From positions 1 to 42,870 of IMG/VR virus record IMGVR_UViG_3300037200_000030: 42,870 bases of DNA; one strand, 5' to 3'. The first letter of the stretch is position 1, and every line of letters starts with the position of its first letter. Made by a program: the position numbers and the translations under genes. Origin of the DNA: a virus. The notes under the pieces are model-generated. The model made no database searches. It worked only from the letters and a program-made list of their open reading frames with translations, and was not told the origin of the DNA. Shown one piece after another: positions 1-42,870 of the stretch.

Positions 1-141
1 GTAATTATAGACGCTCCCCTAGCCACCTATGCCTATGCAGTAGGTGCAGCGGGCACTGCGGGTACTGCGGGAACAGGCGGACAAACAGGAGGAGCAGGAG
101 GCTCCGGCAGCATTTCCGTTGAGGAACACTACAACTATTAG
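1..141 (+). CDS. C-terminal fragment of a glycine-rich structural protein (fibre-like), 5' end outside window
   Basis: The frame is open from base 1 and stops at TAG 139-141, giving 46 residues of a gene that starts outside the window. The fragment has a Gly/Ala/Thr-rich stretch (repeated GTAG, then GGQTGGAGGSGS) and ends in EEHYNY. Glycine-rich C-termini of this kind are common in phage tail fibres and other adhesive virion proteins. It lies just before the portal gene and, if the genome is circular or permuted, shortly after the terminase at the other end of the window. The fibre assignment is an inference from composition and position. Confidence 0.5.
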   Translation, partial: VIIDAPLATYAYAVGAAGTAGTAGTGGQTGGAGGSGSISVEEHYNY

Positions 142-156
142 TGATATGATGTAACC

Positions 157-2193
157 ATGCCAAATAAGCATAGTGTTCAGCACCAACCGGACGCCCTCAA
201 CATGCGTCCGGTTCCTCATTTGGATGACGCTGCATGGACGGCAGTCGGTATCTCAGCGATGCAGCTCATCGACCTGAACCTCGGCAACAGAGGGGGTTTG
301 GATGCCTCTCTGGACTATGGAAACGCTCTCTACGAGATGCAGGGGGAAAGGGCCAACCCACCATGGGAGAACTGTGCAAATATCATTGTACCTGTAGTAT
401 TCACTGCCGTGGGGGAGATGACTTCGCGTCTTTCTGGTTCTGCCCTTGTACCAAGACCATATACGGTGGCAGGCAAGGATTCTATATCTACACAATATGC
501 TCATATAGTTGAACAATTCTATAATTCGGAGTATGACGAAAATGATTGGTACGATGCATATGATACGTGTATTCAACTCGCTTGCAGGGACGGAACGGCT
601 ATCCTTGAAGTTCTTTGGGAAAAAAAGATTTCAGAGACTATGCAGCTTGTTGATGGACCAGTTATCGGTAAAGATGGTAATCCATCTGTAGATGAGTTTG
701 GACAAGCCATTATCAAGAAGCAAAGACAGCGTGTAAAGAAGGTAGAATGGGATGCAGTCCGCTATAACCCAGTTGAACTACGTGACTTTATCCTGTTTCC
801 GAACTACGCACCCTCAATCGAAGTGGCGGATGGTGTTGCTAGAAAAAGGTATATGTCAGAACGTGACATGTATTCTATGGTTGAGTCCGGGGTATTCAAT
901 GCGGACATGGTTGAGAGGATCATGGCTTGCACAGCAGCGGGGCAAGACGAGAGGCCATGGGATAGACAAGGAAACGCCACCTATACCATAGGCGGGAAGC
1001 TCACCATCGGGGACTACGCTATCCCTATGCCTGACGGTATGCACGTAGCGCGAGGACCTGTTGAGATTTGGCAGATACTCACGAGCCAGTTTGATTTAGA
1101 TGGGGATGGGGTTTGTGAAGAGAATTATATTTGGGTTCATGATATGTCTCGTCTTATGGCTGGTTTCGCCCCTTTCGAGTACGAAGGGGGTCGGCCTTAC
1201 TTTCCTATCACAGTCATGCCAAGACCTAATAGATTCTATGGTTTTTCTGTCCCTGACGTTGTGGGAAGTGTTCAGGAAGAAGCCTCAGCACAACGAAACG
1301 CAAGACTAGACTGGCTAGACATCGCCTCTAACCCTACGTTCTACACGACGCCGGGTTACAAGGACTTAGGAGAGAACGAATCACATCGTTTTGGCCCCGG
1401 TGCTCGTATGCGGGTAGAGACTCCGACAGACGTAGGGTTCATTCAGCTTGGAGATCCGCCACAGGCCCTGTTCCAAGAGGAGCAGTCCCTCATGGCCTTG
1501 GCAGATCGTAGCATAGGAGCACCTGCAGCTCCTGCTATGCCACCTGCCAACGCTTCAGCGGGTGGTAAACAGAGTGGCAAGGCTATGCAGCAGTCGGCAG
1601 CTCTACAGGGCATGCAAACCAACCGGATGATTGTAAAAATACGTAAATGGATGCAGAAGGTGTTCAAGTACACTCATTTATTATACGTGAAGTATGGTAA
1701 GGATCAGATGAGTATGCTACAATCCTCAAGTCAAGGAAGTACTGAAGTACAAGTTCCACGTGAGATTTTAGCTTTAAACTATAATCTTGGTGTAGCTGGT
1801 AGCGGAGGACCTCTTGATAAAGAGAATTCGCGTCAGGACGCTATGGCCTTGTACCAGCTCCTGACTCCGAGTCCTTTGGTACAAGGAGATATGGGTCATC
1901 TCTATAACGTAACAAGGAACGTGATTGAGAAGTTTGATTACCCGGAGATCACGCAGTTTATAGGTACGTTAGATGAGGCTAAACAAGTACAACAGCAGCA
2001 GGCTCAAGCTCAAGCTGAACAGCAGAAAGAGCAAATGGCTGCACATATCATAGAACACTCTAAGGTAGGTAAGGTTAAGCAGCCTCCACCTCCTCCGGGA
2101 GATCCAAACTCACTACAAGGTATTATGCAGGCAATAAAGGGACAGCCCAAAGAAGATGAGGAAGATGAAAGTGACGACGCAGACAAGTCATGA
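157..2193 (+). CDS. Portal (head-tail connector) protein
   Basis: A 678-residue protein at the head of the virion module, directly followed by scaffold and capsid genes. Portal proteins form the dodecameric ring at the capsid vertex through which DNA is packaged and ejected. The N-terminal part (ENCANIIVPVVFTAVGEMTS) and the asparagine/proline-rich middle (VMPRPNRFYGFSVPDVVGSV) look like portals of short-tailed phages. The length is in the usual podovirus range (about 500-750). The last 130 residues are Gln-rich and coiled-coil-like, then a Pro run and a very acidic tail, as in other portals that extend into the head. The start is the first ATG after the upstream stop. Function is inferred from family resemblance and position. 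Confidence 0.85.
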   Translation: MPNKHSVQHQPDALNMRPVPHLDDAAWTAVGISAMQLIDLNLGNRGGLDASLDYGNALYEMQGERANPPWENCANIIVPVVFTAVGEMTSRLSGSALVPRPYTVAGKDSISTQYAHIVEQFYNSEYDENDWYDAYDTCIQLACRDGTAILEVLWEKKISETMQLVDGPVIGKDGNPSVDEFGQAIIKKQRQRVKKVEWDAVRYNPVELRDFILFPNYAPSIEVADGVARKRYMSERDMYSMVESGVFNADMVERIMACTAAGQDERPWDRQGNATYTIGGKLTIGDYAIPMPDGMHVARGPVEIWQILTSQFDLDGDGVCEENYIWVHDMSRLMAGFAPFEYEGGRPYFPITVMPRPNRFYGFSVPDVVGSVQEEASAQRNARLDWLDIASNPTFYTTPGYKDLGENESHRFGPGARMRVETPTDVGFIQLGDPPQALFQEEQSLMALADRSIGAPAAPAMPPANASAGGKQSGKAMQQSAALQGMQTNRMIVKIRKWMQKVFKYTHLLYVKYGKDQMSMLQSSSQGSTEVQVPREILALNYNLGVAGSGGPLDKENSRQDAMALYQLLTPSPLVQGDMGHLYNVTRNVIEKFDYPEITQFIGTLDEAKQVQQQQAQAQAEQQKEQMAAHIIEHSKVGKVKQPPPPPGDPNSLQGIMQAIKGQPKEDEEDESDDADKS

Positions 2194-2428
2194 TATAGAC
2201 CAAGATGAGGATATCGTATCCCTACTAGAATCTAGTTTATGGGAAGCAACGATACAACGTCTATTCAAGACTAACCTAGAAGATGCTAAGAAAGTACTAC
2301 TTAACAATATAGGACTACCGACTGATATGCGAACAGGTTATATCATGTATCGGCAGAAAGTAATGGACACTTTTAAAAGTCTATACAGAAAACACGATGT
2401 ACAGTTACCCGAGTGGTTGGAGGACTAG
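2156..2428 (+). CDS. Small structural-region protein, unknown function
   Basis: A 90-residue ORF whose start overlaps the 3' end of the portal gene by 38 bases. A second ATG (2165) is an alternative start. After a Thr/Asp/Glu-rich head the protein is predicted largely helical, with MYRQKVMDTFKSLYRKHDVQ and a C-terminal LPEWLED. No motif was recognised. Its place between portal and scaffold suggests a minor head or scaffold-related role, but this is only positional. The reading frame is supported by tight packing: four bases separate its end from the next ATG. Confidence 0.6.
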   Translation: MRKMKVTTQTSHDIDQDEDIVSLLESSLWEATIQRLFKTNLEDAKKVLLNNIGLPTDMRTGYIMYRQKVMDTFKSLYRKHDVQLPEWLED

Positions 2429-2431
2429 ACA

Positions 2432-3160
2432 ATGGCCGATGATGACGATGAAATCACCCTTGACGATATGTTCGACCCTGAACCTGCTGAAAAGGTAGAA
2501 CCGAAGGACGAAGTCGATGATATCGACGGATTCAAATTCGATAAGGCAGCTTATGACAAGCAACGCGAGGAGATGGAGGAACTAAAAAACGAACTCAAAG
2601 GACTCAAGAATCGTCCAGTTACCCCATCGCCAGCCGCCCCCCAGACTGGTGGGATTTCCTTTGAACAAGAAGTCGAAGCGGAGATGCAGAGAACTGGCTC
2701 CATTTCTAAAGCTATCTCATATGCAGCAGAGAGAGCCTACCAGGCAGGTCAGACAGCAGCTAAAGCCCAGACTATCCCTGTAGCAGCACAGGCTGCACGA
2801 TATGCTATATCGAAGTTTGTAGATGATACACCTATGACTCCCTCTGAACGTAAGGAGTTCGACGCGATCTTCTCGACAGCTACCGATGATATCCTCGGTA
2901 ACATGAGTCATAAGCAGCTAATGGAGGCACTTGAAGGTGCTACAGATATGGCGGCGGGTAAAGTTGCCAGGAAAACTCGCAACACAAGAGGCACTGAGCC
3001 GCCTAAGTATTCTACTGGGTATGATAGTGGAACTTCTGGAGGAAGAACAAAAGGCGCGAAGCCTAAGCTTAGTAAAGATCAACAGCAAGCCATAGAGTTC
3101 GCTAAGGCAGCAGGACTTGGTAAAGCAGACCTAGAGGACATCTTCGGAGGTGAAGGATAA
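2432..3160 (+). CDS. Probable capsid scaffolding protein
   Basis: A 242-residue protein with a strongly acidic N-terminus (repeated Asp/Glu), a predicted coiled coil (EEMEELKNELKGLKN, about residues 45-60), an Ala/Gln-rich helical middle and a basic Ser/Gly/Lys-rich C-terminal part before DLEDIFGGEG. This composition and its position between portal and capsid genes are typical of phage scaffolding proteins, which template procapsid assembly and are then removed. No protease gene was seen nearby, so removal would be by exit or by a host enzyme. The TAATG overlap with the next gene suggests translational coupling. There is no sequence motif to prove the role. Confidence 0.65.
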   Translation: MADDDDEITLDDMFDPEPAEKVEPKDEVDDIDGFKFDKAAYDKQREEMEELKNELKGLKNRPVTPSPAAPQTGGISFEQEVEAEMQRTGSISKAISYAAERAYQAGQTAAKAQTIPVAAQAARYAISKFVDDTPMTPSERKEFDAIFSTATDDILGNMSHKQLMEALEGATDMAAGKVARKTRNTRGTEPPKYSTGYDSGTSGGRTKGAKPKLSKDQQQAIEFAKAAGLGKADLEDIFGGEG

Positions 3161-3804
3161 TGCCTAAAGAGAGTAAAGACGAGAAGAGCTTTAAGGATGA
3201 GATGCTCCAGCAAGAACTTCAGTCTATCCAAGCCTATGAGGGATTTGAGAAAGAGCGTTATGACACCGAAGCAGTACAAAGTCGTGTGGAAGTGGACCCT
3301 CATATCATGGCTGCTGTGCCTAATATGGGTCTTAATGGACAGCGTAGCCTCGCAGAGACCCTTTCTCTCATTGATCACGATTATCTCCATCGGAACAACG
3401 AGCCTTTGTTTGCTAAGCCTGAACTTTATATGAGAGAACCTTTGAAGGGATGTAAATATGTATGGGCTTCCATTAAAGATCCTTTCATGCGGGCGAGGAT
3501 TCGGTCACGTAAATATAGACGTGTCGAAAAGCACGAGATTAGAGAAGATACCGAACTACCGATTGATTTCAAGGAGGTCGCCGGAAAAGAGCAAGTTCAA
3601 GTTGGAGACCTGGTACTTTGCGAAGTGAACCCCCTGGCAGTTAAGGAACTGTACCACTCCAGAGCGTTTGAAGGTCTCCTCAACTCACAGAACAACGTTG
3701 GTTATCAGGCACTAGAGGACGGTATGGCTAGAGTGGCCGGACAAGACAACATAGAGAGCGGAGCCATACGAACGGAACTTGATAAGAGCTTGACAAGAGA
3801 GTAG
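3160..3804 (+). CDS. Conserved-looking virion-region protein, unknown function
   Basis: A 214-residue protein starting in a TAATG overlap with the scaffold gene. The N-terminal 50 residues are charged and helical (KDEKSFKDEMLQQELQSIQ). The middle contains KYRRVEKHEIREDTELPIDF and the beta-like segment VQVGDLVLCEVNPLAVKEL, with a helical Gln/Asn-containing end. No family was recognised. It ends the first transcription block, because a hairpin with a T-tract follows within 80 bases. By position it is likely a minor head protein or capsid assembly factor. Confidence 0.6.
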   Translation: MPKESKDEKSFKDEMLQQELQSIQAYEGFEKERYDTEAVQSRVEVDPHIMAAVPNMGLNGQRSLAETLSLIDHDYLHRNNEPLFAKPELYMREPLKGCKYVWASIKDPFMRARIRSRKYRRVEKHEIREDTELPIDFKEVAGKEQVQVGDLVLCEVNPLAVKELYHSRAFEGLLNSQNNVGYQALEDGMARVAGQDNIESGAIRTELDKSLTRE

Positions 3805-3819
3805 TAACTTTCCGTATTC

Positions 3820-3848
3820 TTGACACTAGTATCCGAGAAGAGTATCCT
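3820..3848 (+). promoter_or_regulatory. Sigma70-like promoter for the capsid operon
   Basis: A perfect -35 hexamer TTGACA at 3820-3825 is followed, after exactly 17 bases, by TATCCT at 3843-3848 (4 of 6 matches to TATAAT). It lies in the short gap after the 214-residue protein gene and would start transcription near 3855, just before the capsid genes. The -10 box is shared with the left arm of the terminator hairpin, so one short segment both ends and restarts transcription. Confidence 0.6.
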
Positions 3849-3881
3849 TAAACTACTTACGCTAGTTTGAGGATATTTTTT
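3843..3881 (+). terminator. Rho-independent terminator overlapping the start of the capsid operon
   Basis: Arms 3843-3855 (TATCCTTAAACTA) and 3863-3875 (TAGTTTGAGGATA) pair over 13 positions with one T-G wobble, around a 7-base loop. Six T follow at 3876-3881, directly abutting the ATG at 3882. The right arm contains GAGGAT, the only ribosome-binding sequence for that ATG, so folding would hide the site. It may attenuate read-through from the portal-scaffold block while the promoter inside it refires capsid transcription. Confidence 0.7.
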
Positions 3882-4829
3882 ATGCCGATAATTGTGGCGG
3901 TTCAACGGCCTGTAGTGAACCTTCCGACTACAGCCGCTTCTCCTTCCCCAATATACCTCCCATATCTCGCCCCAGTTAATGAGGGAGATATCGTCTGGTT
4001 CGCTGTCGGTACCACTGCTTCTGGGTTTTTCCTCCTAGCAGCTACTTTCCTCCCCGGTGACACCATTACATATACTATTGATGGTGCAGCCCCTGTAACT
4101 TTGACAGTTACACCTACTGGGAACATTTATGAACTCCTTCATGCACTAAATACAAGCATCAATGCAAATACGCTTACAAATCTTGTTCACTCCTACATCG
4201 AGGGTAACCTTGTTATCATCAGGGCTAATACACCAGGTATTGCTGGCAATGCTATTACTCTTGCTCTTACTACTACCTCGGCAACTGGTGAAGTAGCAGT
4301 CTCTGGAGCAACCCTTGTTGGTGGTTCAGCCCTAGCTTCTCCTGGGTCTGTTCAACCGGCACCTGTTGATACTGCAACTGGAATTGTAGGTATGGCGATA
4401 TGTGCATCTGTTCAAACGTGGCACGGATTTCCTACCGGACCTGGCACAATGGGCGCAGAGTATATCTTCGGTGCAAGCAATGTGGCCACAGGGTTATTCT
4501 CAGCTCAGCCCGGGCAGCTCCCGATACTCACCTTTGGACCTCCGGCGGAGGTTACCATGAATCTACCTGCGACTACTGGTTGGCAGCAGGGCGGACTCAA
4601 TCAGGCTACATATGGTACCCCAGTCGGAATTAACAAGGATCCTGTCACCGGGTTCTATATTGTTGATCCTACAGTTACCAACCTTGTGGCAGTTATCCAA
4701 GATGTTGATAACTCGGTTAACGAGGCTATCGTCAATGGTCAGTACCAAGCAAACCCACGAGGTCTGCTAGGTGCAAGGGTAAAAGTCGTGTTTAACATAG
4801 CAGCTCTTGCCATACAGCAGGGGGGTTAA
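3882..4829 (+). CDS. Probable capsid decoration or head-associated beta-rich protein
   Basis: A 315-residue beta-rich protein placed directly before the major capsid gene. An in-frame TTG lies 15 bases upstream inside the terminator arm, but ATG 3882 has GAGGAT seven bases before it and is preferred. The N-terminal half carries the pattern GDTITYTIDGAAPVTLTV followed by a helix and NLVIIRANTPGIAGN, like carbohydrate- or coat-associated beta domains. The C-terminal half (IVGMAICASVQTWHGFPTGP and later hydrophobic strands) resembles small decoration proteins. A similar domain occurs in the gene just after the capsid gene. It may cement the shell; no motif fixes this. Confidence 0.5.
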   Translation: MPIIVAVQRPVVNLPTTAASPSPIYLPYLAPVNEGDIVWFAVGTTASGFFLLAATFLPGDTITYTIDGAAPVTLTVTPTGNIYELLHALNTSINANTLTNLVHSYIEGNLVIIRANTPGIAGNAITLALTTTSATGEVAVSGATLVGGSALASPGSVQPAPVDTATGIVGMAICASVQTWHGFPTGPGTMGAEYIFGASNVATGLFSAQPGQLPILTFGPPAEVTMNLPATTGWQQGGLNQATYGTPVGINKDPVTGFYIVDPTVTNLVAVIQDVDNSVNEAIVNGQYQANPRGLLGARVKVVFNIAALAIQQGG

Positions 4830-4833
4830 TCAG

Positions 4834-5784
4834 ATGCCTTCTATTCACCTCACTAATACCTTCCTCGAGGCTGCTACCAAGATCCTCGAGAAGATTTACA
4901 CCAAGTCCGGTCTTGAGATCCCCCTCAGATGGCCTGAAGTTTTCAACACGCCTGACTACGATATGCGTAGACGGTTCTTCTCACAACACTCTATCGTTCC
5001 GTTCGGTCTCCTCTCCCAAATGGGTGAAGCGACTCAGGCTCCGCTTGACTCCGCAGGCCCTGGCCTCACTTCAACCTTCATTTGGCAGAACTTTGGTCTC
5101 CGGTATATCATCTCGGATGATGCTCAACTCGAAGACCCCCAGAGCATCTTCAAAGAGTTCCCGAAGATGCTTCGCTACAGCGTTGATCAAACGCAGGAGC
5201 ACTTGTTTTGGAACATCCTAAACTTATCCTTCCTAAGTTGGGCGGAGGGTGGCTACAACTTAGCAGATGGCCAACCCCTCATATCCGCAGTGCATCCCCT
5301 AACTGGTCTACCGGGTGTTACTGTAAGCAACTTTCTGGGGGATGTTGCACTAACTGTCGAGTCCTTACAAGCGGTTATCATCCAGTTCAACCTGATCAAA
5401 GATGACCGTGGCAAACTGATCCGGTACATCCCGAAGGACATCATCTACCCGCCAGGACTTCACCAAACCGTTGTTGAGGTACTCCAAGCGTACTTCTATC
5501 CGTCTACTGATCAGAACCGTCCTAACGTCGTCTACAACGCTGTTACGCCGATCGCTGTTCAGTACCTTACACCTGCACAAGGGCCTGGTCCCTTCCCATG
5601 GTGGGTCACTGCTGGTAAAGGTAAACTTGGACGCGATGCACACAGCATGTTCGCTGCACTCAAGTACAACAAACAGCGTTCATACATCGACCCGACGAAC
5701 CAGAATCTCGTCCACGAAGCCAAGATCCGGGTGTCTATGGGTGCCGTCGATTGGCGCGGTATTGTGGGAAGTGGCGGTGCCTAG
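4834..5784 (+). CDS. Major capsid protein (HK97 fold expected)
   Basis: A 316-residue protein with family hallmarks of phage major capsid proteins. These are an N-terminal helical arm; a spine-helix region with FGLRYIISDDAQLEDPQSIF; the motif LADGQPLISAVHPLTG then a conserved SNF; a long helix (LTVESLQAVIIQFNLIKDDR); a hydrophobic strand IIYPPGLHQTVVEVLQAYF; and a late NVVYNAVTPIAVQYLT. The start at ATG 4834 is chosen because a strong G-rich ribosome site (AGGGGGG) ends eight bases before it; an upstream TTG at 4807 has none. Neighbouring beta-rich genes on both sides are probable decoration or joining proteins. The scaffold is one operon upstream. Confidence 0.85.
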   Translation: MPSIHLTNTFLEAATKILEKIYTKSGLEIPLRWPEVFNTPDYDMRRRFFSQHSIVPFGLLSQMGEATQAPLDSAGPGLTSTFIWQNFGLRYIISDDAQLEDPQSIFKEFPKMLRYSVDQTQEHLFWNILNLSFLSWAEGGYNLADGQPLISAVHPLTGLPGVTVSNFLGDVALTVESLQAVIIQFNLIKDDRGKLIRYIPKDIIYPPGLHQTVVEVLQAYFYPSTDQNRPNVVYNAVTPIAVQYLTPAQGPGPFPWWVTAGKGKLGRDAHSMFAALKYNKQRSYIDPTNQNLVHEAKIRVSMGAVDWRGIVGSGGA

Positions 5785-5786
5785 AA

Positions 5787-6692
5787 ATGCCGAAGCAAAT
5801 AAAGGCTAAAGAGGGTAACTTTCAGGCGCTATTATACAGTGCCTGGGCTCCCCTCACTATCCTCACGAATCAGATCTTAGGGTTGAACTACAAGTTCACT
5901 CATCTTTCTTATGCCATAACCCCGCCCCTAGCTCCTGGCCTATCCTTCTCAGTTAATATCTATAGTGGATATGTGGCCGCTGAGCCTGCTAACTATACAT
6001 CCTATGGTTACTTTGACTTGGCAGGCGTATTTGTCGAAGCTGGAGCAAACGGCTTTGGTGGAGACAAAATCACTATTATGCTAGAGGACTGGGTTTCCTC
6101 TATCATCTACACCTATACCTATACCGTTACCTCGCGCTACCCCACTCTTGCACAACTCGCCGCATTCATCACGAATGAGTTGAATCAAGATCCTCGGTTC
6201 AATGTGTCCTACATTGCAAATTCTCTCGGTGCAGAAGTTGTTATGCAGCCTCTTACCTATCTCCCTGTCGTGCCTACCTACACTGTCTCTACAACGAGTG
6301 CAGTAGGAGCAGGAACGATTACAGCAGGAGGGGCAGCCTTTGTGCCTGGAGTTGGTGGTGGTGCTCTACCTCCTCAGCCGATTAGTGATCAGACGAGTCA
6401 AGGTATCGAACCTTCTGCTACAGCCATTGTTGGAGACGCTCTCTTTCCTGTTGATATTATTCTACCAACTTTCTCTGCTCTAAATGGTGGTATAACCGGA
6501 TCAATTTTTGCTAACGCAAACTTTGATGCAATTTGGCCGATTAACTCTATCCTCTCTTTTACGGCAAGTTCCGCTATTGTAACGGCAGCAGCTTTCCTCG
6601 GATTGAACTTGTACGGTGTGCCTGTTGATAATCACCGTTTCCTCCCGGCTACTCTTCCGAGAGGGTTTCAAATCGACTCCGAGATACTCTAA
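5787..6692 (+). CDS. Beta-rich virion protein related in pattern to the pre-capsid protein
   Basis: About 301 residues. The longer version starting at TTG 5751 would run 36 bases back into the capsid gene, so ATG 5787 is preferred. A beta domain GGDKITIMLEDWVSSIIYTY is followed by a helix with TLAQLAAFITNELNQDPRF and a strand AEVVMQPL. The same layout occurs in the protein before the capsid gene (about residues 65-150 there), which suggests a duplicated domain. A Gly/Ala/Pro-rich linker and a hydrophobic C-terminal domain follow. A head decoration or head-completion role is inferred from position. It ends in a TAATG overlap with the next gene. Confidence 0.55.
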   Translation: MPKQIKAKEGNFQALLYSAWAPLTILTNQILGLNYKFTHLSYAITPPLAPGLSFSVNIYSGYVAAEPANYTSYGYFDLAGVFVEAGANGFGGDKITIMLEDWVSSIIYTYTYTVTSRYPTLAQLAAFITNELNQDPRFNVSYIANSLGAEVVMQPLTYLPVVPTYTVSTTSAVGAGTITAGGAAFVPGVGGGALPPQPISDQTSQGIEPSATAIVGDALFPVDIILPTFSALNGGITGSIFANANFDAIWPINSILSFTASSAIVTAAAFLGLNLYGVPVDNHRFLPATLPRGFQIDSEIL

Positions 6693-7135
6693 TGGGTAGT
6701 AATCTTGTTAGTGTAGGCAACCGGGCAGGCAAGTCGGTATTCACCTTTGCTGCGGCGGGGGTGGATACTGGAAGCCTCATGGCCCCTGTAGCTAACGGTG
6801 GTATTCTACTGGCAGGGTTGCGAGAATGTGCTCGCTGGACGAAGTGGATGTTCCAACTCACAGGTACTGGCACGGGCTACGCTGTCACGGTTTACGGTAC
6901 GATTGATGTTGATACAGCGTATAATGAGCCTGGCAACGGCGGCTTTTGGTTTGAACTCCCTGCCCCATCTGTCGAAGCTGGTGGAGGAGATGCGTTCACT
7001 TGGTCTAACCCCCTAACGCTAGGAGTCGGAACAAGTGCTCTGTATGTAAACGCTCCGATTGTGGCCATACGGGCAGTTAGTGCTGGTACGGTTACGGGTA
7101 CAGTGAACTTACTCGTTTTTGCACAACCAGGTTAG
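6692..7135 (+). CDS. Small beta-rich virion protein, unknown role
   Basis: A 147-residue protein rich in Gly, Thr and Val with alternating hydrophobic strands (TGTGYAVTVYGTIDVDTAYN, then VAIRAVSAGTVTGTVNLLVF). This looks like a single jelly-roll or immunoglobulin-like domain, as in capsid decoration or tail-tube-associated proteins. It is translationally coupled to the preceding gene through TAATG. No catalytic motif is visible. Role uncertain; likely structural. Confidence 0.55.
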   Translation: MGSNLVSVGNRAGKSVFTFAAAGVDTGSLMAPVANGGILLAGLRECARWTKWMFQLTGTGTGYAVTVYGTIDVDTAYNEPGNGGFWFELPAPSVEAGGGDAFTWSNPLTLGVGTSALYVNAPIVAIRAVSAGTVTGTVNLLVFAQPG

Positions 7136-7144
7136 GAGCGTATC

Positions 7145-7465
7145 ATGGCAAAGAGATCGGCACACACCAAGCAAGGCGTCAAAGACGTTATTAAGAGTTC
7201 ACAAGCTAGAGTTTCTGGTGGGGGACCTCACACGCCTAGAGCTAAGGCTCCGGCGAAACCGAGTGGTAACTCGGCGAGTAAGAATGGGTACTACACGGAC
7301 AACGCACACCCTGGGGCAGCTACAGGTCCCCGGAGCAAGGGTACGCACTCTCAGAACCCTACGAAGAGTATCGGCACTCATTCAGCATACAAATCCTTGA
7401 GTAAGAACCCTTCTAAGAAAGCTCATGGGGCTGCCGGTCCAAACTATAAAAATAGGGGCATGTAG
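7145..7465 (+). CDS. Small basic low-complexity protein
   Basis: A 106-residue protein dominated by Lys, Ser, Ala, Gly, His and Pro, with no predicted hydrophobic core. Repeated short blocks (THSQNPTKS, GTHSAYKS, SKNPSKKAHG) suggest disorder. Such basic proteins in virion operons often bind packaged DNA or are cleaved internal head peptides, but here this is only a guess from charge and position. The next gene, also very basic, begins three bases after its stop. Confidence 0.6.
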   Translation: MAKRSAHTKQGVKDVIKSSQARVSGGGPHTPRAKAPAKPSGNSASKNGYYTDNAHPGAATGPRSKGTHSQNPTKSIGTHSAYKSLSKNPSKKAHGAAGPNYKNRGM

Positions 7466-7468
7466 ATC

Positions 7469-8131
7469 ATGGCACGTTCGGCAGATGAAGAAGCAGTTCA
7501 AGGGATAAGTGATAAAAAGGCCCGTAAAGAGGCCTATTACACACGTCAACGTCAGAATGCCAAGATGGGTAGTGCTGAAAAAGGTAAGATTGAAGGTAAA
7601 CTCAATTTCGGAGATGAAGCTCGTGGGTTTGCTAAGGATCAATACCAGAAGGTCATGGCTTCGGGACCTTGGTCTATCCCCGGTGGTAAGGCTGCAGAAG
7701 CTGTTGAGGGTGCCGTAGGCGGAGCTGCCAAGGCTATAGGATCTGGAGCAAGAGGACTCGCTAAGAGGGCAGGGAGTGCCATAGAAAGCGAAGTCCAGCA
7801 TCTCCGTAAACCTACCCCTGTTCAGAAAGCTCTTGGAAGCCGTAAACCTGCTCTCGGTAGTGCTAAGAGTCAGAGTAGGTCTATGTCACCTACTGAGAAG
7901 GCCAGTGCGAAGGCTGTAAGCGGTAAAGCTCCGAAGGCTATGAGCGGTAAAGCTCCAAAAGCTCTCGGTACTTCTGGACAGTGGCAGTACGAGAAGGAAC
8001 TGGCTGGACAAAGTGCTAAAAAGGTGCCTAAGGCCCCAAAAACGTTCAACCGGAACGGTACAAAGAGAGCAGAAGGTCGGCAGAAGTCAACTCGTAACCC
8101 TGTCTCTAAGCGCAAGAGTGTGAATGGGTGA
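7469..8131 (+). CDS. Basic, repeat-containing protein, possible internal head protein
   Basis: A 220-residue, very basic, mostly helical or disordered protein. An Ala/Gly-rich helix (VEGAVGGAAKAIGSGARGLA, about residues 79-98) could associate with membranes. The C-terminal third is Lys/Arg/Ser-rich with a tandem SGKAPKA motif encoded by two 24-base units at 7913-7960. It pairs with the preceding basic protein. Candidate roles are DNA condensation in the head or an ejected protein. No family was recognised. Confidence 0.6.
   Translation: MARSADEEAVQGISDKKARKEAYYTRQRQNAKMGSAEKGKIEGKLNFGDEARGFAKDQYQKVMASGPWSIPGGKAAEAVEGAVGGAAKAIGSGARGLAKRAGSAIESEVQHLRKPTPVQKALGSRKPALGSAKSQSRSMSPTEKASAKAVSGKAPKAMSGKAPKALGTSGQWQYEKELAGQSAKKVPKAPKTFNRNGTKRAEGRQKSTRNPVSKRKSVNG
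7913..7960 (+). repeat. Two-copy 24-base tandem repeat inside a basic virion gene
   Basis: Units at 7913-7936 and 7937-7960 share AGCGGTAAAGCTCC and encode SGKAPKA twice. They differ at a few positions that look like ordinary drift. It is a coding repeat that lengthens a basic segment. Confidence 0.7.
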
Positions 8132-8134
8132 TGT

Positions 8135-8959
8135 GTGAACGCAGGAGAAGTAATCAATGACTGGAGACGTAACGTAAACGAACCGAACACAAATCGGTTC
8201 ACTGTTGCGGATTCTATTGATTTTCTCAACAAGGCCTGCGTTCAAGTAGCTATAGATCTTCCATACACCGAAGGCACATGGTCTTTCCCAACTATCATAA
8301 ATCAAAAAGAATATGCTATGTTGGAGACTGTGCGTATCCTACGTGTGTATATTCTAGGTACCCCAGATCCTTTAACAGGTCTGCAGGCTAAGCAACTTCT
8401 TGAGCCCTCAGATATCCCCTCTATGGAGGGTGATAATCAAAACTACTTTGATGCCTCTTCAGGCTTTCACCAAGGTAATCCTCCTCTTACTCCCCAATGG
8501 ATAGCAGAGAGACCTAAACCTTATCCAGATTTTCAGCATGGCCATAACCAACACGGGTATGGAAAATCCTCTCATATATGGAGATATGGTGATAAACCCA
8601 GATGGTACATGCGATATGGGAATATTGGCTTTGTCCCTCCTCCCAATGCTATCTATACTGTTAATGTGGATCATATCCCAGTTCCTCCCACGGTAGTTAC
8701 TACCTCCGATCTCTTAGAATTTGGTGAGGTATACAGAGACATTCTTGTCTTCAAGATGTCTGAATATTCTCGTCAAGCGGATGGATCTTCTGATGGTGAT
8801 AGAAATAATCAGAAGTACATGGCTAAGATGAAGCAGCAAAAGGAGTGGTGGGACAAGTTTCAGATCGCTAAACCTATGACTTTCATCCCCTGGGTTCGCC
8901 GTAACCAAAGTGGAGGCCGATACGGTCGTGGTAGAGGCGGATGGGGTGGAGAGTGGTAG
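8135..8959 (+). CDS. Probable head-tail adaptor protein
   Basis: A 274-residue protein starting with GTG three bases after the previous stop. The N-terminus (DSIDFLNKACVQVAIDLP) and the strand-rich SFPTIINQKEYAMLETVRIL resemble adaptor proteins that sit between portal and tail nozzle in short-tailed phages (T7 gp11 or SU10-adaptor type). The middle is Pro/His/Tyr-rich. A helical segment (FGEVYRDILVFKMSEYSRQA) is followed by a Lys-rich helix and a Gly/Arg-rich tail. It precedes a fibre gene and the nozzle candidate, the right order for this role. Identity is by pattern only. Confidence 0.55.
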   Translation: MNAGEVINDWRRNVNEPNTNRFTVADSIDFLNKACVQVAIDLPYTEGTWSFPTIINQKEYAMLETVRILRVYILGTPDPLTGLQAKQLLEPSDIPSMEGDNQNYFDASSGFHQGNPPLTPQWIAERPKPYPDFQHGHNQHGYGKSSHIWRYGDKPRWYMRYGNIGFVPPPNAIYTVNVDHIPVPPTVVTTSDLLEFGEVYRDILVFKMSEYSRQADGSSDGDRNNQKYMAKMKQQKEWWDKFQIAKPMTFIPWVRRNQSGGRYGRGRGGWGGEW

Positions 8960-8962
8960 ATC

Positions 8963-10270
8963 ATGGCCTTTGACTCAATCTTTCCTTTCCTACCATCGAG
9001 TGCTGGCACACCGCCACAGCTTTTTCCATACGATGTTGTTATCCACACAGCCTTCCCTGGGGTTGTATTTGAAGGTACAGAACCTAACGCTCTTTACCAA
9101 GAGATTCGTGAAGTAAATGGCTGTTTGTGGCTAGTTACAAACGCTCAATATAACGAGAATCTTCTACAGTGGGATCAAGAGGTTAACCAAAACACGACAC
9201 TACCTGCGTACGCTCTTGAGCTGTGCGACGGGGCAATGACTCGGTACTATTCACCTGCGACTCTTATACCAGATACGCCTATCACTTGGACTCCTCTTTG
9301 GACAGTCACTGCAACTGGTCTAATGGATAGCACACCTCTTGAGATTACAGGCGCGTCTGATCCGATGAATCAGTTACAGGTAACCTGGGACCCCGGTCCT
9401 GCCATAGCTCCCGTTGCACGTGAAGTAGATATCACTGACATAGACTCTTCGCCTAACTCGCTACTTGATAATCTCGTAGTGAATAGTGTCCAAGTATGGG
9501 CTGTTAATAAGGAAGGTGTCCTAGTAGCCGGTGATATTCCCTACGCGCGTATAACTGGCGCTCCTATTCCTCCAAGCTTCAATAACCCTACATTTACAGG
9601 GACATCCACCTTCGATGGTCCTGTCGTTATGAACGATGGCCTCACTGTTACGGCAGGAGCTACAACACTTGAAGGCACACTCAATTCTACATTAGGCTCT
9701 ACTCTAGCAGGCGGCACAACTGTAACGGGGGGAGAAGCTGTAACCGGAGGACTGAATACTGATACCTTTGGAGTTAGTGGTGCTTCCTTCTTTTATGGTC
9801 TCGCTACATTTAATGATGAAATTACAACTGACTCAATCACCGTTACAGGTCCTGCTGTATTTGATGGTACTTCTACCTTCAATGGGCCTGTAGTATTTAC
9901 AGACATGCCTATAGGAAGTGCTCAAGGATTTGGAGGAGTAGGTTTTACAGATACTGCTACCACAACTAATGTCACATATACTGTACCTGGAGTAGGTCAA
10001 GTATGGGATGTAGAGGTTACTATAGCATTAAATCTCAATGCTCCTTTAGTTACGGGAACGATAACATTAACAGGTACAGGAGGAACTGGGGGTGATGGGT
10101 ATGACGCCTATACACTTACCTTAACGAACCCAGGAGACAGTAATTATTGTCTCATCACTGGAGGTAGAGGATTAAGCGGTCAAACTTTAATTGCTACTGT
10201 AACTGTAACTGGTGGAACTATACTTAATGATAGCGTAAATGCTCATGGCACAGCTATAAGGCGTACCTAA
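8963..10270 (+). CDS. Tail fibre or spike-like protein with beta-repeat region
   Basis: A 435-residue protein. The first 170 residues look globular and may attach it to the tail. Residues about 200-330 are Gly/Thr/Val repeats of short strands (for example GTSTFDGPVVMND and, later, GTSTFNGPVVFTD) of the type that form trimeric beta-helical fibres. The C-terminal 100 residues form another beta domain (ATVTVTGGTILNDSVN). Such proteins bind host surface sugars. No chaperone or enzymatic signature was seen. Its stop overlaps the next start (TAATG). Confidence 0.6.
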   Translation: MAFDSIFPFLPSSAGTPPQLFPYDVVIHTAFPGVVFEGTEPNALYQEIREVNGCLWLVTNAQYNENLLQWDQEVNQNTTLPAYALELCDGAMTRYYSPATLIPDTPITWTPLWTVTATGLMDSTPLEITGASDPMNQLQVTWDPGPAIAPVAREVDITDIDSSPNSLLDNLVVNSVQVWAVNKEGVLVAGDIPYARITGAPIPPSFNNPTFTGTSTFDGPVVMNDGLTVTAGATTLEGTLNSTLGSTLAGGTTVTGGEAVTGGLNTDTFGVSGASFFYGLATFNDEITTDSITVTGPAVFDGTSTFNGPVVFTDMPIGSAQGFGGVGFTDTATTTNVTYTVPGVGQVWDVEVTIALNLNAPLVTGTITLTGTGGTGGDGYDAYTLTLTNPGDSNYCLITGGRGLSGQTLIATVTVTGGTILNDSVNAHGTAIRRT

Positions 10271-12117
10271 TGTCTGTTCAAACAGAAGAGGCTGGAGACC
10301 AAGTCGCGCCTATGCTCGTCGTTGGCCCAGTGATGGGTCTAGACATGACAACGGCACCTTTTCGTGTAGCACCTACGAATGTAATAGACTGTCAGAACCT
10401 CACTCCGAACGCTACCTATGGGTCTTATGAAACAGCCCTTGGCCGTACCTCAATGGGAGTGCTCCCAGGGCCTATAAATGGCTTCACAAAGTTCATCCGG
10501 CCTGGGGTGCCTGACACCTACATCTTTGCCGTAGACTTCGGAGGTATCGGAACACTTTGGCATGGACCTATTAATGGTCCCTACGTCCAGTTCGCCACTC
10601 CTGTTCCACTAGCCCCAGGTCTGAATTCACAGTTTGTCTTCTCCTATCAGTGGTGTTTCTTTAACAATTCAGTTGACATACCCCTAAAGATCGACCTTGA
10701 CTTAAATGTCACATACTGGGGTATTGTACCTCCTGATGCTGCACCTATTTTAACCGCAGATGGTGCTGCTGATATGAACGGAACATACTACTACATCATA
10801 ACTTTTGGATCTGTTACCCCTCTCTACTCTATTGAGTCATCAGAAGGCCCTGACTCCCTACCGATCACTGTCACAGGCACTGGTGTTACGTTAACTGGTA
10901 TACCTGTCAGTCCTGACCCGCAAGTGACCGAGAGAAACATCTACCGCATCGGCGGATCTCAAGGACAGTTCTTTTTAGTAGGAACTATTCCAGACAACGT
11001 AACAACAACTTTTACCGACACCTTAGCAGATAACCTGATAGGTATCACTCCCGGCACAGGACAGCTTCTAACGCCCCAAAGGGACCCTCCTCTACCCTTC
11101 CTGTGGATGTGTACACATCAGGAGCGTATATGGGGATGGGGCTCTGCTACGGACCCGTCTATCGTGTACTACTCTAATTTAGATGAACCTACAGGGTTTG
11201 ATCTGTATGTCGCTGGTTACATTGTTGTTGGTGAGAACTCATTTAATGATGGTGCGAATGGGATGAGCAGTGAAGGGTCGGTTCTTATCCTAAACAAGGA
11301 TAGAACAGTCTATGCTGTTTATGGGTCGTCAAATGCCGATTTTCAGGCTATCAAACTCGCTGATACAGGCTGTCGGAGTGGTCTATCCGTAGCCACTCTT
11401 GACGGTGTCACTGCATGGATCAACAGACGGGGTATTTGGTTCTGTAGCGGTACGACACCCCAGAATATGAGTGACGGGGCCTATCAGGTTTCTAACATCA
11501 AATCTTTCATTTTATCCCTAACCGATGCCGATCTAGATCAGGCTGTAGGATGGTGGTATGATCGCATGTACCACATCAGTTTCCCCACTTTGAATGTCAC
11601 TTACTTCTTTGATCTGCGTGGACAAGGCTGGTGGAGACTCGGATGGGCTACGGATCACGTTTATGTTGACGTAGAGGCTAATGAGCTACCATCTAACGGA
11701 GTGGCTCTCCAGGTGTTAGGAGTGAACCTCCAGACCATCGGAGAGTTCGACCAGTGGTTCACAGGCGGTACTGATCTAGGCCTACCAATTATGGCCTATC
11801 TAACGTCGCGCGTTACAGATGGTGGGGACTCCGCAACGGAAAAAATCATACGGTTTGGAGAAGTTATCGCGCCTCCCCAGCCTGGCATGGTCTTTTTAAC
11901 ATGCATCGCCAACCCCGGCACTTTTGAGATCTTTAACCAAATTGGCTTCAACCTGGCAGACGAGTTACGGCACCAGGAGAGCTGGCCCCAAGCCATGCGT
12001 GGTTCTGAGGTGCAGCTTCAGCTCCGTACGTTCTCTTCTGTACAGATACAAATTGAGTCCTGTACGATATATGCATACGTTGATCGTAAGCTTATCCAAG
12101 ACATCCCAACAGCCTGA
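10270..12117 (+). CDS. Probable tail nozzle / tail tubular protein
   Basis: A 615-residue protein with the features of short-tail nozzle proteins (T7 gp12 or P22 gp10 type). An opening segment has GLDMTTAPFRVAPTNVIDCQ, then the GSYETALGRTSMG pattern near residue 55. Long beta-propeller-like strands follow (LPFLWMCTHQERIWGWGSAT, a Trp/Gly-rich blade; GVTAWINRRGIWFCSG). The length is near that family (about 500-800). These proteins close the tail channel until ejection. The position after the adaptor and before internal proteins supports the call. Confidence 0.65.
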   Translation: MSVQTEEAGDQVAPMLVVGPVMGLDMTTAPFRVAPTNVIDCQNLTPNATYGSYETALGRTSMGVLPGPINGFTKFIRPGVPDTYIFAVDFGGIGTLWHGPINGPYVQFATPVPLAPGLNSQFVFSYQWCFFNNSVDIPLKIDLDLNVTYWGIVPPDAAPILTADGAADMNGTYYYIITFGSVTPLYSIESSEGPDSLPITVTGTGVTLTGIPVSPDPQVTERNIYRIGGSQGQFFLVGTIPDNVTTTFTDTLADNLIGITPGTGQLLTPQRDPPLPFLWMCTHQERIWGWGSATDPSIVYYSNLDEPTGFDLYVAGYIVVGENSFNDGANGMSSEGSVLILNKDRTVYAVYGSSNADFQAIKLADTGCRSGLSVATLDGVTAWINRRGIWFCSGTTPQNMSDGAYQVSNIKSFILSLTDADLDQAVGWWYDRMYHISFPTLNVTYFFDLRGQGWWRLGWATDHVYVDVEANELPSNGVALQVLGVNLQTIGEFDQWFTGGTDLGLPIMAYLTSRVTDGGDSATEKIIRFGEVIAPPQPGMVFLTCIANPGTFEIFNQIGFNLADELRHQESWPQAMRGSEVQLQLRTFSSVQIQIESCTIYAYVDRKLIQDIPTA

Positions 12118-12125
12118 GGTGATTT

Positions 12126-12635
12126 ATGCCACAGCCTCCTACTAATACAATCGGCGCTACGAGAAATGTAGGGACCTTCTCATCTGGAGAAGGTTATCTC
12201 CTCACAAAAGGGCTTACAAACGTCGCCAAATCTAACAGTCCTAACCCCTCTAACAGTCCACCCGTTATTATAGGAACGGACTCGGCGAACATTGACTTAG
12301 TGGCTAACCCACTTAACCTTCTATCTTTTCCAAATATCGTAAATCGTCAGACGTTTCTCGTTCCGGCCAACAACTTGAAGTCAAAGAACCTCAAGATGAC
12401 AATACCCATGGGAGGTACCCTTACTTACTCACTCTCTGGAGGAGGAGGACTGGCTGCTCCAGTAGTGACCATGCAGTCTATTGTGAACGGGGTGATAGGT
12501 AAGGACAGGATAATTACAGGCGTATCAGGCGGAACACTGACCTTGGGTCCTGGCACCTATAAGGCGTTCCGGGCTCAAGTACCTCTTACCGTGACCACAG
12601 GGGCGGTCTACGCGACTCTGAATTACCAAGTCTAA
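12126..12635 (+). CDS. Small beta-rich virion protein, unknown role
   Basis: A 169-residue protein with Ser/Asn/Pro-rich N-terminal 50 residues and a beta-rich remainder (LTYSLSGGGGLAAPVVTMQS, and TLTLGPGTYKAFRAQVPLTV). It starts nine bases after the nozzle gene. A tail accessory or fibre-attachment role is plausible from position. No motif was recognised. Confidence 0.55.
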   Translation: MPQPPTNTIGATRNVGTFSSGEGYLLTKGLTNVAKSNSPNPSNSPPVIIGTDSANIDLVANPLNLLSFPNIVNRQTFLVPANNLKSKNLKMTIPMGGTLTYSLSGGGGLAAPVVTMQSIVNGVIGKDRIITGVSGGTLTLGPGTYKAFRAQVPLTVTTGAVYATLNYQV

Positions 12636-12667
12636 TGTGCTAAGATTGAGCTAGGTAGGAGGAGATC

Positions 12668-12850
12668 ATGTTTCAGTCAATTATACCCAATCCTAAGAAT
12701 GTGATGTCTGCCTATAGTATAGCTAAACTCAAGTCCAGCTATCCTATCACTGTGCCAAAACACCAGTATCAAGGGCACTATGGCGCACAAGGCAAGTACT
12801 ACGGCCAATTCGCTGCAAAAATCAACCCTTTTAAGGGAGGAGCTAAATAA
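12668..12850 (+). CDS. Small basic protein, unknown function
   Basis: A 60-residue basic protein rich in Lys, Tyr, Gln and Ile. AGGAGGAG lies just upstream of its ATG, a strong ribosome site that supports translation. It overlaps the next gene by one base (TAATG), as part of a run of three small basic genes. No similarity was recognised. Confidence 0.6.
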   Translation: MFQSIIPNPKNVMSAYSIAKLKSSYPITVPKHQYQGHYGAQGKYYGQFAAKINPFKGGAK

Positions 12851-13065
12851 TGCCTGGAATACCTAAAGACTACAAGGCCAAACAGGGACAGATTGAGTTT
12901 TATCAAGGTAATGGAAATGGGAACGGAGGCTCTGCTCCAGCAAGTACGAAAAAGACCAACGGCAAGAAAAAGCCCAAAGGTAAGCCAGCTCCTGTTGCAA
13001 GGAAAAACAACAGCACGAGAACGAGCTTCATGGATGACATGTGGAAGGGTACGAGAGGTCAGTAA
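12850..13065 (+). CDS. Small Lys/Gly/Asn-rich protein, unknown function
   Basis: A 71-residue, strongly basic protein. It has a GNGNGNGG stretch, then a KKTNGKKKPKGKP block and a C-terminal FMDDMWKGTRGQ. It is joined to both neighbours by one-base TAATG overlaps. Probably disordered and possibly DNA-binding; nothing more can be said. Confidence 0.6.
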   Translation: MPGIPKDYKAKQGQIEFYQGNGNGNGGSAPASTKKTNGKKKPKGKPAPVARKNNSTRTSFMDDMWKGTRGQ

Positions 13066-13268
13066 TGGCAAACGGTAGTATAGTCCCTGGAGGTAAGCCT
13101 GCCAAGAAAAAGAGCATGTTCCAAAAGCTTGGCAAGGATGTCGGGAACATAGGAAAAGGGATAGGGAAAGCCTTTACCGCTAAGAAGGGCGGTAAGGGCA
13201 AAATGGGGATGAAGAAACCGGGCGGAATGAAACCAGTGACGATGAAGGGTTTCGGAAGTGGGAGTTAG
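13065..13268 (+). CDS. Small Lys/Gly-rich protein, unknown function
   Basis: A 67-residue basic protein. The ATG at 13065 overlaps the previous stop (TAATG); a longer version from 13041 would need a poor start inside the previous gene. The sequence alternates Gly and Lys (GNIGKGIGKAFTAKKGGKGK), then GGMKP repeats. It could be a membrane-active or DNA-binding internal protein. No family was recognised. Confidence 0.6.
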   Translation: MANGSIVPGGKPAKKKSMFQKLGKDVGNIGKGIGKAFTAKKGGKGKMGMKKPGGMKPVTMKGFGSGS

Positions 13269-13270
13269 CG

Positions 13271-13654
13271 ATGGGGATGATGCCGCCAGGCGGTCAGCAA
13301 GGGGCTCAACAGGGCCAACAGCAGGGTCAGCAACAGGGGCAAGGGCAGCAGAAGGGGCAGCGGGGTCAACAGCAGCAAGCTCCTGCAAATGTGCCTCCAG
13401 AGGCTCTCATGGCCCTGTTGTCCTTTTTGATGCAGAAGGGGGGAGATACGAAACCTGGGGAGCCTGCTCCCGCACAGGCTACAGACGTATCTCAGGGGAA
13501 TCTCACGCAGATTCTTCCTATGCTCATGAAGATGCTCTCCCAGAATCCTCAACAGGCTCAGGGGCAGCAGGCTCTACAGCAGGGACAGCAGCAGGCTAAA
13601 CAGCCTCCTCAGATTCTCCAAATGCTCTCTCAGCTTGGCTTGGGGATAAAATAA
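13271..13654 (+). CDS. Gln-rich low-complexity protein, probable internal virion component
   Basis: A 127-residue protein whose first 40 residues are nearly all Gln and Gly. Two short helical segments follow (VPPEALMALLSFLMQKGG; LTQILPMLMKMLSQNPQQ), then a second Gln-rich run. The repetitive CAG/CAA composition is unlike the rest of the genome. The protein ends in a TAATG overlap with the next gene. Helical Gln/Ala-rich proteins after the nozzle gene are typical of ejection-protein clusters, hence the tentative role. Confidence 0.55.
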   Translation: MGMMPPGGQQGAQQGQQQGQQQGQGQQKGQRGQQQQAPANVPPEALMALLSFLMQKGGDTKPGEPAPAQATDVSQGNLTQILPMLMKMLSQNPQQAQGQQALQQGQQQAKQPPQILQMLSQLGLGIK

Positions 13655-14082
13655 TGGAGAAGTATTACATAACCCGTATTAAGCATGAAGAAGCTCTTCC
13701 ATTTGCTTTGGAATACACAGATAAAGCAGGTCTTCCGTTCCCTTATGAATGGGCTGAGACTTGGAAAAATTATATAGTCTGGTATGGGACAAGGGAACAT
13801 CATGGGGATATTAAAGGCGTCCTTGGTTTAATGATGTCGAGTAAACTGCCCAATGAACTGTGTGCTGTGGGATTATATGGAGATCCAAAGTCCATAAAGA
13901 TGTTGTTAAACTATTTTTTAGGTTTTGAGCACACTCATAAATTTGGACATGTTGAAGTTAGCAACAAGGCCTGGCATAAAGCTCTTGAAAAGAGATATTT
14001 CAAGATCTCTTCTGAGCCAGAGGTGACTTCTATAGGTACTGAAGTTTTTTTGGCTGAGTACGTAGGGGCTAGTCATGAGTAG
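13654..14082 (+). CDS. Possible GNAT-like virion-region protein
   Basis: A 142-residue protein with a beta-alpha pattern loosely like an N-acetyltransferase. It has a central strand pair DIKGVLGLMMSSKLPNELCA, a helix SIKMLLNYFLGFE, and a late VEVSNKAWHKALEKRYFKI that recalls the N...LYxKxGF element of GNATs. No clear acetyl-CoA P-loop (RxxGxG) is visible, so it would be inactive or divergent. T7 gp13, a virion protein at a similar place, also belongs to a GNAT-like family. It has no low-complexity sequence, unlike its neighbours. The acetyltransferase link is uncertain. Confidence 0.5.
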   Translation: MEKYYITRIKHEEALPFALEYTDKAGLPFPYEWAETWKNYIVWYGTREHHGDIKGVLGLMMSSKLPNELCAVGLYGDPKSIKMLLNYFLGFEHTHKFGHVEVSNKAWHKALEKRYFKISSEPEVTSIGTEVFLAEYVGASHE

Positions 14083-14929
14083 TGGCAGTGGCGGAGCAGC
14101 TCAAGGAGCTATGCAGACCGCCCTTCAAAATCAGGGACAAGCTGCTCAAGGTATACAGGCAGGCGCAACTTCTCTACAGAACACGGCAGGACAGCTTAAC
14201 TCTGCTCTACCGGCTACGATGACTGGTATTCAAGGGGCTATCGCTAGTGGCGGAAATCAACAAGGCACAACTGGTGTGAATCAGAACGCTGTAGGTCAGC
14301 AGGCCATAAATTATGACACGAACACGAGTGCGACAAACCTCTCACAGGCTAACCCTGCGCTTCAGAATTTCTATTCTGGAGAGATGAAAAATGGGCTGAA
14401 TCAACAGACGCAACTTAACGCTCAGAACCAGCTTCAGCAGCAGCTAGGGCAGCAGGAGGCACAACTTAGCAACTCTGCACAACCTGGGGTGAATCAGAAC
14501 AATCAGAAGCAGCAGATGCAGAACGCAGAGTTAGGGCAGAGTGCTAACCTAGCTGGGTCACTGGCAGGGCAGAATCAAACTACTATGCAGCAGGGAGCAC
14601 AAGGAGTGGCCTCTACGGCAGGGGGGCTTGATACCCAGACCATGAACATGCTTCAGAGTGCTCTCTCGGGGAGTCAAGGCCTCAACACCTCCTCACTGCA
14701 GAATTTGATGTCGGTTCTTGGCCTAGGTACCTCGGCTGCTTCTCAAGGTGCTTCGGCTACTGAGGGCTCTAACAGCGCACTTGGAGGCCTGTTCTCAGGT
14801 TATGGTACACAGGCGACAAACTTCGGAGCACAGGCGCAACAAAACGAACAAGCTACGGGTCTAAGTTTTGGGCAGTTAATAGGGGGAATAGGTAGTGCAG
14901 CAGGTTCTGCTGCTAAGGCAGGGGCATGA
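14075..14929 (+). CDS. Gln/Ala/Ser-rich internal virion (ejection) protein candidate
   Basis: A 284-residue protein almost entirely Gln, Ala, Ser, Asn and Gly, predicted as long helices (LNAQNQLQQQLGQQEAQLSN). It ends in a glycine-zipper-like hydrophobic segment (FGQLIGGIGSAAGSAAKAGA). This profile is typical of podoviral internal proteins that leave the head with the DNA and form a conduit through the cell envelope. It overlaps the previous gene by eight bases and the next by four (ATGA), so it is translated together with the ATP-grasp gene that follows. Confidence 0.6.
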   Translation: MSSGSGGAAQGAMQTALQNQGQAAQGIQAGATSLQNTAGQLNSALPATMTGIQGAIASGGNQQGTTGVNQNAVGQQAINYDTNTSATNLSQANPALQNFYSGEMKNGLNQQTQLNAQNQLQQQLGQQEAQLSNSAQPGVNQNNQKQQMQNAELGQSANLAGSLAGQNQTTMQQGAQGVASTAGGLDTQTMNMLQSALSGSQGLNTSSLQNLMSVLGLGTSAASQGASATEGSNSALGGLFSGYGTQATNFGAQAQQNEQATGLSFGQLIGGIGSAAGSAAKAGA

Positions 14930-16266
14930 CACAGTTCGCATACTACTCGGAAGGTGCTGCTTCTGTCTCCTGGGCTAGAAGACTTTATGATGAAGGTCAT
15001 GATGTTCTTTTCTACATCCCTGAGAAAGTATCAAGCAAGATCGGCGAGAATATAGTTCCTAAAACTCAGAATAAGGAAGAATGGCTGGAGTGGGGTGGGA
15101 GGTCTACTGATACTATTTATTTTTTTGATGCTACTGGCTCTGGAGAACTTGGTGATACCCTAAGAAAGCAAGGTAAACATGTTATCGGTGCGGGCAAATT
15201 TATGGATAAGCTTGAAAAGGATAGAGTATTCGGAGAAACACTGGCTAAAAAGGTGGGTATTACATGTCCTCCTGCAAAAAGTTTTAATTCGATATCTGCT
15301 GTATTAGCACATCTTGAAACAGATCCCCAACAAGAATCTGGTGATGGTGGATGGGCTTGGAAATCTGACAAGTACTTAGGATCTGACGCTACAATTGTGG
15401 CTAAAGATACTGAAGAAGTAAAGGAGCACTTAGAACATGTTAAAGAACGCTTTGGAGATAATGTTAAGTGCATCCTACAGGAAAAGATCAAAGGCGTCGC
15501 GGTATCGACAGCTCGCTGGTTTGACGGTAGGGTGTTTGTTGGCCCGTTTGAAGGAACTATTGAGAACAAGAAATTTATGAACGGTGACAAGGGACCTGCT
15601 ACAGGGTGCTCCTTGAACACTGTTTGGTTTTACCCTGACATCCCTCGTGTGGCCTATGAACTCAAGTGGATGGGGTTAGAGTCTGAGTTCAGGGATAACG
15701 ACGCTCCACCTGGATTGTATGACATAAATGCCATACTTGACAAGGAGCACGCTTGGTTCCTTGAGTGGACTCCGCGCCTTGGTATAGACAGTGAGCTAGC
15801 TTCACAGCGGGGCATAACCTCCCTCTCAGGGTTCTTGGAAGCCTTAGTACATGGGCAGAATGTAGATCACTTCTTTAAGGTAGATACTGCTTACCATGGG
15901 GTTAGGATTTCAATACCTCCATACCCTAATGAATTTAAGGAGTTGGCAGAGTTAGGAGACAAGAACCCTGCTAAAGGGGTCCGGGTTAGGAACTACGATG
16001 GTACGTGGGATAAGTTCTTTGTAAATGTAGGATGTGCCTGGGATGAGAAGACAGGTCTGTATGTTGTATGCCCTTTTGGATTCATAGGTGCATGCGTTAC
16101 TGATTCTACTTCTATAAAGAAGGGCTTCGAGAAGATCTATAAGTTTTTAGAGAAGTTATCTGTACAGGACCTACAGTACCGCACAGACGCGGCAGATGTT
16201 ATACTTAAAGACGTTCAAAGCATAATGAAGTATGGATGGGATCTGACGCCCGTTCTAGAGCGGTAG
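14926..16266 (+). CDS. PurD-like ATP-grasp ligase embedded in the virion operon
   Basis: A 446-residue protein that follows the layout of phosphoribosylamine-glycine ligase (PurD). The N-domain ends with LRKQGKHVIGAGKFMDKLEK (PurD: LRxxGxxxxGPxxxAAxLExSK). Then come GWAWKSDKYLGSDATIV (ATP lysine region; the usual Gly-rich loop is altered), ILQEKIKGVAVSTARWFDGR, NGDKGPATGCSLN (PurD: DGDTGPNTGGMG) and FLEWTPRLG (PurD: EfNpRfGDPE; metal Glu kept, Asn replaced by Thr). Family members join a carboxylate to an amine using ATP through an acyl-phosphate. No other purine genes are present. It starts in an ATGA overlap with an ejection-protein candidate and is followed by another virion protein. Its substrate is unknown. 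Confidence 0.75.
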   Translation: MTQFAYYSEGAASVSWARRLYDEGHDVLFYIPEKVSSKIGENIVPKTQNKEEWLEWGGRSTDTIYFFDATGSGELGDTLRKQGKHVIGAGKFMDKLEKDRVFGETLAKKVGITCPPAKSFNSISAVLAHLETDPQQESGDGGWAWKSDKYLGSDATIVAKDTEEVKEHLEHVKERFGDNVKCILQEKIKGVAVSTARWFDGRVFVGPFEGTIENKKFMNGDKGPATGCSLNTVWFYPDIPRVAYELKWMGLESEFRDNDAPPGLYDINAILDKEHAWFLEWTPRLGIDSELASQRGITSLSGFLEALVHGQNVDHFFKVDTAYHGVRISIPPYPNEFKELAELGDKNPAKGVRVRNYDGTWDKFFVNVGCAWDEKTGLYVVCPFGFIGACVTDSTSIKKGFEKIYKFLEKLSVQDLQYRTDAADVILKDVQSIMKYGWDLTPVLER

Positions 16267-16275
16267 GAGGCTATT

Positions 16276-17577
16276 ATGGGATATCAAGTTCCTCAAATGG
16301 GCAGTGGAGGTGGAGGCCTCGCAAGTATTTTAGGCTTCCTAGGACAAGGATTGAAGGGCTATGAAGAGGGTAAGCAACAGAAGCTTGAAAATAAACAGGC
16401 TGCAGGTAAGGCCGCAGACGAACATGCCTTAGATCAGTCCACTATCCAACACAACACTCTTGAAAATGTCGCGGCTACGGCTACTGCTACACGGCTCAAA
16501 AAGGCTGATGATACCGCTACAGCTCAGACTACCTTTGATAACGTCACGAACCAAGCTATTAAGTTTCCCGAGATAACGAAGGACCCTACCATGATGAAGG
16601 GTTACCTTGATGCTGCTAATGTCCTTGGTAAACCCGTTGTTAGAAACGCGGATGGGTCTGTTAACTGGGATGCCATGAACCCTAAGCAGTTCTCTGATCT
16701 CTCAGTAGAAGATAAAGCAAAGTTTCAGGCCATGAACCCCGATGATCGAAACCTTGCCATGAAGGGCATAGGTGGGATACCTCCTCGGTTTCTTAAAGTT
16801 GGAGCTAGTTACACACCGGAAGCACAAGCAAGACTCACTACGGCTGCTGCTTCTGGTACTCGTGCTGCTACAGGCGCAACCCATGAAGCCAATGTTGACC
16901 GCATGAATAATACGAAACTAGGGTTCACGGAGAGGCTAACAGCAGCGAAAACCGCGTATACTGAAGCTCAATCAAGTACAGTGAAAGCCTTGGCACTGGC
17001 AAAAATTAATGAACTTCAAGCACAGGCAGGGAAGGCGAACGCTGAAGCTGCTGCTGTTGGTCCCCGTCTTCAGATACAAATGGAAGGGTTAGGTCTTAGG
17101 GCTGGACAACTTAAAGTAGCCCAAGATAGACTGAGACATGATACGAGTAAGGACGCCTTTACTCAACTTCATGGGGCTACAGTTGCACTTGATGAATACG
17201 CTACAAGGGCTCAGTCTGAGTTAACGGCGGCGAACACGGCTCTTACTGCTTATAAGGCAGTAAAAGGAGATACTATTGCCCCAGACGACGCTATGGGACA
17301 ATCCCTAATGAAAAATGCCGCAAGACTTAATGACACACTCTTTACTGCGAGACAACAAGCTGACTCAGCACGCAGTGCCTTTGTGAACTATACACACCAA
17401 GGAAGAGCCATGACCGCTCAAGGCGGGGGTAGGCAGAGTACGATCATGCCAAGAAGAGGAGCAGCTTCAGGAGGTACTCCTGTCGGTAGCGCACCGGCAG
17501 GCACAGCAGACGGTACAACGACTCAATACAATGGCAAGACCTTAACAGCTCGTGGTGGTAAGTGGTATGGCGGATGA
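16276..17577 (+). CDS. Probable internal virion protein, helical
   Basis: A 433-residue, mostly helical, Ala/Thr/Gln-rich protein. The N-terminus has a Gly-rich hydrophobic segment (GGGLASILGFLGQGLKG). Residues about 200-370 form long predicted coiled coils (ALAKINELQAQAGKANAEAA). The C-terminus is disordered and Gly/Thr-rich. It follows a clear ribosome site (TAGGAGG). It overlaps the next gene by 11 bases. The role as an ejection protein is inferred from composition and from its place between other such candidates. Confidence 0.55.
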   Translation: MGYQVPQMGSGGGGLASILGFLGQGLKGYEEGKQQKLENKQAAGKAADEHALDQSTIQHNTLENVAATATATRLKKADDTATAQTTFDNVTNQAIKFPEITKDPTMMKGYLDAANVLGKPVVRNADGSVNWDAMNPKQFSDLSVEDKAKFQAMNPDDRNLAMKGIGGIPPRFLKVGASYTPEAQARLTTAAASGTRAATGATHEANVDRMNNTKLGFTERLTAAKTAYTEAQSSTVKALALAKINELQAQAGKANAEAAAVGPRLQIQMEGLGLRAGQLKVAQDRLRHDTSKDAFTQLHGATVALDEYATRAQSELTAANTALTAYKAVKGDTIAPDDAMGQSLMKNAARLNDTLFTARQQADSARSAFVNYTHQGRAMTAQGGGRQSTIMPRRGAASGGTPVGSAPAGTADGTTTQYNGKTLTARGGKWYGG

Positions 17578-19864
17578 ACTTCCTGAGATCCCCGTTACTA
17601 AAAGTGCCCCTGCTCAGAAACCTCTACCTGAGATACCTGTTACAAAGGCTCCAGCGGCTTCTTCGGGAGCAGCACCTTCTGGACATTCTTTACCGCAGAT
17701 ACCTGTAGCCACGAAGCCTAATAGCAACCCTTTCTCCCAGATACAAGCTTCACAGAAGCACGCAGGGCAGGTTTTAGGTGCTTGGGAGTCTGCAGTATGG
17801 GGACACTGGAAGGAGGCACTGGGGGCAGGAGTAGGAGCAGACTTGGATGTTCTTGGCACGCCTCAACGTATAGTCTCAGGGGAGGTTGAGAACGTTCAGA
17901 ATCATAAGGGTTTTTTGGATTCTGTAGAGCACTTAAATGATATTATTTGGCACCCAACGACAGAGAAGGTGAACAAGGCCCGTACAGCCGTTCAGAAGGG
18001 TCTACACTTATCGACAGACGCCGATATTGACACGATGATGCACGGTACTCTCATGCACCATCTAGGGCAACTCTCACCGTATGTAGGGAACGCTCTGAAG
18101 ACCGTGAATAACGTCGCTACTGATACAATCACTGATCCGTTCTCCGTCGCTGGAGACGCGGCTACAGCCGCCCGAGATCTTGGCTTGGCTCATCGTATCG
18201 CTGCTGCTCCCTCTGCCACTCATCTTTTGGTGCATGCTGCAAAAGCTGCAGCAGTGAACCCTGCCACGAAGCCTCTAATACACGCCGGAGTTACGGCAGG
18301 GCGAATGGTTACGGCACAGGTCCATAACCTCCTTACCAAACACGGGGCAGGTCCTGCGTTTGAACATCTTAAGACGGCTGTAGCAGCTACGAAGAACTCG
18401 GCTTCAAACATACACCGTGGGTTAGTCGATACGTTTGTTACTCGCCCTGACTTGTTACGGGCAGGTCTTACGCATGCTGGGAGAGATGTACGGCTCCAGT
18501 TAGAGAACTCACAACGGGTCTTGAAGCACAAGGACTTTACAAAAGATGCGGCAGTCGTTAACGACGCTAACAAGTCGGTTCAGAGATATGCTGAATATGT
18601 ACACCTGCACGGTTCATCGAAAAGATCTGCAGCAGCCAAGAGTGTGCTGCCGCAGTCACTTCATTCAGCTTCTCCTCCATCTGGTTCTTTAGCAAAAACT
18701 CACTCAGCAGCAGAGATACGTGCGATGAGTCCCGACGAGCGTACTGAAGCGTTTAACTCCATGCGGAACGAGATACACAAGAACGAGCTGGCCCGGAGGT
18801 CAACAGAGACGTTCTCTCAACAGGGCGGTACGAAACTCTCTCATACACCGAACGCTGTTGACTGGCACAAGTATCAGTCCCCAGACGTTAAACAAGTCGC
18901 CGGAGTAGCAAAGACCATGGCTAACCTTGGCCGCGCCGGGATAGAGCTGAACCCTCTTCCTCATGGTGGCACGAATGTCGGCACGCTACAGTTCCTAGGA
19001 GGTGGCCTGGACGCGGTTACAAGAGGCGTAGGAGCGATGATCAAGCCGGTGGATCACGCAGTAAAGGGAAGGCTCATTCAGATGGGCTCAGGCACACCTG
19101 ACTACATCGGAGGCCACACCGGCGGGATACCAGGCTATGCACAGATGGTGAACCACATGAGCGGCATTCTGGGGCAGATGGAGTACGGCTGGAGAGCTGG
19201 CATGCTCGAGCATCTGGACCGCGTCCTAGGCCCCTCTGAGGCTGGTAGCAAGGCAGAGTATATCAAAGGTGCGTTGATCAACAAGAAGCTAGGTGACTAC
19301 CATAACCAGCATGCGTTTGCTCGCGCGTTCGCTTCTTGGGGAGGCCCGTTCGTTATGTACAAACTTGGTATCCTCCCAAAGGCAGTGTTTGATTCAATAA
19401 AAGAGAACCCCATCCGGTTCCAAACTGTTGCGCGTACTGAGGATCAACTACAGGATAACAGGCAAGGAGCGGGCCAAGACAAATTAAGTTTTTCTGATCC
19501 TGTATCTGAAGCTCGTAAAGGAGTGATGGACCCAACAGGTTATGCGTTTGACACATTAAGTCTTGCAAGAGAAGGTCTTGAGCTGAAGGCAGACTGGGAG
19601 AACCCATCAAACACCTATGAGACATTTGATCAAGGGATAGCAAGAGTGGCAGAAAATCATATAGCCCCTCTCGGGGCTATACAAGGTATTTCTGATAATT
19701 TACAAGGGAAGTCTTTCGCAGGACAACCAATGAACTTTACTGATCATATGGCAGCTATGATTATTGGTGCTCTTAACGGGCACATTCATCATAAAGCTTC
19801 AGGTAAGATGCTACGTAAGAATCAGAAGTATATTAGTAAACATGCCTTCACCCCTGAAGACTAA
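17567..19864 (+). CDS. Large internal virion (ejection) protein candidate
   Basis: About 765 residues, the largest protein of the virion block. ATG 17567 is preferred to GTG 17552. The N-terminus has three repeats of L-P-x-I-P-V-x-T/K (at about 5, 22 and 44), likely short binding motifs. Long helical segments follow, and a region around residues 440-560 is rich in Gly and aromatic residues. No lysozyme or transglycosylase motif was recognised, although T7 gp16-type proteins often carry one. It ends the virion operon and overlaps the convergent nuclease gene by 17 bases. Confidence 0.6.
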   Translation: MADELPEIPVTKSAPAQKPLPEIPVTKAPAASSGAAPSGHSLPQIPVATKPNSNPFSQIQASQKHAGQVLGAWESAVWGHWKEALGAGVGADLDVLGTPQRIVSGEVENVQNHKGFLDSVEHLNDIIWHPTTEKVNKARTAVQKGLHLSTDADIDTMMHGTLMHHLGQLSPYVGNALKTVNNVATDTITDPFSVAGDAATAARDLGLAHRIAAAPSATHLLVHAAKAAAVNPATKPLIHAGVTAGRMVTAQVHNLLTKHGAGPAFEHLKTAVAATKNSASNIHRGLVDTFVTRPDLLRAGLTHAGRDVRLQLENSQRVLKHKDFTKDAAVVNDANKSVQRYAEYVHLHGSSKRSAAAKSVLPQSLHSASPPSGSLAKTHSAAEIRAMSPDERTEAFNSMRNEIHKNELARRSTETFSQQGGTKLSHTPNAVDWHKYQSPDVKQVAGVAKTMANLGRAGIELNPLPHGGTNVGTLQFLGGGLDAVTRGVGAMIKPVDHAVKGRLIQMGSGTPDYIGGHTGGIPGYAQMVNHMSGILGQMEYGWRAGMLEHLDRVLGPSEAGSKAEYIKGALINKKLGDYHNQHAFARAFASWGGPFVMYKLGILPKAVFDSIKENPIRFQTVARTEDQLQDNRQGAGQDKLSFSDPVSEARKGVMDPTGYAFDTLSLAREGLELKADWENPSNTYETFDQGIARVAENHIAPLGAIQGISDNLQGKSFAGQPMNFTDHMAAMIIGALNGHIHHKASGKMLRKNQKYISKHAFTPED

Positions 19865-20228
19865 GTCTATTTTTTGTGAGTACCCTATCCCTAAGCTCGT
19901 CCGGGAAATTTCTTAACATTTGTTCCTTAAGCATAGATACATTACATATACACATGTAGATGCCACCAGACTCTTCAACTAAATTTCTGAACAGCATTTG
20001 AGCAACACTCATATTGTGCCCTAATCGCATATATGCTTCTTCACTTTTTAACTCAATAGCGATAAACTCTCCATTGAATGAACAGATGATGTCTGCCACA
20101 CCTGCTCTCCCCAAAGGGGAGGCAGGCACTGAGAAGTAGAACATCTTAGGTTTTAGAGACTCAAGATAATCCCTTATCTTTTCTTTGACTTTATTTTCAG
20201 GAGTATTGTTACTCATCTTCTGATTCAT
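19848..20228 (-). CDS. VRR-NUC family endonuclease
   Basis: A 126-residue single-domain nuclease; ATG 20228 or 20216 are both possible starts. The PD-(D/E)XK core is visible: GRAGVADIICSF (catalytic Asp), then EFIAIELKSEE (E-x-K). A Gln sits in MSVAQMLFRNLVEESGGIY and a final hydrophobic strand follows. Stand-alone VRR-NUC domains in phages cleave branched DNA, acting like Holliday-junction resolvases. It is the last gene of the replication operon, overlapping the SSB-like gene by 8-20 bases. Confidence 0.8.
   Translation of the reverse strand: MNQKMSNNTPENKVKEKIRDYLESLKPKMFYFSVPASPLGRAGVADIICSFNGEFIAIELKSEEAYMRLGHNMSVAQMLFRNLVEESGGIYMCICNVSMLKEQMLRNFPDELRDRVLTKNRLSLQG
19858..19875 (+). terminator. 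Weak hairpin with T-tract at the convergent junction
   Basis: AGAC (19858-19861) and GTCT (19865-19868) can pair around a TAA loop, then A and six T. The stem is only four base pairs (AAGAC extends it poorly), so it would be a weak terminator for the virion operon. It straddles the stop codon of the large internal protein gene. Confidence 0.3.
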
Positions 20229-20697
20229 CCAGTGAAGTAGTCACAGTACCCTTTACTAGACCTGTTACTTTCATTCGCACTGAGGTCTTTGATGGGTCAT
20301 CCTTTCTAGGTTCTGTGCTAACGTATGCTTCGAGTACTTTATCCTTGAGGTTCTTTGTAAAGATACGTCCTGCAGCGACTTTCTCAAGTGGAAAGTCTGA
20401 AGCATAGGAGTCCGCAGATATACCAATAGCGTGAAAGATGTCAAACATACTCCGAACCCCGGGGTATGAGTACTTACCTGTCTTCTCACTCTTGGCTCCA
20501 GCCAGTGAGTACCATTGTTTGATCTCTGAAGCCTTGTGAGGTCCTTTCATAATTTTGAACGTCGCAGTAAGCATGGGTTTGTCTTTACTAGAAATGGTAG
20601 GCTCAAGATCAACGAGCTTCACTTCGTACTCCCCGTCTGGGATAGGCTCATAGGTACCTGAGAGTTCTGCGAGGTTGATTTTCGTAAGTTCAGTCAT
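20209..20697 (-). CDS. DUF669-like single-stranded DNA-binding protein
   Basis: About 162 residues. The start is ATG 20697, in an ATGA overlap with the upstream ATPase gene and after GGAGACGAA; the longer form from 20757 would only re-read the ATPase gene. The pattern PIPDGEYEVKLVDLE, the central hydrophobic strand MLTATFKIMKG and KQWYSLAG are typical of DUF669. The C-terminus is acidic (DESEDE), as in SSB proteins that recruit partners through an acidic tail. DUF669 proteins regularly sit beside Sak4-type RecA-like ATPases, as here, and act in replication and annealing-based recombination. Confidence 0.7.
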   Translation of the reverse strand: MTELTKINLAELSGTYEPIPDGEYEVKLVDLEPTISSKDKPMLTATFKIMKGPHKASEIKQWYSLAGAKSEKTGKYSYPGVRSMFDIFHAIGISADSYASDFPLEKVAAGRIFTKNLKDKVLEAYVSTEPRKDDPSKTSVRMKVTGLVKGTVTTSLDESEDE

Positions 20698-21455
20698 TTC
20701 GTCTCCATTGAAAGAAATTGGGATAATGATAGGGTCGTTTTCCCACTGCCGGGACATCCATATATCGCCATAAACGATGGCACCTTACCAAGCTTCTCAT
20801 GAATCTTCGGAATAGATGGGTTCATGATTCGCTTTGGCATAGTTTTGGCCTTCTCGAAGTTTACATGATATTTAGCGATAACTTCAGTCGTTGGTTTGAT
20901 TGTTAATACACGGGTGCCCTCCTTAAATTTTATGTTACCCTGGCTGTCCTTCTCATCGTCCATAAGGACTGATAAACGAAACATGTCACTACAGGCTTCG
21001 TTCAGTCTGCGGTAGAACGCTGGAGGAAGCTCTGGTCCTATCGCATCCTCCATAGTACGCTCGTTAGTTTGTTTATTTTCATGAGCCAAGACTAGGATGT
21101 TCATGCCCTTATTTTTGAGAGACTTGAGCCTCTCCATAATCATCTGTTCAGCCATGTCATAAACCGTGAGATAATTTTTGTCACCTCCAAGCCATTTCTC
21201 TTTGAAGGACCACACAGACATATCATCTTTGAGCCCAATGAACTTAGCGTTACGACGCAGAGTGGCTCCCAGTCCTGAAATAGTATCAATGATGAGAAGA
21301 TCTCCTTTCTCTGGTTTGAGTTTTGCAAGTTCACTGTCAAACCTTTCAAAGTTCCCTGCATCTAGGTAAGTGATTTCTTTTGGGTGAGCTTCAAGAATAT
21401 CTTGTATTGAGTCTGTGCCGTTTTGATCTGCGTCGCTATAGTAAATCATCTTCAA
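20694..21455 (-). CDS. RecA-like (Sak4-type) ATPase with Walker A at the C-terminus; apparent circular permutation
   Basis: A 253-residue protein; TTG 21455 or ATG 21449 starts it. Walker B is near residue 52-57 (DLLIIDTISG), followed by helices, ILVLAHEN (His 125, the sensor or catalytic region of Sak4-type ATPases) and a beta-rich stretch to about 190. The Walker A motif GCPGSGKTT lies at residues 233-241, only 12 residues from the end. In normal RecA/Sak4 proteins Walker A comes first. If the C-terminal 30 residues are moved ahead of residue 1, the join reads FLSMETK-MIYYSDADQNG and restores the usual order. Neighbours (SSB-like, Cas4-like) support a role in strand exchange or annealing. 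I saw no frameshift or second Walker A upstream. Confidence 0.8.
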   Translation of the reverse strand: MKMIYYSDADQNGTDSIQDILEAHPKEITYLDAGNFERFDSELAKLKPEKGDLLIIDTISGLGATLRRNAKFIGLKDDMSVWSFKEKWLGGDKNYLTVYDMAEQMIMERLKSLKNKGMNILVLAHENKQTNERTMEDAIGPELPPAFYRRLNEACSDMFRLSVLMDDEKDSQGNIKFKEGTRVLTIKPTTEVIAKYHVNFEKAKTMPKRIMNPSIPKIHEKLGKVPSFMAIYGCPGSGKTTLSLSQFLSMETK

Positions 21456-22260
21456 CTTTCATTAAATTTTCTCTTTGGGTTGAGAGAGCCTCCAGGCGCT
21501 CTGGTGAGACGAACCCGTGCTCCCACTCCTCATTGCACAGGGGACGCTGGAAGCACCCTGTACAGGCCGCTACACCCCATCCCATGCGTCCTGTGCGGTA
21601 GTATTGATTAAGGTGTCTAGCGTCAAGGAGAGTTCTAATTGATTCTACTAAGTCTTGCTTTGTCCTCTCCTTTTGAAGCGGACTGAGTGTATAAGGGACG
21701 GTGAAGTAACTATCCTGTGTCGTCCATGCCGGACTGCGCGGTCTCGGTACTCCAACCCGTTCGGACCTAACATACACGAACTCAAATTCAGCAGGTACTC
21801 CATAGAGAGCCTCTATGGCTATGATATAGAACCTCGCCTGGTCGCTAATGTGAATGTCAATACATGGCTTCTTTCCAAATGTTTTCCAGTCACGACAAAC
21901 TATTCCTCCATTCTTACTATACAGTAAATCAGGTGTCACACGGAAGAGCACTCCGGGTATTACTTCCCAATAAAGAGACTCTTCAGTAGCTATAATATCT
22001 GCAGGGAGTCCTCGGTTTGAAAGATAGGTCATGGCAATATGAAACATTTTAGCATCTTCGTCTTCTGGTATGTAGTCCACTTTACCGTACTTTACTAAAG
22101 CCTCCATATATCTATGAAACAGGCTCCCCTTCTTAACGGCCTCATTTGTATGCTTGGACTCTCGCATCCACTCATACTCTATCTCATAACTCTTAGGACA
22201 GTTTTTGAATGCGGCTAAAGAGCTGTATGAGATAACTAGTTTACCATCTAAATCTTTCAT
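21436..22260 (-). CDS. Cas4/RecB-like PD-(D/E)XK exonuclease with likely Fe-S cluster
   Basis: A 274-residue nuclease. Seen in order: SYSSLAAFKNCPKSYEIEY (first cysteine); GSLFHRYMEAL (His of the RecB motif); RVTPDLLY (Asp); GIVCRDWKTF (D-x-K); SDQARFYIIA (Q-x-x-x-Y); and ACTGCFQRPLCNE, a C-x2-C-x5-C cluster near the end. One N-terminal and three C-terminal cysteines match the 4Fe-4S arrangement of Cas4 and AddB. Such nucleases resect DNA ends for recombination. It is coupled by ATGA to a tiny membrane-protein gene upstream and overlaps the ATPase gene downstream by about 20 bases. Confidence 0.8.
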   Translation of the reverse strand: MKDLDGKLVISYSSLAAFKNCPKSYEIEYEWMRESKHTNEAVKKGSLFHRYMEALVKYGKVDYIPEDEDAKMFHIAMTYLSNRGLPADIIATEESLYWEVIPGVLFRVTPDLLYSKNGGIVCRDWKTFGKKPCIDIHISDQARFYIIAIEALYGVPAEFEFVYVRSERVGVPRPRSPAWTTQDSYFTVPYTLSPLQKERTKQDLVESIRTLLDARHLNQYYRTGRMGWGVAACTGCFQRPLCNEEWEHGFVSPERLEALSTQRENLMKVEDDLL

Positions 22261-22355
22261 TTAAATACCACTGTCCAAATACTGACTAGCGCACAAGTTA
22301 TGAATATGTATGCAGCCAAACACAAAGAAGTTACTGCTAGTTGAATCCAAATCAT
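22257..22355 (-). CDS. Tiny membrane protein (32 residues)
   Basis: A 33-codon ORF that exactly fills the gap between the GNAT-C39 gene and the Cas4-like gene. Its ATG (22355) overlaps the upstream stop as ATGA and its own TGA (22259-22257) overlaps the next ATG in the same way. The product is almost entirely hydrophobic (WIQLAVTSLCLAAYIFITCA), consistent with one membrane span. The start has no Shine-Dalgarno sequence, so translation would depend on coupling. No function is assigned. Confidence 0.6.
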   Translation of the reverse strand: MIWIQLAVTSLCLAAYIFITCALVSIWTVVFK

Positions 22356-23230
22356 AGGAGAGTGAACCCTTTGTGTATGCCATATCGAGGCGAGTGCCAG
22401 TCTCTCAGTAACCCTCTATCAGACATAAGACACAATCCTTTGTCAGGATCATAAACCTGCCACATTTCGTTCATTTGTTTTACAATGGTTATCCAATGTC
22501 CATCATTTTCCACTGTAATATCAATCATAGAGTTAGGCGCTAGTTTCTTTGTTCTCATATAGTGCATATCTTCAGCGACTAAAAATGCTTCTATGTCCCT
22601 AGGGCTTGTACCCATCTCATTTGTTGTATGTAATCTTTTTTCTAGATATTCTATTGAAAAGGTATGGCCTTTAGTTTCCAGCAAGTAAGCCAAGGCAAAA
22701 GGCCCGCAGTTGTAGTCTTTGTTTTGAGTAAGAAACTGAGTATAAAAATGGGCGGCACGTTTTGTACCGAACCACTCTTCATGTATTCCTTTAAGGTGGA
22801 ATATGCCTCCCAAATCTTGAATAATATGTACCATTGATTGTGACGTAGCATGGCCTAAAAGCTTCGCGTAGCCTATCTCTGAGGCGTAGCGGGCGAACTC
22901 TGTCCGAAGCTGTTTACCATAGCCCATATTTCTAAACTCGGGGTGTATAGTTGTGCTCCAGACGTAGACTGATTCGTGGTCCGACATATCCACATCGGTT
23001 ATGGCATCGTCTTCATCATAGAACCCTTGTCCCTTGTCAAGTACAAACGCATATTCATACGGGGTTATACCGAAACATTCACCGATGAGAACGTCATCAA
23101 GAAACATATTAACAACGAGTCCGTGTCTAATAATATCCTCTCTGTCCTCCGGCTCCTCTCTTAGCTCTTCCTCGTATAATTTCTCGAATCTATCCGTTGC
23201 TATAAAGTCGTTTGTGAAACTAATTTCCAT
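22352..23230 (-). CDS. GNAT acetyltransferase fused to a C39-like cysteine peptidase
   Basis: A 292-residue two-domain protein. Residues about 1-165 are a GNAT domain, with the acetyl-CoA motif in TTIHPEFRNMGYGKQLRTEF (R-x2-G-x-G). Residues about 170-292 resemble C39/papain-like peptidases: QNKDYNCGPFALAYLLETKG with the catalytic Cys and oxyanion Gln, then DGHWITIV with His and VYDPDKG with Asp. Bacterial GNAT-C39 fusions are known and, to my knowledge, often sit next to RimK-like ATP-grasp ligases. Here it lies among nucleotide-metabolism genes, overlapping the dCMP deaminase gene by 11 bases. A protein- or peptide-modifying role is inferred. Confidence 0.7.
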   Translation of the reverse strand: MEISFTNDFIATDRFEKLYEEELREEPEDREDIIRHGLVVNMFLDDVLIGECFGITPYEYAFVLDKGQGFYDEDDAITDVDMSDHESVYVWSTTIHPEFRNMGYGKQLRTEFARYASEIGYAKLLGHATSQSMVHIIQDLGGIFHLKGIHEEWFGTKRAAHFYTQFLTQNKDYNCGPFALAYLLETKGHTFSIEYLEKRLHTTNEMGTSPRDIEAFLVAEDMHYMRTKKLAPNSMIDITVENDGHWITIVKQMNEMWQVYDPDKGLCLMSDRGLLRDWHSPRYGIHKGFTLL

Positions 23231-23600
23231 GATAATGGTGCTCCCATGTTATTTCATCAATTAAATACATTTTCGCCTGTTCTCGGCATATGACACAAGG
23301 CTCATGCGTGACGTACATCTTCAAAGGGTAGCCGTGAAGGTTAAGTTGAGTCAAGGCGTTCTCTTCTGCATGAATGGTTCGCTTACAGTGTCCATCGACA
23401 ATCATGCATCCTACCTCGGTGCAGTGTGGCTCTCCCGGAGGTGCTCCGTTGTATCCGGTAGTAACGATCTTATTCCTGTAGGTGATAACTGCTCCTACCT
23501 GGAGCCTAGGGCACGTTGACCGTAGAGCTACTGCTTTCGCTATGTTGAGGAAGTAAGCTGTCCAATCCAAACGCTCGTAGACTATACTGGTACTCTCCAT
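23220..23600 (-). CDS. Deoxycytidylate (dCMP) deaminase
   Basis: A 126-residue zinc deaminase converting dCMP to dUMP, the substrate of thymidylate synthase. Motifs: VGAVITYRNKIVTTGYNGAP, RTIHAEENAL (His and the proton-donor Glu) and EPCVICREQA (two zinc Cys). The N-terminal LDWTAYFLNIAKAVALRS fits the family, so the first Met is needed and the gene truly overlaps thyX by 95 bases in another frame. The usual allosteric dCTP/dTTP control of family members cannot be judged by eye. Confidence 0.9.
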   Translation of the reverse strand: MESTSIVYERLDWTAYFLNIAKAVALRSTCPRLQVGAVITYRNKIVTTGYNGAPPGEPHCTEVGCMIVDGHCKRTIHAEENALTQLNLHGYPLKMYVTHEPCVICREQAKMYLIDEITWEHHYHGN

Positions 23601-24177
23601 TTGTTTCCTCCTGTACGAGTCTCAGCATCTCTGCTGCCAACTCGCGAATTTCTAGTTGCGCGTCTGGTGAGTTCCGAAATTTCTGGAAGTGAACGAACGC
23701 TCTAAAATTGCAACTGAAGTCAAGGTTCACTTGGATAGCGTAGGGGAGGAAGTATCGAGCAGACTCCTTTGCTCTCTTCCTACTTAACCCGTCTGCCTCT
23801 AATTTCTTGATAGCTAAATGATAGTTATTGTAAGCCGTGTCAGTCATATCTTCTAATGCGAACTCTGCTAATTCACTCCAGTCGCTAGGTAGGTAGTATT
23901 TGTCTTCCGTGTACTCCTTATATCTAGCAGACTCACCATTGACTGAAATATGCCGATGCTTAAGGATATGAATATGAGTAGCAGTATCAACAGTGGCGCT
24001 AAAATGAAGAAGAGAGCGTTCAAAAGGTGTGCCGTGTTCGTTCCTCGCCAGCATACTAAGCAGACCTGGGATTCTTTCTTTCTTCGCTTCTGTCTCTCCG
24101 CCAGTTGATGTCCATGCGGCTTGTGCATGAGTTAAATCTCCTCCGTAGTAGCCACAAAGGCTAACTTTGTTTTTCAT
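23506..24177 (-). CDS. thyX: Flavin-dependent thymidylate synthase ThyX
   Basis: A 223-residue ThyX making dTMP from dUMP with methylene-tetrahydrofolate, FAD and NADPH. The signature RHRxxSxNxxSxRY appears as KHRHISVNGESARY, so the first Arg is Lys. Other family elements are HGTPFERSLLHFSA and the C-terminal NFRAFVHFQKFRNSPDAQLE. The length is typical (about 220-250). It works with the downstream dCMP deaminase. The last 30 residues are Ser-rich and encoded in the overlap with that gene. It overlaps the NrdB gene by 17 bases upstream. Confidence 0.92.
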   Translation of the reverse strand: MKNKVSLCGYYGGDLTHAQAAWTSTGGETEAKKERIPGLLSMLARNEHGTPFERSLLHFSATVDTATHIHILKHRHISVNGESARYKEYTEDKYYLPSDWSELAEFALEDMTDTAYNNYHLAIKKLEADGLSRKRAKESARYFLPYAIQVNLDFSCNFRAFVHFQKFRNSPDAQLEIRELAAEMLRLVQEETNGEYQYSLRAFGLDSLLPQHSESSSSTVNVP

Positions 24178-25225
24178 CTATTTTAGACCATACTTCCTGC
24201 CAGTTCCCAGAACTAGCTCCTTTGGAATAATCAGTTGCACGTGTCTCGAAGAAGTTCGCATACTCTACACCATTGAGGATCTCGACTAACCAGGGGAGAG
24301 GATGCACTTTGACTTGTTTACCCTGTTTATCAAAGTATCCACAAATAGGCTTGAGCTTTAGCTGCACTAATCGCCAGTCAGTTACTAGGCTGACGTAGTC
24401 CTTAACATCTTGCGGAGTCATACCCTCAACAGGTCCTAATGAAAAGGCTAGGTCTATGAACTTCTCTTCAAGAGTAAGCATTGTACGAGCTATTGTCCTA
24501 ATACTTCTTTTGACTACAGGTGTTACGGCTCCTGTCTCTTTATTCCATTCATGGTAAAGCTTAATCATGGCTTCACAGTGTAAACTCTCATCTCTTACTG
24601 ACCAGGTTACAATCTGCCCCATACCATTGAGGAGATTTCGACGAGGGAAATTAAGAATCATGGCAAACGAGGCAAACAGACTCATGCCTTCCGTGAAGGC
24701 TCCAAACATGGCTAGAGTCTTTGCTATGTCTGCGTCTGTGTCCATCTTGAACTTGTGCATGTATGCGGTCTTGTCTGACATCTCCTTGTAGTCACGGAAG
24801 GCTTCAAACTCAGTCTGTGGCATACCTAGAGTCTTCAGGATGAGGGCATAGGCGTCTATATGGACCGTCTCCATGTTGGTAAAGGCTGACATCATCATCT
24901 GAAGCTCAAGAGGCTTAAAGATAGGGAGAAGGCGCTCTATGTAGTTTCCACCAACCTCTACGTCTGCTTGGGTGAAAAACCGGAAGATTTGAGTGAGTAG
25001 AGCACGTTCGTTATTGGTCATCCGTGGAGAGGCCCAGTCCTTGAGATCGTTGCCCATTGGCACCTCTTCACCCATCCAATGTGTACGCTGCTGCTGCTTC
25101 CAGAACTCATAGGCCCAGGGATAGCGGGTTACGTCGTAAGTACCACTACTGACAAGCAAGGCACTCGGAGTAATTTTTACTTTCCCCAACAAACTCGGCT
25201 TTTCTTGCAGATCTTGATCTGACAT
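24161..25225 (-). CDS. nrdB: Class I ribonucleotide reductase small subunit
   Basis: A 354-residue R2 subunit holding the di-iron/tyrosyl radical centre. Ligands seen: FFTQADVEVGGNY (first carboxylate), TNMETVHIDAYALIL (Glu, His and the radical Tyr four residues after the His), FTEGMSLFASF (Glu) and VRDESLHCEAM (Glu and His). The length fits NrdB/NrdF. Its start lies 80 bases inside the NrdA gene in another frame. The first Met is kept because the next Met is too far downstream. With NrdA it makes dNDPs for phage DNA. Confidence 0.92.
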   Translation of the reverse strand: MSDQDLQEKPSLLGKVKITPSALLVSSGTYDVTRYPWAYEFWKQQQRTHWMGEEVPMGNDLKDWASPRMTNNERALLTQIFRFFTQADVEVGGNYIERLLPIFKPLELQMMMSAFTNMETVHIDAYALILKTLGMPQTEFEAFRDYKEMSDKTAYMHKFKMDTDADIAKTLAMFGAFTEGMSLFASFAMILNFPRRNLLNGMGQIVTWSVRDESLHCEAMIKLYHEWNKETGAVTPVVKRSIRTIARTMLTLEEKFIDLAFSLGPVEGMTPQDVKDYVSLVTDWRLVQLKLKPICGYFDKQGKQVKVHPLPWLVEILNGVEYANFFETRATDYSKGASSGNWQEVWSKIDEKQS

Positions 25226-26894
25226 AATATAAACTCTTTATTCCTTTTTCCCAGGCGGTAAAATGTAGTTGGTGAAGATCATGCTTATTTATGTTCGACG
25301 GTAGGAACAGGTTCAATGATTGGCTTTGACAGATGTACTTCTGTCTGTCTGCCGCTAAATCAATGATACATCTCTGATCTATCTCAAAAGCAGTCTTAAA
25401 AATTTCTTTTGCCCTAGCAGAAAGAAAAGGTAAATGCTGAACTGATCCTTCATGTTCAATGATAGACTGCCAAACATCTCCTATATCTGTTCCTTCCCCA
25501 TAATCCATTCCATCAAGTAACTCTTCAAGGTATTTATTTTTGACAATATACGAACCTGAGAGAGTTTTGTGGTTATAGACGTTCGCAGGAAAGGGTTCAA
25601 TGCCGGGACTAGAGCCGCCAGCAATTACACTAATTGAGGCCGTAGGAGCTATGGCTATCATATTACTAAAACGATATGGGTACCCCCCTAAGTCTGCGTC
25701 CTTGCAGGCTCCTTTTTCATGTGCTAGTTGGACTGAAGCTGCATTAGCCTCTTCCTTTATCTTTTTAAAGAGGTATTTGTTCCATGACTTAGCAAGTAAA
25801 CTCTCAAACGGTAGACCTCTAGATTGTAAGAACGAATGGAACCCCATAACTCCTAGACCCACTGATCTCTCTCGCATCGCGCTATATGCCGCATTATTGA
25901 TGTTTGTTTTCAATGCAAAATCTGTGAGCACATTATCAAGCATACGTAGAATGTCTTCAACAATAATCTCGTTATCCTTCCATTCATCGTAAGTCTCAAG
26001 GTTTAAGGACGCTAGACAGCATACAGCCGTTCTTTTCTCGTTTGTAGGGAGAGTGATCTCGCTGCAGAGATTTGAAGTCTTAACAGTTAGTCCATACGCT
26101 TGGTGAAACTTAGGTATGCTCTTATTTACTGTATCTATGAAGATGATGTAAGGCTCTCCAGTTTGTAGACGAGTCTCTAGGATACGTTGCCACAGTTCTC
26201 TCGCATCTACTGTTTTGATTACTTTTTGATCCACGGGCGAAAGGAGACTAAATACAGTACCATCGCGGACAGCACACATGAATAGATCACTAATACAAAT
26301 ACCATGATTTAAATTCAATCCCTTTCTATTAAAATCTCCACTGGCTTTTCGGATCTCTAGAAATTCCTCAATCTCTGGGTGATCGACTGGTAAATAAACT
26401 GCCGCAGCGCCTCTTCTGAGGCTCCCCTGGGAGATCGCAAGCGTAAGGCTGTCTTGAACGTGGATGAAAGGGATAACCCCGCTTGTTTCTCCAGCCTTAC
26501 GAACAGACTCTCCAATTGATCGGACGTTTCCCCAATAGGTTCCAATTCCTCCTCCTTTGGCTGAGAGCCATACGTTATCGTTCCAGGTGTCTACTATACC
26601 TTCTAAGCTATCTGGGACTTCGTTTAAGAAGCATGAAATAGGCAGGCCCCGATCTGTGCCTCCATTACTTAGGATAGGCGTGGCAGGCATAAACCACAAC
26701 TGAGACATGTAATCGTAGAGTCTCTGAGCATGCGCGGGGTTATCAGAGAAGGCTCCTGCGACACGGGCGAAAAGGTCTTGAGGACCTTCACCTGGGAGTA
26801 GGTAACGATCTTCGAGAGTTTTCTTTCCTAGTTCTTTTAATAAGTTGTTGCGGCTGTAATCTATAGTTATTGTACTATCTGTCTTAACTACCAT
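25146..26894 (-). CDS. nrdA: Class I ribonucleotide reductase large subunit
   Basis: About 582 residues; start ATG 26894, in an 11-base overlap with the PhoH gene (the frame is open further to 26975 but only by re-reading PhoH). Catalytic elements: PISCFLNEV (active-site Cys), SNLCSEI (thiyl-radical Cys), AVCCLASLNL (partner Cys) and the C-terminal SECLACQ (C-x2-C that passes electrons from thioredoxin or glutaredoxin). There is no N-terminal ATP-cone, so dATP feedback inhibition is probably absent, as in many phage enzymes. Confidence 0.92.
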   Translation of the reverse strand: MVVKTDSTITIDYSRNNLLKELGKKTLEDRYLLPGEGPQDLFARVAGAFSDNPAHAQRLYDYMSQLWFMPATPILSNGGTDRGLPISCFLNEVPDSLEGIVDTWNDNVWLSAKGGGIGTYWGNVRSIGESVRKAGETSGVIPFIHVQDSLTLAISQGSLRRGAAAVYLPVDHPEIEEFLEIRKASGDFNRKGLNLNHGICISDLFMCAVRDGTVFSLLSPVDQKVIKTVDARELWQRILETRLQTGEPYIIFIDTVNKSIPKFHQAYGLTVKTSNLCSEITLPTNEKRTAVCCLASLNLETYDEWKDNEIIVEDILRMLDNVLTDFALKTNINNAAYSAMRERSVGLGVMGFHSFLQSRGLPFESLLAKSWNKYLFKKIKEEANAASVQLAHEKGACKDADLGGYPYRFSNMIAIAPTASISVIAGGSSPGIEPFPANVYNHKTLSGSYIVKNKYLEELLDGMDYGEGTDIGDVWQSIIEHEGSVQHLPFLSARAKEIFKTAFEIDQRCIIDLAADRQKYICQSQSLNLFLPSNINKHDLHQLHFTAWEKGIKSLYYVRSRSARKAEFVGESKNYSECLACQ

Positions 26895-27564
26895 TGTTTT
26901 TCCTTTTATAGAAAGCATCGAAGCGTTCGATAACCGTTCTACAAATACCTTCCCTCTGAATGTCTTCAAGCCCAAACTGTGCTATACCAAATTCGTCTTC
27001 AAGCTTGAATAGGTTTAGTGCTACTGCCAGGCCACTTGTTCCATGAATATCCGATTGTGATATGTCTCCACAGAACACCATCCTAGAGTCTTTACCTAGT
27101 CTTGTCATGGCCATTTCTACTTGCTTAGGTGTTGTGTTCTGAGCCTCATCAATAATGATGAACTTCTCAGTAAATGTACGTCCCCTCATAAGCTCAAGAG
27201 GCACACACTCTATGGGGCTGTCTTCGCTGTCTAGAAGCCTTTGAATTGATGGTAGATTGAGGTCGATAATGGTATCCCAGATTGGCTCCATGAAAGGATT
27301 GAGTTTATCAGATAAAGTTCCAGGGAGATAACCAAAATCACGGCCAGCAGGCACAATAGGACGAGAAACAATAATACCGTTTGAGCGACCACTTAACAAC
27401 TCCTCAAAAGCTATGCACACTGCAACGAAAGTTTTTCCTGTCCCTGCTGGCCCAACGGCAAGGGTAATCCGTTTTTTCCGTATCGTGTCCCGTAGATTGA
27501 TCTGTGCTCTGGTTCTGGGCGACCAATTTAATGTATCTGTCGTATTGTTTTTGTAAGTTCTCAT
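26884..27564 (-). CDS. phoH: PhoH-like P-loop ATPase
   Basis: A 226-residue PhoH protein. Walker A is GPAGTGKT, Walker B is FIIIDEAQN, and the DNA/RNA-helicase-like VFCGDISQSD follows, all in family order. PhoH is a widespread, poorly understood ATPase, common in phages and probably acting on RNA. It sits between the DNA polymerase gene (four-base overlap) and nrdA. Confidence 0.9.
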   Translation of the reverse strand: MRTYKNNTTDTLNWSPRTRAQINLRDTIRKKRITLAVGPAGTGKTFVAVCIAFEELLSGRSNGIIVSRPIVPAGRDFGYLPGTLSDKLNPFMEPIWDTIIDLNLPSIQRLLDSEDSPIECVPLELMRGRTFTEKFIIIDEAQNTTPKQVEMAMTRLGKDSRMVFCGDISQSDIHGTSGLAVALNLFKLEDEFGIAQFGLEDIQREGICRTVIERFDAFYKRKNNGS

Positions 27565-29777
27565 CCACTTCTCTTAACCTCTGATTTAACAGTAAGGGGT
27601 ATGGTGAAGTCTATACCGTACTCTTCTTTGAGGGCCTTTACGGGCCAGTTACACATGATCTCTTCAATTTTCTTAATTTTGTTACCCATGATGTGTTTAT
27701 CTAAATCACTTTCATCATCCAACTCAAAACCTATTGAGTCATGTACGAAGAGTACCATAGGGAAGTTCATCTCGGCTAGACGTTTCATGGCGAGGAAGGC
27801 TATATGTGTGGATAGATTTTGTACAGGCACATTAACTGCCTGACGTAGTTTTCCGAAAAATGTTTGTCCATAATTTCCTCGGATAAGTTCAGGGTTTCCA
27901 AAATGTCGAATATATCCCGTTGGACATCGAACCTGCCCTGTATTGAGTATCTCTTTTTTTGTGTTAAGATAATATCTTTCAAAGCCGGGAAATGTTTGAT
28001 GCCACTTTTCGTGTAGTTGTTCACATTGTTGTATTGGGATATGAACTCCTTGTTTCTTTGCATACTCCCAAAGCGTAAAACCTGTTCCAATATAAAGCTG
28101 AGAGAAATTCGCACTCTTCGCAATTTGACGCTCTTTGTCGGTAACATCTTTTTCATCCTTGTCATAAAACATAGCGGCGAAGAAGGCATGTGGATCCCAT
28201 ATGGGATCTTTAGCGAACCGCGCTAGGATAGTTTCTTCTTGTGCTATCCAGGCAGCTACTCGAAACTCAATCGCTGAGTAGTCTACTGATAATAGCACCT
28301 TTCCAGGCGCAGCAGTGAAGAATTTCTTGAGCTTCCTGTCAAGATTCTGCACGTTAGGCTTCGTGGCTGAGGTCCTCCCGGTCTCCACTGAGACCATCTT
28401 GTACTCAGGGTGTGCCCTACCGTCTCCCTCGTTAGCTAGCTTCTCATAGGGCTTGATGTAGGTAGAGAGCTGCTTGGCCTGCTCCCGGTACTCCAGCAGC
28501 TCAGAGACGAAGGGAGTGGCCCTGTGGGCCTCTAGGATGTCCTTAGAAACGTGGGGGTTGCCGTTTTCTGTGAGTGGGTACCATATATGCAGCTCGTCGA
28601 GCTTCTCTGCTACCTGCTTGGTAGAGTTTGGGTTGATGTCAAACTTGTGGCTCTCTATAAGAGTACTGACTTCAGCTTTTGTTTCCAAAATTGCTTCCAT
28701 ACTGAGATGCACTCCTCGCAGAGACATGTCATCGAAGACTCTTCGCACAGGATAAATGAGATTTTCAAGAAGGTAAAAACGCTTATCGGAGGTAAGCTCT
28801 TTCTTAAAGAGTTGAAACAATTTGTAGGTGTACCAGGCGTCTCTTGCGTTGTAGAAGTAGAACTCGTCTGATCCGAGTTTTGCATGAAATGACTCTTTCC
28901 ATCCCGGTACTCCGAGATACTTCACTGCTAAGGCTTCGAGACCTCTAGGCTGAGTCTCATCCATGAAAAACGCCATATACATGGTATCATGGAAATCGTT
29001 AATACGAAAACCTTGCTTCCTAAGCATGGGGCCGTCGTAATGTAAGCTGTTGTGACCGACTGTTTTAACCTGTTCCAATAGAGCACAAATCCCTGATACA
29101 TCTCTACTGACGTAACAAATTTTCTCATTAGCCACGGCAATTTGGGTCGGATAATCTGTAAAGGTCCCGCTTTCGTCAACAGCTTCGATATCGTAGGCAA
29201 GTATATCACCATCTATGTCTTCTCCATTCCAGATTCTCCAGGGCACGGTGGTATCGGTTCTTTGCGGGCTACAGCGACGTATATCACTAACGACAGTCCG
29301 TTCCAAAGTCGAATTCTTCGCGAGGTATTCCAGACTATACGTACAAAATACTTTTGCATTTGTATTTAACTCAGGTATCGCGCTGAGTTCCTTTCCTCTG
29401 TTGTTTTTGATGCCTGATCGCTTCGTAACTGCTCTAAGGGACACATCTCCCATACATAGGATGTAGTTTGGTTGGGCTTGATGTATATCTTCTTTAAGGT
29501 ATACTCTGCATGCGTCGATGGACGAGACATTAAGTGTCGTATACTTCTTATCTGAAGCACATTTGACAGCATAAGTTTGGCAATATCCTGATATGTGTGC
29601 TTTCTGAAGTAGGCTAGACATAAGCGCACCGATCGCGCCCGCGAAGGGAGTATCCTCAAAATCCGCCCGTGAGTCTGGTTGATCGCAGATAATAAGAACA
29701 TCACACTTCTCAATTTTACTTTTTAGCACAGGTGATAAACAACCTAATGAAAGTGGACATAATTCACAACTTCTCAC
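27561..29777 (-). CDS. DNA polymerase: UDG-like domain + 3'-5' exonuclease + family A polymerase
   Basis: A 738-residue replicative polymerase starting at GTG 29777. Residues about 1-165 resemble family 4 uracil-DNA glycosylases (CELCPLSLGC; DTPFAGAIGALMSSLLQKA; NYILCMGDVSLRAV), but the GEAPG motif is CDQPD, so glycosylase activity is doubtful. Exonuclease motifs follow: DIEAVDE, HNSLHYDGPML and YNARDAWYTYK. The polymerase domain has motif A LLSVDYSAIEFRVAAW, motif B RQIAKSANFSQLYIGTG and motif C LFVHDSIGFE. Motif B differs from the usual KxxxFGxxYG by Ser for Gly and one extra residue before the Gly. It is the only DNA polymerase in the window. Confidence 0.9.
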   Translation of the reverse strand: MRSCELCPLSLGCLSPVLKSKIEKCDVLIICDQPDSRADFEDTPFAGAIGALMSSLLQKAHISGYCQTYAVKCASDKKYTTLNVSSIDACRVYLKEDIHQAQPNYILCMGDVSLRAVTKRSGIKNNRGKELSAIPELNTNAKVFCTYSLEYLAKNSTLERTVVSDIRRCSPQRTDTTVPWRIWNGEDIDGDILAYDIEAVDESGTFTDYPTQIAVANEKICYVSRDVSGICALLEQVKTVGHNSLHYDGPMLRKQGFRINDFHDTMYMAFFMDETQPRGLEALAVKYLGVPGWKESFHAKLGSDEFYFYNARDAWYTYKLFQLFKKELTSDKRFYLLENLIYPVRRVFDDMSLRGVHLSMEAILETKAEVSTLIESHKFDINPNSTKQVAEKLDELHIWYPLTENGNPHVSKDILEAHRATPFVSELLEYREQAKQLSTYIKPYEKLANEGDGRAHPEYKMVSVETGRTSATKPNVQNLDRKLKKFFTAAPGKVLLSVDYSAIEFRVAAWIAQEETILARFAKDPIWDPHAFFAAMFYDKDEKDVTDKERQIAKSANFSQLYIGTGFTLWEYAKKQGVHIPIQQCEQLHEKWHQTFPGFERYYLNTKKEILNTGQVRCPTGYIRHFGNPELIRGNYGQTFFGKLRQAVNVPVQNLSTHIAFLAMKRLAEMNFPMVLFVHDSIGFELDDESDLDKHIMGNKIKKIEEIMCNWPVKALKEEYGIDFTIPLTVKSEVKRSG

Positions 29778-29931
29778 CGTTTAAACAATACTTTCTAGCA
29801 TTTTCTAATGCGTCTTGCTTACGCATCTCGTAAGTAATTCCTCTAGCTGCATATCCTAGTAACGTATTACTAGAGTGTTTTCTATATCCTAGCCATAATT
29901 TGCACTCTTTGCATTTACCGCAAGCTTTCAT
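29764..29931 (-). CDS. Small Cys-rich protein, possible zinc-binding (55 residues)
   Basis: A 56-codon ORF between the SNF2-like helicase gene (ATGA overlap at 29931) and the polymerase gene (14-base overlap). It begins MKACGKCKECKLWLGYRKHS, with three Cys spaced C-x2-C-x2-C, and has one more Cys near the end (RKYCLNGEKL), enough for one zinc site. It is basic. Neatly filling the gap in the operon supports it as a real gene. Function unknown, possibly DNA or polymerase binding. Confidence 0.65.
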   Translation of the reverse strand: MKACGKCKECKLWLGYRKHSSNTLLGYAARGITYEMRKQDALENARKYCLNGEKL

Positions 29932-31280
29932 TTCATTCCACCAAATAGAATTTCTTCGAGTTTTTGATTTTGTACAGACTCGTTCACAGACTTCTTCAGC
30001 TCTAAAGTACGCGCGATGTATGAATCAATAGTATTAGGAACGCGATAGAAAGTGACGCATTTACTCTTCCCTGGGCTGTAGATTCTGTCCTGCGCTTGCT
30101 GCTGTTCCGCATAGCTGAATGTCTCTGAGACAAAAAGAGCATGTGTAGCGCCTGCCAGTGATATTCCAGTGCCTCCAGCTTGGATTTGTGCTATGGCAAC
30201 CATAGGATATGATCCCTTGTTGATCTCCTGAATCGCTGCTTGCCGGTCCTGAAGGGATGTGCTCCCCTGAATTGTCACTACCCTGCATTTCAATCTCTTT
30301 TCTATCTCTGTGCGGTACGTTTCTACTTCCCAAGTGAACTTACAGAAGATCACTGCCTTCTCGCCAGACTCGATTATCTCCTCCAGATCCTCGATCACTG
30401 CGTCGATCTTCGCGGTGTGGACAGGTACAATACCAATGTCTGAGCTTACAAAACCGGAGGTAATTTGTTGAAAACGTAAGAAGCGGGTAAGGCAGTGGGT
30501 CCCATTGATCGTCTGGCCGTTGATCTTTGCTATCCATTCCTTCGCCAACTTTCTATAGAGTGCCATGACTGCGGGAGGTAAATTAATTCTACGCTCTACG
30601 AACTGATATGTATCGGGTCCAAAGACTTCTGCACGCTTGACTATTGTAGCCCATTTCTTGAGTTTTGTCTCTAGCTCAGGTAAGTTATTATACCCTAGAA
30701 TCTTGTTGTGGAACATCATGTCAGTGATAAGATAACGCTGCTTGAACTTTGTAAAGGAAGAGAACCAATCGTCTTGATCTAGACCGGACATCTGTCCCCA
30801 TAAGTTACCGTAGTTGTTCGGTGTAGGTGTACCTGTTAGCGTACGAACGTATGTAGCTCTCTTAGCTAGCTTACGGAAGGCACGACCGCGCTTGGATGAA
30901 GGGGACTTGAAGCGATGGCTCTCATCCGCTATCAGGGCTGTCATGGTGAGGTTTGGCATGGCTTGGAGTATCAGGGCAAGCCTATCATCATTGATAACCA
31001 CTGTAGAGGCCGGGCAGGCCCTTAAAAGGGCAACGGTATCTTTGACGGTTCCCTCATACCCGTTGAGGATGGTTATGCCTTGTGCAGCTCCCTCCTCTAT
31101 CCAGTAAGGACACACAGTCTTAGGAGCTGTGATTAGGCAGGGAGGCGTGCCCCACGCCTTGAGGTACTCCACAGCAAGACGGGTCTTACCTAGGCGAGGT
31201 TCAGCAAAGATGGCCCGTTTAGGGGTACAGCCATGATCTCGTAGATCGGTTGCCTGCCAAGGTCGAAGGGGTAGGCTCAT
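29928..31280 (-). CDS. SNF2-type superfamily 2 helicase/translocase
   Basis: A 450-residue SF2 enzyme. Motif I is AEPRLGKTRLA (Lys-Thr kept, first Gly replaced), motif II is ADESHRFKS, and motif III is TLTGTPTPN. The second RecA domain has AVIFCKFTWEVETY, motif V IQAGGTGISLAGATHALF and motif VI QAQDRIYSPGK. The compact length lacks accessory domains. Phage SNF2-like proteins probably move on duplex DNA in replication or recombination. An AT-rich 68-base gap with TATAAT on this strand precedes the gene, but no matching -35 box was found. Confidence 0.85.
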   Translation of the reverse strand: MSLPLRPWQATDLRDHGCTPKRAIFAEPRLGKTRLAVEYLKAWGTPPCLITAPKTVCPYWIEEGAAQGITILNGYEGTVKDTVALLRACPASTVVINDDRLALILQAMPNLTMTALIADESHRFKSPSSKRGRAFRKLAKRATYVRTLTGTPTPNNYGNLWGQMSGLDQDDWFSSFTKFKQRYLITDMMFHNKILGYNNLPELETKLKKWATIVKRAEVFGPDTYQFVERRINLPPAVMALYRKLAKEWIAKINGQTINGTHCLTRFLRFQQITSGFVSSDIGIVPVHTAKIDAVIEDLEEIIESGEKAVIFCKFTWEVETYRTEIEKRLKCRVVTIQGSTSLQDRQAAIQEINKGSYPMVAIAQIQAGGTGISLAGATHALFVSETFSYAEQQQAQDRIYSPGKSKCVTFYRVPNTIDSYIARTLELKKSVNESVQNQKLEEILFGGMK

Positions 31281-31348
31281 AGTCGGTTTTCCTCGTAAAA
31301 AAGTGGTTGGTTGGAGGTTTACCCCCCTATATATATTATACTGGTCTA

Positions 31349-33001
31349 TTAGGGACCCAGTGTGTCTTTTAGATTAGAAAGCCGAAGTTTTACAACATTC
31401 CCAGTAAGTCCAGTTTCATCGGCTATACGTTTCCATCCCCAAGAAGGGTTAGCTAATTTACACTCTGCAACTTTTATATATGCTTCATCACTGAATGCAG
31501 TAGGTTCCATATCATGTAGGTTTATAGTTTCCTCTATAACTTCTTCACTACGCTTTTCAATTTTATCGAATCCTTTTACTACATATATTTCACTAGGTAC
31601 ATTTATACCGTCTTCATTCTCTTCTAGTACAGGTGTACCATTAGGGTTAGTTTCAAGCATCCATCCTCCATGAAACAATATGTCATAGTTAGGTTTCTTA
31701 TAGTTAGATTTTTTTACATGTAGTTTCAAGCGATCTTTCGATGAAGTAGCATGTAGTAGTGCTCTAGGTATGTTCTCCATATCTTTAGGTCCGTTAAAGT
31801 CCTGTGACTTATTTTCGTGAAAGGTTCCAAGTATGGTTACTTTCATTTCTTGTGCAATAATAGAAAGTGGTGATAGAATAGGCCTAGCCTTTTCAGCTAG
31901 ACTAGAACCTTTCATAGCAGAATCAAAAATGTCATATATAGAATCTATATATATAAAATCTAAATGTTTCTGTTCTAATGCACTTACTAGTTTTTCTGCA
32001 TCTTTAGGGAATCTCCAATCATTTCCTATATTAACCAAATTTTTGAAAAGTTTCTTATCAAAGTTCTCCATGCCTAGTCTCACTCCATTACTAAAGTGTT
32101 CAAAAGTTTCTTCCGTAGCACTAAACCCTACAGTTAGTCCTTTTTTCAATAAGTTACCCACTAACCAAGGGACCCATGTACTTTTGCCAATACCGCCTGT
32201 GCCGTACTGAAAGGTTAATTTATGCTGTGGTATAAATCCATGAAGTATCCATTTTATAATAGGTTGTTCATCAGGTAAATCATAGGCGGTTATCCAAGGA
32301 TTAACTGTGAAGTTATGTTCTATTTCTGTATCATATTTCATGCATGAGTGTGCTATGCGTTCTACATCTTTTGCCTCTATCTCTCTCCCTTCAGGCTGTG
32401 CTACTATCCCGACGTTAACTATGGCCGCGAGACCGTAAGCGATAGCATTCTCGGAGTATCCTATGCCTCGCAGTGCCGAACCGATCTTGTGAAGGCTGTT
32501 GTCTCGTATGCCGTCTGGCATAACATCAAACTCATCAACACCTGTGGAATCCTTTTTAAGGCCCTTAGCAGGCTCAACGATGCGGTCGAGCAACCATTGA
32601 GGGGCTAGGACAGGCTCAGAGTATCCAACAAGACTGTAGGGCCTCCCATCAATCTCAGAGCCAGGTCCTACAATGTACCCATTACATTTCACATCTGCTA
32701 TCTTTGTACCATCACTTGCTTTTAGGATTGTGTTCTTGCCTTTGTACCCTTCTGGTATGCGATAGAGATAGTGCATACCTATAGCATCAGTACGTGCTGT
32801 ACGTTGTTTCCATGTATCCGGTAGTGCAACTTCATATTGTGCTCTACCCGGGTGGTTAGAGTCAAAGTCAACAACGACGTACTCACCATCTAGTACTATC
32901 CCATAGTTACCATCAGGCATTATATTTGTAGCATCATGGTGACCGTGAATTGTGGCAGGAATTTTTGAATTTGGTTTAAGTTTTACATATTTCATACCCA
33001 T
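31349..33001 (-). CDS. PrimPol primase fused to RepA/DnaB-like helicase
   Basis: A 550-residue bifunctional replication protein. The N-terminal 160 residues form a primase-polymerase domain: YVVVDFDSNHP (metal Asp pair) and IGMHYLYRIP (His). From about 225 there is a RecA-type helicase/ATPase (RepA or AAA_25 type): KWILHGFIPQHKLTFQYGTG leads into Walker A (GTGGIGKST), then DFIYIDSIYDIFDSAMKG as Walker B and ILGTFHENKSQ. The C-terminal 60 residues look like a winged or HTH DNA-binding domain (NPSWGWKRIADETGLTGNVV). It primes and unwinds for the family A polymerase. Confidence 0.85.
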   Translation of the reverse strand: MGMKYVKLKPNSKIPATIHGHHDATNIMPDGNYGIVLDGEYVVVDFDSNHPGRAQYEVALPDTWKQRTARTDAIGMHYLYRIPEGYKGKNTILKASDGTKIADVKCNGYIVGPGSEIDGRPYSLVGYSEPVLAPQWLLDRIVEPAKGLKKDSTGVDEFDVMPDGIRDNSLHKIGSALRGIGYSENAIAYGLAAIVNVGIVAQPEGREIEAKDVERIAHSCMKYDTEIEHNFTVNPWITAYDLPDEQPIIKWILHGFIPQHKLTFQYGTGGIGKSTWVPWLVGNLLKKGLTVGFSATEETFEHFSNGVRLGMENFDKKLFKNLVNIGNDWRFPKDAEKLVSALEQKHLDFIYIDSIYDIFDSAMKGSSLAEKARPILSPLSIIAQEMKVTILGTFHENKSQDFNGPKDMENIPRALLHATSSKDRLKLHVKKSNYKKPNYDILFHGGWMLETNPNGTPVLEENEDGINVPSEIYVVKGFDKIEKRSEEVIEETINLHDMEPTAFSDEAYIKVAECKLANPSWGWKRIADETGLTGNVVKLRLSNLKDTLGP

Positions 33002-33058
33002 TACAACCTCTGCAAACCCTTGAATGGTTGCAATAATCTTTATCTATTATAGGGGGTA

Positions 33059-33074
33059 TCCATCCATCCATCCA
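33059..33074. repeat. Four-copy TCCA tetranucleotide repeat between trx-like and primase genes
   Basis: TCCA repeats four times exactly at 33059-33074, directly after the 3' end of the thioredoxin-like gene on the minus strand. TATAAT follows on the minus strand at 33047-33052, with no recognisable -35. It may be a slippage-prone spacer or chance. Confidence 0.5.
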
Positions 33075-33374
33075 TTATAACACACCCTTACGTAAAAAAT
33101 TAAGTACGTCCGAATATTTGTTATATCCTACGAGCCTAGCTATCTCTTTAGGAGGTTGATGTCTACCAAGCAAAACTGTGGTAGGCACGCCTAGTACCCT
33201 GTGTTGGCTCAGGATCCACTCTTCTGTCTCGTCCACTAAGAAGTACTGGGTAGCCTGGTACTGGCCACTGTAGGCCTCTACAGCACGTTCTAGGACAGGT
33301 CCGAACGCTTGACTTGGTCCGCACCAGGCAGCATAGAAGAAAAGGACCTGTGGTTTATGTATTGATATGGGCAT
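33075..33374 (-). CDS. Thioredoxin-like protein with a CGPS active site
   Basis: A 99-residue thioredoxin fold: VLFFYAAWCGPSQAFGPVLE at the active site, then YFLVDETEEW, the cis-Pro loop VLGVPTTVLL and a final helix. The usual W-C-G-P-C is W-C-G-P-S, so the resolving Cys is missing and dithiol reduction of ribonucleotide reductase is unlikely. It is the first gene of the replication operon after a terminator. It may act as a binding partner (as host thioredoxin does for T7 DNA polymerase) or in monothiol chemistry. The start directly abuts the T-tract of the terminator. Confidence 0.8.
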   Translation of the reverse strand: MPISIHKPQVLFFYAAWCGPSQAFGPVLERAVEAYSGQYQATQYFLVDETEEWILSQHRVLGVPTTVLLGRHQPPKEIARLVGYNKYSDVLNFLRKGVL

Positions 33375-33401
33375 AAAAAAGTAGAGGAGCCGTAGCTCCT
33401 C
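33375..33401 (-). terminator. Rho-independent terminator before the thioredoxin-like gene
   Basis: On the minus strand GAGGAGC (33401-33395) pairs perfectly with GCTCCTC (33390-33384) around a four-base loop, followed by TAC and six T ending at 33375. The T-tract touches the ATG of the thioredoxin-like gene. It separates the small early genes from the replication genes and may limit how much transcription passes on. Confidence 0.8.
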
Positions 33402-33421
33402 CCTCCAGGCTCAGTGCATTT

Positions 33422-33871
33422 TTACTTGTGACGTTTGATTAGAGGCAGGCCGTATGCTTTAGATGCTTGACGATATGTATTATAGAATTGTGTAAAGTCC
33501 TTAAAAAACGCTTCGTCGTTCGCGCGGTACTCTGCTTGCATAGAATCAAACAATTGTTTGAGTCCTGATTCTTTGTTTGTCGTACGTGCAGCATGCAGAG
33601 TCCTCCATTCATCCTCACTGAGTAGGCTCAAGTGAGAGCTAGCCTTACGAAGGCGTGGAGCAGCATTAGCTAGAGCATTAGCAAGAATCTCGCTGCGGGA
33701 TGTCTTTACATCAGTTTTCAATTTGGTATCCTCTTCATCAATCTCATAGTAAGGATTAGGGTAATCTGGAGGCAGCTCATGCGTTATAGGTGGGCCAAAG
33801 TCTCTCGTAACTGCTGGGTAAGATTTCGTTTTAGACATGGTTGTTACCTTTCTAGCATAGTTGTTCGACAT
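33422..33871 (-). CDS. Charged helical protein, unknown function
   Basis: 149 residues from ATG 33871 (TAATG overlap), or 138 from ATG 33838, which has a better ribosome site (AAAGG nine bases before). The first half is Pro/Asp/Glu-rich (HELPPDYPNPYYEIDEEDTK), the second helical and charged (ANALANAAPRLRKASSHLSL). The end is basic (LIKRHK). No family was recognised. It is the last gene before the terminator in the small early block. Confidence 0.6.
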   Translation of the reverse strand: MSNNYARKVTTMSKTKSYPAVTRDFGPPITHELPPDYPNPYYEIDEEDTKLKTDVKTSRSEILANALANAAPRLRKASSHLSLLSEDEWRTLHAARTTNKESGLKQLFDSMQAEYRANDEAFFKDFTQFYNTYRQASKAYGLPLIKRHK

Positions 33872-34083
33872 TAGATATCATTCCCCCTTGTAGGTCCACC
33901 AATAACACAAGCATAAACTATAGCTACTTCTCCCCCATCATTAGCAGATGTAATAGGAATATAACCCATCATGTTATATCTCATATTCATAGTATAAGAT
34001 TCTCTCCATTCTTTTTCTGTAGCGTACCTCAAATACTGTCCATCCATAGTATAAAGTCTGCCCCAGTCCTCCATTATGTTCAT
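33871..34083 (-). CDS. Small early protein, unknown function
   Basis: A 70-residue protein with an aromatic, Met-rich N-terminal half (DWGRLYTMDGQYLRYATEKE) and a hydrophobic C-terminal strand (EVAIVYACVIGGPTRG). It starts in a four-base overlap with the previous gene and ends in a TAATG overlap. Nothing was recognised. It is part of a string of very small early-type genes. Confidence 0.6.
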   Translation of the reverse strand: MNIMEDWGRLYTMDGQYLRYATEKEWRESYTMNMRYNMMGYIPITSANDGGEVAIVYACVIGGPTRGNDI

Positions 34084-34268
34084 TTCTCTACAGCTCCTAA
34101 TCTTACAGCCCAGTTCATTTGATCATTATGATGCATCAAACCATAATAACGCTTGTCTTTACCTTTAGGCAAAGTTAAACACTCTTCATAACATTTTTTA
34201 TGAAATTCATATAACTTCTGTATCTCTTCTTGACTGTGTATCTTAAACATACCATCTACATTAGTCAT
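34080..34268 (-). CDS. Small early protein, unknown function
   Basis: A 62-residue charged helical protein (EEIQKLYEFHKKCYEECLTL, then RYYGLMHHNDQMNWAVRLGA). It overlaps the preceding 48-residue gene by eight bases and the following one by four. No motif was recognised. Packing alone supports it. Confidence 0.55.
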   Translation of the reverse strand: MTNVDGMFKIHSQEEIQKLYEFHKKCYEECLTLPKGKDKRYYGLMHHNDQMNWAVRLGAVEK

Positions 34269-34407
34269 TTAACGTCTCCACCCATATCTCAAATATGAAA
34301 TCATCTAAATCAAACCCCAGTGCATTACACACCCAACAAAAATCTTCGTAGGGGCCATCAAAGAATGTATCCCTTGATAGTTCATCTAACGAATACGAAA
34401 CTCTCAT
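34261..34407 (-). CDS. Small acidic early protein (48 residues)
   Basis: A 49-codon ORF in line with its neighbours. The product is acidic and aromatic (DTFFDGPYEDFCWVCNALGF, ending VETLND). Its first seven residues, MRVSYSL, are identical to those of a small gene at 36051 on the other strand side of the early region. The starts share ATGAGAGTTTCGTA, which suggests a duplicated start region. No function is assigned. Confidence 0.55.
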   Translation of the reverse strand: MRVSYSLDELSRDTFFDGPYEDFCWVCNALGFDLDDFIFEIWVETLND

Positions 34408-34408
34408 A

Positions 34409-34567
34409 TTATTTCACATCTTCTTCTAGAATACTAACGACTTTGTGCCACGCTGTTGCAATATCTATAGCCAAGGCGTACTGCTTCCAATCTTTGTATT
34501 CAATAGCGACATTTATCACTTCATTCCACTTTTTAAGGTTATCTTTTGCTAATTCTAATGTGATCAT
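34409..34567 (-). CDS. Small helical early protein (52 residues)
   Basis: A 53-codon ORF; one base separates its stop from the next ATG. The product is predicted as a two-helix bundle (ELAKDNLKKWNEVINVAIEY; QYALAIDIATAWHKVVSILE). Its upstream neighbour ends at 34569, and GGGGTAAGATAAC precedes the ATG. It was found by reading the gap between longer genes. Function unknown. Confidence 0.55.
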   Translation of the reverse strand: MITLELAKDNLKKWNEVINVAIEYKDWKQYALAIDIATAWHKVVSILEEDVK

Positions 34568-34568
34568 G

Positions 34569-34733
34569 TTATCTTACCCCTGGTTTAGAAGGACGATCTC
34601 CAGCAGTGTACACTGTTCTCATGTTCATAAGACGTTGTTCTTCATTATACTTATCAAAGTACTCATCTAGGACAGTCTTCTTCGTCGTAGGCTCCATAAT
34701 ATCTAGTAACCTACTAATCAACTTCTTAAACAC
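34569..34733 (-). CDS. First gene of the minus-strand early block, unknown function
   Basis: About 54 residues from GTG 34733. The frame is open to ATG 34778, but that ATG overlaps the -10 box of the promoter. GTG 34733 has AGGAGA seven bases upstream and lies about 34 bases after the expected transcript start. The product is basic and helical (FKKLISRLLDIMEPTTKKTV), ending in a Pro/Lys/Arg tail. No family was recognised. Confidence 0.6.
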   Translation of the reverse strand: MFKKLISRLLDIMEPTTKKTVLDEYFDKYNEEQRLMNMRTVYTAGDRPSKPGVR

Positions 34734-34773
34734 AGCTAGTTCTCCTTGTCGTGTGCTCTTGGTTTGTGTATAC

Positions 34774-34803
34774 ATCATATCATAGGTTACATGATGATGT
34801 CAA
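34774..34803 (-). promoter_or_regulatory. Sigma70-like promoter for the minus-strand genes
   Basis: On the minus strand TTGACA (34803-34798) is followed after 18 bases by TATGAT (34779-34774), a 5 of 6 match. It is placed to drive the early and replication genes leftward. It lies back to back with the rightward promoter at 34860, separated by about 55 bases where a regulator could control both. Confidence 0.6.
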
Positions 34804-34859
34804 GGTAAGTATGAGATATAAATGTAAAGTGTCTTTTACACGTATGATGACATATGACC

Positions 34860-34888
34860 TTGACATGTTAGATGAGATATGAGACAAT
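34860..34888 (+). promoter_or_regulatory. Sigma70-like promoter for the rightward early genes
   Basis: TTGACA at 34860-34865, a 17-base spacer, then GACAAT at 34883-34888 (4 of 6). The spacer carries TTAGATG, the half-site of the palindrome found in the two later early promoters. The -10 region belongs to a 15-base segment repeated at 35158-35172. A leader AAGAAAGAAGG precedes the first ATG at 34914. Confidence 0.6.
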
Positions 34889-35172
34889 GTATCTATAAGA
34901 AAGAAGGTTCACCATGCAAGTTCAACCAATAGTGAAAAAACAAACGAGTTTCAAACTCATCTTATCACCAGAAGAGAAGAAACAACGCAGGGAACAAATA
35001 GATAAGATGGTTAAGCAAGTCATAGCTATAGCATCCGAGCATATCCTTGATAACAGTGTTGATGAGAAACAAGTACGTAAGATGGTTACCAAGAAGTACG
35101 ATGCTATCATAAGACAAAAAGTACTTAACTCAATCTGAACCTGCAAAGTCTCGAAAGTATGAGACAATGTAT
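34878..35172 (+). repeat. 15-base exact direct repeat before two early genes
   Basis: TATGAGACAATGTAT occurs at 34878-34892 and again at 35158-35172, each time shortly upstream of a small gene (the interval between copies is gene 34914-35138). The first copy overlaps a -10 box. The second has no good -35 (CCTGCA at the right spacing), so the repeat may be a leader element or a weaker promoter. Confidence 0.6.
34914..35138 (+). CDS. Small basic early protein
   Basis: A 74-residue, Lys/Arg/Gln-rich helical protein (SPEEKKQRREQIDKMVKQVI; VRKMVTKKYDAIIRQKVLNS). It is the first rightward gene behind the promoter at 34860, with AAGAAAGAAGG as ribosome site. A basic helical early protein may bind nucleic acid or a host protein, as early phage host-takeover factors do, but there is no motif. 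Confidence 0.6.
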   Translation: MQVQPIVKKQTSFKLILSPEEKKQRREQIDKMVKQVIAIASEHILDNSVDEKQVRKMVTKKYDAIIRQKVLNSI

Positions 35173-35217
35173 GCATAGAAGAACGAACGCAACGCCGCTA
35201 GTGAAAGAAGAAACAAC

Positions 35218-35451
35218 ATGAAGGCTCTACTCATCAAGTATCACGGACCTACGAACACAAAAGGAACTAGACTTAGTGTTCAATCAGAAGGCTTCAAACC
35301 TATTTTTGAGAATAGGGAGTACGATTTAGAAATAGATGATCAAGCGCATAGAGTAGCGTGGAGAACCTTCCAAAAACGGTTTGGTATAGACCACCCTAAC
35401 TTCGCAATCGGTACTCTTCCTAACGGCGATTATGCGGCGGTACTCATCTAA
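35218..35451 (+). CDS. Small early protein, beta-rich, unknown function
   Basis: A 77-residue protein with a compact alpha/beta look (MKALLIKYHGPTNTKGTRLS; FAIGTLPNGDYAAVLI). It ends with TAATG, so the next tiny membrane gene is coupled. The pattern of a leading short strand and a late GDYAAVLI resembles small phage proteins of unknown role seen in many genomes. No function is assigned. Confidence 0.6.
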   Translation: MKALLIKYHGPTNTKGTRLSVQSEGFKPIFENREYDLEIDDQAHRVAWRTFQKRFGIDHPNFAIGTLPNGDYAAVLI

Positions 35452-35585
35452 TGATCAATAAGCAGGACAGTGTCCTTCTCACCATCGTATCGACAGGATT
35501 CATGTGGGTCACGCTACTAGGCTTCACCTTGATCGGTATAGCAGCAGTGACCGCCCTCGTTCAGCACACCGTTTGTCACAACTAG
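35451..35585 (+). CDS. Small membrane protein (44 residues)
   Basis: A 45-codon ORF starting in a TAATG overlap with the preceding gene. The product has one strong membrane span (FMWVTLLGFTLIGIAAVTAL) between a short polar N-terminus and a C-terminus with His and Cys (QHTVCHN). Similar single-span early proteins are frequent in phages. Function unknown. Confidence 0.55.
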   Translation: MINKQDSVLLTIVSTGFMWVTLLGFTLIGIAAVTALVQHTVCHN

Positions 35586-35602
35586 TCACTAGGGAGAATA
35601 CC

Positions 35603-35821
35603 ATGTATCAAACCTATCTTAACGCCAAGAAGGCGTGGAAGGACGCTAGAGATGCTCCTTGGTCCGACACATACAACGAAACGTACAATAGGACTCTCTT
35701 AGCCGCGAAGAAAGCCTGGGGATCCTACCGTAAAGAGGAGGTTCAGGAACCTTGCGAATGTGGGGAACTATGCTGCAACATGGGCGAAACGTGCTCACCT
35801 TGTCTTGAGGCTTACAACTAA
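35603..35821 (+). CDS. Small protein with C-terminal Cys cluster, probably zinc-binding
   Basis: A 72-residue protein. ATG 35603 follows AGGGAGAATACC; a longer frame back to 35504 would overlap the membrane-protein gene. The N-terminal 50 residues form amphipathic helices with a repeated AKKAW motif (LNAKKAWKDARD and LLAAKKAWGSYR). The C-terminus has six Cys (CECGELCCNMGETCSPC), enough for one or two zinc ions. No family was recognised. Confidence 0.6.
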   Translation: MYQTYLNAKKAWKDARDAPWSDTYNETYNRTLLAAKKAWGSYRKEEVQEPCECGELCCNMGETCSPCLEAYN

Positions 35822-35848
35822 CCATTACACTATCAGCACACACAAGCA

Positions 35849-35877
35849 TTTACATCTAAGGTTAGATGTGATATCAT
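35849..35877 (+). promoter_or_regulatory. Early promoter with palindromic operator (copy 1)
   Basis: TTTACA (35849-35854), 17 bases, TATCAT (35872-35877). Between and overlapping the boxes lies the perfect palindrome ACATCTAAGGTTAGATGT (35852-35869). A dimeric regulator bound there would block RNA polymerase. The same unit recurs at 36194-36222. It is followed by the shared leader AAGAGAGTAAGAAAGAAGG and a small gene. Confidence 0.75.
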
Positions 35878-35902
35878 AAGAGAGTAAGAAAGAAGGTTTG
35901 AC

Positions 35903-36049
35903 ATGTATACATTAGAAGGACCCTATGTAACCCAAGGGGAGTATTCTTGGAACATTGTAGACCAAGACGGAACTATTTTTGATAATTACGACAATAGTGA
36001 TGAAGCAGAAATCGAATTAGCCATGCTGAATAGCAGTAAGAAGGTTTGA
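35903..36049 (+). CDS. Small acidic early protein (48 residues)
   Basis: A 49-codon ORF behind the palindromic promoter, with AAGGTTTGAC just before the ATG. The product (VTQGEYSWNIVDQDGTIFDN, then a helix DEAEIELAMLN) has the layout of small phage proteins with a W-x-V-x-x-x-D-G strand pair and a following helix. The gene at 36248 is similar in size and acidity and has its own copy of the promoter. Function unknown. Confidence 0.65.
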   Translation: MYTLEGPYVTQGEYSWNIVDQDGTIFDNYDNSDEAEIELAMLNSSKKV

Positions 36050-36050
36050 C

Positions 36051-36188
36051 ATGAGAGTTTCGTACAGTTTACACGTGGCGGCAGGACGCCAAGCCGACTT
36101 TTGGGAACGCGCCATCGTGGCGAGAGCACTAGCTAATCTCGAAAGATGCATCAACAAAGGTTACAAGCTTTACACGAGTAGCACATAA
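36051..36188 (+). CDS. Small basic early protein (45 residues)
   Basis: A 46-codon ORF starting one base after the previous TGA, with the leader GTAAGAAGGTTTGAC that other early genes share. The product is helical and basic (GRQADFWERAIVARALANLE). Its N-terminal MRVSYSL matches the minus-strand gene at 34407. Function unknown. Confidence 0.55.
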   Translation: MRVSYSLHVAAGRQADFWERAIVARALANLERCINKGYKLYTSST

Positions 36189-36193
36189 GCTAG

Positions 36194-36222
36194 TTTACAT
36201 CTAAGGTTAGATGTAGTACAAT
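36194..36222 (+). promoter_or_regulatory. Early promoter with palindromic operator (copy 2)
   Basis: TTTACA (36194-36199), 17 bases, TACAAT (36217-36222; 5 of 6). The palindrome ACATCTAAGGTTAGATGT at 36197-36214 is identical to copy 1 at 35852. It drives the gene at 36248 through the leader AAGAGAGTAAGAAAGAGAG. Perfect conservation of the palindrome while the -10 differs suggests a bound regulator. Confidence 0.75.
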
Positions 36223-36247
36223 AAGAGAGTAAGAAAGAGAGTTTGAC

Positions 36248-36439
36248 ATGTTTGAAGTATTTGAGAACGAAGGTTGGAAAGGATATCAACCCTCCTGGTA
36301 CGCTACGGATGGAGAAGAACCTTCAGTAACATTTGATACCGAGGAAGAAGCTCAAGAGTACTGTGACGAACAAAATGGAGTTTGTGTGGCATGTGATAAA
36401 GACAATGGAATAAACGGACATACTTGTAAAGACGCCTAG
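36248..36439 (+). CDS. Small acidic Cys-containing early protein
   Basis: A 63-residue acidic protein (DGEEPSVTFDTEEEAQEYCD) with four Cys in the second half (YCDEQNGVCVACDKDN and HTCKDA), possibly one zinc site. It is the last gene of the rightward early block and is followed by a terminator at 36472. No family was recognised. Confidence 0.6.
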   Translation: MFEVFENEGWKGYQPSWYATDGEEPSVTFDTEEEAQEYCDEQNGVCVACDKDNGINGHTCKDA

Positions 36440-36471
36440 ACTGTTTATATAACCGCCAAGACTTTACAAAG

Positions 36472-36500
36472 GACTTCCCTCGTAAGAGGTGAGGTCTTTT
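36472..36500 (+). terminator. Terminator after the rightward early block
   Basis: GACTTC-CCTC (36472-36481) pairs with GAGG-T-GAGGTC (36486-36496), ten base pairs with one bulged T and a GTAA tetraloop, then four T. The T-tract is short but the stem is strong. Confidence 0.65.
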
Positions 36501-36851
36501 CGCATGTGCTCCTTCCGTAGCTAACGACGCTGTGAGGTTAGCCTAAGTCTTTGATATTGATGTCTAACTTGTTTGTGAGGCAGTCCTAACTATAATGTTT
36601 ATGTAAAGAAACTTTTACCTTAGCTTGACCTAACTATAACATAAGCTTGACCTAAGTGCAACCACTCCTCGAATGTTAAGACTTGGCACCCTCCCTTGAC
36701 AAGCACAACCAACCATGGTTGTCAACCACCCTAGCCGGGGGGACCCTAAACTTTACAATGGGGGGCGGGGGGGAAGCTCTTTTCTGTATGTGTACATATA
36801 GGACCCCTCTCCCCAAAGGTTATATATACACCCTTGTCGAAATAGTAGAGT
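36501..36851. other. Gene-free region with repeats, inverted repeat and G-runs
   Basis: No credible gene is seen here. It holds an inverted pair GCTAAC/GTTAGC near 36522-36544 and TATAAT at 36591-36596 (weak -35 TTGTTT 16 bases before). Two exact 12-base repeats AGCTTGACCTAA lie at 36622 and 36644, and CCTAACTATAA occurs twice (36585, 36629). An inverted repeat TTGACAA/TTGTCAA spans 36696-36725. G-runs of six, six and seven lie at 36737-36742, 36760-36765 and 36767-36773, and the AT-rich TTATATATACA at 36820-36830. The mix of iteron-like repeats, a strand-biased G-rich element and an AT-rich patch fits a replication origin, a packaging site or a control region. Confidence 0.5.
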
Positions 36852-37016
36852 ATGAGAACTTACTATTCTAACCCTGAGACCGGGTGCAGAACCAAGAAGC
36901 CGGATCCGAGGCGCACCGTAACAGGGCACCTGCCGATCATAGCTACGATCAACCCCTGGTTGTTCTACACCGCTCTTATCCTAGGTGGCCTCTACATGGC
37001 TGTGGTGTTTATATGA
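36852..37016 (+). CDS. Small membrane protein (54 residues)
   Basis: A 55-codon ORF that starts the rightward late block after the gene-free region. The first 25 residues are polar and basic, followed by a membrane span (LFYTALILGGLYMAVVFI) up to the stop. Its stop and the next start overlap as ATGA. A longer frame in another phase (from 36884) belongs to the next gene and was not used there. Function unknown. Confidence 0.6.
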   Translation: MRTYYSNPETGCRTKKPDPRRTVTGHLPIIATINPWLFYTALILGGLYMAVVFI

Positions 37017-37177
37017 GTGGTATACCTAACGCACAGGAGCCTACTACACCTTACCCTGCAGGGTATGTTTCACTACCCAATGCTAACGAGTATATTACAG
37101 CACGTATAGAGGACTGTAGCGACTCTAATACTGCGGATCTGCCCTACAACCCTCCACCTATTGATCCAGTACAATAA
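37013..37177 (+). CDS. Small Pro/Asn-rich protein
   Basis: 54 residues from ATG 37013, in an ATGA overlap with the membrane protein; an ATG at 36884 in the same frame lies inside that gene. The product is Pro/Tyr/Asn-rich (TTPYPAGYVSLPNANEYITA), ending in NPPPIDPVQ. Probably largely disordered. No function is recognised. Confidence 0.55.
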   Translation: MSGIPNAQEPTTPYPAGYVSLPNANEYITARIEDCSDSNTADLPYNPPPIDPVQ

Positions 37178-37192
37178 GAGGCCAACGATATT

Positions 37193-37417
37193 ATGAGTGA
37201 GAATCCTAATGACAACAGTAATAACAACAGTAATAACAACAGTAATAACTTACCAGAGTTTGAGTCTGAAGCCATAACAGACCACCTGAATCAGATGAAG
37301 CATCCTATTGACACATCCCCAGGAGATTATGAACCTTCACCATGCTTCTGTTTAGATTGTATAGAGAAGAGGCTAGAGAAGACATACTGGGACATATGGA
37401 ACAACACTGATCTATGA
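37193..37417 (+). CDS. Small Asn-rich protein with tandem repeats
   Basis: A 74-residue protein. Residues 7-20 are an Asn/Ser run encoded by three exact 12-base units (CAACAGTAATAA, 37213-37248). The rest is acidic and ends with PCFCLDCIEKRLEKTYWDIW, with three Cys close together. The stop overlaps the next start (ATGA). Function unknown. Confidence 0.6.
   Translation: MSENPNDNSNNNSNNNSNNLPEFESEAITDHLNQMKHPIDTSPGDYEPSPCFCLDCIEKRLEKTYWDIWNNTDL
37213..37248 (+). repeat. Three exact 12-base tandem repeats in a coding region
   Basis: CAACAGTAATAA three times without error, encoding an Asn/Ser tract. Because the unit is a multiple of three, gain or loss would change length without frameshift. 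Confidence 0.8.
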
Positions 37418-37712
37418 GTACCAACAAAAAAGTCCACAAATTCATGGTCATCCCACTTTCACTCTTTGCTACAAGCCTGGTGGTTACATGCAGCCCTCCC
37501 CCTCCGATAACTCCGACTCCCCAGACGACTCCATCATCGACCCCAACGCTGGCCCCTTCCCCCGTTACCTCACCAACTCCGAGATCCTCGCCGCTGCCAA
37601 GCCCGACATCGTCACCAACGACCCCATCGACCTCGGTTTCTCCACCTTCAACGCCCTCTTCGATGCCTACATTCGCCCCTACACCCGCATCGACGAACTG
37701 GACAGCCCCGAA
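37414..37712 (+). other. N-terminal secretion signal and NCN-codon linker of the 37414-38712 gene
   Basis: Codons about 1-26 encode a positively charged start and hydrophobic core (FMVIPLSLFATSLVVTC), a likely signal peptide; the Thr before the Cys makes a lipoprotein site only possible. From about codon 27 to 95 nearly every codon has C at position two, giving Pro, Ser, Thr and Ala only. This is the stretch over which a second ORF runs. Confidence 0.6.
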
Positions 37713-38712
37713 TGATTACCCTCCTGATACTTGGACTCCTTACAGTGCTAGCCCTAACAGCGTATGGAACACACCGTTCCAACAAAGTCCAGCAGTACCG
37801 GACCCAAATTCTCTCACATACCAAAGATTTTACACCTCCAACAAAAACTTCGGATACTTCTCAAGTCTGACATTTGGATACACTGATGAATCCAATCAAT
37901 ATGGTCATCCAATTTATTTTGGGTACGCTACTGATCCTGTGTATACTGTAAAGTGCCTAGCGAGTTGGGCAGATGTATGTCCACCATCAACCCAGAAGTT
38001 CCACATCCCTAAATACGCCGTTCCTGCAGGAGGCTCTGATGCACATCTTACGTCGATTGACTACACCTATAACCCGGCTCTGGAGCTGGACGGTTGGAGT
38101 TGTAACAAACCATCTGGTGCCGGGGGAGTCTTTACTTGCCAGGCCGCAGGGGCAGGACCCATCAATGGACCCGGACTGGCCTTTGGACAAACAGCAGCAG
38201 GATACGCCCAGTGGGCAGGAGTCATTAGAGCAAGCGAACTCACAGACGGATATATTGGGCATGCCCTCTTCGTGGTGGCACCCTGCACTGCATCTTCGTC
38301 GGTTTACCCCTCCATACCCCGTGCAACGGATACCCTATGTCCCTCTGGACAAGGAGCACCATACGGATTTAGGATTCGATTGAACATGACCCCTCAAGCC
38401 ATTGCAGCTCTATCAATACCTCAAAGCCATAAGACTATCCTTACAGCCCTATCCTCATTTGGAGCATATCAAGGAGATACAAATGGAAACAATAACATGT
38501 CTCTACAAGTCGAAGCCGACGAGATGTACACAGCCCCTAACTATGTCAACCCCAGTTGTGGATCCCTCCCCTCAGGAGCCCCCTGCACCCCCCTCACAGC
38601 CTGGGCCAACGGACAACCCGGTGTTACCTGGACAGGAGCCAACTACAACATCGACATTTCAAAGGACGTACCTAACTCTTCCTGGCAGTGGTTACTGCCT
38701 CCCACAAACTAA
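37414..38712 (+). CDS. Secreted protein with Pro/Ser/Thr linker and C-terminal exoprotein-like domain
   Basis: A 432-residue ORF starting in an ATGA overlap with the preceding gene. After the signal peptide and linker (to about residue 95) comes a globular, Cys-containing domain: SPNSVWNTPF, IPKYAVPAGGSDAHLTSIDY, AGVIRASELTDGYIGHALFV, GFRIRLNM and SSFGAYQGDTNGNNN. The HAL...RLRL...YGxYxxD pattern recalls a family of secreted bacterial proteins, perhaps lectin-like; I cannot name it. The linker-plus-domain design is unusual for a phage and may act at the cell surface. Several other ORFs overlap it in the other two frames (see 37488, 37712, 38039, 38483). Confidence 0.65.
   Translation: MSTNKKVHKFMVIPLSLFATSLVVTCSPPPPITPTPQTTPSSTPTLAPSPVTSPTPRSSPLPSPTSSPTTPSTSVSPPSTPSSMPTFAPTPASTNWTAPNDYPPDTWTPYSASPNSVWNTPFQQSPAVPDPNSLTYQRFYTSNKNFGYFSSLTFGYTDESNQYGHPIYFGYATDPVYTVKCLASWADVCPPSTQKFHIPKYAVPAGGSDAHLTSIDYTYNPALELDGWSCNKPSGAGGVFTCQAAGAGPINGPGLAFGQTAAGYAQWAGVIRASELTDGYIGHALFVVAPCTASSSVYPSIPRATDTLCPSGQGAPYGFRIRLNMTPQAIAALSIPQSHKTILTALSSFGAYQGDTNGNNNMSLQVEADEMYTAPNYVNPSCGSLPSGAPCTPLTAWANGQPGVTWTGANYNIDISKDVPNSSWQWLLPPTN
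37488..37715 (+). CDS. Overprinted ORF in the linker region (75 residues), uncertain
   Basis: An ORF in another frame of the secreted-protein gene, starting at ATG 37488 after GGTGGTTAC. The product looks like an ordinary acidic protein (FPRYLTNSEILAAAKPDIVT; FSTFNALFDAYIRPYTRIDE). Nearly every codon ends in C. Caution: a Pro/Ser/Thr/Ala linker uses NCN codons, which makes this frame NNC and therefore free of stops by itself. The independent support is that its TGA overlaps the ATG of a second, hydrophobic ORF as ATGA, this genome's usual gene junction. Confidence 0.35.
   Translation: MQPSPSDNSDSPDDSIIDPNAGPFPRYLTNSEILAAAKPDIVTNDPIDLGFSTFNALFDAYIRPYTRIDELDSPE
37712..37870 (+). CDS. Overprinted small membrane-anchored ORF (52 residues), uncertain
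   Basis: A 53-codon ORF starting in the ATGA overlap with the 75-residue ORF and lying wholly inside the secreted-protein gene. It begins MITLLILGLLTVLALTAYGT, a clear N-terminal membrane anchor, followed by a polar, Gln/Thr-rich tail. Size and topology recall small lysis proteins such as spanin components, but this is only resemblance. The frame is outside the low-complexity linker, so its openness is not explained by codon composition. Confidence 0.4.
   Translation: MITLLILGLLTVLALTAYGTHRSNKVQQYRTQILSHTKDFTPPTKTSDTSQV
38039..38383 (+). CDS. Overprinted ORF with strong ribosome site (114 residues), uncertain
   Basis: In frame with the 52-residue ORF, ATG 38039 is preceded by AGGAGG five bases upstream, a near-perfect Shine-Dalgarno site. 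The frame stays open for 115 codons. The product starts MHILRRLTTPITRLWSWTVG, basic and amphipathic, then becomes Gln/Asp/Pro-rich. It could be real or chance, since the enclosing gene encodes GG at this point (codons with AGG). No family was recognised. Confidence 0.3.
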   Translation: MHILRRLTTPITRLWSWTVGVVTNHLVPGESLLARPQGQDPSMDPDWPLDKQQQDTPSGQESLEQANSQTDILGMPSSWWHPALHLRRFTPPYPVQRIPYVPLDKEHHTDLGFD

Positions 38713-38728
38713 CTCCAAAGGAGAATAA
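38483..38728 (+). CDS. Overprinted Pro-rich ORF with strong ribosome site (81 residues), uncertain
   Basis: ATG 38483 has AAGGAG six bases upstream and opens 82 codons in the same frame as the other overprinted ORFs, ending two bases before the GroES-like start. The product is Cys/Lys-rich at first (METITCLYKSKPTRC), then Pro-rich (VVDPSPQEPPAPPSQPGP), a composition seen in other short products of this phage (ends of 37177, 40555, 40694). Alternatively its start is at 38402 without a good site. Confidence 0.3.
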   Translation: METITCLYKSKPTRCTQPLTMSTPVVDPSPQEPPAPPSQPGPTDNPVLPGQEPTTTSTFQRTYLTLPGSGYCLPQTNSKGE

Positions 38729-38729
38729 C

Positions 38730-39017
38730 ATGTATCCAGTTCCTATGCCCGGTCGCTTGCTAGTCGAAGAGTTTGCAGAGAAGACCGTAACCTCCACTGG
38801 TATCTTTCTCACCTCAGATCCCGATGCGTCGATCTATCAAGGACACGGTATCGTGAAACAAATCGGACAATACGCTGATGGCATGACAAATTCAGAGTTT
38901 TCAAAAGGGGATGAGATCTACTACAATAACAATTCAGGCAGCCTAGTGAAACTTGACGGTAAGGAGTACCTTGTCATCACAGAGTCTTCAGTACTTGTGA
39001 AGATGGTTAAGGGGTAG
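38730..39017 (+). CDS. GroES-like co-chaperonin
   Basis: A 95-residue protein with AAAGGAGAATAAC before ATG 38730; the longer frame from 38688 lies in the preceding gene. The GroES pattern is clear: VPMPGRLLVEEFAEKTVTST then GIFL, GHGIVKQIGQYADG, SKGDEIYYNNNSG and GKEYLVITESSVLVKM. The mobile-loop region (TSTGIFLTSDPDAS) includes the GI(F/V)L tripeptide that binds GroEL. Phage co-chaperonins (T4 gp31 type) redirect host GroEL to fold the capsid protein. The capsid gene here may need it. Confidence 0.75.
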   Translation: MYPVPMPGRLLVEEFAEKTVTSTGIFLTSDPDASIYQGHGIVKQIGQYADGMTNSEFSKGDEIYYNNNSGSLVKLDGKEYLVITESSVLVKMVKG

Positions 39018-39024
39018 ATCTCAA

Positions 39025-39237
39025 ATGCCGCGAGGTGTAGATCATGGTATGTCACAGTTAGACGAGTCCGAAGTGATTCAGATCTACAAGTCAAGATTGT
39101 CACTACGTAAGTTAGCCCAGAAGTTTAACATCTCCCATATAACTGTCTCGTGTATCAAGCATAAGAAAACATGGAAGTGGTTAACAGATGCGATTGATAA
39201 GGAGACGATAGATGCCCCAATTCACTTCCCTGGATAG
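39025..39237 (+). CDS. Small helix-turn-helix DNA-binding protein
   Basis: A 70-residue protein, with ATG 39049 as an alternative start. The core LDESEVIQIYKSRLSLRKLA followed by QKFNISHITVSCIK is a typical helix-turn-helix of the kind that recognises DNA in phage regulators and homing-type proteins, with the Trp-Lys-Trp tail (KTWKWL) often found in such HTH domains. It could be a transcription regulator, and a candidate for the palindromic operators, but nothing links them directly. It overlaps the zinc-finger gene by 26 bases. Confidence 0.65.
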   Translation: MPRGVDHGMSQLDESEVIQIYKSRLSLRKLAQKFNISHITVSCIKHKKTWKWLTDAIDKETIDAPIHFPG

Positions 39238-39913
39238 GCCTGCCTCGTATTATGAGGAGCTAGCCAACCGGCGCAACCCTAAACACGATCTACACTGTAT
39301 GTGTAACCAGTGCTGGATGACTCCGGTGTGTTGTATGGTCTGTAAGTATGAGTTTAGGCATGCTTACGGACTCACTCGACACAGAACACAGCGTCACAAC
39401 GGTAAAGTAACAAGCCCACGAGCAGCTATCAGAGCACGAGTGGCTCAAAGAGAACTGATACCGGATGGTCTAGGGTACTTAACGAAAGTCTTTGTGACAG
39501 ATGCAAAGACAAAAATTGATACAAAAGAACTTTCTAAGTTCTCCATACACTTACAAGACCAGCTCGTGCTATCAAAAGATACAAGAGGTAAGAGAATAAG
39601 GCATGCGCTACATGCAGGTACTCTTAGGGACTTTAAAGAGGGTCATAAAGAACCTCATCTGCTCCATGTTAAGGTTCCAGTACAGTATATGCTACCAGTA
39701 TATCAGATTTGGGAGATTTCAGGAGTAGCTCCTAACGATATCACACTAGCACTCATCGCTTACGGCCTAGAACACCTAGCTCAAGAGCTTCGGCAGTACC
39801 CTTCCTTCCCAGAAGTCCCCAAAAACCCTGGTAAGAAGCTCTCTGAACCCCTTCCACCTCAAAAAAAGGAGCCTAAAGTTGAGAAACCTCGCCCCAAAAC
39901 CGACTTCTTTTAG
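39212..39913 (+). CDS. C2H2 zinc-finger protein
   Basis: A 233-residue protein starting at ATG 39212 after AAGGAGACGATAG. Residues about 41-62 hold CMVCKYEFRHAYGLTRHRTQ then RH: C-x2-C-x3-F-x5-L-x2-H-x4-H, a textbook classical zinc finger, with further Cys just before (HCMCNQCW). A basic region follows, then a longer globular part (residues about 90-200) of unknown fold and a Pro/Lys-rich tail. Classical fingers are unusual in phages. A DNA- or RNA-binding regulator is likely; the target is unknown. Confidence 0.7.
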   Translation: MPQFTSLDRPASYYEELANRRNPKHDLHCMCNQCWMTPVCCMVCKYEFRHAYGLTRHRTQRHNGKVTSPRAAIRARVAQRELIPDGLGYLTKVFVTDAKTKIDTKELSKFSIHLQDQLVLSKDTRGKRIRHALHAGTLRDFKEGHKEPHLLHVKVPVQYMLPVYQIWEISGVAPNDITLALIAYGLEHLAQELRQYPSFPEVPKNPGKKLSEPLPPQKKEPKVEKPRPKTDFF

Positions 39914-40295
39914 AGAAAAGTACCCTCCTTTCGAGGATGTTCCCCTATTTTCTCCTCTACCTATGAACTCTAAAGTCTGGAGAATGCAGATTCGTCCCAA
40001 CACCCTCCTGGTGAGGCCCTACAGCCCAGCAGGCTTCACAGAAGGGGGTCTATGGGTTACACTTAATGATAAGTGGGCTAGGGTCTGGGCCTTCGTGTTA
40101 GCTTCTGCTCACTCAGCAGCTCCGAGGTTCAGCCCTGGTGACTTGATAGTGTTTGAGAGGTGGTGTGAGCTTCTTATAGACTATGATGAACCCGTGAACC
40201 CATCCTTCGCAGGCGAGAAACAACCGATCTGTATCCTCCATGAGAAAGCAGTGATAGCTCGTATAGAGAACAACATCCTCCCCGTTCCTATGTAG
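39879..40295 (+). CDS. Second GroES-like beta-barrel protein
   Basis: A 138-residue protein. TTG 39879 has AAGGAG seven bases upstream; ATG 39963 lacks a ribosome site, so TTG is preferred, giving a 35-base overlap with the zinc-finger gene. From about residue 36 it follows the GroES pattern (IRPNTLLVRPYSPAGFTEGG; RFSPGDLIVFERW; ICILHEKAVIARIE), with a long insert in the mobile-loop region. With the protein at 38730 it makes two distant GroES-like products. They could form one ring or serve different clients. Confidence 0.6.
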   Translation: MRNLAPKPTSFREKYPPFEDVPLFSPLPMNSKVWRMQIRPNTLLVRPYSPAGFTEGGLWVTLNDKWARVWAFVLASAHSAAPRFSPGDLIVFERWCELLIDYDEPVNPSFAGEKQPICILHEKAVIARIENNILPVPM

Positions 40296-40303
40296 GTAGC
40301 GAA

Positions 40304-40555
40304 ATGTGTAATGAGAACATGTGCCATATGAAGATAGCAGCTATCCTAACGGAGCTTGCCTCTTTGTCTGCTCTGGTCTCAGACTCCGTATTTCAAACAG
40401 CCGTAACCTCTGTCTTTGGTCATGAAGGGCCAAAGATTATGGGAGTCATAGCCATAGTGGGGATAGTTTCAGCGAAGGTCCTCCACTGGCTAGATGACCA
40501 GCCTCCAGATCCCCCTGAACCCCCTTCCTCACCTATGACTACGAAAGGCCTTTAG
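40304..40555 (+). CDS. Holin-like small membrane protein
   Basis: An 83-residue protein with two hydrophobic stretches (AAILTELASLSALVSDSVF and IMGVIAIVGIVSAKVLHWL) and a Pro/Asp/Glu-rich cytosolic tail (DDQPPDPPEPPSS). It lies just upstream of the amidase gene, as holins do. Three Met occur in the first nine residues (positions 1, 6 and 9), so alternative starts that make a holin and an antiholin are possible. Position and topology support the call; no family was recognised. Confidence 0.6.
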   Translation: MCNENMCHMKIAAILTELASLSALVSDSVFQTAVTSVFGHEGPKIMGVIAIVGIVSAKVLHWLDDQPPDPPEPPSSPMTTKGL

Positions 40556-40556
40556 C

Positions 40557-40694
40557 ATGAGCATACTGCAGAAGTTCCTACTATTTCTCAAACTCTTCGC
40601 GGTTCAGTCTCTGCCCTACACGGTTGTTATTGGTACGGTAGAAGTTACCATAGCACTTGTCCCTCCACCTGCTCCAGAACCCCCTGTCGTATAA
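40557..40694 (+). CDS. Small membrane protein with Pro-rich tail (45 residues)
   Basis: A 46-codon ORF starting one base after the previous stop (TAG C ATG). The N-terminus is hydrophobic (ILQKFLLFLKLFAVQSLP) and a second hydrophobic segment (YTVVIGTVEVTIALV) is followed by PPPAPEPP. The tail resembles that of the preceding holin-like protein, so the two may be partners or paralogues in the lysis module. Function unproven. Confidence 0.6.
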   Translation: MSILQKFLLFLKLFAVQSLPYTVVIGTVEVTIALVPPPAPEPPVV

Positions 40695-40708
40695 GAAAGG
40701 ATATCTTC

Positions 40709-40975
40709 ATGAAAAGCATAACCATCCAAGTTACCCAAGAAGACATCAACGCTGGTATACAGAAAAACACCTCAGGCTGTGCAATAGCTCTAGCTATGAA
40801 AAGGCAACTAGGACATTACGATCTATGTGTCTGTTCCTTGTCAATCCTGATTGAAGGTAAGAGATACAAAACCTCAAATGAAATGGCAACCTTCGTCCAT
40901 GACTTTGATAATGAAAAAGCATTGGTTTTCCCTGCGGAGTTCTTACTAGATCTTTCAGAGCCGATCAGTGTCTAG
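40709..40975 (+). CDS. Small conserved phage protein, unknown function
   Basis: An 88-residue protein with AAGGATATC before the ATG. The N-terminus SITIQVTQEDINAGIQKNTS leading to GCAIALAMKRQL matches a small family I have seen in other phages and plasmids (VTxEDIxxG...CPIALAL), of unknown function. It overlaps the amidase start by eight bases. Confidence 0.6.
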   Translation: MKSITIQVTQEDINAGIQKNTSGCAIALAMKRQLGHYDLCVCSLSILIEGKRYKTSNEMATFVHDFDNEKALVFPAEFLLDLSEPISV

Positions 40976-41528
40976 TCTTCCCGATATATTTGGGGCGGTA
41001 GCGCCCCTCCCTCTTTATCCTCCTCCAGGTAACAACTATGCCACACGACCTATCTCTACTATTACTGATTTTGTTATTCATCATAGTGCTGGCTCTCCTG
41101 ATCAAACCCCTTTGGAGATTGATGCGGAGCACAGGGCAAGAGGAATGGCCTTCATCGCATATAACTGGGTTATCACAAAGGATGGCACCATATACCAAGG
41201 TCGTCCGATCGGATGGGTTAGTGCAGCCCAGTATGGAAGAAATAGTCAAAGCGTTGCAGTCTGCCTTACAGGAAACTTCGCCTCAGGAGATCCTGGATAC
41301 ACTGGTGACCCAACTCCAGAACAAATCCAAAACCTCAATCGTCTTGCCCTTAGCGTGCATATACATCTTACCTCTATCGAAAGAACATATGGACATGGAG
41401 ACATTGCATCTTTATTCTATCCGAATAATCCTGACCCATACGCAACGGCCTGCCCGGGAGATAGGCTCAGCATCCAAATCCCAAATATAAGAAAATATGT
41501 AACGGAGAATCTACATGCAGGACTATGA
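40968..41528 (+). CDS. N-acetylmuramoyl-L-alanine amidase (endolysin)
   Basis: A 186-residue amidase of the Amidase_2/PGRP fold, starting at GTG 40968. Zinc and catalytic elements: TDFVIHHSAG (first zinc His), AYNWVITKDGTIYQGRP (Tyr and strand), YGHGDIASLF (second His) and ATACPGD (Cys ligand and loop). It cuts the amide bond between MurNAc and the peptide stem to release progeny. No cell-wall-binding domain or signal peptide is present, so export depends on a holin, probably at 40304. A 150-codon ORF overlaps it in another frame (41038). Confidence 0.85.
   Translation: MSSLPDIFGAVAPLPLYPPPGNNYATRPISTITDFVIHHSAGSPDQTPLEIDAEHRARGMAFIAYNWVITKDGTIYQGRPIGWVSAAQYGRNSQSVAVCLTGNFASGDPGYTGDPTPEQIQNLNRLALSVHIHLTSIERTYGHGDIASLFYPNNPDPYATACPGDRLSIQIPNIRKYVTENLHAGL
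41038..41490 (+). CDS. Overprinted membrane-anchored ORF inside the amidase gene, uncertain
   Basis: A 150-codon ORF in another frame of the amidase gene; AGGTAAC precedes its ATG (41038). It begins with a strong membrane anchor (LSLLLLILLFIIVLALLIKP), followed by charged residues and a helical segment (MEEIVKALQSALQETSPQEI; DTLVTQLQNKSK) like a periplasmic coiled coil. That layout resembles inner-membrane spanins (Rz), which often lie at or inside lysis genes. The amidase is certainly translated. Whether this ORF is too cannot be judged from one sequence. Confidence 0.3.
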   Translation: MPHDLSLLLLILLFIIVLALLIKPLWRLMRSTGQEEWPSSHITGLSQRMAPYTKVVRSDGLVQPSMEEIVKALQSALQETSPQEILDTLVTQLQNKSKTSIVLPLACIYILPLSKEHMDMETLHLYSIRIILTHTQRPAREIGSASKSQI

Positions 41529-41811
41529 ATTGTTTACTAATTATATTCTACTTGTCACTAAGTCAGAACTCCTAATTAGAAGGGAGATTCTCAGGCAGCT
41601 TGATCTCCAACAAGCCGGTAAGTTCCAGCATGTTGCCTTCGACGTAGGTTGCTCAAATGAGACGCGGTTAGCTATGCTTGTTGAAGAAATTGGAGAAGTC
41701 GCACGAGCTTTGCAAGACAATAATTGGAAGAACTTAAAAGAGGAAATAGTTCAAGTAGCAGCCATTGCTACATCTTGGGTAGCACGGCTAGAAGAAAACG
41801 GCGTAGAATGA
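41515..41811 (+). CDS. MazG-like nucleotide pyrophosphohydrolase
   Basis: A 98-residue all-alpha protein. LAMLVEEIGEVARALQDN holds the EExxE metal motif, and LKEEIVQVAAIATSWVARLE the second acidic motif, where the usual Asp is Gln, as in a sub-group of MazG-like proteins that I recall with EELVQVAA. Members hydrolyse dNTPs or (in some phages) act on ppGpp. It starts 14 bases inside the amidase gene and ends two bases before the terminase start. Confidence 0.65.
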   Translation: MQDYELFTNYILLVTKSELLIRREILRQLDLQQAGKFQHVAFDVGCSNETRLAMLVEEIGEVARALQDNNWKNLKEEIVQVAAIATSWVARLEENGVE

Positions 41812-41812
41812 G

Positions 41813-42870
41813 ATGGACTTATCTGCACTAGCTAACATATCCCAAGAGTGGGACATAGAGAACGAAGGGTACGAGTATCAAGAGCCTCCTGAGTCCAGGT
41901 GGCTTTTCTCGTTGTGTCACGATACATTAGAGATGAATGATGAGAACTATGAAGTAGGACTCAAACCTCTCACGCACAATGAGTTCTGTTCTGTACTTGA
42001 GGATGCAGTAGGGGACTGTAAGTTTAGAGGCAACAAGCAGACTCTCGTACATCTTGAGATGCCCCGCTTCACCTACAAAACCTCAATCACCTGTGAAGGC
42101 CTGGTTATAGGAGCTATCATCCGTAACCCGAACATAACAAGTTTGATTGTATGTGCAGACCATCGTAACGCAAAGAAGCGTATCATTGGGGCGAAGTATC
42201 ATCTCACGAAGAACGAAGCCTTTATTGATGCATATGGAGATGGATGGAAGCCGGACTTTCAAGAGGCCGCATGGTCATCAAACATGATCACCGTAGCGAA
42301 GCGGACGAAGGGGGCTCTCCGTGAGGCTACCGTCGAGACAACCTCGGTAGGCATCGACTCGACGGGAGCTCACTTCGATCTCATTATCTGCGATGACATC
42401 GTGAACGATAAGAACACGGTAACAGTGGAGCAACGTGATCAAGTCTTTGGGTTCATGAAGAAGCTTCTCATGCAGCTCAACCCTGGAGGTGCCTTGATTA
42501 TCATTGGTACGCGCTGGCATATTGACGATGCCTATGGGAGGATCATCAAAGAAGATGAGGGTCGAGAGAGGGATGGACTTGAGCCTCGGTTTAAGTACTT
42601 CATACGCTCGTGTTGGGATGGTCCTCAAGGACTCTTCTTTCCTGAGAAACTCGACTATGAGTTTTTAGAGAACCAGAAGTTCGATCAAGGTGCACGCGTC
42701 TTCGCGGCGAACTACGAGAACAAGCCGGTAGCAGATGAAGATCGTGTCTTTGATATGTCTACGATCAATATCATGCCCTTTGAGTTGTATAAGATAAATA
42801 ATTCAAACGTTATCCGTCTAAACACGGGAGAACAGTACCCAGTATCTGTAACTATGGCATGGGACCCTGC
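41813..42870 (+). CDS. Terminase large subunit (partial; 3' end outside window)
   Basis: The frame opens at ATG 41813 and is still open at the window end, giving 352 residues. The ATPase part has a Walker-A-like LVHLEMPRFTYKTSITCEG, Walker B LIICDDIVND and the coupling motif ALIIIGTRWHIDDAYG. At the very end VTMAWDP looks like the first nuclease Asp. Packaging ATPase-nucleases of this kind cut and pump DNA into the prohead through the portal. No small terminase subunit was recognised nearby; the HTH protein at 39025 or another small gene could serve. The gene order terminase to (fibre) to portal is expected to continue into the missing part. Confidence 0.85.
   Translation, partial: MDLSALANISQEWDIENEGYEYQEPPESRWLFSLCHDTLEMNDENYEVGLKPLTHNEFCSVLEDAVGDCKFRGNKQTLVHLEMPRFTYKTSITCEGLVIGAIIRNPNITSLIVCADHRNAKKRIIGAKYHLTKNEAFIDAYGDGWKPDFQEAAWSSNMITVAKRTKGALREATVETTSVGIDSTGAHFDLIICDDIVNDKNTVTVEQRDQVFGFMKKLLMQLNPGGALIIIGTRWHIDDAYGRIIKEDEGRERDGLEPRFKYFIRSCWDGPQGLFFPEKLDYEFLENQKFDQGARVFAANYENKPVADEDRVFDMSTINIMPFELYKINNSNVIRLNTGEQYPVSVTMAWDP

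Follow-up and report, generated by a model that had tools for sequence, protein, structure and literature searches.

Among the genes of an IMG/VR virus record (42,870 bases, the whole of which constitutes the window analyzed here) is one whose product has the motifs of a RecA-like ATPase with the Walker A motif at the end of the chain instead of the beginning. This raises the question of whether the protein is a rearranged recombinase, a patchwork or a relic. The original prediction held it to be a circularly permuted RecA-like ATPase of the Sak4 type, an interpretation sustained by a one-piece profile match of the rotated sequence, an element order shared by relatives and a confident AlphaFold2 (AF2) model. 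We conclude with high confidence that the product is a phage Sak4 recombinase (RecA/Rad51 fold, AAA_24) in a naturally occurring, end-to-end circularly permuted form, with the permuted order of elements itself demonstrated at the level of sequence.

The open reading frame, counted from an initial TTG, spans positions 20694-21455, encodes 253 aa and opens with TTG-AAG-ATG. These coordinates, as originally proposed, stand, but the strand has been corrected to minus and the start to a probable ATG at 21449 (the TTG at 21455 is also possible). The ATG is probably the better start because all three orthologues begin at MIYY/F, with the two found in related phages starting exactly at an ATG (MIYY/MIYF). 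The stop codon is TGA at 20694-20696, and the resulting 251-aa protein (20694..21449, minus strand) is supported as a circularly permuted Sak4-like ATPase by its ORF, profiles, orthologues and AF2. A separate gene beginning at Met204 of the window protein was considered and rejected, as Met204 is not conserved in the orthologues. For comparison, we assembled 80 canonical Sak4s from IMG/VR, of which 37 form the rows of a column-by-column alignment. The Walker B strand LLIIDT (residues 51-56; 21282..21299, minus strand) contains D55, which is invariant in the three permuted proteins and in 37/37 canonical rows. It is followed by His123 of the AxH motif (21081..21083, minus strand), a position occupied by H or Q in 36 of the 37 rows, with the site reading AH in the window protein and MH in its orthologues. 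The Walker A motif or P-loop, GCPGSGKTT, comes only at residues 231-239 of 251 (20733..20759, minus strand), near the C terminus, whereas it lies in the N-terminal part in all 80 canonical Sak4s. The positions first given for these three motifs hold, the earlier numbers being those of the 251-aa protein plus two.

Scans of IMG/VR with the nuclease, polymerase, single-strand DNA-binding protein (SSB) and permuted proteins yielded a clade of only four genomes, namely, the window, 3300021344_000001 (L005/L008), 3300015195_000008 (L007) and 3300041809_000401 (L006). The expectation that related phages might have the same order is borne out by L005 and L007, independent IMG/VR contigs from other metagenomes, whose permuted Sak4s are 39-41% identical to the window protein, colinear with it over residues 1-245 and like it in element order, MIYY/F start and neighbors. 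In both, sak4 begins at the stop codon of the nuclease gene (TAATG, ATGA), and a small ORF separates it from the DUF669 SSB gene, after which comes the endonuclease gene. In a phylogenetic tree, the three permuted proteins form one clade (support 100/99), with CP017837, MW202795 and P1201 contributing the nearest canonical Sak4s, although this placement is unsure, given the long branches. A comparison of the L005 and L007 genes gave a dN of 0.055 and a dS of 1.55 (dN/dS about 0.04), and the C-terminal, P-loop-containing part alone gave a dN of 0.12 and a dS of 0.99 (dN/dS about 0.12). As judged from these comparisons, the permuted order has become fixed within a small clade of phages and is subject to purifying selection. 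No second Sak4-like locus was found in the genomes with a permuted Sak4, and the gaps after sak4 in L005 and L007 hold no recognizable remnant of a second copy, only small unrelated ORFs. Searches of annotated phages with the native window protein and the L007 protein found no other permuted Sak4, nor did searches of bacterial and archaeal genomes with the patterns used; the order is known from three genomes only, all of them metagenomic contigs. The fourth genome, L006, is the closest relative by polymerase. Its sak4/nuclease site (L006:17246-18645) is occupied by a different, Cas4-like nuclease and by a 230-aa protein without a family match. Nuclease and recombinase genes appear to have been swapped together there as one cassette, and the 230-aa protein may be an unrecognized annealing protein exchanged in this way.

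The alignment allows the permutation to be traced on both sides of the junction. The new N terminus, MIYYSDADQNGTDSI (residues 1-15; 21405..21449, minus strand), comprises the strand and the GTDS motif that come after the P-loop helix in canonical Sak4; in the 37-row alignment, its segment MIYYSDADQNGTDS lines up with the canonical strand at that place, LLHLDIREKGTDS. Near the other end, the old C-terminal motif and helix, PKRIMNPSIPKIHEKL (residues 205-220; 20790..20837, minus strand), are equivalent to the canonical P..IVDPTYDKL. The canonical C-terminal motif P..[IL].[ND]P[ST][YF].K[IL] is thus retained at residues 205-216, with I/M in place of the aromatic residue, and both P205 and P211 are present in all 37 canonical rows. 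This old C-terminal helix gives way within a few residues, through a linker of about five, to the P-loop strand FMAIYG. Because the C-terminal motif runs into the P-loop strand and the N terminus is the strand from beyond the P-loop helix, the alignment shows that the former termini are now connected and that the present ones were created in the loop separating the P-loop helix from the strand after it. Canonical motifs are retained on both sides of the junction (G11, D55, K193, P205, N210-P211, Y230-G231 and G236-K237), and nothing is missing from the RecA core once the old C and N termini are joined. The window protein ends in FLSMETK, and joining this end to the N terminus restores the natural continuation, as had been proposed, the first strand being the one that normally follows the P-loop helix. 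The new C-terminal tails of the three proteins are ETK, ENKNV and EKTK, which we read as overlying the putative ribosome-binding site (GGAG/AAGGAG) of the next gene.

Profile comparisons of native and rotated sequences agree with this anatomy. The Pfam AAA_24 profile matched the native window protein in two separate stretches (9.3e-10) and the rotated one in a single stretch (1.3e-11; 45.1 bits; profile positions 5-192/195), and phrog_124, the Sak4 family of PHROGs, likewise matched the native sequence in two stretches (7.5e-20) and the rotated sequence in one (1.1e-21). The high-coverage one-piece match predicted for a rotated sequence was therefore obtained. In native order, the three orthologues score 39.1, 55.2 and 53.0 bits against AAA_24 (PF13479), exceeding its curated cutoff of 27. 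We then scored every rotation against an HMM built from 12 canonical phage Sak4s, including HkaL, which we take to be the Sak4 of HK620. In all three orthologues, the optimum fell at residues 216-223, just before the P-loop strand, with the best rotation scoring 62.6, 51.5 and 51.9 bits versus 46.7, 34.2 and 34.3 bits for the native single-domain matches. This gain of 16-18 bits comes with one domain spanning HMM positions 18/19-241 of 255. In tblastn searches, the rotated protein matches canonical Sak4s of annotated phages across the junction, whereas the native protein does not.

Structure prediction likewise returned a confident model of the native order. The AF2 alignment, whose makeup is a reservation to be set against the result, combined the native-order protein with its two orthologues and with pieces of canonical Sak4s entered as separate, unjoined rows, these being literal translations of fetched loci aligned as fragments to each part. 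The resulting model has a mean pLDDT of 88.5 and a pTM of 0.85, with confidently placed elements that include strand 2-6, the Walker B strand at 51-55, helix 213-220 and the P-loop strand at 226-231; with only the three sequences, the pLDDT fell to 45.5 and the model was unusable. The usual RecA core fold is strongly predicted for the native-order chain, with which the modeled secondary structure agrees, and from the pTM and pLDDT values, it is inferred that the C-terminal P-loop strand packs beside the Walker B strand. Foldseek searches of viral models returned phage AAA/RecA-like ATPases as most of the named top matches (E values down to 2.8e-11), with TM scores of only ~0.5-0.65 to canonical Sak4-type models, and RAD51C-XRCC3 as the best PDB match (E value of 9e-4), both by order-dependent alignment.

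The neighborhood points to the likely role of the protein. Upstream lies a PD-(D/E)XK exonuclease (21436..22260, minus strand; PDDEXK_1, 3.7e-14; phrog_69 exonuclease), whose ORF overlaps the sak4 start, and downstream lies a DUF669 SSB (20209..20697, minus strand; Pfam/PHROG matches), whose ATG at 20697 overlaps the sak4 stop codon (ATGA); both neighbors thus overlap sak4, as first described. Beyond these is a small endonuclease or resolvase-like protein (19848..20228, minus strand; phrog_93), found at the same place in all of the relatives. A position upstream of an SSB/DUF669 gene is common for sak4 (PMC8093625), and the Sak4 of HK620 anneals single strands in an ATP-dependent manner, with stimulation by its own SSB (PMC5928155). 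The permuted Sak4 is most likely, by inference, an ATP-dependent single-strand annealing recombinase that works with the neighboring nuclease and SSB, and the cassette resembles a phage module for recombination by resection, SSB coating and ATP-dependent annealing, with its activity inferred. In such a module, the nuclease would make ssDNA ends and the DUF669 SSB would coat the ssDNA and load or stimulate the permuted Sak4, which would bind ATP, form a filament on ssDNA and anneal complementary strands in the service of phage recombination and replication. The permuted gene itself is inferred to have arisen by tandem duplication of sak4, after which the P-loop end of the first copy and the core of the second were lost.

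Several other genes of the window have features of their own. In the DNA polymerase I (27561-29777), the exonuclease and polymerase domains are preceded by a fused uracil-DNA glycosylase superfamily domain at the N terminus, and a GNAT acetyltransferase domain is fused to a C39-like peptidase domain (22352-23230) in a protein conserved in 4/4 clade genomes. ThyX-like and dCMP-deaminase-like genes, assigned from sequence, share 95 bases read in different frames (23506-23600), and tblastn matches suggest the same overlap in L006. An ATP-grasp protein (14926-16266; GARS_A-like, 2.1e-6) occurs among the virion genes, and a GroES-like cochaperonin gene is found at 38688-39017.

Differences from canonical Sak4s at the catalytic site raise the further question of whether the enzyme's mechanism was altered by the permutation. 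In Sak4-52A (8RC5, the PDB chain retrieved with the canonical Sak4 profile), Lys229, Arg231 and His232 extend from one protomer to the ATPgammaS of the following one (PMC11846896). In the 37-row alignment, the site of this trans-acting K-x-R finger is K193-x-H195 (20865..20873, minus strand), taken to correspond to Lys229/Arg231 of Sak4-52A (PMC11846896). The finger Lys is kept in 3/3 permuted proteins and 37/37 canonical rows, but the Arg, present in 37/37 canonical rows, is His in 3/3 permuted proteins. Similarly, position 9 is acidic (E/D) in every canonical row and Q, G and G in the permuted proteins, in which an Asp at position 8 is invariant. By alignment to RecA, this Asp presumably sits where RecA has its catalytic Glu. 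The canonical N-terminal extension ahead of the P-loop strand is also absent; in RecA/Rad51, the N-terminal extension is the region of the polymerization motif. With His in place of the finger Arg and the conserved acid displaced or missing, ATP may be hydrolyzed more slowly or in response to a different trigger, and because of the changes in the finger, the position 9 acid and the N-terminal extension, ATP handling and filament contacts may differ from those of canonical Sak4. A stronger claim is that loss of the extension, joining of the C-terminal helix to the P-loop strand, the K-x-H finger and the shifted catalytic acid would together have altered both the filament interface and the ATP cycle, with ATP binding possible only once the last residues have been translated, in what would be the first natural circular permutant of a RecA/Rad51-fold recombinase. 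We hold this claim only tentatively and consider it doubtful on present evidence.

With the finger Arg and the position 9 acid unconserved, activity could be altered or lost, and no biochemical data are available. The same two substitutions, shared by 3/3 proteins, would fit a degenerate Sak4 that no longer hydrolyzes ATP and serves only as a DNA-binding or structural subunit. We consider this unlikely, as K237 of Walker A, D55 of Walker B, His123 and K193 are all invariant, selection is purifying over the gene as a whole and in its P-loop part, and these genomes hold no second Sak4.

The same element order would result if a Sak4 had lost its N-terminal P-loop and later gained a P-loop segment from an unrelated ATPase, in which case the protein would work alike but by replacement, not permutation. 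Part of the rotation gain, roughly half, is indeed generic P-loop similarity, since an unrelated PhoH P-loop tail swapped into the rotated protein still gives 54.2 bits; isolated P-loop pieces show no clear preference among several ATPase families, and the tail on its own gives only a weak Sak4 match that is not always the best one. The real tail, however, scores 62.4 bits, above both the PhoH tail and the maximum of 49.6 bits among shuffled C-terminal tails (n = 500). Moreover, the best PHROG match of the window tail alone is Sak4, starting within the old C-terminal helix; Y230-G231 is invariant, as in 37/37 canonical rows; the P.F...YG.PG.GKS pattern resembles the canonical Sak4 of CP017837; and the fused segment is exactly the part absent from the core. 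Replacement is therefore highly improbable, and circular permutation remains the preferred explanation.

An assembly artifact, frameshift or split gene mimicking permutation, for which it can be said only that every carrier is a metagenomic contig, has a negligible chance of being correct, because one order recurs in three contigs from different metagenomes at ~40% protein identity between the window and the other two, with coupled start codons, no space for another P-loop and none elsewhere in the genomes. The earlier inference that no missing exon or frameshift explains the order is upheld on these grounds, and the shared order, the lack of a second Sak4 and the purifying selection together rule out misassembly, frameshift and decay. 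Among the related genomes, none had an intact N-terminal Walker A.

If the permutant works, the connection from the P-loop to the next strand of the RecA fold is dispensable, and the protein offers a natural test of which chain connections are required for filament formation and ATP coupling. The permuted chain shows that an ancient RecA-type fold can be rewired by evolution, and it provides a ready-made template for tools based on split or permuted recombinases. On the practical side, genes of this kind can be overlooked or divided by profile searches that assume the P-loop to be N-terminal. Our literature search, outside which most subscription papers fall, found no published permuted RecA-family recombinase or P-loop ATPase, and priority is unproven.

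Among known systems, the closest is the Sak4/AAA_24 family itself (PF13479, phrog_124; HK620 Sak4 and Sak4-52A, PDB 8RC5), with which the permuted protein shares a RecA-core-only ATPase architecture of about 220-280 aa, Walker A, Walker B, the AxH motif, the finger Lys, a full-length match after rotation and an exonuclease and SSB/DUF669 neighborhood. It lacks the N-terminal location of Walker A, the K-x-R finger, the position 9 acid and the N-terminal extension of that family. RecA, RadA and Rad51 are predicted to have the core fold in common with it but differ in element order and in their N- or C-terminal DNA-binding domains, which are absent here as from Sak4 generally. A parallel in architecture is provided by the natural circularly permuted GTPases YjeQ/RsgA and YqeH and by cpRAS (PMC2430557). 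They are likewise natural permutants of P-loop NTPases in which the P-loop follows other motifs, but they belong to another P-loop class, are not recombinases and have different cut points (G4-G5-G1-G2-G3 and G3-G4-G5-G1-G2).
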